Source of the DNA: Kocuria palustris
GTDB taxonomy: Bacteria; Actinomycetota; Actinomycetes; Actinomycetales; Micrococcaceae
Direction of reading: 5' to 3'
DNA: 44,995 nt
Assembly: GCF_007666205.1 (NCBI RefSeq)
Contig: NZ_VDOR01000014.1
Span: forward strand, 1-44,995
Under the pieces are notes generated by a model. That model was given only the letters and a program-made list of their open reading frames with translations. It searched no databases and was not told the DNA's origin. Every line of letters begins with the position of its first letter. Position 1 is the stretch's first letter. This document shows positions 1-44,995 of the stretch, piece after piece. A program made the position numbers and the translations under genes.

Positions 1-77
1 GTGGCGATCATCCCCCGGCCTCACGCGTCCCGGCCCCTGCCAATAACGTCATGCCCTCTTACACCTAGACTGGGGCC

Positions 78-875
78 ATGACCGAGACCCAGGCATCCGA
101 GCAGACCTACGACACGATCCTCGTCGAGACCCGCGGGCGGGTCGGCGTCATCACCCTCAACCGGCCGAAGGCGCTGAACGCGCTGAACGCCCAGGTGCTC
201 GCCGATGTCCTGTCGGCGGCACGGGCCTTCGACGCCGACGACGGCATCGGCGCGATCCTGCTGACCGGATCGGAGAAGGCCTTCGCGGCCGGCGCCGACA
301 TCAAGGAGATGTCCGAGCGCGGGTTCTCGGAGATGTTCGCGACCGACTGGTTCGGCGCCTGGCAGGAGCTGGCGCAGCTCCGCACGCCCACCATCGCGGC
401 CGTGAGCGGCTACGCCCTGGGCGGCGGGTGCGAGCTGGCCATGCTGTGCGATCTGCTGATCGCGGCCGACTCGGCGACGTTCGGCCAGCCGGAGATCAAC
501 CTGGGGGTGCTGCCCGGCATGGGCGGCTCGCAGCGCCTGACCCGGGCCATCGGGCGGCCCAAGGCCATGGACATGGTCCTGACGGGGCGGCAGATGGATG
601 CCGCGGAGGCGGAGTCGGCCGGCCTGGTCTCGCGCGTGGTCCCTGCCGACCAGCTGCTCGAGCAGGCGATGGACATCGCCGAGACGATCGCCTCGAAGTC
701 CCTGATGGCCACGATGGCCGCCAAGGAGGCGGTGAACGCCGCCCTGGAGACGCCGCTGTCGCAGGGGCTGATCTCCGAGCGGCGCCTGTTCCACAGCCTC
801 TTCGCCACGGAGGACCAGAAGGAGGGCATGGCCGCGTTCGTCGAGAAGCGCGAGCCGCAGTTCCGCCACCGCTGA
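78..875 (+). CDS. Enoyl-CoA hydratase (crotonase family)
   Basis: Hydrates trans-2-enoyl-CoA to 3-hydroxyacyl-CoA in cytoplasmic fatty-acid or aromatic-acid beta-oxidation. The 265 residues are the normal family length. The crotonase fold is covered end to end: [11 protein letters not shown] near residues 68-78 and [11 protein letters not shown] near 115-125 shape the oxyanion hole, and the two catalytic acids are present as E119 and E139 (FGQPEI). The ATG at 78 is preceded by TAGACT at 66-71, a possible -10 only 6 bases upstream, and no clear Shine-Dalgarno is seen, so translation may be leaderless. It stands alone, facing the ferritin gene across a strong hairpin. The exact chain-length substrate cannot be told; PaaF-like or short-chain EchA activity are both possible. 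Confidence 0.93.
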
Positions 876-953
876 GCGGGTGACCGAGGCCGAGCGGCGT
901 CGTCGGCCACGCAACGGCATGGAACCGGCGCCGTCCGACACGGTCCGGCGATG

Positions 954-993
954 ACGAGGCCCGCCGCCCCGTGCAAGGGGCGGCGGGCCTCGT
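954..993. terminator. Bidirectional hairpin terminator
   Basis: A perfect 17-bp inverted repeat (954-970 with 977-993) with a 6-base loop lies between the convergent echA-like and ferritin genes. It has the stem length and GC content expected of an actinobacterial intrinsic terminator without a long U tract. Confidence 0.8.
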
Positions 994-1034
994 TCCATGG
1001 TCCTCGGCGGCGGCCGACGAGCGCCGACCGGGTG

Positions 1035-1547
1035 TCAGCCCTCGGTCGTGCGGGCCGGGCGCTGGGACAGCTCGGCATCGATGCGCAGCAGGCCGGAGCC
1101 GTCGTCGCCGACGCGGCGGATGCGGCCCATGATCTCGTCGACCGTCGACTCCTCCTCGATCTGCTCCGAGGTGAACCAGTTGAGGATGGGGCGGGCGTCG
1201 ATGTCGCCGGCCTCCTCGGTGGCCCGGTAGAGGTTCTGGATGGCCTCGGAGACCTTCTGCTCGTGCTTGTAGGCGGCCTCGAAGAGCTCCAGGGCGGAGG
1301 GCTCCACGAACTGCGCCGGCGCATTCAGGCCGCCGATCTGCACGTGGCCGTTGCGGGCATCCACGTGATCGATGAACTTGTTGGCGTGGACGATCTCCTC
1401 GTCCGCCTGGTGACGGAACCACGCGGCCATGCCGACGAGATCCTGCGCCTCGGCCTCGATCGCCAGCTGGCGGTAGACCAGAGAGGCCTCGAACTCGAGG
1501 GTGATCTGCTCGTTGAACTTGGCTTCGATCTCCTGTGAAATATTCAT
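1035..1547 (-). CDS. ftn: Bacterial non-heme ferritin
   Basis: Iron-storage protein that oxidises Fe(II) and stores it in a 24-subunit cage. The 170 residues match the family. Diiron ferroxidase ligands line up with FtnA: E18, E51, H54 (ADEEIVHANKF), E96 (YKHEQK), with the SEQIEEE segment at 127-133. I start at the ATG at 1547 (MNISQEIEAK) because homology begins there; an upstream in-frame ATG would add 14 unrelated residues. A -10 element TATAGT sits 7 bases upstream and no Shine-Dalgarno is visible, so the mRNA is probably leaderless. Two candidate iron-regulator boxes lie further upstream. Identity as ferritin is clear; the boxes are inferred. Confidence 0.95.
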   Translation of the reverse strand: MNISQEIEAKFNEQITLEFEASLVYRQLAIEAEAQDLVGMAAWFRHQADEEIVHANKFIDHVDARNGHVQIGGLNAPAQFVEPSALELFEAAYKHEQKVSEAIQNLYRATEEAGDIDARPILNWFTSEQIEEESTVDEIMGRIRRVGDDGSGLLRIDAELSQRPARTTEG

Positions 1548-1554
1548 AATAAGA

Positions 1555-1584
1555 ACTATAGGAGACCGGGCGGCTCGGCACCAG
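1555..1584 (-). promoter_or_regulatory. Leaderless ferritin promoter
   Basis: Minus-strand TATAGT (1555-1560) is a good -10 and lies 7 bases before the ATG. An 18-bp spacer separates it from CTGGTG (1579-1584), a poor -35. A weak -35 fits activator dependence, and two iron boxes lie just upstream. Confidence 0.6.
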
Positions 1585-1608
1585 ATCATGTGCTATGAGA
1601 TGCATCGC

Positions 1609-1627
1609 TGAGCTGAGGCTCAGCTGG
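1609..1627 (-). promoter_or_regulatory. Candidate IdeR/DtxR iron box A
   Basis: The 19-bp stretch centred at 1618 holds the odd palindrome AGCTGAG-G-CTCAGCT. It matches the known IdeR/DtxR consensus (TTAGGTTAGGCTAACCTAA) at 12 of 19 positions by eye. It is centred 71 bases before the ferritin start. Function is inferred from match and position. Confidence 0.5.
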
Positions 1628-1813
1628 CCGAGGTCAGGCTCACCGAACCTCTTCGGACCTCGCGGCGCCCGTCGCAGTCCTCGACGCCGACCTGCTCGAG
1701 CCAGGCCGTGGCGGCCTCGGCATCCTGGCCCCCGCCGTTCTCGGTCATGGCCAGGCGCGTCCTCGGCGCTCGGGCGGGGCCGCCCATCCGGGGCTGCGCT
1801 CGAAGCTCTCCAT
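1620..1813 (-). other. Two tiny coupled ORFs of uncertain reality
   Basis: The gap between ferritin and betT holds a 22-codon ORF (1745-1813, MESFERSPGW start) with a strong GGGAGGT about 7 bases upstream. Its stop overlaps the ATG of a 42-codon ORF (1620-1748, MTENGGGQDA start) as ATGA. Neither is recognised. The second ORF ends inside the iron-box region. They could be a small translationally coupled pair, a decayed gene or chance. Confidence 0.25.
1629..1647 (-). promoter_or_regulatory. Candidate IdeR/DtxR iron box B
   Basis: A second 19-bp stretch centred at 1638, exactly 20 bp from the first, matches the IdeR/DtxR consensus at 14 of 19 positions (core AGGTCAGGCTCACC). Tandem boxes upstream of a ferritin recall the IdeR-activated bfrB of mycobacteria. 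Confidence 0.55.
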
Positions 1814-2025
1814 GATCCGCACCTCCCGCCGCCGGGTCCCAGGCCGAGCGCGGCGGGCCGCGGGAGCAAGAGCCCAGGTGACAGGCAGGTCCGGCGGCAG
1901 GGTGAGTTCCTCCGCAGCGAGTCCTAAGGTGGAGCGGCCGGTCGATTCCGCAGGATCCTCAGGGTCCCTGGCGGGTCGGCCGTCTTCGTGCCGGAAGGCA
2001 GCCATTCCACCAGGAAGGAACTCCC

Positions 2026-4254
2026 ATGGCAGGAACCGCCGAACCGCCGTCGGGCAGCACCGTCGTCCACGGGGCGGATGTGCCGTTCGACCCCGGGACC
2101 GCGGGGAAGCAGTCCCCCCGGCGCTCCGTCGTCAACTGGCCCGTGTTCCTCGGGGCCTCGGCGATCATCGTCGCATTCGCCGTCTGGGCCGCCGTCTGGC
2201 CGGGGACCGCCGAGACCGTCATCTTCGGGGCGATGGACTGGATCGCCACGAACTTCGGCTGGTACTACGTGCTGACCGTGACGACCGTCGTCGTCTTCGT
2301 GCTCGTGGTCGCCCTGTCCCGTGTGGGGCAGACCAAGATGGGCCCCGACCACTCCAAGCCCAAGTACAACCCCTTCACCTGGGCGGCCATGCTCTTCGCC
2401 GCGGGCATCGGCGTGGACCTCATGTTCTTCGGGATCTCGGGACCGGCGACCAACATCCTCACTCCCCCGGACGTGGCGCCGATGTCGGAGGAGGCCGCAC
2501 GGATGGCCCCCCTGTGGACGATCTTCCAGTACGGCATCCCCGGCTGGGCCCTCTACGCGCTGATGGGGATGGTCTTCGGCCTGGTGGCCTACCGCTACCA
2601 CCTGCCCCTGAGCATCCGCTCGGCCCTCGCGCCCGTCTTCGGCAAGCGCATCCACGGCGGCATCGGCCATGCCGCCGAGATCGGCGCCACGATCGGCACC
2701 GTCTTCGGCATCTCGGTGTCGCTCGGCATCGGCGTGGTGTTCCTGAACTACGGCCTCTCGGCGATCTTCGGCATCCCCACGAACGTCGCCGTCCAGGTCG
2801 CGCTCATGGCGGTCGCCGTGCTGATCACGGTGGCATCGACCGTCTCCGGCGTGGACAAGGGCATCCGCAGGCTCTCCGAGCTGAACGTGCTGCTGGCCAT
2901 CGTGCTGATGCTCTGGATCCTGTTCACCGGCCGCACCCACGAGCTGCTCAACGCGCTCGTGCAGAACATCGGCGACTTCTTCTCCCGCTTCCCCGGGATG
3001 CTGATGAACACGTTCGCCTACACCGACGGCACCGCCGCCTACCCGGCGGATCAGTGGATGGCCGACTGGACGCTGTTCTTCTGGGCCTGGTGGATCGCCT
3101 GGGCGCCCTTCGTGAGCCTGTTCCTCGCCCGCATCTCCCGCGGCCGCACGCTGCGCCAGTTCGTGTTCGGCGTGCTGCTCATCCCGTTCGCCTTCATCCT
3201 GCTGTGGGTCTCGATCTTCGGGAACGCGACCCTGATGAACGCCGACGACCCGGATTTCCTGGAGCTGGCGGTCAGCCTCCCCGAGTCCGGCTTCTTCAAC
3301 CTCCTGGAGCAGTACCCGGGCGCCTTCTTCACAATCCCGCTGGCGCTGCTCACGGGGCTGTTCTTCTACGTGACCTCGGCGGACTCCGGCTCGCTGGTCC
3401 TGGCGAACATGTCGTCGAAGACCACGGACACGGACACCGACGGCGCCCCATGGCTGCGCATCGTCTGGGCCGTCATCACCGGCATCCTGACCCTCGTCAT
3501 GCTGTTCATCGACGGGGTCTACACCCTGCAGGCCGCCACGGTCATCGTGGGGCTGCCCCTGTCGCTGCTCGTGTGGATCGTGATGCTCAGCCTCTGGAAG
3601 ATGCTGCGCACCGAGCAGGTGAACCTCGACTCCCGCCGGGCCGCCCTGCCGGGGCTGCTCAGGAGCCGCGTGCGCGAGACCGGCCAGCAGGGCAGTTGGC
3701 GCAAGCGCCTGCAGGACCGGATGTCCTACGCCTCCGCCGCGGACGCTCAGGCCTTCGTGGAGCGCACCGCGGCCCCCGCCGTGGAGGAGGTCGCCGCCGA
3801 GCTGTCCGACCTCGGGCTGTCGGTCGCGTGCCACCGCGGCGAGAACCCGGACAGCGGCATCCCGTTCGTGGACCTCGTCGTGTCCTTCCCGGAGGCCGAG
3901 GAGTTCAAGTACCAGGCCTATCCCGTGGCCCACGCGATGCCGAGCTTCGCGGCGAACCTGTCCGCCGTGCGCGATGTCTACTACCGGATCGAGATCTTCT
4001 CGACCCACGGATCGCGCGGCCGCGACATCATGGGGTACACCAAGGACCAGGTGATCGCCGACGTCCTGGACGCCTACGACGCGCACATCGCCTACCTGCA
4101 CCTCAGCGGCGACGGCGGCGGCCTGGCGACCGGGGCCGTCACCGGCACCGCTCCGGACACCTGGCTCGACACGGACGAGATCGACGTGGTCGACCGGCGG
4201 TCCGAGCGGGCCGCCCGCACCGCAGCACTGACCAGCCCCACCGACAAGGAGTGA
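2026..4254 (+). CDS. betT: BCCT-family high-affinity choline transporter
   Basis: Proton- or sodium-coupled choline importer of the inner membrane, first gene of a choline-to-betaine operon. The 742 residues comprise 12 predicted membrane segments (about residues 40-530) and a long cytoplasmic C-terminal domain (about 540-730), as in E. coli BetT, where this tail tunes activity to osmolarity. The BCCT signature is seen in GIGVDLMFFGISGP near residue 127 and in the Trp-rich segment FFWAWWIAWAPF near 352, followed by the ARISRGRT loop. GAAGGAA lies 8 bases before the ATG. The stop is 8 bases from betB, so the two are co-transcribed. Similarity to BetT covers the tail as well, which argues for choline rather than betaine or carnitine as substrate. 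Confidence 0.93.
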   Translation: MAGTAEPPSGSTVVHGADVPFDPGTAGKQSPRRSVVNWPVFLGASAIIVAFAVWAAVWPGTAETVIFGAMDWIATNFGWYYVLTVTTVVVFVLVVALSRVGQTKMGPDHSKPKYNPFTWAAMLFAAGIGVDLMFFGISGPATNILTPPDVAPMSEEAARMAPLWTIFQYGIPGWALYALMGMVFGLVAYRYHLPLSIRSALAPVFGKRIHGGIGHAAEIGATIGTVFGISVSLGIGVVFLNYGLSAIFGIPTNVAVQVALMAVAVLITVASTVSGVDKGIRRLSELNVLLAIVLMLWILFTGRTHELLNALVQNIGDFFSRFPGMLMNTFAYTDGTAAYPADQWMADWTLFFWAWWIAWAPFVSLFLARISRGRTLRQFVFGVLLIPFAFILLWVSIFGNATLMNADDPDFLELAVSLPESGFFNLLEQYPGAFFTIPLALLTGLFFYVTSADSGSLVLANMSSKTTDTDTDGAPWLRIVWAVITGILTLVMLFIDGVYTLQAATVIVGLPLSLLVWIVMLSLWKMLRTEQVNLDSRRAALPGLLRSRVRETGQQGSWRKRLQDRMSYASAADAQAFVERTAAPAVEEVAAELSDLGLSVACHRGENPDSGIPFVDLVVSFPEAEEFKYQAYPVAHAMPSFAANLSAVRDVYYRIEIFSTHGSRGRDIMGYTKDQVIADVLDAYDAHIAYLHLSGDGGGLATGAVTGTAPDTWLDTDEIDVVDRRSERAARTAALTSPTDKE

Positions 4255-4262
4255 GCAGCGAC

Positions 4263-5744
4263 ATGACCGAGAGCATCGCGACCCTGTACATCGACGGAGC
4301 GTGGGTCCCCGCCTCCGACGGCGGGACGCGCACCATCATCTGCCCCGCCGACGGCACCGAGGTCGGCGCCGTCTCCGAGGCCACCGGCGACGACGTCGAG
4401 CGCGCGATCCTGGCCGCCCGGAAGGCCTTCGAGGGACGCGCCTGGGTGGACACCCCCGCCGCGCAGCGCGGCGACTTCCTGATCCGCGTCTCGGACGCCC
4501 TGCTGGAGCGCAAGGACGAGTTCGCCCGGGCCGAGGCGCTCGACACCGGCAAGCGCCTCGTGGAGGCCGAGGGCGACATGGACGACATCGCCGCCTGCTT
4601 CCGGTACTTCGGCAAGATCGCCGACCAGGACCCGGGGCGGCTGGTCGATGCCGGCGACGACGCCGTGATCTCCCGCGTGGTCCGCGAGCCGATCGGCGTG
4701 TGCGGCATGATCACGCCGTGGAACTTCCCGCTGCTGCAGGCCGCGTGGAAGATCGCCCCCGCCCTGGCCGCGGGCAACGCCTTCGTGCTCAAGCCGGCGG
4801 AGCTGACTCCGCACACCGCGATCCTGATCGTGGACGTGCTCGACGAGCTCGGCCTTCCGGCCGGTGTGGCCAACCTGGTGCTGGGCGACGGCGGCGTCGT
4901 CGGCGCCCCTCTGTCCAGCCACCCGGAGATCGATCTGGTGTCCTTCACGGGCGGTCTGGCGACCGGCCGGAAGATCGCGGCCGCGGCGGCCGAGGGCGTC
5001 AAGAAGGTCGCCCTGGAGCTGGGCGGCAAGAACCCGAACGTCGTCTTCGCCGATGCCGACTTCGACGCGGCCGTCGACAACGCGCTCAACGCGGCCTTCA
5101 CCGACTCGGGGCTCGTCTGCTCGGCCGGCACCCGGCTGATCGTGCAGGACACGATCGCCGAGCGCTTCGTCGACGAGGTGGTCCGCCGCGCCGGCGACAT
5201 CGTCATGGGCGGCCCGTTCGACGAGAAGGCCGAGACCGGCCCGCTCATCTCGAAGGCCCACCGGGACAAGGTCACCGACTACGTCCAGCGCGGCATCGCC
5301 GCCGGCGCCCGCCTGAGGGTCGGCGGCCACTGGGGCGGACAGGAGCACGAGTCCGGCTTCTTCTACGCCCCGACGGTGCTGGACCAGTGCGACCGGGACA
5401 ACCCCGCGGTGGTCGAGGAGGGCTTCGGCCCGGTCATCACGGTCGAGACCTTCTCGACCGAGGCCGAGGCCGTCGAGATCGCCAACCACACCGAGTACGG
5501 CCTGGCCGGGGCGGTGTGGACCTCCGACGCCGGAACGGCCAACCGCGTGTCCCGGCGGCTGCGCCACGGCACCATCTGGATCAACGACTACCACCCCTAC
5601 CTGCCGCAGGCGGAGTGGGGCGGCTTCAAGTCCTCCGGCGTGGGCCGCGAGCTCGGCCCGTCGGGTCTGGAGGAGTACACCGAGGCCAAGCACATCTACG
5701 AGAACACCGAGCCGGCCGTGACCGGCTGGTTCCCGCAGAAGTGA
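4263..5744 (+). CDS. betB: Betaine aldehyde dehydrogenase
   Basis: NAD(P)-dependent oxidation of betaine aldehyde to glycine betaine in the cytoplasm. The 493 residues are full length for the ALDH superfamily. PWNFPLLQAAWKIAP near residue 155 and VLKPAELTP mark the cofactor site, ELGGKNPNVVF near 255 carries the general-base Glu, and LVCSAGTR near 287 holds the catalytic Cys. The ATG at 4263 is 8 bases after the betT stop; the same frame is open further upstream inside betT, but homology starts at MTESIATLYIDG. The neighbours make betaine aldehyde the likely substrate, although sequence alone cannot exclude another aldehyde. Confidence 0.92.
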   Translation: MTESIATLYIDGAWVPASDGGTRTIICPADGTEVGAVSEATGDDVERAILAARKAFEGRAWVDTPAAQRGDFLIRVSDALLERKDEFARAEALDTGKRLVEAEGDMDDIAACFRYFGKIADQDPGRLVDAGDDAVISRVVREPIGVCGMITPWNFPLLQAAWKIAPALAAGNAFVLKPAELTPHTAILIVDVLDELGLPAGVANLVLGDGGVVGAPLSSHPEIDLVSFTGGLATGRKIAAAAAEGVKKVALELGGKNPNVVFADADFDAAVDNALNAAFTDSGLVCSAGTRLIVQDTIAERFVDEVVRRAGDIVMGGPFDEKAETGPLISKAHRDKVTDYVQRGIAAGARLRVGGHWGGQEHESGFFYAPTVLDQCDRDNPAVVEEGFGPVITVETFSTEAEAVEIANHTEYGLAGAVWTSDAGTANRVSRRLRHGTIWINDYHPYLPQAEWGGFKSSGVGRELGPSGLEEYTEAKHIYENTEPAVTGWFPQK

Positions 5745-5791
5745 CCGGCAGCATGCCAAGCGTGCCGCAGAACGAGATGGAGGAGGACCGC

Positions 5792-7372
5792 ATGGCCGAT
5801 GAGCCCGTGTCGGAGAACCTGATCACCGAGTACGACTACATCGTCGTGGGAGGCGGCTCGGCGGGCGCCGTCGTCGCCGCTCGGCTGAGCGAGGACCCGG
5901 AGATCTCCGTGGCCCTCGTCGAGGCCGGCGACCACGATCTGGACCACGAGATGGTCCTGCAGCTCAACCGCTGGCCGGAGATGCTGGAGTCCGGGCTCGA
6001 CTGGGACTACCCGATCGAGCCGCAGGAGAACGGCAATTCGTTCATGCGCCATGCCCGGGCCAAGGTCCTGGGCGGCTGCTCGTCGCACAACTCGTGCATC
6101 GCCTTCCACCCGCCCGCCGAGGACATGGACCTGTGGGAGCAGATGGGCGCCGAGGGCTGGGGCGCCGAGACGATGCTGCCGCTGATCAAGCGCCTCGAGT
6201 CCAACCCGTCGCGCCCCGGCGAGCGGCACGGGACCGACGGGCCCGTCCAGCTGATGGACGCCCCGCCGGTCGATCCCGTCGGCGTGGCCCTGCTCGAGGC
6301 GTGCGAGCAGGCCGGCATCCCCCGCGCCCGGTTCAACGACTTCGAGACGGTCGTCAACGGCGCGAGCTTCTTCCAGGTCAACCGCCAGGCGGACGGCCGC
6401 CGGGCCTCGTCGTCGGTGTCCTACCTGCACCCGATCCAGCAGCGCGACAATCTCGAGATCCTCACGAACCGCCAGGTCATGCAGGTGCTCTTCGACGACG
6501 AGCAGCGGGCCGTGGGCATCGAGTACATCGACAACTGCTTCGACCGGTCGTCGATCATGCGCGCCCGCAAGGAGGTCATCCTCTCGGCCGGGGCCATCGA
6601 CACCCCCAAGCTGCTGATGCTCTCGGGGATCGGCCCGGCGGATCACCTGCAGGAGGTCGGCATCGACGTGCGGGTGGACTCCCCGGGCGTGGGCTCGAAC
6701 CTCCAGGACCACCCGGAGGCGGTGATCTCCTGGGAGTGCACCCAGCGGATGACCCGCGACACGACGCAGTGGTGGGAGATCGGCATCTTCTCCCCCACCG
6801 AGGAGGGCCTGGAGCTGCCGGACCTGATGATGCACTACGGCTCGGTGCCCTTCGACATGCACACGCGCCGACAGGGCTACCCCACCTCCCCCGAGTCGTT
6901 CGCGCTGACCCCCAACGTCACGCACGCCAGGTCCCGCGGCACGGTGCGCCTGCGCTCGATCGACTACCGGGACAAGCCCAAGGTGGATCCGCGCTACTTC
7001 ACCGACGAGGACGGCTACGACATGTCCATCGCCGTGGCCGGCATCCGGAGGGCGCGCGAGATCGTCGCGCAGCCGGCCATGGACGCCTACCGCGGCCGCG
7101 AGCTGTTCCCGGGCGAGGAGGCCCAGACGGACGAGGAGATCGCCGACTACGTCGCCAAGACGCACAACACGGTCTACCACCCCGCCGGGACCTGCCGGAT
7201 GGGCCCGGTCGACGACGACATGTCCCCGCTGGATCCCCAGCTGCGGGTCAAGGGCGTCCAGGGCCTGCGCGTCGTCGACGGCTCGATCATGCCGCAGCTC
7301 GTCGCCGTGAACCCGAACATCACCACGATGCTGATCGGCGAGCGCGCCGCGGACATCATCCGCGGCGCCTGA
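5792..7372 (+). CDS. codA: Choline oxidase-like GMC flavoprotein
   Basis: Oxidises choline to betaine aldehyde (choline oxidase also takes the second step to betaine) with FAD; if an oxidase it makes H2O2. The 526 residues begin with the FAD-binding YIVVGGGSAGAVVAARL motif. Long stretches agree, from memory, with Arthrobacter globiformis choline oxidase: the QENGNSFMRHARAK block, GGCSSHNSCIAF with the His that covalently links FAD and the active-site Ser, TQWWEIGIF with the substrate-binding Glu, VYHPAGT with the catalytic His, and VNPNIT with the catalytic Asn. TCRMG after HPAG is the form common in choline dehydrogenases. I chose ATG 5792 because GGAGGAGG precedes it; an upstream ATG at 5753 lacks this. 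It closes the bet operon. Confidence 0.85.
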   Translation: MADEPVSENLITEYDYIVVGGGSAGAVVAARLSEDPEISVALVEAGDHDLDHEMVLQLNRWPEMLESGLDWDYPIEPQENGNSFMRHARAKVLGGCSSHNSCIAFHPPAEDMDLWEQMGAEGWGAETMLPLIKRLESNPSRPGERHGTDGPVQLMDAPPVDPVGVALLEACEQAGIPRARFNDFETVVNGASFFQVNRQADGRRASSSVSYLHPIQQRDNLEILTNRQVMQVLFDDEQRAVGIEYIDNCFDRSSIMRARKEVILSAGAIDTPKLLMLSGIGPADHLQEVGIDVRVDSPGVGSNLQDHPEAVISWECTQRMTRDTTQWWEIGIFSPTEEGLELPDLMMHYGSVPFDMHTRRQGYPTSPESFALTPNVTHARSRGTVRLRSIDYRDKPKVDPRYFTDEDGYDMSIAVAGIRRAREIVAQPAMDAYRGRELFPGEEAQTDEEIADYVAKTHNTVYHPAGTCRMGPVDDDMSPLDPQLRVKGVQGLRVVDGSIMPQLVAVNPNITTMLIGERAADIIRGA

Positions 7373-7418
7373 GCGCCGACGCGCTGTCCGGCACGTCGTC
7401 CGGCGGCCGCGGCGCCAG

Positions 7419-7454
7419 GAGGGCCCCGCAGACCCATCGGCCTGCGGGGCCCTC
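7419..7454 (+). terminator. Terminator of the betaine operon
   Basis: A perfect 13-bp GC-rich stem (7419-7431 with 7442-7454) and 10-base loop lie 46 bases after the codA stop. Confidence 0.75.
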
Positions 7455-7550
7455 GTCATGACCGCCATGTGCTTCCCCTCACACGCCGTCTCCGCCATGC
7501 TCGTCCCATCACCTCCGGCCCACGCGCCGACCCCGACCCAGGAGGCGACC

Positions 7551-9545
7551 ATGACCACCGCCGAGCGCCGCGAGCTGCGGCGCCCCTCCCCCGAGCGCAT
7601 CGAGGCCTCCGAGCTGTCCCGCTATGCGCGATGGCTGCAGCGCACGCGCGGCGTGCGCGCGCAGAGCTACGCGCAGCTGCATGCCTGGAGCGTCGAGCAC
7701 CTGGACGAGTTCTGGGAGTCGATCTGGGAGCACTTCGACGTCATCGGCGAGCGCGGGACGGGCCCGGTGCGCACCGGCGATGCGATCCTCGGCACGACGT
7801 GGTTCCCCGGCGCGCGGCTGAACTACGCCGAGAACCTCCTGCGCTGGTCCGAGCAGCGCCCGGACGACGAGGCGATCATCGGCCGTCACGAGACCTCGCC
7901 GCGCACCGCGCTGAGCTGGGCCGAGCTGCGCGGCCGGGTGGGGTCGCTGTCCGCCCGGCTGCGCGAGCTGGGCGTGCGCCCCGGCGACACCGTGTGCGCC
8001 GTGCTGCCCAGCATCCCCGAGACGATCACGGCACTGCTGGCCGTCGCGGCCGTGGGGGCCGTGTGGTCGGTCGTCAACACGGACTTCGGCGTGCAGGGGA
8101 TCCGGGACCGGTTCGAGCAGATCGAGCCCACTGTGCTGCTGACCGTGGACGAGGTCGAGTTCAACGGCCGTCGCCGTGACCAGCTGCCGCTGCTCGCGGA
8201 GATCGTCGAGGCCCTGCCCAGCCTGGAGCACCACATCCTGGTGGACACGCGGCCGGGAGCGCAGGCCCCCTCCATCGGCGTGCCGAGCCGCCTGTACTCC
8301 GAGCTGGTGTCCGAGCCGCAGGAGCCCGACTTCGAGCCCGTCGAGTTCTCCCACCCGCTGTGGGTCCTCTACTCCTCGGGCACCACCGGCCGCCCCAAGG
8401 GCATCGTGCACTCCCACGGAGGCGTCGTCCTGGAGGCGCACAAGGCCAATGCCCTGCAGTACGACCTCCGCCCCGGCGACCGCGGGTACTTCGCGGTCTC
8501 GACCACCTGGATGGTGTGGAACCTCCTCGTCGACTCCATGATGCGCGGCGTCACGGTCATCACCTACGACGGCGTGCCGACAGCCGACTCCGGGCAGGTC
8601 CACGTGCGGCTGGTCGACGAGGAGCACGCCGCCTTCTTCGGCACGGGGGCCGCTCTGCTGTCGCTGATGGAGCGATCGGGCACGTCACCGGGCGAGCGCT
8701 TCGAGCTCTCGGAGCTGCGCACCGTGCTCTCGACCGGCTCCCCGCTGCCGGACTCCGCGTGGACCTGGGTCCACGACCGCCTCAAGGCCGACGTCCACCT
8801 GGGCTCAGACTCCGGCGGGACCGATGTGGCCTCGGGGATCCTGGGCTCCAATGCGTGGGATCCGGTGCGCGTGGGCGAGCTGCAGGCCCCTTACCTGGGC
8901 GTGGCCGCGGTGACCCTGGACCCGGACGGGCGACGGATCCGCGACGAGGTGGGAGAGCTCGTGATCACCGAGCCCATGCCGTCCATGCCGGTCATGTTCT
9001 GGAACGACCCCGAGGGCACCGCCTACCGCGAGGCCTACTTCAGCCAGTTCGACGGCCTGTGGCGCCAGGGCGACTGGGCCACGGAGCGCTCCGAGGGCGG
9101 CTGGCAGATCCACGGCCGCTCGGACTCGACGATCAACCGCGGCGGCATCCGCATGGGCTCGGCCGACATCACCTATGCGGTCGACGCGGTCCCCGGCGTG
9201 CAGGAGTCCATGGTGATCGGCGCCGAGCTCGAGGACGGCGGCTACTACATGCCGCTGTTCGTGGTCCCGCAGGAGGGAGTCGAGCTCGACGACGCCCTGC
9301 GCGAGGCCATCGTGCGCTCCATCCGAACCCGGGTCTCCCCGCGCTATGTCCCCGATGCGATCCTGGCCGCCCCGTCGGTGCCGACCACGCGCACCGGCAA
9401 GCTCATGGAGGTCCCGATCAAGCGGGTGTTCCAGGGCGGGGATCCGCAGGCCGTCAACCGCACCGCGGCGGCCGACGTCGAGACCCTGGAGTGGTACGTG
9501 GAGCAGGCCGCACGATTCGCGGCCGAGCGGGCCCGCGGCTCCTGA
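7551..9545 (+). CDS. Acetoacetyl-CoA synthetase
   Basis: ATP-dependent activation of acetoacetate to acetoacetyl-CoA, in ketone-body or polyhydroxybutyrate turnover. The 664 residues are typical of this acyl-adenylate-forming family, slightly longer than acetyl-CoA synthetase. YSSGTTGRPKGIVHSHGG near residue 270 is the P-loop-like A3 motif. TTWMVWN near 320 is the acetoacetyl-CoA synthetase form of the following block. GSDSGGTDVASG near 425 and GRSDSTINRGGIRMG near 530 are further core motifs, and TRTGKLMEVPIKR near 612 holds the catalytic Lys. The ATG at 7551 has AGGAGG 7 bases upstream; the in-frame extension to 7458 overlaps the upstream terminator. No partner gene is adjacent. Confidence 0.88.
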   Translation: MTTAERRELRRPSPERIEASELSRYARWLQRTRGVRAQSYAQLHAWSVEHLDEFWESIWEHFDVIGERGTGPVRTGDAILGTTWFPGARLNYAENLLRWSEQRPDDEAIIGRHETSPRTALSWAELRGRVGSLSARLRELGVRPGDTVCAVLPSIPETITALLAVAAVGAVWSVVNTDFGVQGIRDRFEQIEPTVLLTVDEVEFNGRRRDQLPLLAEIVEALPSLEHHILVDTRPGAQAPSIGVPSRLYSELVSEPQEPDFEPVEFSHPLWVLYSSGTTGRPKGIVHSHGGVVLEAHKANALQYDLRPGDRGYFAVSTTWMVWNLLVDSMMRGVTVITYDGVPTADSGQVHVRLVDEEHAAFFGTGAALLSLMERSGTSPGERFELSELRTVLSTGSPLPDSAWTWVHDRLKADVHLGSDSGGTDVASGILGSNAWDPVRVGELQAPYLGVAAVTLDPDGRRIRDEVGELVITEPMPSMPVMFWNDPEGTAYREAYFSQFDGLWRQGDWATERSEGGWQIHGRSDSTINRGGIRMGSADITYAVDAVPGVQESMVIGAELEDGGYYMPLFVVPQEGVELDDALREAIVRSIRTRVSPRYVPDAILAAPSVPTTRTGKLMEVPIKRVFQGGDPQAVNRTAAADVETLEWYVEQAARFAAERARGS

Positions 9546-9549
9546 GACG

Positions 9550-9620
9550 CCCCGCCGGGAGCAGGCGGGGGCTGAACGGAGGCGGTGCCCCGGGACGTCC
9601 GCGGACGACCCGGGGCGCCG
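9550..9620. terminator. Two hairpins between convergent genes
   Basis: A 7-bp GC stem (9550-9556 with 9564-9570) lies just after the acetoacetyl-CoA synthetase stop. A longer stem (9583-9594 with 9609-9620, 11 of 12 pairs plus one wobble) follows and could serve both this gene and the convergent DUF3072 gene. Confidence 0.6.
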
Positions 9621-9638
9621 TGCTCCGGTGCGGCCGGC

Positions 9639-9908
9639 TCAGCCCTTGAGACGGTCGATGTGCTCGGAGGCCTGGGCCTTGGTCAGGTCGGCGGGGACGG
9701 TCTCGCCCGCCTGCTTGGCCAGGGTGTCCAGGTAGGACTTCTGGGACTCGGTCATGGGCTCGTCGCCGCTGACCCACTCCTCCGGATCCTTCTCCAGCGC
9801 GGAATCGCCGCCGGAATCGCCCGTGGCGCCCAGCATCTCGGCACCGCCCTCGGTGTCGTCGGTGACCGGCGTGTAGAGCTCGTCGTCGCCCTGTGCGTTC
9901 TCTGACAT
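9639..9908 (-). CDS. DUF3072 domain protein
   Basis: An 89-residue acidic cytoplasmic protein. The C-terminal half (MTESQKSYLDTLAKQAGE to the end) matches DUF3072, a short actinobacterial domain of unknown function with a TKAQASEHID helix. The N-terminal half is Glu/Asp/Gly-rich and probably disordered. ATG 9908 is chosen because AGGAGG sits 7 bases upstream; an earlier in-frame start would place 11 residues upstream of it. A hairpin lies about 20 bases upstream of the start. Confidence 0.8.
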   Translation of the reverse strand: MSENAQGDDELYTPVTDDTEGGAEMLGATGDSGGDSALEKDPEEWVSGDEPMTESQKSYLDTLAKQAGETVPADLTKAQASEHIDRLKG

Positions 9909-9929
9909 GGGAACAACCTCCTGGATCTG

Positions 9930-9951
9930 CGGCCGCCGCACGAGCGGCGGC
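9930..9951. repeat. 22-nt hairpin repeat, copy 1
   Basis: A 22-nt GC-rich sequence whose arms (cggccgccg at 9930-9938 and the reverse complement at 9945-9953) form a 9-bp stem. An identical 22-nt copy lies exactly 120 bp away at 10050-10071. This copy lies upstream of the DUF3072 gene. Confidence 0.7.
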
Positions 9952-10049
9952 CGGGTCGGGACGTCGACGCACGCCGCGGCGGTCGATGCCGCAGTGCGCG
10001 TCCGCGCTCATCATGGCACTGCCCACCGACGCAGCATCGGGGATGACGA

Positions 10050-10071
10050 CGGCCGCCGCACGAGCGGCGGC
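10050..10071 (-). terminator. 22-nt hairpin repeat, copy 2 (likely terminator)
   Basis: Identical 22-nt copy of the repeat at 9930-9951. It begins 3 bases after the stop codon of the minus-strand membrane protein gene and forms at least a 7-bp GC stem, so it probably ends that transcript. The 98 bases between the copies hold no recognised feature. Confidence 0.6.
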
Positions 10072-10073
10072 GC

Positions 10074-10796
10074 TCAGGCGGTGCGCAGCCGCTGCACCAG
10101 CAGCACGACGGCCTGCGAGAGCACCATGCTGATCATCAGGACGACGATCGCCACGAGGCCGTCCGCGACGCTGATGCGCCCGTCGACGACGCTCGACCCC
10201 CACCATGTCACCGCGAAGACGGCCACGAGCATCACGCCGACGAAGACCAGCCGCAGCCACAGCGGATCGACCTGCGCGAAGACCGGGAGCATGGCCGCCC
10301 AGCCCAGGTTCGCGGCCGCCCAGAGGACCAAGGCCACGACCACGAGGCCCGCAGCATGCGGCGGGAGCGGCAGCGGCAGCAAGAGCGACGAGTCGACGTG
10401 CCACGGATGCTCCCCGCCCCGCAGCAGGTGCGGCCAGGCCAGCATGGCCGTCGTGAGCACCGCGGCCCAGGGCAGCCCGGCCAGGAGCACCGCCAGGCCG
10501 AGCCGGCGGCGCGGGAAGCCGCTGTCCGGCAGATCGGTGTCGAAGGCCCACCACGGCGACAGCAGAGCCCCGACCACCACGACGATGGCGCCGAGGAGAG
10601 CGCCGTCGAAGATGGGCTCGAAGGAGTTGTTCCGGATCAGACCGCGGGAGCCCAGGAAGACGAAGGCCCACGAGCCCAGCCCGATGGCGACCGCCCAGGC
10701 CGTCTGCCGGCGCAGGAAGCGGAGGATCTGAGCCGCCGACGACGGCTCGGCGGGCGTCGTCCGTGACGGCGGGATCATGCCTGATGGCTGGGGCAC
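10074..10796 (-). CDS. Polytopic membrane protein of unknown function
   Basis: A 240-residue protein with about six hydrophobic segments, at roughly residues 35-50, 62-82, 98-120, 145-168, 180-200 and 212-235. Its most distinct patch is the loop FLGSRGLIRNNSFEPIFDG near 47-65. I do not recognise a family. The start is GTG 10796, with AAGGAG 6 bases upstream. A sigma70-like promoter lies just upstream. It is monocistronic and followed by a hairpin. Confidence 0.75.
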   Translation of the reverse strand: MPQPSGMIPPSRTTPAEPSSAAQILRFLRRQTAWAVAIGLGSWAFVFLGSRGLIRNNSFEPIFDGALLGAIVVVVGALLSPWWAFDTDLPDSGFPRRRLGLAVLLAGLPWAAVLTTAMLAWPHLLRGGEHPWHVDSSLLLPLPLPPHAAGLVVVALVLWAAANLGWAAMLPVFAQVDPLWLRLVFVGVMLVAVFAVTWWGSSVVDGRISVADGLVAIVVLMISMVLSQAVVLLVQRLRTA

Positions 10797-10828
10797 GACG
10801 GACTCCTTCGACGAGCGGTGTCGACGTC

Positions 10829-10856
10829 AGCCTAGTCAGACTATTTGCTTATGCAA
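10829..10856 (-). promoter_or_regulatory. Promoter of the 10074-10796 membrane protein gene
   Basis: Minus-strand TTGCAT (10851-10856) and TAGGCT (10829-10834) with a 16-bp spacer form a plausible vegetative promoter in a locally AT-rich patch. Confidence 0.55.
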
Positions 10857-10878
10857 TACCGAGTCCTCGTGCCGGCGC

Positions 10879-10917
10879 GCTGCGGCCCCGGTCTCGGCGC
10901 GAGACCGGGGCCGCAGC
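10879..10917 (-). terminator. Terminator of the CAP-domain gene
   Basis: A perfect 17-bp stem (10879-10895 with 10901-10917) and 5-base loop lie about 20 bases after the stop of the secreted CAP protein gene. Confidence 0.8.
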
Positions 10918-10936
10918 GGCGCGAGGCGGTGTCGGA

Positions 10937-11500
10937 TCAGAAGGTGCCGAAGTTCTGCGTGGCGTAGACATTGCCGTCGTCGCCTTCCGCCAGGCCGAAC
11001 CCGGCCGCGTTGAACTGGGGATCCATGATGTTGGCCCGGTGCGAGGGGCTGTTCATCCAGTAGTCCACGAAGTAGGAGGCGGTCTCCTCCACGGAGCCCT
11101 GGGAGCCCATGCTGTAGGCGATGTTCTCGGCCATACCGGTGGAGCCGGCCGCACGGGTCTGCTCGATGAACGAGGGGTTGTGCGAGGGCGCCCCCGCGGC
11201 GGCCTGCTGCCCCGACCAGCCGGTGCTCATGGCATCCAGCTCGCCGCTTCCGGCCAGCGGGGACAGCCCGGCCTGGGCGCGGTGGTCGTTCACCTGCGCC
11301 AGGACCTCCTGGGAGACCTGCGCGGAGAAGGACGAGTCGACGGCGGGGGCGGCCTCGGGCTCGGGTGCCTGGGCGGCCGAGGCCTGTGCCCGGGGCTCGT
11401 CGGCGGCGACGGAGACCGCTGCCTGCGCGGGGGCGACTGCAGCACCGGTCCCGGCGGCGGCCAGAGCAGCGGCTGCGAGGCAGAGACGGGTCTTCTTCAT
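10937..11500 (-). CDS. Secreted CAP-domain (SCP/PR1-like) protein
   Basis: A 187-residue exported protein. Residues 1-28 are a Sec signal peptide (MKKTR, Ala-rich core, cleavage after APAQA). A low-complexity Ala/Glu/Pro linker (about 33-55) leads to a CAP domain at about 62-187, with ASHNPSF-like and GMAENIAY segments and the HRANIMDPQFNAAGFG motif. Bacterial CAP domains of this sort are common in actinobacterial secretomes; roles in lipid binding or cell-surface biology are proposed but not settled. GAGGAGC lies 5 bases before the ATG. A promoter and an inverted repeat lie upstream. Confidence 0.9.
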   Translation of the reverse strand: MKKTRLCLAAAALAAAGTGAAVAPAQAAVSVAADEPRAQASAAQAPEPEAAPAVDSSFSAQVSQEVLAQVNDHRAQAGLSPLAGSGELDAMSTGWSGQQAAAGAPSHNPSFIEQTRAAGSTGMAENIAYSMGSQGSVEETASYFVDYWMNSPSHRANIMDPQFNAAGFGLAEGDDGNVYATQNFGTF

Positions 11501-11554
11501 GGGAATGCTCCTCAGCGAGTGGGGTGCGGGCGCGCTGCCCGAAGTCCGCTCGCG

Positions 11555-11584
11555 AACCTAGGAGCCGCAGCGACTCCCGCTCAA
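11555..11584 (-). promoter_or_regulatory. Promoter of the CAP-domain gene
   Basis: Minus-strand TTGAGC (11579-11584) and TAGGTT (11555-11560) with an 18-bp spacer. It gives a leader of about 48 bases to the ATG at 11500. Confidence 0.5.
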
Positions 11585-11610
11585 ATCACTTTCGTTATCG
11601 AATCGTGATT
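11584..11610. promoter_or_regulatory. Inverted repeat upstream of the CAP gene promoter
   Basis: AATCAC (11584-11589) and GTGATT (11605-11610) are perfect 6-bp arms around an AT-rich 15-base centre directly upstream of the -35 element, a usual activator position. The ATAACGAAAGTGATT core loosely resembles sites of the cell-wall regulator MtrA; this is a guess. The rest of the gap up to 11792 shows no gene. Confidence 0.35.
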
Positions 11611-11792
11611 CAGCCGTGATGCTCCTGTGACCTGAAGAGATGCTGAAGACCGCTGTCGCCCGCCATGAGGCGGATCGCGCTCCCCGGACTCGTCATCGCG
11701 ATCGGAAGCCTGGGGATCTGCGCAGAATCACGGGCGCGGCCGACGCCCGGCCGTCGAGGAGGCCGGCGATCGCGCCGTGCCATGGGCGACGC

Positions 11793-13055
11793 TCAGACGA
11801 CGCGGCCCGAGCGCGCGACCTGGTGCCGGCCGTGCACGAGCTGGTAGAAGACCCCGGCCACGACCACGAGTCCAGCCAGTCCCAGATACATGGGGCCGTA
11901 GCCCGTCGAGGAGAGGATCGCGCCCAGCAGCACCGGCCCCAGGCCGATGCCGACGTCGGCCAGCAGGAGCAGCGTCGAGATGCCGGTGCCGAGCCGATCG
12001 GCGGGCACGGCACTGACGGCGATGGCCTGGGCGGCCGGCATGAGCGTGCCGTAGCCCAGGCCGGTCAGCGCACCGGCGACGACGACCTGCCAGTCCTCGC
12101 CGGCCGCGGCCAGCACCACCAGCGCCAGGGCGAAGCACACGAGGCCGAACCACACGACCACGTTGTCGCCGCGCTGGTCCTGGACCCGGCCGAGCACGAA
12201 GCGCATCACGAGCATCGCCGCGGCATAGGCGACGAAGAACAGCCCGGCGCCGGCTGCGAGATCGCGCTCCACCGCATAGGCGTTGAGGTAGGTGATCACC
12301 CCGGCGTAGCACAGGCCGATCAGCACCATGAACAGCCCGATCGGCACGACGGCCGGGTGCACGATCTCGGACAGGGAGAAGCGGGCCTGCCGCGCAGCCG
12401 CGGCCTCGTCACGCTGCTCGGCCTCCTCGTCGGTGCGGGCGGGGGTGCCGGCAGCCGGCTTGCGCAGGAACAGCGCCAGGACGAGCCCGAGCACAGCGGT
12501 GCCCAGAGCCGTCGCGAAGAGGGCGCCGTAGCTGAAGGACCCGACCAGGAAGAGCCCCAGCGCGGGGCCGACGGCCGTGGCCAGGGTCGTGCCCAGGGCC
12601 ACGTAGCCGGTGCCCTCGGCGCGACGGGCCGGCGGGATCACGGACTGGGCGATGGCCATGACCGCGGTGCTGGCGAACGCGTAGGCGAAGCCGTGCACGA
12701 TGCGCACGGCGATCAGGGCGGGCAGCGAGGCTGCCGGGAGGTACAGCGCGCAGGCGATGATCACGACGGCCAGGGCCGCGAGCATGACCTTCCGGCGGCC
12801 GAGGCGGTCCACCACGAAGCCGGTGACCAGGCGCGCGACGGTGGCCCCGACGACGAATGCGCTCGAGGCGAAGCCGCTGGCCGCGTCGTCCGCGGCGAAC
12901 TCCCGCACGGCATAGAGCGCCATGGTGGTCACGAGCAGGTAGAAGACCAGGTACTGCGAGAAGTTGACCAGCCACGCCAGCACGAAGGCAGGGGTGACCA
13001 GGCGCTGGGCGGCGGGGCGGTCGGTTCTGGGGATCTCACCGGTGGGGGCAGGCAC
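11793..13055 (-). CDS. MFS transporter (efflux type)
   Basis: A 420-residue inner-membrane major facilitator with about 12 membrane helices and a charged central loop around residues 205-230 (AGTPARTDEEAEQRDEAAA). The loop 2-3 signature is present as DRLGRRKVM near 83. The relation is to drug or metabolite exporters rather than sugar porters; the substrate is not deducible. GTG 13055 is preceded by AGGAGA at 6 bases. It is divergent from a MarR gene and shares operators with it, so repression by that MarR protein, relieved by a ligand that may also be the exported compound, is likely. Confidence 0.85.
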   Translation of the reverse strand: MPAPTGEIPRTDRPAAQRLVTPAFVLAWLVNFSQYLVFYLLVTTMALYAVREFAADDAASGFASSAFVVGATVARLVTGFVVDRLGRRKVMLAALAVVIIACALYLPAASLPALIAVRIVHGFAYAFASTAVMAIAQSVIPPARRAEGTGYVALGTTLATAVGPALGLFLVGSFSYGALFATALGTAVLGLVLALFLRKPAAGTPARTDEEAEQRDEAAAARQARFSLSEIVHPAVVPIGLFMVLIGLCYAGVITYLNAYAVERDLAAGAGLFFVAYAAAMLVMRFVLGRVQDQRGDNVVVWFGLVCFALALVVLAAAGEDWQVVVAGALTGLGYGTLMPAAQAIAVSAVPADRLGTGISTLLLLADVGIGLGPVLLGAILSSTGYGPMYLGLAGLVVVAGVFYQLVHGRHQVARSGRVV

Positions 13056-13076
13056 GCGTCATCTCCTGGGGAACGG

Positions 13077-13095
13077 CATTTGTATGATGCAAATG
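13077..13095. promoter_or_regulatory. MarR operator 1
   Basis: CATTTGTATGATGCAAATG is an almost perfect 19-bp palindrome (CATTTG/CAAATG arms). Its core TTGTATGATGCAA recurs, inverted, in the second site. It lies just downstream of the minus-strand -10. Confidence 0.7.
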
Positions 13096-13120
13096 TAGCA
13101 CTGGAATTGCACGATACAAT
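13093..13120 (-). promoter_or_regulatory. MFS gene promoter
   Basis: Minus-strand TTGTAT (13115-13120) and TACATT (13093-13098) with a 16-bp spacer, flanked and overlapped by the two operators, so a bound MarR dimer pair would block RNA polymerase. Confidence 0.55.
13106..13120. promoter_or_regulatory. MarR operator 2
   Basis: ATTGCACGATACAAT, read on the other strand, gives TTGTATCGTGCAA, differing from the core of operator 1 at two bases. It overlaps the -35 of the MFS promoter. Confidence 0.65.
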
Positions 13121-13180
13121 CGCCGCTGTCGGACGGCAGGTGCGAGCAGCGCCCGCAGACGCCGCAGGAGGAGCCGCCCC

Positions 13181-13639
13181 ATGGATCGCCAGCCGCGCGA
13201 GGCCCTGATGTACGAGCACATGCTCATGTCCCGCCATGCGCTGCAGGGCTCCGCGCCGCGCCTGCGCCGGGCGACCCTGGAGCGCAGCGCCGCGGTGCTG
13301 CTCGCCCGGCTCCAGGCCTCGGGCCCGCAGACCGTGGCGGAGCTCGCCGAGGCCTTCGACCTGGACGTCTCCACGGTGCATCGGCAGGTCGCCGCCGCCA
13401 TGAAGGCCGGTCTGATCGAACGGGTCGACGATCCCGACGGCGGCACGGCCCGGAAGCACCGGCCCACGCAGGAGGGCGCCTCCCGGCTGCGCGAGGACTT
13501 CCGCGGCCGCACCGAGTCGATCGCCGCCGTGACGGCCGGCTGGTCCGAGGAGGACGTCACGCAGCTCGCGCGCCTGATGCGGCGGTTCAACGAGTCCGCG
13601 GAGGCGATCCGGGAGCAGCCCTGGCCGCGTGAGGGCTGA
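13181..13639 (+). CDS. MarR-family transcriptional regulator
   Basis: A 152-residue winged-helix regulator. The HTH is at about residues 52-78 (TVAELAEAFDLDVSTVHRQV), followed by the wing with the usual acidic-basic turn (DDPDGGTARKHRPTQEG). The C-terminal helix forms the dimer. ATG 13181 has GGAGGAG 8 bases upstream. It is divergent from the MFS exporter with two matching palindromes between them, so autoregulation and control of the exporter are inferred. Confidence 0.9.
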   Translation: MDRQPREALMYEHMLMSRHALQGSAPRLRRATLERSAAVLLARLQASGPQTVAELAEAFDLDVSTVHRQVAAAMKAGLIERVDDPDGGTARKHRPTQEGASRLREDFRGRTESIAAVTAGWSEEDVTQLARLMRRFNESAEAIREQPWPREG

Positions 13640-13643
13640 CCTC

Positions 13644-13678
13644 CGTGCGGTCGTGCGGGTCGTGCGGGTCGTGCGGGT
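13644..13678. repeat. Tandem 9-bp repeat
   Basis: Three perfect copies of cgtgcgggt (13652-13678) after a partial copy (13644-13651). They fill the short gap between the MarR stop and the convergent HhH-GPD stop. Confidence 0.8.
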
Positions 13679-14313
13679 CAGGCCAGGGGGTCGCCCGCCG
13701 ACTTGTCGAGGGCCGCGCGCACGAGTGCCGCGGCCAGGCGCGGGAGGTCGTCGGCGGCCACCAGGTCCGCGAGCTCGCCGGGATCCGTCGGCAGCCCGAC
13801 GCGGCGCGCTCCGTCGAGCGCCTTCCGGTCCAGGACAGGGGCGATCGACGGCCAGACGCCCTGCACCTCGCGGGCGAAGATCGAGGCGCCCGTGGGCCCG
13901 ATCCCGGGGAACTCCTGCAGCCGCTTCAGCACCTCGTCGGCGGAGCCCGAGGCCTCGCGCAGCCGGCGCAGGTCCCCGCCGTAGGAGTCCAGCACGAGCT
14001 GGGCGCCCTCTCCCAGGCGCGTGGCCGTGGACTCGTCGTAGCGCTTGTACCGACCGCGCCCGAGGGCGGCCACGCGCTGCCGCCAGGAGGAGTCGCGCAT
14101 CTTCTGCGGGGTGCCCAGGTCCGAGCCGATCAGCTCCCGGGCGGCCCCGACCGCGATATCGGCGCTGATCCGGGTCGAGAGCAGCGTGGTCAGCACGAGC
14201 AGGCGGTAGAGCGGGGCCGGCTCGTCCTTCAGGGTGATCCCCGCCTGCTCGGCGAAGGTCGTGCCGTGCCGCTCGAGCAGCGCTGCCACCGCGTCCCGGT
14301 GCGATCTCGTCAT
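13678..14313 (-). CDS. HhH-GPD family DNA glycosylase-like protein
   Basis: A 211-residue protein of the endonuclease III/HhH-GPD superfamily. The helix-hairpin-helix is EFPGIGPTGASIFAREV at about residues 140-156 and the following VLDRKALDGARRVGL segment takes the place of the catalytic-Asp region. No Cys cluster for a 4Fe-4S centre is seen, unlike Nth. The protein may excise damaged bases, but the lesion is unknown. ATG 14313 overlaps the stop of the upstream hydrolase gene as ATGA, showing translational coupling; the longer frame upstream lies inside the hydrolase gene and is not used. Confidence 0.75.
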   Translation of the reverse strand: MTRSHRDAVAALLERHGTTFAEQAGITLKDEPAPLYRLLVLTTLLSTRISADIAVGAARELIGSDLGTPQKMRDSSWRQRVAALGRGRYKRYDESTATRLGEGAQLVLDSYGGDLRRLREASGSADEVLKRLQEFPGIGPTGASIFAREVQGVWPSIAPVLDRKALDGARRVGLPTDPGELADLVAADDLPRLAAALVRAALDKSAGDPLA

Positions 14314-15251
14314 GCTCCGGCCTCCGTCCGGGTCGGCCCTGGGGCGGGCCGCAGGCTCTCGACCACGATCCGCGCTCCGCGCTCGCCGGCTCGGGTGGGC
14401 AGCAGGGGGAAGACATGCAGCTGGTCCTCGGCCTCGTGCCACGCGAGCTCGACGCCGACGGCCCGGGCCCGGTCGCGCAGCAGGCGCGCATCGGGGTTCA
14501 GGACGTCGCGGGTCCCGGTCAGCACCGTCAGGGGCCCGAGCCCGCGCAGATCCCCGGACAGCGGGCTGACCGCCGGATCCGTCAGCTCGTCGTCGCCCGC
14601 CCACTGCGCCGAGAGCACCTCTGCGCCGGGCACGCTCAGCCACGGGTCGATCGGCTCCAGCTCGGGGATCCGCGGGTTCTGCCAGGTGAGGTCCAGGGCG
14701 GGCGAGAGCAGCGCGGCGGCGGGCAGCGCGATGCCCTGATCGCGCAGCGCCAGCAGCGCGGAGAGCACGATCTGCCCTCCGCTGGAGTCGCCCGCCGCGC
14801 GCACCTGGCCCCCGGCTGCGAGCTCCTGGTGCACGAGCTCCACGACGCCGTCGCGGACCTGTCGGGCCCGGCCCCGCGGGAGCAGCGGGTGGATCGGGAC
14901 GACGACCCGCTGCCGGGTCTCCCGCGCGATGCGCGCGATCAGCTGCCAGTGCTGCGGGCGGATCTCGTCGACCCAGCCCCCGCCGTGGACGTAGACGACG
15001 ACCGGGAGGCCCGAAGGATCGCTGCCCCGCCGGCGCGTCGGCTCGACGTCGTAGACCGGCCAGCCGCCCGGATCGGGCAGGCGGCGGCTGATCCTCACGC
15101 CTCGCATCCGGCCGGGCGGCCCGAACGGCTGCGGACGCAGGTGCCGCTCGCGGATGCGCTCGCGGGCGCCGTCCTGCGACTCGAACGGGGCGCCGGCGCC
15201 CGCGGCGCGCAGGTACGGCGGGATCGCGGCGTCCGGCACGAGGATGCGCAT
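14310..15251 (-). CDS. Alpha/beta hydrolase, HSL-type esterase
   Basis: A 313-residue hydrolase of the hormone-sensitive-lipase/acetylesterase class. It shows the oxyanion motif HGGGW near residue 90, the nucleophile elbow GDSSGG near 157, the acid in GTRDVLNPDA and the His in DQLHVFP near the end, so the triad is complete. The substrate is unknown; short-chain acyl esters are usual. ATG 15251 begins MRILVPDAAIPPY. It overlaps the HhH-GPD gene by 4 bases. Confidence 0.85.
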   Translation of the reverse strand: MRILVPDAAIPPYLRAAGAGAPFESQDGARERIRERHLRPQPFGPPGRMRGVRISRRLPDPGGWPVYDVEPTRRRGSDPSGLPVVVYVHGGGWVDEIRPQHWQLIARIARETRQRVVVPIHPLLPRGRARQVRDGVVELVHQELAAGGQVRAAGDSSGGQIVLSALLALRDQGIALPAAALLSPALDLTWQNPRIPELEPIDPWLSVPGAEVLSAQWAGDDELTDPAVSPLSGDLRGLGPLTVLTGTRDVLNPDARLLRDRARAVGVELAWHEAEDQLHVFPLLPTRAGERGARIVVESLRPAPGPTRTEAGA

Positions 15252-15301
15252 GGCGGGGCCTCCGATCTCGGGGATCTCGGTCGGGCAGGGGCGATCCGAG
15301 T

Positions 15302-16480
15302 CTATTCCGGGGCGCCGATGACGTCGGCGAGCTCGAGCCACTGCGCCATCGAGCGCAGCTGCCCGGTCAGGGCCCCGCGGGCGGCCGCGGGGGCGTCGGG
15401 CTCCCAGGTCAGGCGCTGGACGCGCAGGGCGCCGGCGAGGCGATCGGCCTTGAGGTCCGCGCGGGCGACCAGCGTGTCGCCGTAGACGAACGGCAGGACG
15501 TAGTACCCGTGCCGGCGCTGGGGCCCGGGCGTGTAGATCTCCAGCCGGTACCGCATCCCGAACAGCGCCTCGGTGCGCTCGCGCTGCCAGACCAGCGAGT
15601 CGAACGGGCTGACGAGGGCCTCCACATGGGCCTTCCGCGGACGGCGGGCGGCCGTGTGGAGGTAGGCCGGGCCCAGCCCGCGGACCCCGACCTCCTCGAG
15701 CTCGCCGGCGGCCAGCAGATCGGCGACCGCGGCGCGGGACTCGTCCGCCCGCAGGCGGAAGTGATCGCGCAGGGTGCGCAGGCTCGCGATCCCGTGGGCG
15801 CGGGCGGCGATGCGGATCAGCTCCACGTGGGCCTCGTGCGCGTCCATGCGCCGCGACCGCTCGAGCAGCTCCGGGGAGAAGACCCGATCGGGCAGCACGT
15901 ACGTCCGCTCGAACTGGCGATTGCGCCCGCTGCTGACGATCTGCCCCGACCAGAAGAGGAACTCCAGGGCGGTCTTGACCGCGGACCAGTTCCAGCCCCA
16001 GGCGTTCTCGCGCCCGGGCACCTCGTGCTCCACGAGCGCGTCGCACTCGCGGGCGGTGAGCGGCCCGTGCTGCGCGACCACCGCTCGGACCCGGTCCACC
16101 AGCTCGGGCTGCTCCCGGGCGATGCGGCGGATGCCGCCCCAGGCCTCGGTGCGGGCCCGCTCGCGCCGGAAGGCCAGCAGCGGCCAGGTCGACGGCGGGA
16201 TCAGGCTGGCTTCGTGGGCCCAGTACTCCACGAGGCGGCGGGGCTGGCGGTCCCGGAGCCGATCCAGCCTGTCCCGGTCGTAGGGACCGAGACGCGAGAA
16301 GAAGGGGAGGTAGTGCGATCGGGTGAGCACGTTGACCGAGTCCACCTGGATCACGCCCACGCGGTCGATCACCCGGTTCAGGTGCCGTGCGGTGGCCGCT
16401 GCGGGGGCCGGCCGAGGGTCCAGGAATCCCTGGGCCGCCAGCGCGATCCGGCGGGCGGCGGCCGGGGTCAGCTCAGCCAT
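15302..16480 (-). CDS. YcaQ/AlkX-type DNA glycosylase (winged-helix, HTH_42)
   Basis: A 392-residue protein of the AlkZ/YcaQ superfamily, which removes alkylated bases and, in YcaQ, unhooks nitrogen-mustard interstrand crosslinks. The catalytic signature is IQVDSVNVLTRSHY at about residues 43-56: it is of the Q-x-D type known from YcaQ rather than Q-x-Q of Streptomyces AlkZ. The EYWAHEASL segment near 93 and the C-terminal RYRLEIYTP/HGYYVLPF block are also typical. ATG 16480 is 17 bases after the DUF1801 stop. With the downstream HhH-GPD gene in the same direction it may form an alkylation-repair group. Confidence 0.85.
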   Translation of the reverse strand: MAELTPAAARRIALAAQGFLDPRPAPAAATARHLNRVIDRVGVIQVDSVNVLTRSHYLPFFSRLGPYDRDRLDRLRDRQPRRLVEYWAHEASLIPPSTWPLLAFRRERARTEAWGGIRRIAREQPELVDRVRAVVAQHGPLTARECDALVEHEVPGRENAWGWNWSAVKTALEFLFWSGQIVSSGRNRQFERTYVLPDRVFSPELLERSRRMDAHEAHVELIRIAARAHGIASLRTLRDHFRLRADESRAAVADLLAAGELEEVGVRGLGPAYLHTAARRPRKAHVEALVSPFDSLVWQRERTEALFGMRYRLEIYTPGPQRRHGYYVLPFVYGDTLVARADLKADRLAGALRVQRLTWEPDAPAAARGALTGQLRSMAQWLELADVIGAPE

Positions 16481-16496
16481 GGCGCGTCCACGACCG

Positions 16497-16868
16497 TCAG
16501 CCGGCATCGATGCCGTGCTCGGCCAGCTTGGCCTCGATGAGCCGGCGGCACAGGTCCTCTGGGATCTCCCGGTCATAGGGCAGCTTGAGGAACCCGGCCC
16601 CGGACTCCTGCCCGGCCGCGGCCGCCTCGTCCTGCCATGAGGCGAAGAAGTCGGGGGTGAAGCGCAGCGAGCAGTGCTTGGCGAAGGCCTGCAGCATCCA
16701 CAGCCGGTCCTTGCCGCTGAGGTAGGCCGGGGTGTTCCAGTGCAGCGTCTCGGCGACGGCGGGAGCATAGCCGAGGCTGATCTCCCGCAGCCGCAGCAGG
16801 TGCGGGCGCTGGTGGTCCTCGAGCCGGTCGAAGAAGTCCTGGGGGCTCTGGCGCTTGGGAGAGGGCAT
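16497..16868 (-). CDS. DUF1801 (YdhG/YjhG-like) protein
   Basis: A 123-residue soluble protein of the DUF1801 family: PQDFFDRLEDHQRPHLLRLRE, then the AETLHWNTPAYL strand and the LWMLQAFAKHCSLRF region. Members such as YdhG have been linked to iron or redox handling, but no activity is established here. It lies upstream of the YcaQ gene with 16 bases between them. A second, distinct DUF1801 gene is at 33440-33796. Confidence 0.8.
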   Translation of the reverse strand: MPSPKRQSPQDFFDRLEDHQRPHLLRLREISLGYAPAVAETLHWNTPAYLSGKDRLWMLQAFAKHCSLRFTPDFFASWQDEAAAAGQESGAGFLKLPYDREIPEDLCRRLIEAKLAEHGIDAG

Positions 16869-16903
16869 GGACCGAGGCTACCGCCGCGCCGACCGGGTCG
16901 GGC

Positions 16904-17779
16904 TCAGCGGCTCAGGATCTCCGTGAGCCGCTCCAGTGCCCGGGAGCAGGTCCGCTGCCGGGCCAGTCCCTCTCGGGCATGGGCTGCGGCGCTGAGCCCG
17001 CGCTCGGTCCAGACGAGCTGCACGATGCAGGGGTTCAGTCCCGCCCAGCCCGAGCCGACCATCCCCGTCATGTGCAGCACGGAGCCCCCCGGCCCGGACC
17101 ATGCCTCGTCGGCCGCGCCGCCGAAGAGCTCCTGCCGCACCGCGCGCACCAGCTCCGGGTCCCGAGGCGCGGCCAGCTCGGCCTCCGCCCCGTCCAGGCG
17201 CGTGAGATGCCGGGAGCCGACGCCGGCACCGTGCGCTCCGCCGGCGCTGCCCGCGGCGGTCCCCGCCGTGCCTGCCCCGAACCCGCCGCCGACGGCCCCG
17301 CCCATGGCGCCGAGCTCCGCGAGCCGGGCGTCGAGCCGGGCCTCGACCTCGGTCAGGCTCAGCACCGGCGACGCGACGGCGACGGCTCGGCCCCGCAGCA
17401 GCAGCGGCATGAGCAGCAGGACCACGCCCCCGAGGCCGAAGAAGGCCGCGCCGATGAGCGGCACGGCGGCCGTCGCCCAGTCCCCCGCGGTCCGGTTCGG
17501 ACCGCTCAGCGCAGCTGCGGCCATCCCCAGGCACCCGACCCCCATGCCGACGCAGCCCAGCCCCATGAGGACCGGGGCCGCGCCGCTGCCGGCGCCGAGC
17601 AGCTGGGAGGCCAGCACCAGGGCGCAGCCGCCGAAGAACGCGACCGCCACGATCCCGACGAGCGGTGCTCCGGCGAAGGCCACGAGGATCCCGAGGGCCG
17701 CGAAGAGCAGCGCGACCGCCAGGACCAGGATCTGCAGGACCCCTGCTGTGCGCCGCTTCGGACCGGATGACGGCTGCAT
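16904..17779 (-). CDS. Membrane protein of unknown function
   Basis: A 291-residue protein with about four to five hydrophobic helices in residues 12-140, a Gly/Ala-rich linker near 170-195 and a soluble C-terminal domain that includes SVLHMTGMVGSGWAGLNP. I do not recognise a family. ATG 17779 (MQPSSGPKRR) is chosen because it places a basic stretch directly before the first helix; a GTG at 17830 in the same frame is possible. No good Shine-Dalgarno is seen. It is 35 bases upstream of DUF1801. Confidence 0.65.
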   Translation of the reverse strand: MQPSSGPKRRTAGVLQILVLAVALLFAALGILVAFAGAPLVGIVAVAFFGGCALVLASQLLGAGSGAAPVLMGLGCVGMGVGCLGMAAAALSGPNRTAGDWATAAVPLIGAAFFGLGGVVLLLMPLLLRGRAVAVASPVLSLTEVEARLDARLAELGAMGGAVGGGFGAGTAGTAAGSAGGAHGAGVGSRHLTRLDGAEAELAAPRDPELVRAVRQELFGGAADEAWSGPGGSVLHMTGMVGSGWAGLNPCIVQLVWTERGLSAAAHAREGLARQRTCSRALERLTEILSR

Positions 17780-17843
17780 GCGCGTGATGCTACCCCGATC
17801 ATGTGCTAAAGCACATGGCCGGCCCGTCACGGGCTGCGTGATC

Positions 17844-18659
17844 TCAGGAGCCGGCAGGCCAGTCGTCGCGGACCGGTGCGCCTCCCACGACCACGTCCTC
17901 CTGGCGCCCCGTGACCCGTGTCCAGGAGTCCTGGGGGCGGTAGCCGAGCTCGACCATGGTGTTGGTGATGTCCCACCGGCGGTTCGGGTTCTCGGAGATC
18001 GCGTAGTACAGCCCGAAGGTCACGTCGGCCTCGATGGCCCGGCGCACCACCTCCACGCAGTCGTCCGGAGACAGCCACATGGCGTGCAGCAGCTCCTCGT
18101 CGGAGGCCAGGGGATCCTCGGCGTACCAGCCGATGCGCAGCGAGATGAACTCGAGGCCGAAGGCGTCGTGGTAGTAGCTGCCGAGGGCCTCGCCGAAGGC
18201 CTTGGAGACCCCGTAGAGCGAATCGGGACGGGGCAGCGTGGTCGGCAGGACGGGCCACTGCTCGTCGCGGTCGTGCATTCCGAAGGCGTGGTTCGACGAT
18301 GCGAAGACCACGCGCCGCGCGCCGGCCTGCCGGGCGGCCTCCAGGACGTTGCGGGTGCCCACGATGTTGGTGCTCAGCACGTCGTCCCATTCGGAGTCCG
18401 GCGACGAGGCCCCGGCCAGGTGCACCACGGTGTCCACGCCGTCCATCAGCTCCTGCACGGAGCCCAGGTCGCTCAGATCGGCCGTGCGCAGGACCCGCTC
18501 CTGCTCCTCGTTCTTGGGGGTGCGGCCGTGCTGGACGATCTCGTAGTCGTGGCCCTTCTCGGTGAGGCGATCGGCCAGCAGCAGCCCGATGCCTCCCGTG
18601 GCCCCGGTGATGAGGATGCGACGGGTCTCGGCGGCGGAGGGGGAGGGTGAAGTCGTCAT
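17844..18659 (-). CDS. udh: Uronate dehydrogenase-like extended SDR
   Basis: NAD-dependent short-chain dehydrogenase of 271 residues. It has the Rossmann motif GATGGIG near residue 19, FASSNHAFG near 118 and catalytic YGVSKAFGE near 148. The FASSNHxxG plus YGVSK and LRIG pattern is that of bacterial uronate dehydrogenase, which oxidises galacturonate or glucuronate to the aldaro-lactone; substrate assignment is inference. It follows a FUSC-family gene and a broken sugar porter on the same strand, which fits a sugar-acid uptake and oxidation locus. Confidence 0.75.
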   Translation of the reverse strand: MTTSPSPSAAETRRILITGATGGIGLLLADRLTEKGHDYEIVQHGRTPKNEEQERVLRTADLSDLGSVQELMDGVDTVVHLAGASSPDSEWDDVLSTNIVGTRNVLEAARQAGARRVVFASSNHAFGMHDRDEQWPVLPTTLPRPDSLYGVSKAFGEALGSYYHDAFGLEFISLRIGWYAEDPLASDEELLHAMWLSPDDCVEVVRRAIEADVTFGLYYAISENPNRRWDITNTMVELGYRPQDSWTRVTGRQEDVVVGGAPVRDDWPAGS

Positions 18660-18743
18660 GGCCCCATCCTCGTGCCGGCGCAGGCGATCGGTCCAGGAGC
18701 CGCCGTCGGCAGGCTGCCCCCTCGGCGCGGGCCGCCGCCCCGG

Positions 18744-19892
18744 TCAGGACCGTGCGCCGCGGGATCTGCGCGCGGTCAGGGCACGCGTGCCGCGGCCCAC
18801 CCGTCGCAGGATCGAGGTCCGCGGATCGGCCGGCCTGCTGACCTCGGCCTCGCCGCCCTCGCCGTGCAGCACCCTCCGGGCCGCGGCGGGGTCCAGGCCG
18901 GCGTAGAGCATGACGTCCCAGGCGAGCATCCGGATCAGGTGCTCCGCCGGAGCCGCCTCCCGCTCCCCGCCGGGCAGTGCGGAGAGCACCTCCGGCATGT
19001 CGTCGACCACGCGCTGGCGGTTCGCCCGATCCCCCGGATCCTCGGCCAGCCGCCGGATCAGCTCGGCGAGGCCCTGCAGCGCACGGGCGCGCTGCGCCCA
19101 CAGGCCCCGGTCCTCCCGCAGAGCCAGGCGCACGGCGATGATCGCGTCGTCGCCGATCAGATCGAGGTGGCTCGCGTTCTCCGTCATCGAGACCAGCGGG
19201 CGGATCCCCGAGCGGCGGGTCAGGGAGTGCCGGGCCACGCGGCGGCTGCGATCCGTGGCCGAAGCCACCTCGGCGAGGTCGTCGCGCGTGCCGCGAAGGT
19301 CGCCCATGGCGGTCTCGGCGGCCCCCGCATCGTCCGCGCGCAGCGCCTCGGAGGCGGCCTCCAGACCGCCCGCCACCGCGGACAGCGCCTGCGATTCGGC
19401 CCGGTGCAGCAGGCGCATCGGATCCGGGGAGAAGAGCACCTGGGTGAAGACCAGCGCCACGCCGGCACCGATCAGCGCGTCGATGAAGCGGTGCGGACCG
19501 GCGCTGCCGTCGGAGATCGAGACCGTCAGCACGGCGGAGGCCGCGGCCTGGGCGACGACCAGGCGGCTGCCGCCGGCGGCCGTGGCGATCACCAGGGAGA
19601 TCAGCACCGCGATCCCCAGGGCCGCCGCCTGGTGGGGGACGGCCAGCAGGACCAGCTCGCCGACGGCGATGCCCAGCAGCACGCCCCACAGCAGCCTCAG
19701 GGCCTGGACCCCGCGCTCGCCGACATCCGTGTTGAGGGAGATGACGGCGGCGATGGGCGCGAAGAACGGGTCCGAGTGGCCTGCGACCAGGCCCGCCAGG
19801 ACGAACGCCAGCAGCGCCGCGGCCGCTCGCTGGAGCAGCGTCCAGCCCTCGGCGGCCAGGTTCTCCCGTGCCCTGCTGAGGCGGTCGCCCAT
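18744..19892 (-). CDS. FUSC-family membrane protein
   Basis: A 382-residue protein related to the fusaric acid resistance/aromatic acid exporter family. About six membrane helices lie in residues 20-155 (including PFFAPIAAVISLN near 43), followed by a long cytoplasmic helical domain. The cargo is unknown; the family is linked to organic-acid efflux. The ATG starts one base after the stop of the sugar porter gene (TGA-C-ATG), so the two are coupled. Confidence 0.8.
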   Translation of the reverse strand: MGDRLSRARENLAAEGWTLLQRAAAALLAFVLAGLVAGHSDPFFAPIAAVISLNTDVGERGVQALRLLWGVLLGIAVGELVLLAVPHQAAALGIAVLISLVIATAAGGSRLVVAQAAASAVLTVSISDGSAGPHRFIDALIGAGVALVFTQVLFSPDPMRLLHRAESQALSAVAGGLEAASEALRADDAGAAETAMGDLRGTRDDLAEVASATDRSRRVARHSLTRRSGIRPLVSMTENASHLDLIGDDAIIAVRLALREDRGLWAQRARALQGLAELIRRLAEDPGDRANRQRVVDDMPEVLSALPGGEREAAPAEHLIRMLAWDVMLYAGLDPAAARRVLHGEGGEAEVSRPADPRTSILRRVGRGTRALTARRSRGARS

Positions 19893-19893
19893 G

Positions 19894-21286
19894 TCAGGCC
19901 AGCTTCTTCCCCTTGGTCTCGGGAAGGGCCTTCCACACGAAGACCACGCCGAGGATCGCGAACACGGTGTAGAGCCCGTAGGCGATGTCCAGGCCCGCGT
20001 TCGCGAGCACGGGGAACGTCAGGGTGATCAGCCAGTTCATGAGCCAGTTGACGGCCGTGCACACGGCCACGGCGATCGTGCGCAGGTCCGAGTCGAAGAG
20101 CTCGCCGAGCATGAGCCACATGACCGGCCCCCACGTGATGCCGAAGGCGATCGCGAAGCCGTTCATGCCGACCAGCGCGGCGATCGCCGCTCCCCGGGGC
20201 AGCGCGTCCTCGGCCCCGCCGGCCTGCGCGAACGCGATCGCCATGGTGGCCATCGACGCGATCATGAACAGGCCGCCGCCGATCAGCATGGGCCGGCGCC
20301 CCACGCGGTCCATGATCAGGATCGCCACGACGGTGGCCAGGATGCTCAGCCCGGCGGTCAGCATGCTCACGCCGAACGAGGCCTCGGTGGGCACGCCGAC
20401 CGACTGCCAGATGGTGTTGGAGTACATCTTCACCACGTTGATGCCCACGAGCTGCTGGAAGGCCGCCAGCAGGATCCCGGCCCACACGATGCCCTGGAGC
20501 CCCAGGCGGCTGCCGCGCAGGTCCTTGAGCGAGGCCCTCGACTCGCGGTGCTCGAGCTTGTCGCGGATCCGCTCGAAGCGGCCCTCGACGTCGTCGCCGC
20601 CGGCGCGGTCGATGAACGCGCGCGCGGAGTCGTGGTCGCCCAGGCGGATGGCGTCGGGCGGGGACTGCGGGAGCCGCAGCGCGATCAGGAGGTAGACCAG
20701 GGCGATGACCGCCACGACGGCGAACATCCAGCGCCAGGCCTCCATGCCCCACAGCTGCGCCGTCTCCGAGCCGGCCGCGCGCGCGACGAGGTAGCCGGAG
20801 GCGAGGCCCAGGAACTGCCCCAGGACGATGGCCATCTGCCAGAACGTGCCCATGGTGCCGCGGATCCGCGGCGGGGAGACCTCGCTGACGTAGGCGGGGA
20901 CCACCGCGCTGGCGGCGCCGATGCCCAGGCCCGTGCAGATGCGGAAGATCAGGATCAGCCAGAACCCGGCCGCGAACTGGGTGACGACCGAGCCCACGAG
21001 CATCAGAGCGCCGGCCAGCGCCATGACCCGGGTGCGCCCGATCCGCTCGGAGACGTCGCCGGCGAACCAGGCGCCGACGGCCGCGCCGATCATTGGCGAT
21101 CGAGGTGATCAGCCCCGTCTGGAAGGAGCTGAGCTCGAGCGAGGGCGAGATCCCGTTGATCGCCGAGTTCATGGTGGACATGTCGAAGCCGAACAGGAAG
21201 CCGCCGATCACCGCGCCCAGGGCGAGCAGCGTGATGAATCGGGTGGGTCCCGAGGTCCGGGAGTCGGTCGGAGCGGATGCGGGCAT
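19894..21286 (-). pseudogene. Sugar porter (MFS) with a frameshift
   Basis: An MFS sugar:proton symporter split into two frames. The N-terminal part (21286 down to about 21094: MPASAPTDSR, then GGFLFGFDMSTMNSAING) reads ...FQTGLITSIA and then shifts. The remainder continues from MIGAAVGAWFAGD in another frame to 19894. Joined, they give a full-length sugar porter of about 463 residues, with the GRTRVM and DRVGRRPML loop motifs, QQLVGINVVKMYS and the C-terminal PETKGKKL. The reading frames meet at the TT at 21093-21094; removing one T restores the frame as ...SIA-MIGAAV. It could be a true inactivating insertion or a sequencing error. An internal start at 21093 would give a protein lacking the first helices. 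Confidence 0.85.
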
Positions 21287-21443
21287 GGGGATCCTCGGAA
21301 TCGCTGAGTCGGGGGTGCGGGGCCTCGGCGGGCCCGCCCTTCACCGTATCCCGCTCCCGGAGGCCGGCGCCCGCCGCACGTTGCCGCCGTCACGCCCCAC
21401 CCGGTCCCCGCGCCGCGCATGATCCACCATGATGGACAATCAC

Positions 21444-21466
21444 GCGCAGATGATGGCATTCTGCGC
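21444..21466. promoter_or_regulatory. Possible operator of the XRE-cupin gene
   Basis: GCGCAG (21444-21449) and CTGCGC (21461-21466) are perfect arms directly before the ATG at 21469. A separate TCCACCATGATGGA symmetry lies about 20 bases upstream. Either may be an autoregulatory site. The rest of 21287-21468 shows nothing else. Confidence 0.35.
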
Positions 21467-21468
21467 CC

Positions 21469-22038
21469 ATGGCAGATGATCTCGCCCCGGCTCTGGCGCG
21501 CACCATGCTCGAGGCGCGCACGCGCCTCGGCCTGTCCGCGGCGGCCCTCGCGGAGCGATCCGGGGTGTCCCGGGCGATGATCTCCAGGATCGAGCGCGGC
21601 GAGGCCCACCCGACCGCGGTGCTGCTCGGCCGCCTCTCCGGTGCCCTGGGCATGACGCTCTCGGAGCTGATCGCCCTGGCGGAGGGCGGCGACGATCCTC
21701 TCACCCGGGCCGCCGATCAGCCGGTCTGGACCGACCCCGCCACCGGGTACTCGCGCCGCGCCGTGTCCCGGCCGTCCGATGCCGCGCTCGAGCTGGTGGA
21801 GGTGAGCCTCCCGCCGGGGGCCGAGGTCGGCTACCCCGCGGAGGCCTACCGCTTCCTCGATCAGCTGGTGTGGATGCTCGCCGGGTCGCTGCGGATCCGC
21901 TCCGGGGCGCAGGTCCATGACCTGTCCCCCGGCGACTGCCTGCGCTTCGGCCCGCCGCAGGACACGGCGTTCATCAATCCGTCGGACTCGCCCGCCCGGT
22001 ACCTCGTGGTGCTCGGCAAGCGCGGCCCGCGCACGTGA
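21469..22038 (+). CDS. XRE-family regulator with cupin domain
   Basis: A 189-residue regulator. The HTH is at about residues 10-65 (LGLSAAALAERSGVSRAMISRIERGEAHPT), and a C-terminal cupin at about 105-180 holds the sensor (VSLPPGAEVGYPAEAYRFLDQ, AGSLRIRSG). This HTH-cupin build is usual for regulators of amino-acid or small-molecule catabolism. The stop is 53 bases before a PLP-dependent sulfur amino acid enzyme on the same strand, so it likely controls that gene. Confidence 0.88.
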   Translation: MADDLAPALARTMLEARTRLGLSAAALAERSGVSRAMISRIERGEAHPTAVLLGRLSGALGMTLSELIALAEGGDDPLTRAADQPVWTDPATGYSRRAVSRPSDAALELVEVSLPPGAEVGYPAEAYRFLDQLVWMLAGSLRIRSGAQVHDLSPGDCLRFGPPQDTAFINPSDSPARYLVVLGKRGPRT

Positions 22039-22091
22039 GCCCGGGCGAGCCCCGCCCGCTCCCGAGAGCCCCGAGAGAAGGAGGCCTCCTC

Positions 22092-23249
22092 ATGGCCCAG
22101 CATCCGATGCACCCGCCCACCGTGCCCGTCGACCCCTCGTGGGGCCCCGACAGCGTCGTCGTCCAGGCGGGGCGCCCGGAGCGCACCGCGGGCGCTCCCA
22201 TGAACCCGCCGGTCACCCTGAGCAGCACCTACGTCCACGACACCGACCGGGCCTACGGCCGCGACGGCAACGACGGCTGGATCGCGCTCGAAGCGGCCCT
22301 GGGTCAGCTCGACGGCGGCCGCGCGGTCGTCTTCGCCTCGGGACTCGCCGCGGCGACGTCGATCGCCGACCTGGTGCCCGTGGGCGGGACGATCGTGCTG
22401 CCGTCGTCGGCGTACTACGGCGTGGCCCACCTGTTCGCGCGGCTGGCGGACCAGGGCCGGCTCGCGGTGCGCACGGTGGATGCCGGCGACGCCGCGGCGG
22501 TGCTGGCCGCGGCCGAGGGGGCGGACGTCGTGTGGATCGAATCGATCGCGAATCCGACCATGGTGGTCTCCGACGTCGCGGCCATCGCCGAGGGGTCGAA
22601 GCGGCGCGGGGCGCTCACGGTCGTCGATGCGACCTTCGCCACGCCGCTGCGGCAGCGCCCGCTCGAGCTCGGAGCGGACATCGTGCTGCACTCGGCCTCC
22701 AAGATCATCGGAGGCCACTCCGATCTGCTGCTGGGGGCCGCGATCTGCGCCTCGGAGGAGCATGCCCAGCGCCTGGCGGCCCATCGTCACGATCACGGGT
22801 CGATCCCCGGGGCGCTCGAGACGTTCCTGACCGTGCGGGGCCTGCGGTCCCTGGACGTGCGCCTGGAGCGGGCCGAGTCGAATGCGACCGAGCTGGCCCG
22901 CCGCCTGGAGGGGCACCCTCGGGTCACGCGGGTGAACCGCCCGGATCTGCCCGACAGCCCGGAGCGCGCCAGGGCCGAGCGGGCACTGCCCCGGGGCTGC
23001 GGGAACATGCTCTCCTTCGAGCTCGACGCGACGCCGGAGCAGACCGACGAGATCCTCGTGGGCCTGTCCCTGCTGACCCACGCCACGAGCCTGGGCGGCG
23101 TGGAGACAGCGATCGAGCGACGGACGCGGTGGGCCGCCGAGGAGGCCGCAGGGGTTCCCATGACGCTGTGCCGCGTCTCCGTCGGCATCGAGGGCATCGA
23201 CGACCTCTGGGCCGATCTGCAGGCCTCGATCCGCCGCGTCCTGGGCTGA
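22092..23249 (+). CDS. Cys/Met metabolism PLP-dependent lyase
   Basis: A fold-type I PLP enzyme of 385 residues from the cystathionine gamma-synthase/lyase group, making or splitting C-S bonds. The substrate-binding YGRDGNDGW segment is near residue 54, the PLP-phosphate region [10 protein letters not shown] near 80, and the Schiff-base Lys is in [12 protein letters not shown] near 203. ATG 22092 has AAGGAGG 8 bases upstream; an earlier in-frame ATG at 22035 lacks one. It could be a cystathionine gamma-lyase, methionine gamma-lyase or O-acylhomoserine enzyme; motifs do not decide. Confidence 0.85.
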
Positions 23250-23252
23250 AGC

Positions 23253-23384
23253 TCAGCGCATGAGGCGGCTGAGCAGCCGGTGCGCGCTGCGGCGCCCGAG
23301 CCGCTTGCCGTAGGCCTGCGGGCCGCTGCGCATCGCGCGCACATCGCCCTGCATCCGTCGTGCCCTGAAGAGCCAGTTCAGCAT
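23253..23384 (-). CDS. Small basic protein, 43 residues
   Basis: A 43-residue, Arg-rich ORF (MLNWLFRARR start, LLSRLMR end) with nine or more arginines and a hydrophobic N-terminal turn. AGGAGG lies 8 bases before the ATG at 23384, and the stop is just after the convergent lyase gene. No family is recognised. A good ribosome site and complete frame support it; length limits certainty. The gap 23385-23565 shows nothing else. Confidence 0.5.
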   Translation of the reverse strand: MLNWLFRARRMQGDVRAMRSGPQAYGKRLGRRSAHRLLSRLMR

Positions 23385-23565
23385 GGTCCCGTCCTCCTGG
23401 TGGTCGATCGGCGGAGCCCCGGCGGCCCGGCCGCCGAATCTCGACGACGCCGAGCAGGGGCTGCGTGGTTCCGGCCAGCGTAGGGCCTCCGGACGCTCCG
23501 GCGGGAGAGCTCGCTCCGGATCGAGCTCTCTGGCCGCCGGAGCATCCGGGGCATCCGTCGCCCGC

Positions 23566-24003
23566 TCAGCGGCCCCGGAGGTCCTGGGCGAGCATGACCA
23601 GGATCCCGCTGGGGCCCCGGAGGTAGGTCAGGCGGTAGACGCCCTCGTAGTCCGCGACGCCGCGCAGCGGCCGGCAGCCGTGCTCGGCCGCCGTCGCGAG
23701 GGCCGCGTCCAGGTCATCGACCTGGAAGGCGACCCGATGCATGCCGATCTCGTGCGGCTGCGTGGGCGTGGTCGGAACGGCCTCGGGGTGCACGTACTCG
23801 AAGAGCTCGAGGCGGCCGCTGCCGTCCGGGGTCTCGAGCATCGCGATATGGGCATGGTTGCCGTCCAGGCCCACGGTGGTGTCGGCCCACTGCCCGCGCA
23901 CGGTGTCCCGGCCGATGACCGTGAGGCCGAGATCCGTGAAGAAGGCGACGGCGGCGTCGAGGTCCGCCACGGCGATGCCGACGTTCTCGAGTCTGATGCT
24001 CAT
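23566..24003 (-). CDS. Glyoxalase/VOC-superfamily protein
   Basis: A 145-residue vicinal-oxygen-chelate protein with two beta-alpha-beta-beta-beta modules: residues 1-60 (LENVGIAVADLDAAVAFFTDLG) and about 85-145 (HRVAFQVDDLDAALA, GPSGILVMLAQD). Candidate metal ligands are in the GNHAHIAMLE and GMHRVAF segments. The function could be a lyase, dioxygenase or resistance protein. It follows the HEPN gene by 30 bases and may share its transcript. Confidence 0.82.
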   Translation of the reverse strand: MSIRLENVGIAVADLDAAVAFFTDLGLTVIGRDTVRGQWADTTVGLDGNHAHIAMLETPDGSGRLELFEYVHPEAVPTTPTQPHEIGMHRVAFQVDDLDAALATAAEHGCRPLRGVADYEGVYRLTYLRGPSGILVMLAQDLRGR

Positions 24004-24033
24004 GCCCGCACGCTAGCGCAGGGACGCCCGCCC

Positions 24034-24477
24034 TCAGGCCTCGACGGCGGCGGCACATGCCGCGACGATCGCCGCGGCGGCCTCGATCGCCTCCGCGACG
24101 TCCTGAGCGGTGGCCGTCGGACGGGCCTCGTCGGGGTACTCGGTGCTGTTGCGCACCTGCCGCATCCACTCGAACTCGGCCAGGGCGTCGTCGTGGACGT
24201 AGGCCGCGGCGGCGACCCCGGTGTTCACGTGCGCGCCGCCGACGGGCCGGGCCCGCAGCCCGTGGTCGGCGAGCACGCCGGCGAGCGCCTTGCGCGCGGC
24301 GTCATAGGCCGCGGTGAAGGCCATGGCCACGTCCTCGGTCCCGGAGAGCATCCGCGCGGTGCGCAGGTGCCGCTGCGCCGTGGCGATCACGCTGCGCGCA
24401 TGCTCCGGATTCGGGCTCACGCGCTCGAGCTTCCGGGCCCGGAGCATCTGCTGGATCTCCGCCGGCGCCTCAGGCAC
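24034..24477 (-). CDS. HEPN-domain protein of an MNT/HEPN pair
   Basis: A 147-residue all-helical protein. It fits the HEPN partner of nucleotidyltransferase pairs: RSVIATAQRHLRTARM, the FTAAYDAARKALAGVL helix, and RQVRNSTEYPDEARP near 107-121. Canonical toxic HEPN RNases have Arg-x4-6-His; here the motif is of the RNxxEY form with no His at that place, so RNase activity is doubtful. The GTG at 24477 lies 8 bases inside the end of the upstream MNT gene, a typical toxin-antitoxin overlap. Confidence 0.7.
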   Translation of the reverse strand: MPEAPAEIQQMLRARKLERVSPNPEHARSVIATAQRHLRTARMLSGTEDVAMAFTAAYDAARKALAGVLADHGLRARPVGGAHVNTGVAAAAYVHDDALAEFEWMRQVRNSTEYPDEARPTATAQDVAEAIEAAAAIVAACAAAVEA

Positions 24478-25063
24478 GGACCGCTCCCGTCATGACGTCG
24501 ACGACGGGGCGGCTGCGGACCGTCCGGACGAACGGGGACGCATCCTGCGACTCCCACTCCCGCGGCGTCAGACGAGTGATGCTCACGGGGGCGCCCAGCG
24601 CCTCGGTCGCGCGGGCGGCGATCTCGGTGAGCCGGCGGCGCGGGGTCTCCCCCACGACCAGCACGTCGATGTCGCGCGGGAAGCCCCCGGGCTCACCGGC
24701 TCGCCGGGCGGCCCACGAGCCGTAGATCAGGACCCGGTCGACGCCCTCGACGCCGTCGAAGGCCTCGCGCAGCACCGGCACCGGCCCGTAGGCGGATTGG
24801 ATGATCTCGCGCATGGGCGCATGCAGCGGATGGTCCTGATCGGCCTGCACCATGCGGCTGCGCCCCTCCTGCCGATCGCGGAGGATGCCGCTGTCGACCA
24901 GTCTCCCCACCTCGCGATGGACCACCGCGGGGCTGACCCCGGTGCGGCGGCCCAGCTCGGCCAGGGAGAGCTCGCGGGCGGGATGCCCCAGCGTCTCGGC
25001 CAGGATGGCGCCCACGGCATCCGAGCGCACGAACGGCGTCAGCTGCGGGGGAAGAGTCTTCAC
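24470..25063 (-). CDS. HTH-fused minimal nucleotidyltransferase (MNT)
   Basis: A 197-residue protein. An N-terminal winged HTH (LSLAELGRRTGVSPAVVHREV, near residues 37-57) is followed by a linker and an MNT domain with LIYGSWAARRAGE near 110 and PRDIDVLVVG near 127. These give the G-S and D-x-D metal-binding motifs of DNA polymerase beta-like transferases. In MntA/HepT systems the MNT antitoxin adenylylates the HEPN partner; that role is inferred here. I use GTG 25063 since the wHTH begins just after it and the promoter lies directly upstream; the frame is open further, through the promoter. Confidence 0.75.
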   Translation of the reverse strand: MKTLPPQLTPFVRSDAVGAILAETLGHPARELSLAELGRRTGVSPAVVHREVGRLVDSGILRDRQEGRSRMVQADQDHPLHAPMREIIQSAYGPVPVLREAFDGVEGVDRVLIYGSWAARRAGEPGGFPRDIDVLVVGETPRRRLTEIAARATEALGAPVSITRLTPREWESQDASPFVRTVRSRPVVDVMTGAVRA

Positions 25064-25065
25064 AG

Positions 25066-25101
25066 AACCGGAAGATATATTCCGTTTATGGGAAGCGTCA
25101 A
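25066..25101 (-). promoter_or_regulatory. Promoter with palindromic operator of the MNT/HEPN pair
   Basis: Minus-strand TTGACG (25096-25101) and TATATC (25074-25079) with a 16-bp spacer form a strong promoter about 10 bases before the GTG. An inverted repeat with 8-bp arms (25066-25073 and 25080-25087, one mismatch) is centred on the -10. The wHTH of the MNT protein probably represses here. Confidence 0.6.
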
Positions 25102-25115
25102 GGCCCGCCGCCCGC

Positions 25116-25808
25116 TCAGCGAGAATCGGGGCGGCGACGCGCGCGGATCCTGTTCCACCACCGCTGGTAGGTCTTGACGAGCCCGCCGACGACGAACGCC
25201 GCGAAGACCGTCCCCTCCCGGACCCCCTGGAGCTCACCGGACAGCCACAGGGAGAGGATCACCGCCAGGATCACCAGGAACCAGTCGAAGCACTGCTTGA
25301 CCGTGCCGAACTGCCACCCCGAGACGGTCGCGATCGCCGCGACGATCCCCTCCCCGGGGATGTAGAGGATCCGCGGCAGCACCTGGATGAACACCCCGAT
25401 GGACACCAGGACTGCCCCCAGGATCACCAGCAGCCACTGCTGCAGGTAGTCCGCCGGCTGCAGGAATCCCGTCAGGCGCAGGGAGACGTCGCACAGCCAG
25501 CCGAAGATCACGGCGACGGCGATCTGGAGGATGTTGATCGGGTGGAACCTGCGCCGCAGCAGGATCGCCTGCACCGCCACGAACACGAGGTTCATGAGGA
25601 TCGTGATCCGGCCGAAGCTCAGCGGGAGGGGCCCGGCCAGCGCGGCGGGGACGGTCGAGATGGGCGAGGTGCCCAGCGCGGCGTGGACGGACACCGCGAT
25701 GCCGACCGACATGATCCCCACGCCCGCCGCGAAGAGCAGCCAGCGCACGGGAAGGCCGAACTCGGGGGCGGGCATGGCCGGCCGGGCCGGCGGCTCGGAG
25801 GACTTCAT
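25116..25808 (-). CDS. YczE/YitT-family membrane protein
   Basis: A 230-residue membrane protein with about five to six helices. LLFAAGVGIMSVGIAVSVHAALGTSPISTVP near residues 24-54 and the YIPGEGIVAAIATVSGWQFGTVK block near 149-171 are typical of the YczE/YyaS/YitT family. The biochemical role is unknown. It sits 48 bases after the lipase-like hydrolase on the same strand. Confidence 0.8.
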   Translation of the reverse strand: MKSSEPPARPAMPAPEFGLPVRWLLFAAGVGIMSVGIAVSVHAALGTSPISTVPAALAGPLPLSFGRITILMNLVFVAVQAILLRRRFHPINILQIAVAVIFGWLCDVSLRLTGFLQPADYLQQWLLVILGAVLVSIGVFIQVLPRILYIPGEGIVAAIATVSGWQFGTVKQCFDWFLVILAVILSLWLSGELQGVREGTVFAAFVVGGLVKTYQRWWNRIRARRRPDSR

Positions 25809-25856
25809 GCCGAGGACCCTACGTCGGGGCGGGGGCGACCCAGGACCGCCGTCCGC

Positions 25857-26804
25857 TCAGCCCCGCTCGGCGACCCGTCCGACGAAGCCGAGGATCTCCG
25901 CCTCGACCTCCGCGCGCGTCGCCGGCTCGTTGTGCACCTCGTGGCGGACACCGGGGAACACGCAGGCGCGCACGTCGTCGTGGCCGCTGTCGCGAAGCCG
26001 GTTGGCCACGTGGAGCGCGCCTTCCCCGTACCCGGCGACCGGGTCCTGCTCGCCGGCCAGGATCAGCACGGGCAGACCGGTCGGCAGCGCGGAGTACCAG
26101 GACTCGCCGTTCGCCTGGTCGTAGAGGTCCACGAAGCCCTGCAGGAAGCGCGAGCTCAGGGGCGCGCCGAAGTTGTTGAAGGGGTCCCGGCCGTGATCCG
26201 CCACGACGTCGGCGTCGGCGGCGACCCAGGCGGTGGGCCCGGCATCCTCTCCGAAGCGCTCCAGGAAGCCGTCGAACAGCTGCCCGGCCAGGTGGTCCGG
26301 CGCTGGCTCGGCCCGGTCCTCCCCGGCGGCGAGGCGGGCGAGCTCGGCACGGTCCACCGAGTCCTCGATGCCGCGCATCTGCGCCGCGATGCCGCACAGG
26401 GCCAGACCGGCGAGCTGCGCCTCGGGACGCGAGGCGAGGACGCGGGCGATCATCGAGCCCCAGCTGTGGCCGAAGACCACGTACGGGACGTCGGGCAGCT
26501 CCTGGCGGACCCTGCCCTGCAGGGTCATCTCGTCGTCGACGACGACGCGGGCGGCCTCGTCGCCGGCATCGCCCCAGATCCCGGACTGCATGGCCGTGCG
26601 GCCGTGCCCGGCGTGGTCCCCGCCCACGACGGCATATCCCGCATCGAGAAGCGTGCTGATGAGGTGGAGGTAGCGCCTCGAGTGCTCGCCGAGGCCGTGG
26701 ACGATGTGCACGACGGCCCTGGGCTGCGTGACCGGGGTGTGGAGCCAGGCCTGGATGGTGTCCCGGCCGTTGGCCGACGTGAACTCGAGCTCGTGCAGTG
26801 CCAT
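25857..26804 (-). CDS. Monoacylglycerol lipase-like alpha/beta hydrolase
   Basis: A 315-residue serine hydrolase of the S33/lysophospholipase group. It shows HIVHGLGEHSRRY near residue 33, the GHSWGS nucleophile elbow near 112, the acid in GEQDPVAGYGEG and the His in VRHEVHNE. This set matches monoacylglycerol lipases, which release glycerol and a fatty acid; lysophospholipids are an alternative. GAGGAG lies 6 bases before the ATG. Confidence 0.85.
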   Translation of the reverse strand: MALHELEFTSANGRDTIQAWLHTPVTQPRAVVHIVHGLGEHSRRYLHLISTLLDAGYAVVGGDHAGHGRTAMQSGIWGDAGDEAARVVVDDEMTLQGRVRQELPDVPYVVFGHSWGSMIARVLASRPEAQLAGLALCGIAAQMRGIEDSVDRAELARLAAGEDRAEPAPDHLAGQLFDGFLERFGEDAGPTAWVAADADVVADHGRDPFNNFGAPLSSRFLQGFVDLYDQANGESWYSALPTGLPVLILAGEQDPVAGYGEGALHVANRLRDSGHDDVRACVFPGVRHEVHNEPATRAEVEAEILGFVGRVAERG

Positions 26805-26857
26805 GCGAGGCTCCTCTGCTGATCGATGCCGCGGCCACCGGCCGCCGATGTCGGCAG

Positions 26858-26887
26858 GTTATACCCGGCGGCATCGGGAATTGAGAA
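26858..26887 (-). promoter_or_regulatory. Possible promoter of the hydrolase gene
   Basis: Minus-strand TATAAC (26858-26863), 18 bases below TTCTCA (26882-26887). The -10 is good, the -35 poor. The stretch from here to about 27050 holds no supported gene. Confidence 0.4.
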
Positions 26888-27051
26888 ACCGCCCGGTCGC
26901 GCAGCGGGTCGAGCGGCAGACTTCCTGGTCGATCGGTCGGACACGTCGCACCGAGGCACGTCATGGAGGCCGAGGAGCCGCCGCGCATGCTCCGTGACAC
27001 CGCCTCGCAGGACGGCCGCGGCCGCTGCCGGTCAGGGGCCCGTCGACGCTG

Positions 27052-27075
27052 ATGAATGTACATTCATGTTAGGCT
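27052..27075 (+). promoter_or_regulatory. 16-bp palindrome and -10 of the secreted protein gene
   Basis: ATGAATGTACATTCAT (27052-27067) is a perfect palindrome of the kind bound by TetR-family dimers. It ends 3 bases before TAGGCT (27070-27075), a good plus-strand -10, so it fills the spacer. No TetR gene is adjacent. Confidence 0.6.
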
Positions 27076-27131
27076 CCCAGGGACCGCTCAGGGTCTGCGA
27101 GCGGCCGCCCGCGTCGAACTGGAGCCCACCC

Positions 27132-27980
27132 GTGCCCGATATCAGCCGCCGCACCGTTGCCAGGAGCGTCGCCTGGGCCGTCCCCACCATCGCCGTGGCC
27201 GCCGCCGCGCCGGCCTACGCCGTCTCCCCCGGCAACCGCGTCGCGACCATCGGCGGGGGCGCGCCCGCGTACTACGGCTGGGGCGCCAACACGACCAACC
27301 CCAGGACCACGGCGACCACCACGCAGAAGCTCGAGTTCGCGGGTCAGGTCTCGCTGAGCGACCTGCCGAGGGACGCGGTCATCACCGGCATCAGCTACAC
27401 GTACTGGTTCCAGAACCGCGTGGACACCGACACCAATCCCAACGGAGCCTCCGGTGCCCACGGCCCGGGCATCTACGTCCCGGGCAACGCCCGGGCGTCG
27501 ACGTACAGCCCCGGGGTCTGCACCGTGAGCGGCAGCACGGTCAACGGCTGCCGGTTCACCTACGGGTCCGCCGCCATGTCAGCGCCCACCGACGGCAACA
27601 CCAACACCAGGACGAACCCGTTCACCTCGGGCAGCGCCTCGGGGGCGGTGCGGACGAACCTGACGCAGCACACCTTCGACAACGGCCGGACGACCCTCGC
27701 GTGGCAGTTCGTCTTCACCGGGGATCCCGCCAAGGCGAACGCGCTGCTGACCACGGATGCGGAGGGCTACAAGCACCTGGCACTGCAGTCCACCCCGCAG
27801 ATGAACGTCACCTACACCAACGTCCTGCAGAATCACCCCGCCCAGCGGACGATCCAGGTGGACCGCTTCTCCACGGTCACCTACACCTCCGGCGGACGGA
27901 CCCACACCCTGACGCGTCGCATCGGCAACTCGGTCTTCTGCAACTCGAGCGCTCAGCCGGGCGGCGTGAACATGTGCTGA
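27132..27980 (+). CDS. Tat-type secreted protein of unknown function
   Basis: A 282-residue exported protein. The first 30 residues form a twin-arginine-like signal (ISRRTVARSVAWAVP, Ala-rich core, cleavage after APAYA). The mature part is rich in Thr, Asn, Gly and Ser, likely a beta-sandwich, with four cysteines in two pairs (VCTVSGSTVNGC near 128-139, and FCNS...MC at the end). I do not recognise a family; an adhesin or surface-layer role is only a guess. GTG 27132 is preceded by GGAG at 8 bases. The palindromic promoter upstream suggests repression by a TetR-like factor. Confidence 0.75.
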   Translation: MPDISRRTVARSVAWAVPTIAVAAAAPAYAVSPGNRVATIGGGAPAYYGWGANTTNPRTTATTTQKLEFAGQVSLSDLPRDAVITGISYTYWFQNRVDTDTNPNGASGAHGPGIYVPGNARASTYSPGVCTVSGSTVNGCRFTYGSAAMSAPTDGNTNTRTNPFTSGSASGAVRTNLTQHTFDNGRTTLAWQFVFTGDPAKANALLTTDAEGYKHLALQSTPQMNVTYTNVLQNHPAQRTIQVDRFSTVTYTSGGRTHTLTRRIGNSVFCNSSAQPGGVNMC

Positions 27981-28007
27981 CGGGCCCGCCGGTCCTGCGC
28001 TGACGAA

Positions 28008-28052
28008 CGGCATCCCGCCTGCCCATCCTTCGGATCGGAAGGCGGGATGCCG
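28008..28052. terminator. Bidirectional terminator
   Basis: A perfect 13-bp stem (28008-28020 with 28040-28052) around a 19-base loop lies between the convergent secreted protein and quinone reductase genes. Confidence 0.7.
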
Positions 28053-28083
28053 TCGTTCCGGCCCCGCCGGGTTCTGCGCGGAT

Positions 28084-29070
28084 TCAGCCGAAGGTCAGCA
28101 CGATCTTGCCGACGGCCTCTCCGGAGCGCAGCCGGTCAGCGGCCTGCTGCGCGTCGGCGACGTCCACCGTGGAGTCGATGACGGGCCGGATGTCGCCCCG
28201 CGCGACCGCGGGCAGGACGGTCTCCTGAAGCGCCTCGAGAATCGGCAGCGTCTCCCAGTGTCGGGAGAAGCCGAACGAGACCCCGTGTACGCTCAGGTGC
28301 CGGTAGGACAGCGCATCGAGGTCGATCGTCGACGACGGGCCGGCCAGGCGCCCGATGTTCACCACGTGCCCGTCCTCGGCGGCCGCCGGGAGGCACTGCG
28401 CGAACGTGTCGCCGGCGATGTGGTCCAGCACGACGTCGACCCCGCGACCGTCCGTGGCGGCGAGCACGGCCCGCGTGAGGTCCTCGTCATCCGTCACGAT
28501 CACCGTGTCGACACCGAGGTCCGCGAGCAGATCCCTCTTGCCCGCGCTCCGGGTGGTCCCGATGACCTGAGAGGCGGACAGGGCCTTCGCGATCTGCACC
28601 CCGATCATGCCGATGCCGGTGCTCGCGCCGGTGACGAGCACGCTCTGCCCGGGCTCGAACCCGGCCGCGGTGAGGGCGCCGAACTCGGTCAGCAGGGCCG
28701 TGGGCAGCGCGCAGGCCACGGCCGGCTCGAGGCCGGCCGGCCGAGGCAGCACGAAGCGATGATCGGCCACGAGGAATTCGGCGAACGACGACGGGAACGT
28801 GCCCATCACCGGGTCGCCCACCGCCCAGTCCCCGGCCTCCGGGCCGGCGGCGGCGATCTCGCCGGCGTACTCGAAGCCGGCGACGGACTCCTCGCCGGAG
28901 CCGCCGTTCGCGGGATCCGCCTCGGCCAGCATCGGCAGATCGGCACTGTTGGTCGCCGAGGCGCGATTGCGGATCAGCACCTGGCCCTTCCCGGGCTCCG
29001 GGGCCGGCATCTCGTCGAGGACCCATTCGGGTCCTCGACCGGCGATCAGGGCGCGCATGGTCTCGGTCAT
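28084..29070 (-). CDS. NADPH:quinone reductase-like MDR protein
   Basis: A 328-residue medium-chain reductase without the zinc ligands of alcohol dehydrogenases. The GroES-like domain fills residues 1-120; the nucleotide motif is VTGASTGIGMIGVQIAK near 146, and VVLDHIAG near 213 is typical of quinone or enoyl reductases. It probably reduces quinones or unsaturated carbonyls with NADPH. GGAGGAG lies 4 bases before the ATG. It is the last gene of a four-gene run, 34 bases after the aldo/keto reductase. Confidence 0.85.
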   Translation of the reverse strand: MTETMRALIAGRGPEWVLDEMPAPEPGKGQVLIRNRASATNSADLPMLAEADPANGGSGEESVAGFEYAGEIAAAGPEAGDWAVGDPVMGTFPSSFAEFLVADHRFVLPRPAGLEPAVACALPTALLTEFGALTAAGFEPGQSVLVTGASTGIGMIGVQIAKALSASQVIGTTRSAGKRDLLADLGVDTVIVTDDEDLTRAVLAATDGRGVDVVLDHIAGDTFAQCLPAAAEDGHVVNIGRLAGPSSTIDLDALSYRHLSVHGVSFGFSRHWETLPILEALQETVLPAVARGDIRPVIDSTVDVADAQQAADRLRSGEAVGKIVLTFG

Positions 29071-29104
29071 CGACTCCTCCGTCCGGTCGTCGTGGATGAG
29101 CCCG

Positions 29105-29962
29105 TCACTTGCCGCTGTACACAGGGAAGTCGCTGGACTCCCCGTAGTCGCTGGCCTGCAGATCGCGCAGCGTCGCCATGTCCTCGTCGGAGATCACGAA
29201 GTCCACGGCTGCATTGGAGCGCATGTGCTCGGGGTTGGCGGTCTTCGGCAGCGAGACCGCCCCCAGCTGCAGCGTGTAGCGGATGCACAGCTGCGCCACG
29301 GAGACGTCGTACGTCTGCGCCATGGCCTGCAGGTCGGGGTGGCGCAGGATCTCGCCGTGGCCCATGGGCGAGTAGGCCTCGATGAGGATCCCCTGCTCCC
29401 GGCAGCAGTCGATCAGCTCGTGCGGGGTGTTGCCCGGGTGGGCCAGCACCTGGTTCACGTGCGGGGTCACCGTGCCGTGGTCGATGACGTTCCCCAGATC
29501 AGCCGGCAGGAAGTTGGAGACGCCGATGCTGCGCAGCTTCCCGGCTCGGTGGGCGTCCTCCAGGGCGCGCCAGGCCTCGCGGTTGCCCTCGGCGTAGTCG
29601 CCGCCGCGGAAGTCGTCCCACGGCTGCGGGGCATGGATCAGCATGAGATCGAGGTGGCCGATCCCCAGCCGCTCCAGGGACTCGTCGATCGCTGCGACGG
29701 CCCCGTCGTAGTCCTTGATCTCCGCGGCGAGCTTGGAGGAGACGAACAGCTCCTCGCGCGGGACGCCGCTGGTGCGCACGCCCTCGCCCACGCCGCGCTC
29801 GTTGCCGTAGGCCTGAGCGGTGTCGATGTTCCGGTAGCCGATCTCGATCGCGGTGCGAACGGCCTCCGCGGCCTGGTCGTCCTCGATGAACCACGTGCCG
29901 AGTCCGAGCACGGGGATCTCGACGCCCCCGGTCAGGGTGGTCTTCTCGTTCAGGATGCTCAT
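29105..29962 (-). CDS. Aldo/keto reductase (2,5-diketogluconate reductase type)
   Basis: A 285-residue TIM-barrel NADPH-dependent reductase. It has NIDTAQAYGNERGVGE near residues 46-61 with the catalytic Asp and Tyr, FVSSKL with Lys near 78, LIHAPQPW near 109 with the His, and GVSNF near 142. This order is the AKR signature; carbonyl substrates are not fixed by it. The ATG overlaps the stop of the cupin gene as ATGA. Confidence 0.9.
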   Translation of the reverse strand: MSILNEKTTLTGGVEIPVLGLGTWFIEDDQAAEAVRTAIEIGYRNIDTAQAYGNERGVGEGVRTSGVPREELFVSSKLAAEIKDYDGAVAAIDESLERLGIGHLDLMLIHAPQPWDDFRGGDYAEGNREAWRALEDAHRAGKLRSIGVSNFLPADLGNVIDHGTVTPHVNQVLAHPGNTPHELIDCCREQGILIEAYSPMGHGEILRHPDLQAMAQTYDVSVAQLCIRYTLQLGAVSLPKTANPEHMRSNAAVDFVISDEDMATLRDLQASDYGESSDFPVYSGK

Positions 29963-30405
29963 GCGCTCTCTCCGTTCTCCTGCGCGGTGGCGGGCAGTCG
30001 CCCGTACGTCTCCTCGTCGACGGGCTCGAGCCACTCGTTGCTGACGTCCTCGCCCGGCGTCACGAAGGCGACGTGGGAGAACCACGAGTCCGCCTTGGCG
30101 CCGTGCCAGTGCTTGAGACCTGCCGGCACCCGGATCACGGAGCCGGGGCCCATGCTCACCGGGTCCTGGCCCTCGGCCTGATACCAGCCCGAGCCGGCCG
30201 TGCACATGAGGATCTGGTCCCCGGCGCCGTCGCTGCCGTGGTGGATGTGCCAGTTGTTGCGGCAGCCCGGCTCGAACGTGATGTTGGCGACCGGCACGGC
30301 GCCGTCGGCCAGGGGCGCGTTGTAGCTGCGGCCGATGAAGTACTCGGCGAAGGCCTCGTTGGGCTCGCCCTGGGGGAAGATCTGGTCGAAGTCGTTCTGG
30401 GTCAT
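29959..30405 (-). CDS. Cupin-domain protein
   Basis: A 148-residue single-domain cupin. Motif 1 is RNNWHIHHGSDGAGDQILMC near residues 49-68 and motif 2 VPAGLKHWHGAKADSWFSHV near 93-112; the His residues are likely metal ligands. Small cupins like this occur beside oxidoreductases and carboxymuconolactone decarboxylases; the reaction is unknown. It starts 4 bases after the regulator stop and overlaps the aldo/keto reductase. Confidence 0.88.
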   Translation of the reverse strand: MTQNDFDQIFPQGEPNEAFAEYFIGRSYNAPLADGAVPVANITFEPGCRNNWHIHHGSDGAGDQILMCTAGSGWYQAEGQDPVSMGPGSVIRVPAGLKHWHGAKADSWFSHVAFVTPGEDVSNEWLEPVDEETYGRLPATAQENGESA

Positions 30406-30409
30406 CTCG

Positions 30410-31312
30410 TCATTCCTTCGGGGTGAGGGTGTGATCGTCCGAGTCCGGGGATCCGGAGGCAGCGGCCCGATCGGTGGCCGCCAGGCTGGCCAGCAGGTCC
30501 AGGCGCTCCCGGCTGGGCGAGCCGGGCTGTGCGGCGTAGATCATCAGGAACAGCCCGGGCTCCGCGGTCAGCTCCATCCCCTCGAAGGTCAGGGTGAGAT
30601 CCCCGACGGCGCAGTGGTGGAACTCCTTGGTCCCGGAGCCGTGGCGGCGCACGTCGTGGGCGCCCCAGCGGGTGCGGAAGGCGTCGCAGCGAGTCGACAG
30701 CTCGCCGATCAGATCGTGCAGCTGCGGGTCCCGAGGGTCGTGGCCCGCGCCGGTGCGCAGGATGGCCACGGTGATGTCGGCGGCCTTGTCCCAGTCCGGG
30801 TAGAACTCCCGCGCGCGCTCGTCCAGGAAGCAGTGCCGCGCCAGATTGCCCTGGCCGGGGCCGTCGAAGACCTCCCGGTAGAACACCCGGGCCAGGTCGT
30901 TGACCGCCAGCAGGTCCAGGCGCTCGTTGCGCACGAAGGCCGGGCCGTCGGTGATGGCCTCCAGCGCCCGGACGAGGCTCTCGCGGGGCTCCCAGCCGCG
31001 GGCCCTGCGGCGCCGTACGGGCTGCCCGCCGCCGTTGGCGATGCGGGCGAGGTCGAAGAGGTGCTCGTGCTCGGCATCGTCGAGCTGCAGCGCGCGGGAG
31101 ATGGCCGTCAGCACGGCATCCGAGACACCGGCCAGGCTCCCCCGCTCGATCTTGGCGTAGTACTCCGGGCTGACGTCGGCCAGCATCGCGACCTCGCTGC
31201 GCCGCAGGCCCGGCACGCGGCGCTGGCCCGAGACGGTCAGCCCCGCCTGCTCCGGCCCGATGTTCGCGCGGCGGGTCATGAGGAACTCCCGCACGTCGTC
31301 CCTGATCTCCAT
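30410..31312 (-). CDS. MmyB-like XRE-family transcriptional regulator
   Basis: A 300-residue regulator. The HTH is at about residues 32-70 (GLRRSEVAMLADVSPEYYAKIERG), and the larger C-terminal part (near 100-270) is the MmyB-like ligand-binding PAS domain. I chose ATG 31312 (MEIRDDVREF); a GTG 9 bases upstream is possible and neither has a clear ribosome site. It heads an operon with cupin, aldo/keto reductase and quinone reductase genes, which it probably regulates. Confidence 0.85.
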   Translation of the reverse strand: MEIRDDVREFLMTRRANIGPEQAGLTVSGQRRVPGLRRSEVAMLADVSPEYYAKIERGSLAGVSDAVLTAISRALQLDDAEHEHLFDLARIANGGGQPVRRRRARGWEPRESLVRALEAITDGPAFVRNERLDLLAVNDLARVFYREVFDGPGQGNLARHCFLDERAREFYPDWDKAADITVAILRTGAGHDPRDPQLHDLIGELSTRCDAFRTRWGAHDVRRHGSGTKEFHHCAVGDLTLTFEGMELTAEPGLFLMIYAAQPGSPSRERLDLLASLAATDRAAASGSPDSDDHTLTPKE

Positions 31313-31417
31313 GCGGACCACCGTAGGCCCGGCGCCCGAGCGCCAGGGAGTCTCCGGTGGTGCACCCCTCGTCGGGGCCGCTCGGGTCGCCTACAGGTCT
31401 GAGCGCCCCGCCCCGTC

Positions 31418-32047
31418 TCAGGGGCGGAGGCACAGGCCGCGGGCCCTGCCGAAGAGCTCGATCGTCTGGTCCTCGGTGAAGCCGTCGATTCCGGGCAGCA
31501 GCAGGTACGGCACCTCGAAGCGCAGGTACGGCCGGGGCCCGACGCGGCGCTGCCACCAGAGGCTCTGCGCGCGGACCATGGCGCGGCCCTCGGGGCTCAG
31601 CGGCATGACCGGGCAGAGCCCGCCGACGTCGTTCTTCACGCGGATCCGGCGGCGCTCAGGCGGCCCCAGGACGCTCCACGGCAGCGGGCCGATGCCCCGC
31701 AGGCTCACGCCGAGGCCGTCGAGCACCACCGGCTGCTCCTCCACGCGCCATCGGCTGCCGATGCTCCGGATCGCCACCGCCGCCCCGACGCCGGCCAGAA
31801 GCCCGACGAATGCCAGCAGGACACCGAGCGGGATCAGCAGCGACCAGAGGCCGATCTCCTGCAGCGCCGCGCCGAGCGGCACCAGGAGGACGCCGACGAC
31901 GCCGAGGGAGAGCAACACCGCAGCGGCGACCCGCTGACGCCCCAGCCAGCGGGCGACGACGTCGGAGCGGCGGCCGGGCAGCATCACCGCGCCCCGAGCG
32001 CGCAGATGCTGCAGGGTCGCGTCAGGCGTCACGACGATCCGCTGCAT
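31418..32047 (-). CDS. Small membrane protein of unknown function
   Basis: A 209-residue protein with two hydrophobic helices (about residues 42-61 and 65-95) and a soluble C-terminal domain containing EEQPVVLDGLGVSL and YLRFEVPYLLLPG, which may be a PH-like beta fold. No family is certain. Start MQRIVVTPDA at 32047 is chosen for good composition; upstream in-frame starts exist and no Shine-Dalgarno decides. Confidence 0.6.
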   Translation of the reverse strand: MQRIVVTPDATLQHLRARGAVMLPGRRSDVVARWLGRQRVAAAVLLSLGVVGVLLVPLGAALQEIGLWSLLIPLGVLLAFVGLLAGVGAAVAIRSIGSRWRVEEQPVVLDGLGVSLRGIGPLPWSVLGPPERRRIRVKNDVGGLCPVMPLSPEGRAMVRAQSLWWQRRVGPRPYLRFEVPYLLLPGIDGFTEDQTIELFGRARGLCLRP

Positions 32048-32229
32048 GGGCACAGTATGCATCGGCGAAAGACTCGCCTCGCGCCGAATATCAGCCATCA
32101 TTCCGATGAAGCCGCGCAGACCGGGACATGGCATCCTGCGGCTGCTTCTCAGGACTTCCTGGACGTGCGAATTCGCCGACTAGCGCGATGACGTGCTGTC
32201 CAGCATCACACGGAATGTCTCGACGCCGC

Positions 32230-33270
32230 TCACGGAACCAGGACCGCGCGCCCCTGGACCCGGCCGTGGTGGAGGTCGTCGAAGGCCTGCACCGCGTCGT
32301 CGAGGGAATAGCGATTGACCTGCACGCCGATCCGGCCGTCCTCGGCGAGCTGGATGACCTCGCGCAGCTCCGCGACGGTGCCGCCGTACGGGCGCTCGAT
32401 CTGGATGCCCCACGGGATCGGGCCGCCGTTGCCCACGAGGTAGTCCAGTTGAGCGCCCCCGAGCCCGACGAACATGATGGCGCCCCCGTTGCGCACGGTG
32501 TGCACTGCCAGGTCGGCCGTCGGCTGCACGCCGACGAAGTCGAGGACCACGTCGGCTCCCTTGCCGTCGGTGGCCTCGAGCACGCGGTCGGCGGCCTGCG
32601 CGTCCGATGGCAGCGCCAGATGCACTCCGTGCTCCTGGGCGTACTTCACCTTCTCCGGATCGGTGTCCAGCGCGATGATGCGCGCGCCCGTCGTCGCCTT
32701 CAGCAGCTGGATGCCCATGTGGCCCAGGCCGCCGAGCCCGATCACGACGACCGTCGCGTCCCCGGTGAGGCGGGGCCGCACCCGGTTGATGGCGTGCATG
32801 GGCGTGAGGGCGGCATCGGCCAGCGGCGCGGCGTCCGCCGGATCGAGCTTGTCCAGCGGCACCAGGTTGTGAGGCTTCACGACCAGGTGCTCGGCCATGC
32901 CGCCGGGGCTGCCGATGCCGGGGCACAGCGGAGCGAGCGCATCGCGCGGGTAGGCGACCTCGCAGTAGTTGTCGCGGCCCTTGGCGCACTCGCGGCAGTT
33001 GCCGCAGGACAGGATGAGGGACACGACCGCCCGATCGCCGGGCTGCCAGCCCCCGACCTTGTCGCCGACCCGATCGACCGTGCCCGCGGCCTCATGGCCG
33101 AGGATGCCGCCGACCCAGGGGCTGTCGTCTCCCGACCCGATGATCGCCAGGTCCGAGTGGCACACGCCGGCGCCGCCGATCTTCAGCAGGACCTCATCGG
33201 GGCCGGGCTCCGGGGCCGGCCGGTCGACGACCTCGATCTCGTTGTTCCGGGCAAAGATCACGGCGCGCAT
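32230..33270 (-). CDS. Zinc-dependent alcohol dehydrogenase
   Basis: A 346-residue NAD(P)-dependent medium-chain alcohol dehydrogenase. Catalytic-zinc ligands are in GAGVCHSDL near residue 36 and LGHEAAG near 60. The structural-zinc lobe CGNCRECAKGRDNYC near 90-104 has all four cysteines. The nucleotide motif is VIGLGGLGHMG near 172. The allowed alcohols are unknown. ATG 33270 has GGAGG 6 bases upstream; a longer frame to 33315 lacks support. Confidence 0.9.
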   Translation of the reverse strand: MRAVIFARNNEIEVVDRPAPEPGPDEVLLKIGGAGVCHSDLAIIGSGDDSPWVGGILGHEAAGTVDRVGDKVGGWQPGDRAVVSLILSCGNCRECAKGRDNYCEVAYPRDALAPLCPGIGSPGGMAEHLVVKPHNLVPLDKLDPADAAPLADAALTPMHAINRVRPRLTGDATVVVIGLGGLGHMGIQLLKATTGARIIALDTDPEKVKYAQEHGVHLALPSDAQAADRVLEATDGKGADVVLDFVGVQPTADLAVHTVRNGGAIMFVGLGGAQLDYLVGNGGPIPWGIQIERPYGGTVAELREVIQLAEDGRIGVQVNRYSLDDAVQAFDDLHHGRVQGRAVLVP

Positions 33271-33439
33271 CGGGTTCCTCCGGGACTCGCGGATGAGAGC
33301 TGGTTCACTCACCAACCTAGGCGCCCGCCACGCCGGCAGTCACGGGCCTGCGCAACTGTGAAGCCGGCACCTTCAGGCCACCCGGAGAGCGACGAGGCGT
33401 CACCGCTGCGCTCTGCATCCCCACCAGGAGAGAACACCC

Positions 33440-33796
33440 ATGGCCGACATCGCCGACCACGGCGCGTACATCGCGGCCGCATCCGAGCGCTTCCGGCCCG
33501 TCCTCCGCAATCTCCGGGACCTGCTCCGAACGGCACTTCCGGAGGCGGAGGAGATGGTCGCCTACGGCATGCCGGGGTTCAGGCTCCGCGGCTCGGTCGT
33601 CGCCGGCTGCGCGGCCTTCAGCAGGCAGGCCGGGCTGTATGTCCTGGGCCCGGCTATCTCGGAGCATGCCGAGGAGATCGCGGAAGCCGGCCTGAAGGCG
33701 ACCAGGACCGGCATCACCTTCCCGCCGAGCAAGCCGCTCCCGGATGACCTCGTGATGCGGCTGGCGCGGACGTCGAGCCGGCATGCCGACGACTGA
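33440..33796 (+). CDS. DUF1801 protein
   Basis: A 118-residue DUF1801 protein: FRPVLRNLRDLLRTALPEAEEMVAYGMPGFRL, then the VAGCAAFSRQAGLYV core and the TGITFPPSKPLPDDLV end. It resembles the YdhG group. Shine-Dalgarno AGGAGA lies 8 bases before the ATG. It faces the ogt gene convergently. Confidence 0.8.
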   Translation: MADIADHGAYIAAASERFRPVLRNLRDLLRTALPEAEEMVAYGMPGFRLRGSVVAGCAAFSRQAGLYVLGPAISEHAEEIAEAGLKATRTGITFPPSKPLPDDLVMRLARTSSRHADD

Positions 33797-33818
33797 GCCC
33801 GTCCGGTCTCCAGCGCGC

Positions 33819-34463
33819 TCAGGCGGCCTTCTCCAGGTTCAGCAGCGCCGTCTTGGCCTCCAGCCCGCCGATGTAGCCGCCCAGACCGCCGTCGGCGCGA
33901 AGGACCCGATGGCACGGCACCACGACCGGCAGCGGATTGGTCGCGCACGCCGTGCCGACCGCGCGCACGGCCCTGGGGCTGCCGACGATCTCGGCGACCT
34001 CCTTGTAGGACTGCGTGCGCCCGTATCCGATATGCGGCAAGTGCCCCTGCACGGCCCGGCGGAATCCCGACGACAGCGCGAGGTCCAGGGGCAGATCGAA
34101 GGCGCGCCGGGCCCCGGCGAAGTACTCGTCCAGCTCGGCTGCCGCCGCGTCCAGCCGGCGGGGGGCCGCGAGCACTCGCGGGCTGATCCGCTGGGCCAGC
34201 GACTCCAGCACGGCGTCGAAGCCCTCGCGCTCGAAGGCGACCCGCACGAGACCGGCTTCGGTCGCGGCCAGCAGCAGCGGCCCGAGCGGCGAGTCGATCG
34301 TCCGGTAGGCGATGTCCACGAGCCCGTGCTCCCCGGCCGCCGCGTCCAGACGGGCGCGCAGGTCGATCATCGCGGTGGGCTCGAGCGGGAAGCGGACGGC
34401 GCTCTCGGTGTCCGCGCCGTCGTCGGCCGGACGGCCCGCGCCCGAAGCTGTGCTGATCGTCAT
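33819..34463 (-). CDS. ogt: Methylated-DNA--protein-cysteine methyltransferase
   Basis: Suicide repair protein that moves O6-alkyl groups from guanine to its own Cys. The 214 residues carry an N-terminal domain (IAYRTIDSPLGPLLLAAT near 60-77) and the C-terminal domain with IGYGRTQSYKEVAE and the active site PVVVPCHRVLRADGG near 175-190. Start ATG 34463 overlaps the stop of the sigma-factor gene as ATGA, with GGGAGC upstream; the pair is translationally coupled. Confidence 0.92.
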   Translation of the reverse strand: MTISTASGAGRPADDGADTESAVRFPLEPTAMIDLRARLDAAAGEHGLVDIAYRTIDSPLGPLLLAATEAGLVRVAFEREGFDAVLESLAQRISPRVLAAPRRLDAAAAELDEYFAGARRAFDLPLDLALSSGFRRAVQGHLPHIGYGRTQSYKEVAEIVGSPRAVRAVGTACATNPLPVVVPCHRVLRADGGLGGYIGGLEAKTALLNLEKAA

Positions 34464-34963
34464 CGCGATGCTCCCTTCGTCTCCTCGCCCGCCGTGTACG
34501 TCTGCCGGAGGCGCTTCATGCCGTCGGCCGCCGCGCGGCGCACGGCCTCTGGGCTGCCGCCGATCAGCTCGGCGGTCTCGGCGTGCGGCAGACCGCCGAG
34601 GTAGTGGTAGGCGATCGCGAGCCGCTGACGTTCCGGCAGGGCGGCGACGTCGGCCCACACCTCGGACCCGTCGTCTCCCGGTCTCCCATGCCGCGACGGG
34701 CGCTCCGGGAGGTCGTCGCTGGGGATCGCGTGCCGAGCGTGCGCCCGGGCGATGTCGATCGTCTTGCGGTGGGCGACGCGCACCAGCCAGGCCTCCACGT
34801 TCGTGTCCTCCGGCAGCTCCGGCCAGGACCTCAGTGCGGCCAGGAAGGTCTCGGACCAGGCGTCGTCGGCATCCGCTCCGGGCCCCAGCACGGCGCGGCA
34901 GACCCTCAGCACGGTCGCCCCGTGCCGCTGCACCGCCCGTTCGAATGGCTGCTTCATCGTCAT
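34460..34963 (-). CDS. ECF-like RNA polymerase sigma factor
   Basis: A 167-residue sigma-70 family protein with regions 2 and 4 only. Region 2 includes DDAWSETFLAALRSWPEL near 35-52 and AWLVRVAHRKTIDIAR near 60-75. Region 4 has LPERQRLAIAYHYLGGLPHAETAELIGGS near 111-139. The start could be GTG 34966, ATG 34963 or ATG 34957; no Shine-Dalgarno is clear. Direct overlap with ogt suggests a link to alkylation stress. No anti-sigma gene is adjacent. Confidence 0.8.
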   Translation of the reverse strand: MTMKQPFERAVQRHGATVLRVCRAVLGPGADADDAWSETFLAALRSWPELPEDTNVEAWLVRVAHRKTIDIARAHARHAIPSDDLPERPSRHGRPGDDGSEVWADVAALPERQRLAIAYHYLGGLPHAETAELIGGSPEAVRRAAADGMKRLRQTYTAGEETKGASR

Positions 34964-35240
34964 CACACCGTAGACGCGCGGGCGAGGGGCGATGTGAGGT
35001 CTGGATCCGGATGAGCTGCGGGGCCATGGACCCGGGCGGTTCGGTCCCGGCGGCCCCGGACGGCCGTCCGCACAGGCGTGGATACGACGCGGTCGCGGCG
35101 CCAGCCGGCTAATCGCCCCGGCAACGCTTCACCGACTCGTCGAGTCCTCTGTCAAGGAGGGGGCCCGAGGACAGCTCCGAACCCTGATATCGCTGATGGT
35201 CACCGTGGCAGGGGGGGGCACTGGCCCGATCGGACGGTCA

Positions 35241-35270
35241 GACGTTGAAGCGGAACTCGACCACGTTATG
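35241..35270 (-). other. Possible host gene 3' remnant at the element's left junction
   Basis: Minus-strand codons ending at 35241 read NVVEFRFNV-stop with nearly all G or C in third positions. Just upstream in the same frame the codons turn to A/T-ended ones (CGT GAC GAT AGT TCT). This abrupt change may mark the left attachment junction near 35265-35275. I do not recognise the gene. 34967-35240 shows no supported gene. Confidence 0.35.
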
Positions 35271-35299
35271 GACAGAACTATCGTCACGAGCGCTCAAAC

Positions 35300-35337
35300 T
35301 TGCGCGCCCTTGACAGGCCAGGTAGGATCGCGTCAAG
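35300..35337 (+). promoter_or_regulatory. Possible promoter of the excisionase-polymerase operon
   Basis: TTGCGC (35300-35305) and TAGGAT (35323-35328) with a 17-bp spacer. An inverted repeat CTTGAC/GTCAAG (35309-35314 and 35332-35337) frames the -10 and could be an operator. The start site would give a leader of about 260 bases. Confidence 0.4.
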
Positions 35338-35464
35338 TTCTCGATCACCGCGACCGCAAGGTGTTCGAGAAGGGATCACCCCACGTGGGCTGTGGTGAGC
35401 AGCGCATAGTCAGCACCGGGTAGCGCCGGGAACCACGTCGAGATTGAGATACAGACGACCCGGC

Positions 35465-35500
35465 AGGGAGTGACTTCTCCCGTAAGGCACGGAAGTCCCT
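35465..35500 (+). other. Hairpin in the long leader before the excisionase gene
   Basis: GACTTC (35472-35477) pairs with GAAGTC (35492-35497), and flanking AGGG/CCCT extend the stem. It lies in a roughly 250-base stretch (35340-35590) that has no ORF but several GC stems, so a structured leader, origin or other cis element is possible. Confidence 0.3.
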
Positions 35501-35544
35501 CAGGGCCCAGTGGAGCATCGCGCACGGCGACCGGGAAAGTAGCC

Positions 35545-35593
35545 GGACAACTATTCCCCCGTCTCCGGACAGTTCAAGCTGTCTGGAGTTGTC
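35545..35593. promoter_or_regulatory. Cluster of four GACARYT half-sites
   Basis: GACAACT at 35546-35552, GACAGTT at 35568-35574, and on the other strand GACAGCT and GACAACT in 35577-35593. The middle pair forms CCGGACAG-6-CTGTCTGG (one mismatch). It directly precedes the excisionase ATG and is likely a regulator's operator. Confidence 0.5.
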
Positions 35594-35899
35594 ATGGGGT
35601 ACTCCCCGCCTCCCTCGTCCGACCTCACCCACTATCTCAACCTCACCGATGCCGTCGAACTTGGCTTCGGCGCGTATCAGACCCTTCGGCGATACATTGC
35701 CCAGGGCAAGCTTCCTGCGGTCAAAGTTGGAGGCCGCATCAAGGTTCTGCGGTCTGACCTTAATGCCCTCGCGGTCCCAAAGCGACAGCCCACCTTCGAG
35801 GAGGTCGAGGCCGCCGCAGAACGTCTCGCCAGCTCCGCTCCCCCGCTGAGCGACGCCCAGGTCCGTCGCCTCAGCGCGATCTTCGGCGGTGCGGCATGA
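35594..35899 (+). CDS. xis: Excisionase-type helix-turn-helix protein
   Basis: A 101-residue DNA-binding protein of the MerR-like excisionase type (HTH_17): LNLTDAVELGFGAYQTLRRYIAQGKLPAVKVGG at about residues 15-47, then KVLRSDLNAL. The C-terminal tail (EEVEAAAERLASSAPPLSDAQVRRL) is common beside actinobacterial integrative elements. It may direct the serine recombinase to excision or regulate the operon. GGAG lies 5 bases before the ATG. Its stop overlaps the polymerase start as ATGA. Confidence 0.8.
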   Translation: MGYSPPPSSDLTHYLNLTDAVELGFGAYQTLRRYIAQGKLPAVKVGGRIKVLRSDLNALAVPKRQPTFEEVEAAAERLASSAPPLSDAQVRRLSAIFGGAA

Positions 35900-38800
35900 G
35901 CGCCGGGCTCGCGTGCACGAAAGACCTCTTCTTCCCGCACGGCACCACTGAAACCCCTGGTAGAACGGCAATGGCGGCAGCGCCGTATGGGGAGCAGCCC
36001 CATGACGCCGCCGCCGCCGATGCTCGCGACCCGGTCGATGCGGCGGGCTGGTCTCGGACAGTGGTGGCAGACTCGGCGACGTCGCGGAAGTACCCGGCCC
36101 AGTTCGAGGTCCTGACTCGTTCAATAGCACGCGGAGCGCGCGGCGCTGCCGGCTTCGGGCAGTACCCCTCGGTGGCCGCGATGTCCACGGATCAGGATTC
36201 CATCGTCATCGGCTTCGACACCGAGTTCGTGACTGTCGATCTGATGGATGCCGACCGTGTATGGGTCGGCGAGGACGAGCACATGGTGCGGAAGATTGTG
36301 TCCTACCAGTTCGCCACGATTGACCCTCTCGATGACTCCCAGCTCCGGCTCTGCGTGGTCATCCCCCGAAGCTACAGGGGGCCGCGCGGCTCTCGTACGG
36401 CGCGGCTGTCCTTCGAGAAGGGCCTTGAGATCGCGATCATGAGCCTGGGTCTTCATGAGCACAGGCTCGCAGTTGGTTGGACTGACAAGGGCGTCTCGGC
36501 GCAGTCTGCCATCGGTGACGACGGCAAGTCCCACCCCTCGGTGTGGTTCAAGCACAGTCCCGAGGGGACGCCCAGGGCGTTGCCGATCACCTTGGTCGCG
36601 CACTACCAGCACGCCGACCTGACTACTTTCGTCGACCGCCGGAAGGCGATCAACGTCTGGAACCAGGCGTATCCCGGTCGGTCGAAGACGCTGTCTGATC
36701 GTGCGGGTTGGGACGGTCGACGTGCCCGGTGGCTGGACGGTCGTGCGCCGGACATTCTCCGCACGGTGATCTCGGCCAGCGCGGGCATGGTGTCGAACAA
36801 GCCCGCCCGCATGGTGCTTTCCGGCGAGAACTGGCGGTGGAAGCTGCCGGTGGAAGTCTCGATCCGCGACACGATGGCGCAGAGCGGTGCTGAGCCGCTC
36901 AAGGCACTCGGTGCGGCGATCGGGGCGCCGAAGCTGGATGTTCCTGGTGACTGGATCACCCGGATGGACGAGTACTTCGACGTGCATCCTGCGGAGTTCC
37001 TCGACTACGCGGCGAATGATGCCGTGATCGCTCTGGAATACGTGAGCCAGCTATACGGCGATCACCGTGCTGTCCCGTTGACCTTGCCCACTGCTGCGGC
37101 GAAGGCGGTGAAGGGCCTTATCCAGGACGAGCTGGGCGAGGGCCGCGACTTCAATACCGTCTTCGGCGGACTCCACAAGGTGACGAAGACCCGCGAGGGT
37201 GCTGCCGGTGTAGACGAGCAGCAGCTCGACTTCTACCGCGTCCGGGCGCTGGAGCCGATCGACGGCGCTGCGGCGACGTGGATCCATGCTGCGGCGATGA
37301 GCTTTCGAGGCGGGTACAACATGTCTGCCGAGCTTGGGCTGTTCGCGCGCGTGACCAGTGACTTCGATCTTCAGTCCTGCTACCCCACGTCCAGTTCGAC
37401 GATTTGGGATGTCGACTACCAGCATCCCGATGGCGTGATTCTGAAGACGGTGAACAACGCCGACCTCACGCTGTCCGACTTCAAGACCCCACTCACGCCG
37501 TTCCTCGGGTTCGTGAGCTTCGAGTTCCCGAGCACGGTCGCGTTCCCTTCGTTGCCGGTTCCGGTCGAGGGGTCGATGGTCTATCCGCTCACAAGCGGTG
37601 GTGCTCGTGGGGTCTGGGCAACCGGTCCCGAGGTCTGGCTCGCCCTCACGCTTGGCGCGACTGTGACCTGTCAGATCGGCCACTTCGGACGGGTCCTCAC
37701 CGATGAGCATGGTGAGCCCTCTCGGCTTCTCCGGGGTGCGTACAAGCAGCTCCTCGATGACCGTGCGCGGGCCAAGGCGGAGTTCGGTGCGAAGTCGTTC
37801 GAGCAGAACGTCCTGAAGCTGATGGCGAACTCTCCCTACGGCAAGCTGGCGCAGGGAGTTATGGGCCAGCGGGGCTGGGATGCCTGGGCGCAGGAACGTG
37901 ATGCGGTCGGCGGGTCCGCGATCACCTCACCCTGGCACGCGTGCATGACTACCGGCCTCGTGCGCGCGGTTCTGCTTGCGACGCTGAACCAGCTTCACAA
38001 CCTGGGCTACAGCACGCCGTCCTGCACTACGGACGGATTCATCACGGATGCCGATCTGGACGTGGTCGACAGCCTCGACCTTTTCGGGCTCGGTCCGATC
38101 TGGCGTGAGTCCCGGCTCGCGCTGACCGGTTCGCAGGGGATGTGGGAGCGCAAGCACCAGCAGACCGACCTGCTCAACATCACTACCCGGGCGAACTTCA
38201 GCCGACAGCCTGCCGGCGTCCTGGCACACGGTGGCTACAAGCTTCCAGAGGGCATCGAGCAGGACAGCCAGGCCGACCGCGACCTCATGTACGAGCTCAT
38301 GGCGAGTCGTGAGGGCGCACTTCCGGTGACGATGAAGGTCTTTCCCTCGGTGCAGGAACTGACCCGCATCGACAAGCGGCTGGACTTCGCGCCGCGCGTG
38401 GTCCACAAGGAGCAGACCATCGAGTTCGACCGAAAGCGCCGCCCCGTCCCCGATGGGATGTCGGTCGACGTCATCGACATCGACGGCGTCCAGCATGAGG
38501 TCGCCCATGTGCACACCGTGCCCTGGGATTCTCCCGAGCAGGCCACGTTGGGGCGTTCGGTCGACCAGGGCCTCAAGGAGTGGGACGACGGCCTCGGCGA
38601 ACCCGTGTGGATTCGCTCCCCCGTTCGGCGGACTGTCGAGCAGTGGAAGGACTACTTTGCGCGGCTCGACGCTCTGCTCGATGAGGACGGTTCGATCGCC
38701 CATGCAGCGCAGCTGGAGCACATCGCCAAAGGCATCGTGATCGCCTTCCGCCAGGAGATCATCGACATCCCGTGGCTCCATCCGGGACGGCCTCTGGCAG

Positions 38801-38979
38801 ACAGGCTCGATGCGTTCGAAGCATTCGGGCTGCCTCGCGTGAAGGAGCGGTTCTGGTCGCACGCCCGGTCGAAGGCCGAGCGCCAGATCGACATCGACCT
38901 GGAGGCGATCCGCCCCTACGTCAAGTGGATGCAGGCGATCGACCCCTTTGACGAGTCGGCTTCTGCTGGCGCTTCGTGA
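35896..38979 (+). CDS. Family-B DNA polymerase, piPolB-like
   Basis: A 1027-residue family-B DNA polymerase with proofreading motifs. ExoI is GFDTEF (D108, E110), ExoII HYQHAD (D241) and ExoIII YAAND (Y371, D375). Polymerase motif A is DLQSCYP (D491), motif B KLMANSPYG (K641-G649) and the Tx2GR-like segment TTGLVR. Motif C reads SCTTDG (D713): the usual first Asp of YxDTDS is Thr711. That loss, and the absence of an obvious terminal-protein interaction motif, recall primer-independent PolBs of pipolins (from memory). The start at 35896 is supported by ATGA overlap with xis; ATG 36181 would remove a 95-residue leader without visible motifs. It probably replicates the element. Confidence 0.85.
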   Translation: MSAGLACTKDLFFPHGTTETPGRTAMAAAPYGEQPHDAAAADARDPVDAAGWSRTVVADSATSRKYPAQFEVLTRSIARGARGAAGFGQYPSVAAMSTDQDSIVIGFDTEFVTVDLMDADRVWVGEDEHMVRKIVSYQFATIDPLDDSQLRLCVVIPRSYRGPRGSRTARLSFEKGLEIAIMSLGLHEHRLAVGWTDKGVSAQSAIGDDGKSHPSVWFKHSPEGTPRALPITLVAHYQHADLTTFVDRRKAINVWNQAYPGRSKTLSDRAGWDGRRARWLDGRAPDILRTVISASAGMVSNKPARMVLSGENWRWKLPVEVSIRDTMAQSGAEPLKALGAAIGAPKLDVPGDWITRMDEYFDVHPAEFLDYAANDAVIALEYVSQLYGDHRAVPLTLPTAAAKAVKGLIQDELGEGRDFNTVFGGLHKVTKTREGAAGVDEQQLDFYRVRALEPIDGAAATWIHAAAMSFRGGYNMSAELGLFARVTSDFDLQSCYPTSSSTIWDVDYQHPDGVILKTVNNADLTLSDFKTPLTPFLGFVSFEFPSTVAFPSLPVPVEGSMVYPLTSGGARGVWATGPEVWLALTLGATVTCQIGHFGRVLTDEHGEPSRLLRGAYKQLLDDRARAKAEFGAKSFEQNVLKLMANSPYGKLAQGVMGQRGWDAWAQERDAVGGSAITSPWHACMTTGLVRAVLLATLNQLHNLGYSTPSCTTDGFITDADLDVVDSLDLFGLGPIWRESRLALTGSQGMWERKHQQTDLLNITTRANFSRQPAGVLAHGGYKLPEGIEQDSQADRDLMYELMASREGALPVTMKVFPSVQELTRIDKRLDFAPRVVHKEQTIEFDRKRRPVPDGMSVDVIDIDGVQHEVAHVHTVPWDSPEQATLGRSVDQGLKEWDDGLGEPVWIRSPVRRTVEQWKDYFARLDALLDEDGSIAHAAQLEHIAKGIVIAFRQEIIDIPWLHPGRPLADRLDAFEAFGLPRVKERFWSHARSKAERQIDIDLEAIRPYVKWMQAIDPFDESASAGAS

Positions 38980-38989
38980 GGTGGTGACG

Positions 38990-39295
38990 ATGAGCTACAG
39001 CCTCGGAGGACTTGCCTTCGCCACCAAGCAGAAAGTCGCCAACCACGCCAGTGCCGTGCTGAACCGAGCGGGGCTCGGGGAGGTCCTGCGCGGTTCCGAT
39101 GAGTCGTTCGCCCGTGACCTCCTCGCCCACCATCCAGAGGCCGACCGCAAGCACGGCGCTGGCGTCCTCTGGATCACCGTCGCCCTCATCCCTGAGTGGG
39201 GCACGAGGAACTTTCTCGTCTTTCGGGAGGACGGGTCGATCGACAACTGGTCGATCAAGAAGTGCATCAACAACTTGCGACCGGAAGGTCACTGA
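38990..39295 (+). CDS. DUF3223 (DCL-domain) protein
   Basis: A 101-residue protein. Residues 30-98 match DUF3223/DCL: RDLLAHHPEADRKHGAGV, then ITVALIPEWGTRNFLVF and REDGSIDNWSIKKCI. The domain is known from plant plastid DCL protein and from the tails of plant RNA polymerases IV and V; bacterial members are uncharacterised. GAGGTGG precedes ATG 38990, which lies 10 bases after the polymerase stop. Confidence 0.75.
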   Translation: MSYSLGGLAFATKQKVANHASAVLNRAGLGEVLRGSDESFARDLLAHHPEADRKHGAGVLWITVALIPEWGTRNFLVFREDGSIDNWSIKKCINNLRPEGH

Positions 39296-39312
39296 ACCGA
39301 AAGGAACTGACC

Positions 39313-39636
39313 ATGAGCAACAAGACCACGACCAATCTCGACGAGCTGATCGATCAGGAGCGCCGCCGAGCGTCCGAGCGCATCGCCAAGCTCAAGCGTG
39401 CTGCCGCCGCCGAGCAGCGCCGCATCGACGAGAAGGTCATCAATCTGCTGCGCGACCAGAGCCCCGATCTCTACGACCGGCTCTCCGAGGAGGCGGCCGC
39501 TACCTTGGAGGCAGAGAAGGCGAAGAGGTCGAGGCGTGCGAAGAAGGCGGCATCGTCTTCGGGGTCGGCGAACGACGGGACTGCCTCGCAGTCCGTCGAT
39601 CCCGAGCATGAGGAGGCGGCACCGTGGAACGGCTGA
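39313..39636 (+). CDS. Small coiled-coil protein of the mob region
   Basis: A 107-residue charged protein: residues 10-75 are predicted helical coiled coil (LIDQERRRASERIAKLKR, VINLLRDQSPDLYDRL), followed by a Ser/Ala/Lys-rich tail. I do not recognise a family; position before mobC suggests a mobilization accessory role. AAAGGAA lies 7 bases before the ATG, and the end overlaps mobC by 13 bases. Confidence 0.7.
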   Translation: MSNKTTTNLDELIDQERRRASERIAKLKRAAAAEQRRIDEKVINLLRDQSPDLYDRLSEEAAATLEAEKAKRSRRAKKAASSSGSANDGTASQSVDPEHEEAAPWNG

Positions 39637-40304
39637 CGGCTCCGATCCGGGACTTGCGTCAGCGTCCCGGGACCCCCTCGCCCGCAGGGAGCGCAGCGAC
39701 CGAGGACGAGGGCCAGCGGTTCTTGGAGGACATGAGCGCCAGCGAAATGTCCGACAAGAACCCTGCTGGCCGTCTTCCGTACGCCCCGGAGAGCGAGCCC
39801 GACTCCCCAGGCAGCGCTGGTCGGGCTCGTGCGGAGGGGTGTGCGGAAGACCCGGCCCTGGCAGCGGAGCTGCACCACGACTCCCAGGTGAACACCGGTC
39901 GTGGTGCTGCGCAGAGGGCAGGGTCGGCCGAGGCTCCGGTGGAGCCTCGGAACAGCCGTCGTCGGGAGGTCTCTCTCGACGTGCGGCTGACGGTGGCTGA
40001 TCGCGATGCGATCCGCCGCCGTGCCCACGTGCTCAGCGTCAAGCCGAGCGCATGGGCTCGTGCCGTCATGCTCGACGCGCTGGACTCGAGGTCCTCGAAG
40101 GTCGATCAGCTGGAGAACAACGCGGGAGTGAAGGAGACTGCGCCTACGTCTCTTGCTCCGGCAGTAGAGCAGCTGCGTCGAGTTGGTGTGAACCTGAACC
40201 AGGCGCTCCGCAAGGATGCTGCCGTCGATGACAGTCTCCTTTACGCGGTGTTGGTTGCGGTGGACGAGGTGCGCGCCTCGCTCGGCGATCGGACACGGAC
40301 ATGA
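39624..40304 (+). CDS. mobC: MobC-like mobilization protein
   Basis: A 226-residue relaxosome accessory protein. A long disordered N-terminal part precedes a ribbon-helix-helix-like domain (SLDVRLTVADRDAIRRRA, near residues 117-134). The MobC signature QLRRVGVNLNQALRK is near 182-196. It would bind oriT and help the relaxase. GTG 39624 lies inside the previous gene; its stop overlaps the relaxase start as ATGA. Confidence 0.8.
   Translation: MERLTAPIRDLRQRPGTPSPAGSAATEDEGQRFLEDMSASEMSDKNPAGRLPYAPESEPDSPGSAGRARAEGCAEDPALAAELHHDSQVNTGRGAAQRAGSAEAPVEPRNSRRREVSLDVRLTVADRDAIRRRAHVLSVKPSAWARAVMLDALDSRSSKVDQLENNAGVKETAPTSLAPAVEQLRRVGVNLNQALRKDAAVDDSLLYAVLVAVDEVRASLGDRTRT
39647..39670. other. Candidate oriT inverted repeat in 5' mobC
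   Basis: CCGGGAC (39647-39653) and GTCCCGG (39664-39670) flank a 10-base centre, followed by a purine-rich run (agggagcgcagcgaccgagg, 39695-39714 approximately). This build resembles nic-site regions upstream of or within mobC in mobilizable elements. No nick site is proven. Confidence 0.3.
39928..39950. other. Perfect hairpin inside mobC
   Basis: A 10-bp perfect stem (39928-39937 with 39941-39950) with a 3-base loop lies in the coding region of the disordered part of mobC. It could be part of oriT or an RNA control element. Confidence 0.35.
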
Positions 40305-41539
40305 GCACCGTGAACGTCCGTCCCTCGACCAACGCTGCAGGAGCCGTTGGGTACATCCTCTACGGGCGTGACCCTGAGGTGCGAAAGGAGCTCATCAAGG
40401 TCGGATCGACGCGTGCAGCCGCGTATGCGATGTCCATGGTCGACGGCGGGACGACCCCGTCGGAGTTCATAGCGTGTGCCGAGGCGCACGCTGCTGTTCA
40501 TGGTCGGACGAACCAGCTTCAGAGCTATGTGCTGGCGTTCCACCCCGACGAGTTCGACGTAACCTCCCAAGCCGAGCTTGAGCGCATCCGGGACGTGGCC
40601 GTTGAACTCGCCGAACGCATGCACAGCGCTGACTACATGGTCGCGGTGCACGCTGACTCTGCCGGAGGCCATGGGCACGCGCACATCCTCGTCATCAACC
40701 ACGACAACCTCACCGGTAAGAGCCTCCAGCGGTACACATCGTGGAAGCACGGACTGCGCCAGCTGAACGACGAGCTGATGGCAGACGAGGGCCTGCGGGT
40801 GCTCCCCGACCCCGCGGAACCGAAGCCCGACTGGGAGCTGCGGCGCGAGGACTTCGCGCCGGGCGGATTCGAGCAGGCCCTCGGGGACAAGGTCTACGAC
40901 GCACTGACCGACTCACGCTCAACGAATCGCGAGGCGTTCGAGCACGTCCTCGCCGGGCACGGGGTCACGCTCGCGGTGACGAACCGCGACGGCTGGAGTT
41001 ACAAGATGCGCCGGGATGACAACGGGAAGCTCGGACGGAAGAAGGCCTCGGCGCTGACACCCGAATTCACAGCCGAAGGTGCTCAAGAGATCTTCGACTA
41101 CCACTCACAGAAGGGACAGGCTCATGGGAGCACTGGACAGGATCAAGCAGGCCGACGAGCAGCAGAAGACTACCGAGCTCCTGGAGAACTTGATCTCACA
41201 GCACGACGCCGACAGGCAGCAGATCGCGAAGCTGACGAACACCGTCGCCGACCTGACCGAGTACGTGAAGGTGATGGACGAGGAGCAGACGATACGGCTG
41301 GATCGCCTGTCGACCTCGCGGCAGCTCGAGCTGCCCTCCACTCTGCCGCTCGACGCCGAGACGAGGAAGCGGCTGAACGAGATCGAGAAGACGCTGAGCG
41401 CCGTCGCGCAGCAGCTGAGCAGCAGCGAGGTCGTGAAGCTGCCCGACGGGTCCTCGGTCACCAGGGCGGACCTGGCCGCATACACGATGACACAGAAGAT
41501 CAGCGAGGAGCTGAAGACGACGACTTCAGCCTCGGCTGA
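40301..41539 (+). CDS. mobA: MobA/VirD2-like relaxase
   Basis: A 412-residue DNA-nicking relaxase. Tyr18 or Tyr21 (AVGYILYGRD) is the likely nucleophile. The metal-binding triad is in VHADSAGGHGHAHI, with H117, H124, H126 and H128. The relaxase domain ends near residue 275. The last 138 codons (from about 41124) are an Arg/Ala/Glu-rich tail read out of phase with the next gene and have poorer third-position G/C than that gene, so the tail may be carried along by overprinting. ATG overlaps mobC. Confidence 0.85.
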   Translation: MSTVNVRPSTNAAGAVGYILYGRDPEVRKELIKVGSTRAAAYAMSMVDGGTTPSEFIACAEAHAAVHGRTNQLQSYVLAFHPDEFDVTSQAELERIRDVAVELAERMHSADYMVAVHADSAGGHGHAHILVINHDNLTGKSLQRYTSWKHGLRQLNDELMADEGLRVLPDPAEPKPDWELRREDFAPGGFEQALGDKVYDALTDSRSTNREAFEHVLAGHGVTLAVTNRDGWSYKMRRDDNGKLGRKKASALTPEFTAEGAQEIFDYHSQKGQAHGSTGQDQAGRRAAEDYRAPGELDLTARRRQAADREADEHRRRPDRVREGDGRGADDTAGSPVDLAAARAALHSAARRRDEEAAERDREDAERRRAAAEQQRGREAARRVLGHQGGPGRIHDDTEDQRGAEDDDFSLG

Positions 41540-42068
41540 CCTCGCCGAGGCCGTGCGCAAGCGCGGCCACGTCCGTATCGACACGGGCAAGCTCACCGAG
41601 CACGCTGTGAAGGTACTCGATGACCGACTTGCAGAGGCTGTCGAGGTTCCCGTCCAGAGGGTCGAGAAGACCGTCGAGGGGCTCGAAGAGCGGGTGGTCA
41701 GGCTCGGCTCCGAGAAGCTCGCCGAGCTTACCGGCCGCGCCCACGAAGTGGTCAGCGCCGTCGGGCGGGCCGAGCGGCGAGTCGAGCGACTCTCGGCGAG
41801 GGTCACCTGGGCGACGGTCGGTCGTATGTGCCTTGCCCTGGTCCCGTTCACCGTCGCGTTCATCATGCTCACGGGGATGGTCGGCGGGATCACGCAGATG
41901 CTCGGCCTCGGACCGCTGCTCGGATGGGCCTGGGACTCCTTCGCCGCCGCGAGTGCCTGGTGGGCGAAGGCACTCATTGCCCTCGCCGCCCTCGGCGGAT
42001 GCGCTCTGTTCGCCTGGCTGCTCTGGTGGCTCGGAAAGAAGCTGTACGAGAGCTACCGCGGTTGGTAG
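41124..42068 (+). CDS. Coiled-coil membrane protein of the mob region (MobB-like position)
   Basis: A 314-residue protein. Residues 1-235 are helical and coiled-coil rich (TELLENLISQHDADRQQIAK, KVLDDRLAEAVEVPVQRVEK). Two hydrophobic segments follow (about 246-262 and 285-305), so the N-terminal part probably sits in the cytoplasm. AAGGGA lies 9 bases before ATG 41124. It overlaps the relaxase frame by 416 bases; its own frame has the stronger G/C third positions. RSF1010 MobB is also a membrane protein encoded within mobA in another frame; homology is not claimed. Confidence 0.75.
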   Translation: MGALDRIKQADEQQKTTELLENLISQHDADRQQIAKLTNTVADLTEYVKVMDEEQTIRLDRLSTSRQLELPSTLPLDAETRKRLNEIEKTLSAVAQQLSSSEVVKLPDGSSVTRADLAAYTMTQKISEELKTTTSASADLAEAVRKRGHVRIDTGKLTEHAVKVLDDRLAEAVEVPVQRVEKTVEGLEERVVRLGSEKLAELTGRAHEVVSAVGRAERRVERLSARVTWATVGRMCLALVPFTVAFIMLTGMVGGITQMLGLGPLLGWAWDSFAAASAWWAKALIALAALGGCALFAWLLWWLGKKLYESYRGW

Positions 42069-42081
42069 TCGGAAGAAAAGT

Positions 42082-42113
42082 GAGTGCCCCGTAGCCGAAG
42101 CTACGGGGCACTC
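42082..42113. terminator. Bidirectional terminator in the element
   Basis: A perfect 13-bp stem (42082-42094 with 42101-42113) and 6-base loop sit between the mob operon and the convergent small gene. Confidence 0.8.
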
Positions 42114-42118
42114 TGAAC

Positions 42119-42325
42119 TCAGTCGACGTCGGGGGCATCGCCGAACAGCTCGGCATCGGTGTCGTAATACCCGAGAAGGTCGCGCTGCTGGCGGATCAGA
42201 CCGACGGTTGCCTTGTGCAGGGCGAGCAGGTCATGGAGGTGAGCCTCCTCATCGCCCATCTCGGGGTTGCCGACCCACCAGCGAAACGATTCGGCGTGGC
42301 TGTAGGCGTTGGACTCAGCACTCAT
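42119..42325 (-). CDS. Small protein of unknown function, 68 residues
   Basis: An acidic 68-residue protein (MSAESNAYSH start; DEEAHLHDLLALHKATVGLI helix; acidic end). No family recognised. GAAGGGA precedes the ATG. It follows ardA by 11 bases and is probably co-transcribed with it. Confidence 0.7.
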   Translation of the reverse strand: MSAESNAYSHAESFRWWVGNPEMGDEEAHLHDLLALHKATVGLIRQQRDLLGYYDTDAELFGDAPDVD

Positions 42326-42336
42326 GATCGTTCCCT

Positions 42337-42891
42337 TCACAGGTCCCTGAAGACGTACACGGAGATCGCGTCGGCTCGGACAACCGTGTAATCGTGTTCG
42401 AGGTCGCGGGTCCAGGCAACCCAGTTGAAGTAACGCAGAAGCTGTTCCGGGGCGTCCTGCGGGATGAGGCCGATCTCCTCGGCGAGGGTCTCGGCGTAGT
42501 CCCGGAAGCTGCCCCACGTGCCGCAGAAGCGCTCTTCGAAGTCGGGAACAGACGGCAGGTCTCCGGTGCCTTCGGCAACGTAGCTACCGGAGGCCACCCA
42601 AGCGCACAGAGCATCGCGCTGATGCTCGGGGACCGCGAGGAGGACACGAGCCCACTCGGCGGCCTCCGACGGACTCATCTCGCCCGAGGCGGGGATGTTC
42701 TCGTGGTCCACGACCCACAGCTCCTCGCATCCAGGGCGCACACGATGAGCGCCGCCGTGGACGTCAGCAAGGGTGACTTCGTCGGCGGACTCGCCCTCGA
42801 ACCACTCGCCGACGAGGCGAGCGTTGTTGTAGCAGGCGAGACAGCCGATCCAGGCTCGGGGCGTGGTATCGGTGTTCGTTCGGGTGGTCAT
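42337..42891 (-). CDS. ardA: ArdA antirestriction protein
   Basis: A 184-residue acidic DNA-mimic protein that blocks type I restriction enzymes when the element enters a new host. The ArdA pattern is seen: RAWIGCLACYNNARLVGEWFE near residues 13-33, EELWVVDHENIP near 57, FEERFCGTWGSFRDYAETLAEE near 120-141 and the YFNWVAWTRDLEHDY end. ATG 42891 has GGAGGAG 8 bases upstream; the longer frame upstream starts without one. Confidence 0.85.
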   Translation of the reverse strand: MTTRTNTDTTPRAWIGCLACYNNARLVGEWFEGESADEVTLADVHGGAHRVRPGCEELWVVDHENIPASGEMSPSEAAEWARVLLAVPEHQRDALCAWVASGSYVAEGTGDLPSVPDFEERFCGTWGSFRDYAETLAEEIGLIPQDAPEQLLRYFNWVAWTRDLEHDYTVVRADAISVYVFRDL

Positions 42892-43028
42892 GGCGGGTCT
42901 CCTCCGTGGTCGAGGAGAGCGGCGGGCGCGACAGGCAGTCGTGCTCGGTGAATCGACGCGCTTACGCCACGTCGCCGCTCTCAAGAGGTCTCCCGGCCAC
43001 GCTCCGCGTGGCTACCCAGCCAGGTGGT

Positions 43029-44585
43029 CTACCTCCAGTCGACGACGACGGACTCGGTCCTGAACCCCTTGCGCCCGCGCGGCTGCGGGAGAAGCGTGAT
43101 CGTGGCGAGGGTGTCGATGGTCTGACGGCGGAGGTCAAGTGACGCTTCCCGGAATGCTGAGGCAGGGTCATCGACGCCCAGGATCGGTGACAGCGCGCCC
43201 GTACGGCCTTGAATGAGCCGTTCGGCCTCCAGCTCCTGGATACGCGCTTCTGCGGCATCCCGTACGCGCTTGAGGTCGCGTGCCTCAATGATCTCGGCAT
43301 CGTAGTCGGCCTCGGCGCGCAGGATGCGCGCTCTCTGGTCGCTGATCGCTGAGTCGATGCCTGCCGTGTGCGGACCGCCGTCTGCGACCTCGACCATTGC
43401 CTTCGCGTCCTTGCGCGCAAGACGCTTGGCGACGACCGTCGTGACGAAGTCGTCGATGGCGGCGCCCGAGCGCACGATGTGCCCCGCGCACTTGTACCCG
43501 CGCGGTGCCCCAGTCACCTTCTTCCCACACGTCTCGCCGGTATCCTCGTCGACGTACCCGCACCGGTAGAGCCCGCTGCCAAGGTGCTTGCGCTTCGTGG
43601 AGCCAGACGTGTTCGTGACGCGCTCGGTGTCGTCGAGGACCTGCTGCGCCTTCCACCATGTCTCATGGTCGACGATCGGTTCCCATTGCCCCCGGATAGG
43701 CTCTCCGGAGTCGTCACGCAGGATCTGTGCCTTCCACATCCGGCGGCGCTTACCGTCAGCCTGAGCAAACTTCGGCGTGTAGGTGCTCAGCGCTGCATAG
43801 CGCGGGTTCCGCAGTATGCCGAGCACGGTCGACGGCGACCACGGTCCGTCCTCGACGATCGGCCGGGGTTCGAGCCCCTGTTTCTCGCGGGCGGCGGCGC
43901 GCTCGACGCTCACCGTATGCGTGTGCTTAGGCAAGGGCGAGAGGCCGTCGATCTTCTCAGAGCCGCTGAGCGCCCGCGCGAGCGAGCGCAACGACTCGGG
44001 GTGCTCGATCCTGGTGAACAGCTCGTAGATCGCCCTCACTGCCTCAGCCTCGTGGAGGATCACTTCGCCGTCTACGGCGTAGCCGAGTGGTCGCATACCC
44101 TTCGGAGCACGACCCTGCATGGCGCGCTGACGCTGGGCGGCGGACTGACGGGCGCTCTTGCGTTCCATCTCAGCACGCGCCACGGCGGCCTTGATACGTG
44201 CATACATGCGCCCACCGTCGGTGGAGAGGTCCGCGTCACCGTTGGCTGTGACGAGGGCGAGTCCGCGCAGCTCGGCGGCGTCGATCCAGTCCTCCAGCTG
44301 TCGGGGCTGTCGGGTGAGCCTGTCGAGGTCGTAGCAGATGATCGCGTCGAACCGTCCGAGCAGGTAGTCCGCAACCATGCGGTCGTAATCCGGACGGATC
44401 GCTGTTCGGTCGGTGGCGCTCTTGGACTGGTCCACGTAGGTCTCGATGACGTCCCAGCGCCGGAACTGGGCGAGGTTCTCGCAGTCCTCGCGCTGGCGGT
44501 CGATGGCGAGCCCGTCCATCTCGCGGTCCTGCGAAATGCGCAGGTAGATGGCTGCCTTACGGGGTGCGATGGAGCGCTCGTTCAT
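43029..44585 (-). CDS. Large serine recombinase (integrase)
   Basis: A 518-residue site-specific recombinase that would integrate and excise the element. The resolvase domain (1-150) has AIYLRISQDREMDGLAIDRQ with catalytic S18 and CYDLDRLTRQPRQLEDW. The recombinase domain (about 170-290) has RPLGYAVDGEVI and the WSPSTVLGILRNPRY block. A zinc ribbon (YRCGYV...TCGKKV...YKCAGH) is at about 340-375, then a coiled coil (about 415-470). A -10 TAGCCT lies 6 bases before the ATG, so it is leaderless. No host-range target is known. Confidence 0.92.
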   Translation of the reverse strand: MNERSIAPRKAAIYLRISQDREMDGLAIDRQREDCENLAQFRRWDVIETYVDQSKSATDRTAIRPDYDRMVADYLLGRFDAIICYDLDRLTRQPRQLEDWIDAAELRGLALVTANGDADLSTDGGRMYARIKAAVARAEMERKSARQSAAQRQRAMQGRAPKGMRPLGYAVDGEVILHEAEAVRAIYELFTRIEHPESLRSLARALSGSEKIDGLSPLPKHTHTVSVERAAAREKQGLEPRPIVEDGPWSPSTVLGILRNPRYAALSTYTPKFAQADGKRRRMWKAQILRDDSGEPIRGQWEPIVDHETWWKAQQVLDDTERVTNTSGSTKRKHLGSGLYRCGYVDEDTGETCGKKVTGAPRGYKCAGHIVRSGAAIDDFVTTVVAKRLARKDAKAMVEVADGGPHTAGIDSAISDQRARILRAEADYDAEIIEARDLKRVRDAAEARIQELEAERLIQGRTGALSPILGVDDPASAFREASLDLRRQTIDTLATITLLPQPRGRKGFRTESVVVDWR

Positions 44586-44591
44586 GAGTCA

Positions 44592-44620
44592 AGGCTACTG
44601 CCAGACATAAGCACTGTCCA
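44592..44620 (-). promoter_or_regulatory. Leaderless promoter of the serine recombinase
   Basis: Minus-strand TGGACA (44615-44620) and TAGCCT (44592-44597) with a 17-bp spacer; only 6 bases separate the -10 from the ATG. Confidence 0.55.
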
Positions 44621-44662
44621 TCACTAATGACGTCTCGCTCGCACCTCATGCCCATAGGACTG

Positions 44663-44686
44663 TGCCAGCTGGGTCACTGGCTGGCA
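44663..44686. other. Inverted repeat near the integrase: attachment-site candidate
   Basis: TGCCAGC (44663-44669) and GCTGGCA (44680-44686) flank tgggtcactg, about 80 bases upstream of the recombinase gene. Serine integrase attachment sites are often imperfect inverted repeats next to the integrase gene. No left partner was found in this window. Confidence 0.3.
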
Positions 44687-44818
44687 TAACGTACCGACGA
44701 GCGCGGATCGATCTGTCAGCGCGGTTCCTATTGCCCAAACCTCGGCGAGAAGGGTCCCTGCGTGTTGCGTTGCAACCACTGCGGAGGGTAAAAGCCTGGG
44801 ACGAGCCCGGGCCAGACT

Positions 44819-44995
44819 TCAGCGCTTTTTTCTTGCCTTCCTGGCGTTGTGGTCGTTGTACTCGACGACCGCAGCTTGGATGTCCAATCCGTCGTCCAGT
44901 GCTTTCCGTGCGCGTTCCAGGGCTCGATTACTGGCTCTTCGCAGATGAGGGTGTAGAAGCTGACGGCGCGGCGGTGTCGGGATAGAAGTCGAGGT
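44819..44995 (-). CDS. Partial gene running off the right edge
   Basis: A 58-residue C-terminal fragment, open to the window edge, ending ALDDGLDIQAAVVEYNDHNA and then a Lys/Arg-rich tail and TGA at 44819. Basic and helical; not recognised. Codon use is nearer to the element than to the left chromosome, so it may be another element gene. Confidence 0.5.
   Translation of the reverse strand, partial: TSTSIPTPPRRQLLHPHLRRASNRALERARKALDDGLDIQAAVVEYNDHNARKARKKR

Follow-up and report, generated by a model that had tools for sequence, protein, structure and literature searches.

The end of the window (the whole stretch of 44,995 nucleotides of Kocuria palustris DNA that was analysed) carries an element which the evidence supports as a pipolin, probably of the integrative-mobilizable kind, in which a primer-independent-type family B DNA polymerase (piPolB) is accompanied by a large serine integrase, Xis, MobC, a relaxase and ArdA (Table 1). 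Comparison with related elements showed that the slot upstream of MobC and relaxase is filled, depending on the element, by piPolB, by a PF01719-type Rep or by a D5-like helicase, which is new here. Pipolins are mobile elements, integrated or plasmid, that carry a piPolB, and the element is of this description. The neighbourhood outlined in an earlier, sequence-only reading, with xis, DUF3223, MobC and relaxase genes in one strand run and a serine recombinase gene close by, was borne out by Pfam profiles.

Table 1. Features of the integrated element and their positions in the window
Feature	Position	Strand	Evidence and remarks
attL: ychF 3'-end half site TCAGACGTTGAAGCGGAACT and element half site CGACCACGTTATGGACAG	35239..35270	.	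core match, shared junction
Leader RNA (type I), structured, conserved	35308..35588	+	12 predicted helices; terminal 11-bp hairpin abuts xis
xis, excisionase-like HTH protein	35594..35899	+	PF12728 E 3.5e-8, over cut-off
piPolB, primer-independent-type family B DNA polymerase	35896..38979	+	1027 aa, ATG start; motifs, tree, fold
DUF3223 protein	38990..39295	+	PF11523 E 1.1e-14; ORF from 38948, start at 38990 inferred
P9, small charged protein between polB and mobC	39313..39636	+	ORF from 39196, start inferred
MobC/NikA-like accessory protein	39624..40304	+	PF21983 E 6.9e-7
Relaxase	40301..41539	+	PF03432 E 9.3e-12
Coiled-coil/membrane-type protein (by eye)	41124..42068	+	ORF 41079-42068, start inferred
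P10, small conserved protein	42119..42325	-	start inferred
ArdA antirestriction protein	42337..42891	-	PF07275 E 1.8e-24; ORF from 42984, start inferred
Large serine integrase, 518 aa	43029..44585	-	PF00239 and PF07508; phrog_95 integrase E 6.2e-80
Right part, truncated by contig end	44586..44995	.

Alignment with the polymerases of phi29 and PRD1 and with E. coli Pol II located all exonuclease and polymerase motifs of a B-family enzyme in the polymerase ORF: Exo I, GFDTEF (D108, E110); Exo II, AHYQHADL (D241); Exo III, YAANDA (D375); motif A, DLQSCYP (D491); motif B, KLMANSPYGK; and motif C, SCTTDGF. This agrees with the three exonuclease motifs and motifs A and B that had been read from the sequence before. 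Across 42 aligned sequences, which include that of the window and are free of interrupted polB loci, D108, E110, D241, D375, D491, K641, T711, T712, D713 and G714 were invariant, and TTDGF was unchanged. Motif C had been described as altered, which holds in comparison with other family B polymerases; however, TDG occurred in 12 of 12 and TTDG in 11 of 12 piPolB rows of the printed motif alignment, and SCTTDG is the ordinary form for the piPolB family. The window polymerase thus combines family B motifs with the loss of the first motif C Asp and the retention of TDG, as is typical of piPolBs, which polymerise despite this loss according to the available part of PMC7544198. It is very unlikely that the enzyme is inactive cargo on a mobilizable element, as might be suspected from relatives that seem interrupted (tblastn matched locus L096 in three segments, and L069 and L067 in two each), given that its 1027-codon frame is intact, that the catalytic residues are invariant in the set from which interrupted loci were left out, and that intact polB is retained in exchanged modules of Corynebacterium xerosis, Rothia and K. 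varians.

For the phylogenetic placement, the best 80 of 102 relatives yielded 59 extracted loci, to which two viral loci were added (61). Eleven of these (L047, L067, L069, L084, L087, L093, L096, L104, L111, L118 and L123) were deliberately excluded, as they were judged likely to be near duplicates or interrupted, and the final tree of 66 rows comprised 50 extracted loci, the window, five named references and ten outgroup sequences. In this quick tree, which was flagged for long branches in the outgroup and for uneven sequence composition, the window polymerase grouped with E. coli and staphylococcal piPolBs, apart from protein-primed and RNA-primed family B polymerases. A branch with an aLRT of 99 separated the window polymerase, together with two pipolin polymerases of E. 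coli, from T4 gp43, E. coli Pol II and eight protein-primed enzymes; one of the two E. coli pipolin rows (L136) lies close to tRNA-Leu, the other was assigned by homology, and either may differ from the assayed strain. A pipolin-type piPolB had been proposed from the sequence, to be given up should the protein fall among protein- or RNA-primed enzymes; the tree supports the proposal and removes this sequence-based objection.

TPR1/TPR2 insertions are a feature of piPolBs. An AlphaFold model of the window polymerase (pLDDT 82.2, pTM 0.80) gave phi29 DNA polymerase as the best PDB match over the fold among the 50 entries listed, and PHROG DNA polymerase families were matched weakly (best E 1.3e-6). 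Both would suit a protein-primed polymerase that stems from a virus or a linear element and whose motif C has degenerated. Yet none of the 50 PDB entries listed is named as a piPolB, and phi29 may therefore simply be the nearest solved family B polymerase of similar layout. Furthermore, no phage match was obtained at E 1e-3 in 50,697 records, the Pfam, PHROG and NCBIfam matches of the scanned neighbours included no terminal protein, and TTDG is shared with E. coli piPolB. Neither the YxDTDS form of motif C nor a position on the phi29/PRD1 side of the tree was found, and on the tree and the motifs a protein-primed identity was rejected as highly improbable.

Relatives of the polymerase were found in four of 148 genomes searched, namely that of the window and three others from its genus, the latter with 70, 44 and 43% identity across the part that matched. 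Polymerases 98-99% identical to that of the window occur in C. xerosis and Rothia, where near-identical modules sit in recombined backbones; the element family has spread horizontally between families of Actinobacteria.

The slot was surveyed in 297 genomes of the order, of which 25 contained the relaxase at a threshold of E 1e-10, and 27 regions with 29 relaxase modules were inspected. PolB was present in three modules, a homologue of the Rep of genome G021 in 14, a protein whose sole domain is the PF00910 helicase in two and a D5-like protein in one. Nothing could be assigned in the remaining nine, one of which (L180) is cut by a contig end; these were kept in the denominator. A relaxase tree of 20 hand-chosen rows (11 PolB elements, five Rep elements, one D5-like element and three others) placed the PolB element of Arthrobacter gandavensis in a six-row set with the five Rep elements (68-76% identity, aLRT 100, inner order unresolved) and paired the PolB element of Brachybacterium EE-P12 with the D5-like element (61%, aLRT 99), requiring at least two slot exchanges. 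These exchanges support piPolB as an interchangeable replication cassette and strengthen the earlier suggestion that the element may be self-replicating. The nine modules without a recognised replication gene indicate that a filled slot may be dispensable, which would fit a genuine piPolB that serves damage tolerance or gap filling rather than element replication; a link to damage tolerance is mentioned in the available part of PMC9710591, citing a 2017 paper. We consider this rather unlikely, since Rep and D5-like proteins occupy the piPolB slot in sister elements and are exchanged on related mobilization modules, and since no Rep is listed on two staphylococcal piPolB plasmids (eight and seven genes, several of them hypothetical, in an incomplete table). 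Counting against the favoured reading, a relaxase homologue was missing at nine of 27 actinobacterial PolB loci, four of these on loci shorter than 11 kb, and queries with Xis, MobC and relaxase matched none of 53 PolB loci outside the actinobacterial group.

The E. coli pipolins, as far as covered in PMC7385651, resemble the window element in their homologous TTDG polymerase and in being integrated, and one of them has restriction-modification genes nearby, as the Kocuria element probably does. They differ in using tyrosine recombinases and a tRNA-Leu site, whereas the window element has a large serine integrase and a ychF site, and additionally MobC, relaxase and ArdA. The staphylococcal plasmids pSE-12228-03 (S. 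epidermidis) and p3GD01 (S. warneri) carry piPolB, a 'recombinase family protein', relaxase and DUF334, a set akin to that of the window, and MobC is annotated on p3GD01 as well. However, these plasmid pipolins are free circles in which a short recombinase gene separates polB from the mob genes, whereas the window element is integrated and has Xis, a large integrase, ArdA and DUF3223. The same order of large serine integrase, replication gene, MobC and relaxase is seen in the Rep elements (G021 and a second copy in the window genome, G000:C11), whose MobC, relaxase and membrane-type protein are homologous to those of the window; where the window has piPolB, G021-type elements encode a PF01719 Rep that combines an origin-binding domain with a PF00910 helicase domain. 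Novelty of the composition, as first proposed, is therefore only partly right: actinobacterial pipolins have been published (PMC9710591, Fig. 3 legend), and piPolB with recombinase, relaxase and DUF334 is known from the staphylococcal plasmids. In the part of the pipolin literature examined, the term 'serine recombinase' did not occur.

Within the element, the xis stop codon overlaps the polB ATG; the xis product also matched TIGR01764 (E 1.2e-5, under cut-off). P9 homologues were present at 16 of 27 actinobacterial PolB loci, and P10 had no Pfam match. The gene for the membrane-type protein overlaps the relaxase 3' end in a different frame; its product, whose counterparts in K. varians and C. 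xerosis show 88-90% identity and are encoded with the overlap likewise kept, reached no Pfam family above cut-off and is MobB/DUF334-like by position only. Integrative and mobilizable elements have an integrase, a relaxase and att sites but lack conjugation pore genes; integrase, relaxase and att sites were found here. No conjugation pore or coupling families were detected in the ten element ORFs scanned on one contig (C5) and the three on another (C14).

A covarying leader RNA, predicted before xis and lacking an Rfam match, is also new here. Sixteen pairs with two-sided changes were counted in five sequences, a value matched by none of 500 shuffles. Single-sequence folding was weak (z -1.97 and -1.13) and the RNAalifold covariation term small (-0.52 kcal/mol), the signal coming from the pair counts. 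A covariance model found further type I members before xis (L048/L181 and L063). The Rfam search of five loci, including window positions 34396-40476, returned only malK-III, below the gathering score and inside the polB of K. rhizophila (G011). Type I leaders also precede another PolB type (L096) and a D5-like element (L182), and in C. xerosis (L052) the window's polB has a type II leader; because of these mismatches, the idea that the leader region holds an origin specific to polB was rejected. In the Rep elements G021 and G000:C11, no type I leader was found at E 0.01.

The 25-bp attL core differs at one position from the intact ychF 3' ends found in five Kocuria genomes, and the attL junction is shared, with differing left halves, by elements in Rothia, Arachnia, C. 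xerosis and K. rhizophila. Related elements insert at the ychF 3' end and alter the YchF C-terminus: attL lies on one contig with the altered ychF end in K. rhizophila, with ychF in a further Kocuria genome (G007), and with both integrase and ychF in Arachnia (L049). In the window genome the element is split over contigs C5 and C14, which would be joined such that the ychF side, with attR, type III restriction-modification genes and DUF3644, probably lies at 7.6-13.7 kb of C14. Restriction-modification genes were found on the ychF side in two Kocuria copies. An attempt to link the left flank of C5 to ychF by synteny failed: in G021, the genome with the best match to that flank, the ogt/sigma genes of the flank lie about 34 kb from ychF in opposite orientation. 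The ends of a 9605-bp K. varians contig showed no overlap indicating circularity.

We consider it probable that the element is an integrative-mobilizable pipolin whose piPolB supplies its replication step without a primer and which is mobilized by a helper. The large serine integrase would insert the circle into the last ychF codons, creating a hybrid C-terminus, and Xis would aid excision. The leader RNA would be followed by a gene run from xis through polB, DUF3223, P9, mobC and relaxase to the membrane-type protein. After excision, piPolB may begin synthesis on the single-stranded DNA that results from relaxase nicking or from transfer, with neither RNA nor protein primer, and so provide the step that a PF01719-type Rep or D5-like helicase would give sister elements. 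MobC and relaxase, together with the helper's conjugation machinery, would carry the element to new hosts, where ArdA may protect it against restriction. The chances appear even that, in addition, piPolB is an interchangeable cassette which replaces Rep or D5-like helicases by self-priming and, in the recipient, probably copies the transferred strand, and that the leader RNA represents a new family controlling the gene run.

The biological role of piPolB was still called unclear in 2022 (PMC9710591, available part). In PMC5704250, a review from 2017 on integrative mobilizable elements, the section that deals with their excised state is titled 'An Unexplored World'; the term 'DNA polymerase' does not occur in the available part of that review. 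Sister elements in which related mobilization modules are combined with either PolB or Rep constitute a natural experiment on the role of piPolB, and the finding that ordinary plasmid replication genes often occupy the piPolB slot in these elements hints at the enzyme's purpose.

The last ten kilobases of the window differ in composition from the remainder, with a G+C content of mostly 0.69-0.75 until 35 kb and of 0.64-0.67 thereafter. The gene run described in the sequence-only reading, in which xis, polB, DUF3223, MobC and relaxase genes share one strand with a serine recombinase nearby, was confirmed, the recombinase lying on the opposite strand. The overlap between the relaxase and membrane-type protein genes was also present in C. 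xerosis and K. varians. Pipolins have already been reported in Actinobacteria, as have pipolin plasmids that carry relaxases and resolvases; the role of piPolB is called still unclear (accessible parts of PMC9710591). The integrated pipolins described in the accessible parts of PMC7385651 have tyrosine recombinases, whereas the window element carries a large serine integrase.

Features of the element, with plus-strand features in their order, and of related loci
Feature	Position	Strand	Remark
attL		+	
25-bp core	35241		
Leader RNA	35308-35588	+	281 nt
xis		+	
polB	35896-38979	+	1027 aa
DUF3223		+	
P9		+	
mobC		+	
relaxase		+	
membrane-type protein	41124-42068	+	predicted start; overlaps relaxase 3' end by ~400 bp (41124-41539), different frame
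P10		-	
ardA		-	
large serine integrase		-	
End of window contig	44995		
Type II leader, L012	8701-9140		
Paired att-like cores, Kocuria G007 (L080)	8345 and 8827		
ychF region, Kocuria G021 (L154, L155)	G021:C1 2298637-2333458		
Rep-type element, window's genome (L177)	G000:C11 385.6-391.8 kb		

The window polymerase matched no Pfam or NCBIfam profile at E up to 1, and three DNA polymerase matches were obtained in PHROGs (best E 1.3e-6). Its exonuclease and polymerase motifs could be aligned with those of known PolBs, motif C reading SCTTDGF against YCDTDSI in phi29. According to the accessible part of PMC7544198, the first motif C Asp is absent from piPolBs, which nonetheless polymerise efficiently. 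An AlphaFold2 model with 42 sequences as input reached a pLDDT of 82.2 and a pTM of 0.80, and rows 1-6 among the 50 PDB matches listed in a fold search were phi29 DNA polymerase, the best two with E 4.7e-11 and 5.0e-11 and TM scores of 0.59 and 0.65 (target) or 0.35 and 0.39 (query). The assay for primer-free synthesis by piPolB reportedly stems from a 2017 paper.

In a 66-row PolB tree, built by a quick method and with program warnings of long outgroup branches and uneven letter make-up, a branch with aLRT 99 separated 56 rows from an outgroup side of eight protein-primed-type PolBs, T4 gp43 and E. coli Pol II, one long outgroup branch attaching beside the large group. This placement, proposed earlier as a check of the pipolin assignment, bore it out: the window polymerase fell on the same side as the two E. 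coli rows and off the protein- and RNA-primed PolBs, within an actinobacterial set of seven rows (aLRT 100). Scanning a single genome from each species gave 102 confirmed relatives, of which 80 were retained. DNA of an Enterobacter relative (L122) matched 299 of 5426 E. coli genomes, covering at least 80% of the query in 236 of them, and one match lay near tRNA-Leu, the site given for E. coli pipolins (PMC7385651, accessible parts). At E 1e-3 in tblastn, the window polymerase matched 46 plasmid records, one of them S. epidermidis pSE-12228-03 (E 2e-37); phage records gave no match. Two piPolB-like stretches (L127, L128; 30 and 28% identity to the query) were found on one 34-kb viral-collection contig, IMGVR_UViG_3300006674_000090. 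Matching Pseudosulfitobacter plasmid records numbered 30; in the one examined (L009, NZ_CP087043.1), the piPolB-like gene was broken by an IS66-family insertion. In a 2024 NAR paper, mobilizable and plasmid pipolins of Limosilactobacillus, Pseudosulfitobacter and Staphylococcus are reportedly treated as defence islands; the paper may cover Actinobacteria too.

The 25-bp core corresponded, with one mismatch, to the intact ychF 3' end of five Kocuria genomes (L033-L036, L039), and the PolB search gave no match in those of the five that were among the searched set. Intact ychF ends in VVEFRFNV in our own translation; ychF of the window's genome, on contig C14, terminates in VVEFRTGLTSGGRK and is followed by genes for type III R-M and for a DUF3644 protein. 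We infer that the window contig joins C14 as one insertion; synteny with Kocuria G021 lent no support to this join. On a single contig of K. rhizophila G011, attL, integrase, R-M-like genes (27 and 33% identity to the type III pair), an SNF2 helicase and ychF were found, with ychF terminating in VVEFRTGLTSGGKK and its stop codon lying ~17.7 kb from the core. In Arachnia (L049), ychF adjoined the integrase and core copies lay 12.8 kb apart, and in Kocuria G007 ~17 kb separated attL and ychF on a 511-kb contig, junctions being read on the attL side only. There, a second att-like core, situated 482 bp to the left of attL, may be what remains of an adjacent insertion. Downstream of ychF in G021 lie att-like cores (at ~4.1 and 9.4 kb) and a Rep-type element (at 20-26 kb), which make the locus look like an insertion hotspot. 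A 9605-bp K. varians contig (L013, G005:C32) coincided closely with the element, running from close to attL to a little beyond the integrase; its ends showed no overlap, lending no support to a plasmid form there.

The leader upstream of xis has a predicted fold of 12 helices based on five sequences. In these, 16 pairs were changed on both sides, a number reached by none of 500 shuffles; slid versions gave at most 7, a lenient control given that the same alignment had served to predict the structure, and the RNAalifold covariation term was small. A covariance model built on the 125 nt at the 3' end picked up leaders outside its alignment in L048/L181 (E 5e-15) and L063 (E 8e-14), each immediately preceding xis, and at E 0.01 yielded no match in regions with a Rep-type element; cmscan against Rfam gave no match to the leader. 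Other pipolins (L012, L013/L059, L052, L058, L057) carry a type II leader of ~440 nt in the same place, with 94-95% identity across genera and no supported structure.

Identity to the window differed regionally: 94.6% for C. xerosis (35663-44634), 98.2% for Rothia endophytica (35238-40506) and 91.2% for K. varians (39289-44634), the K. varians polB sharing 39% protein identity. Leader-xis, polB and the mobilization-integration part are therefore swapped separately. The 80 PolB loci were divided into 27 actinobacterial (without Coriobacteriia) and 53 others, and homologues were counted at E 1e-5, the counts being depressed by short contigs and the 10-kb flank. The actinobacterial loci contained Xis (19), relaxase (18), P9 (16), MobC (15), large serine integrase, ArdA and membrane-type protein (14 each), DUF3223 (9) and small serine recombinase (8). 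Xis, MobC and relaxase homologues were found in none of the 53 others, which contained large serine integrase (3), small serine recombinase (9) and type III R-M (2).

The position upstream of MobC-relaxase can be held by other genes. A sister element in Kocuria G021 encodes a serine integrase, a 473-aa Rep, MobC, relaxase and membrane-type protein. This Rep combines a Rep_OBD domain (PF01719) with a helicase domain (PF00910); Reps of the PF01719 type belong to the HUH nickases. Such an element also occurs in the window's own genome, its integrase, Rep, MobC and relaxase being 99-100% identical to the G021 copies. With the window relaxase as query, 25 of 297 genomes of the order matched at E 1e-10, and the slot was assessed in 27 regions comprising 29 relaxase modules. 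It held PolB in three modules (their contigs, judged by length, are those of L060, L064 and L048, so they are not independent of the relatives scan), a homologue of the G021 Rep in 14 (three at 32-33% identity), a PF00910-domain-only protein in two (L165, L167) and a D5-like protein in one (L182); no slot gene was assigned in nine (L158 twice, L159 first copy, L160, L163, L166, L169, L179, L180). A literature search, mostly short of full texts, found no account of this Rep/D5/piPolB exchange, of a ychF serine-integrase branch of pipolins or of the leader RNA. A relaxase tree of 20 rows placed the A. gandavensis PolB element with five Rep elements in a six-row set (aLRT 100, inner order unsettled) and paired the Brachybacterium EE-P12 PolB element with the D5-like element (aLRT 99). 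These two groupings require that slot content was exchanged two or more times, in one direction or the other.
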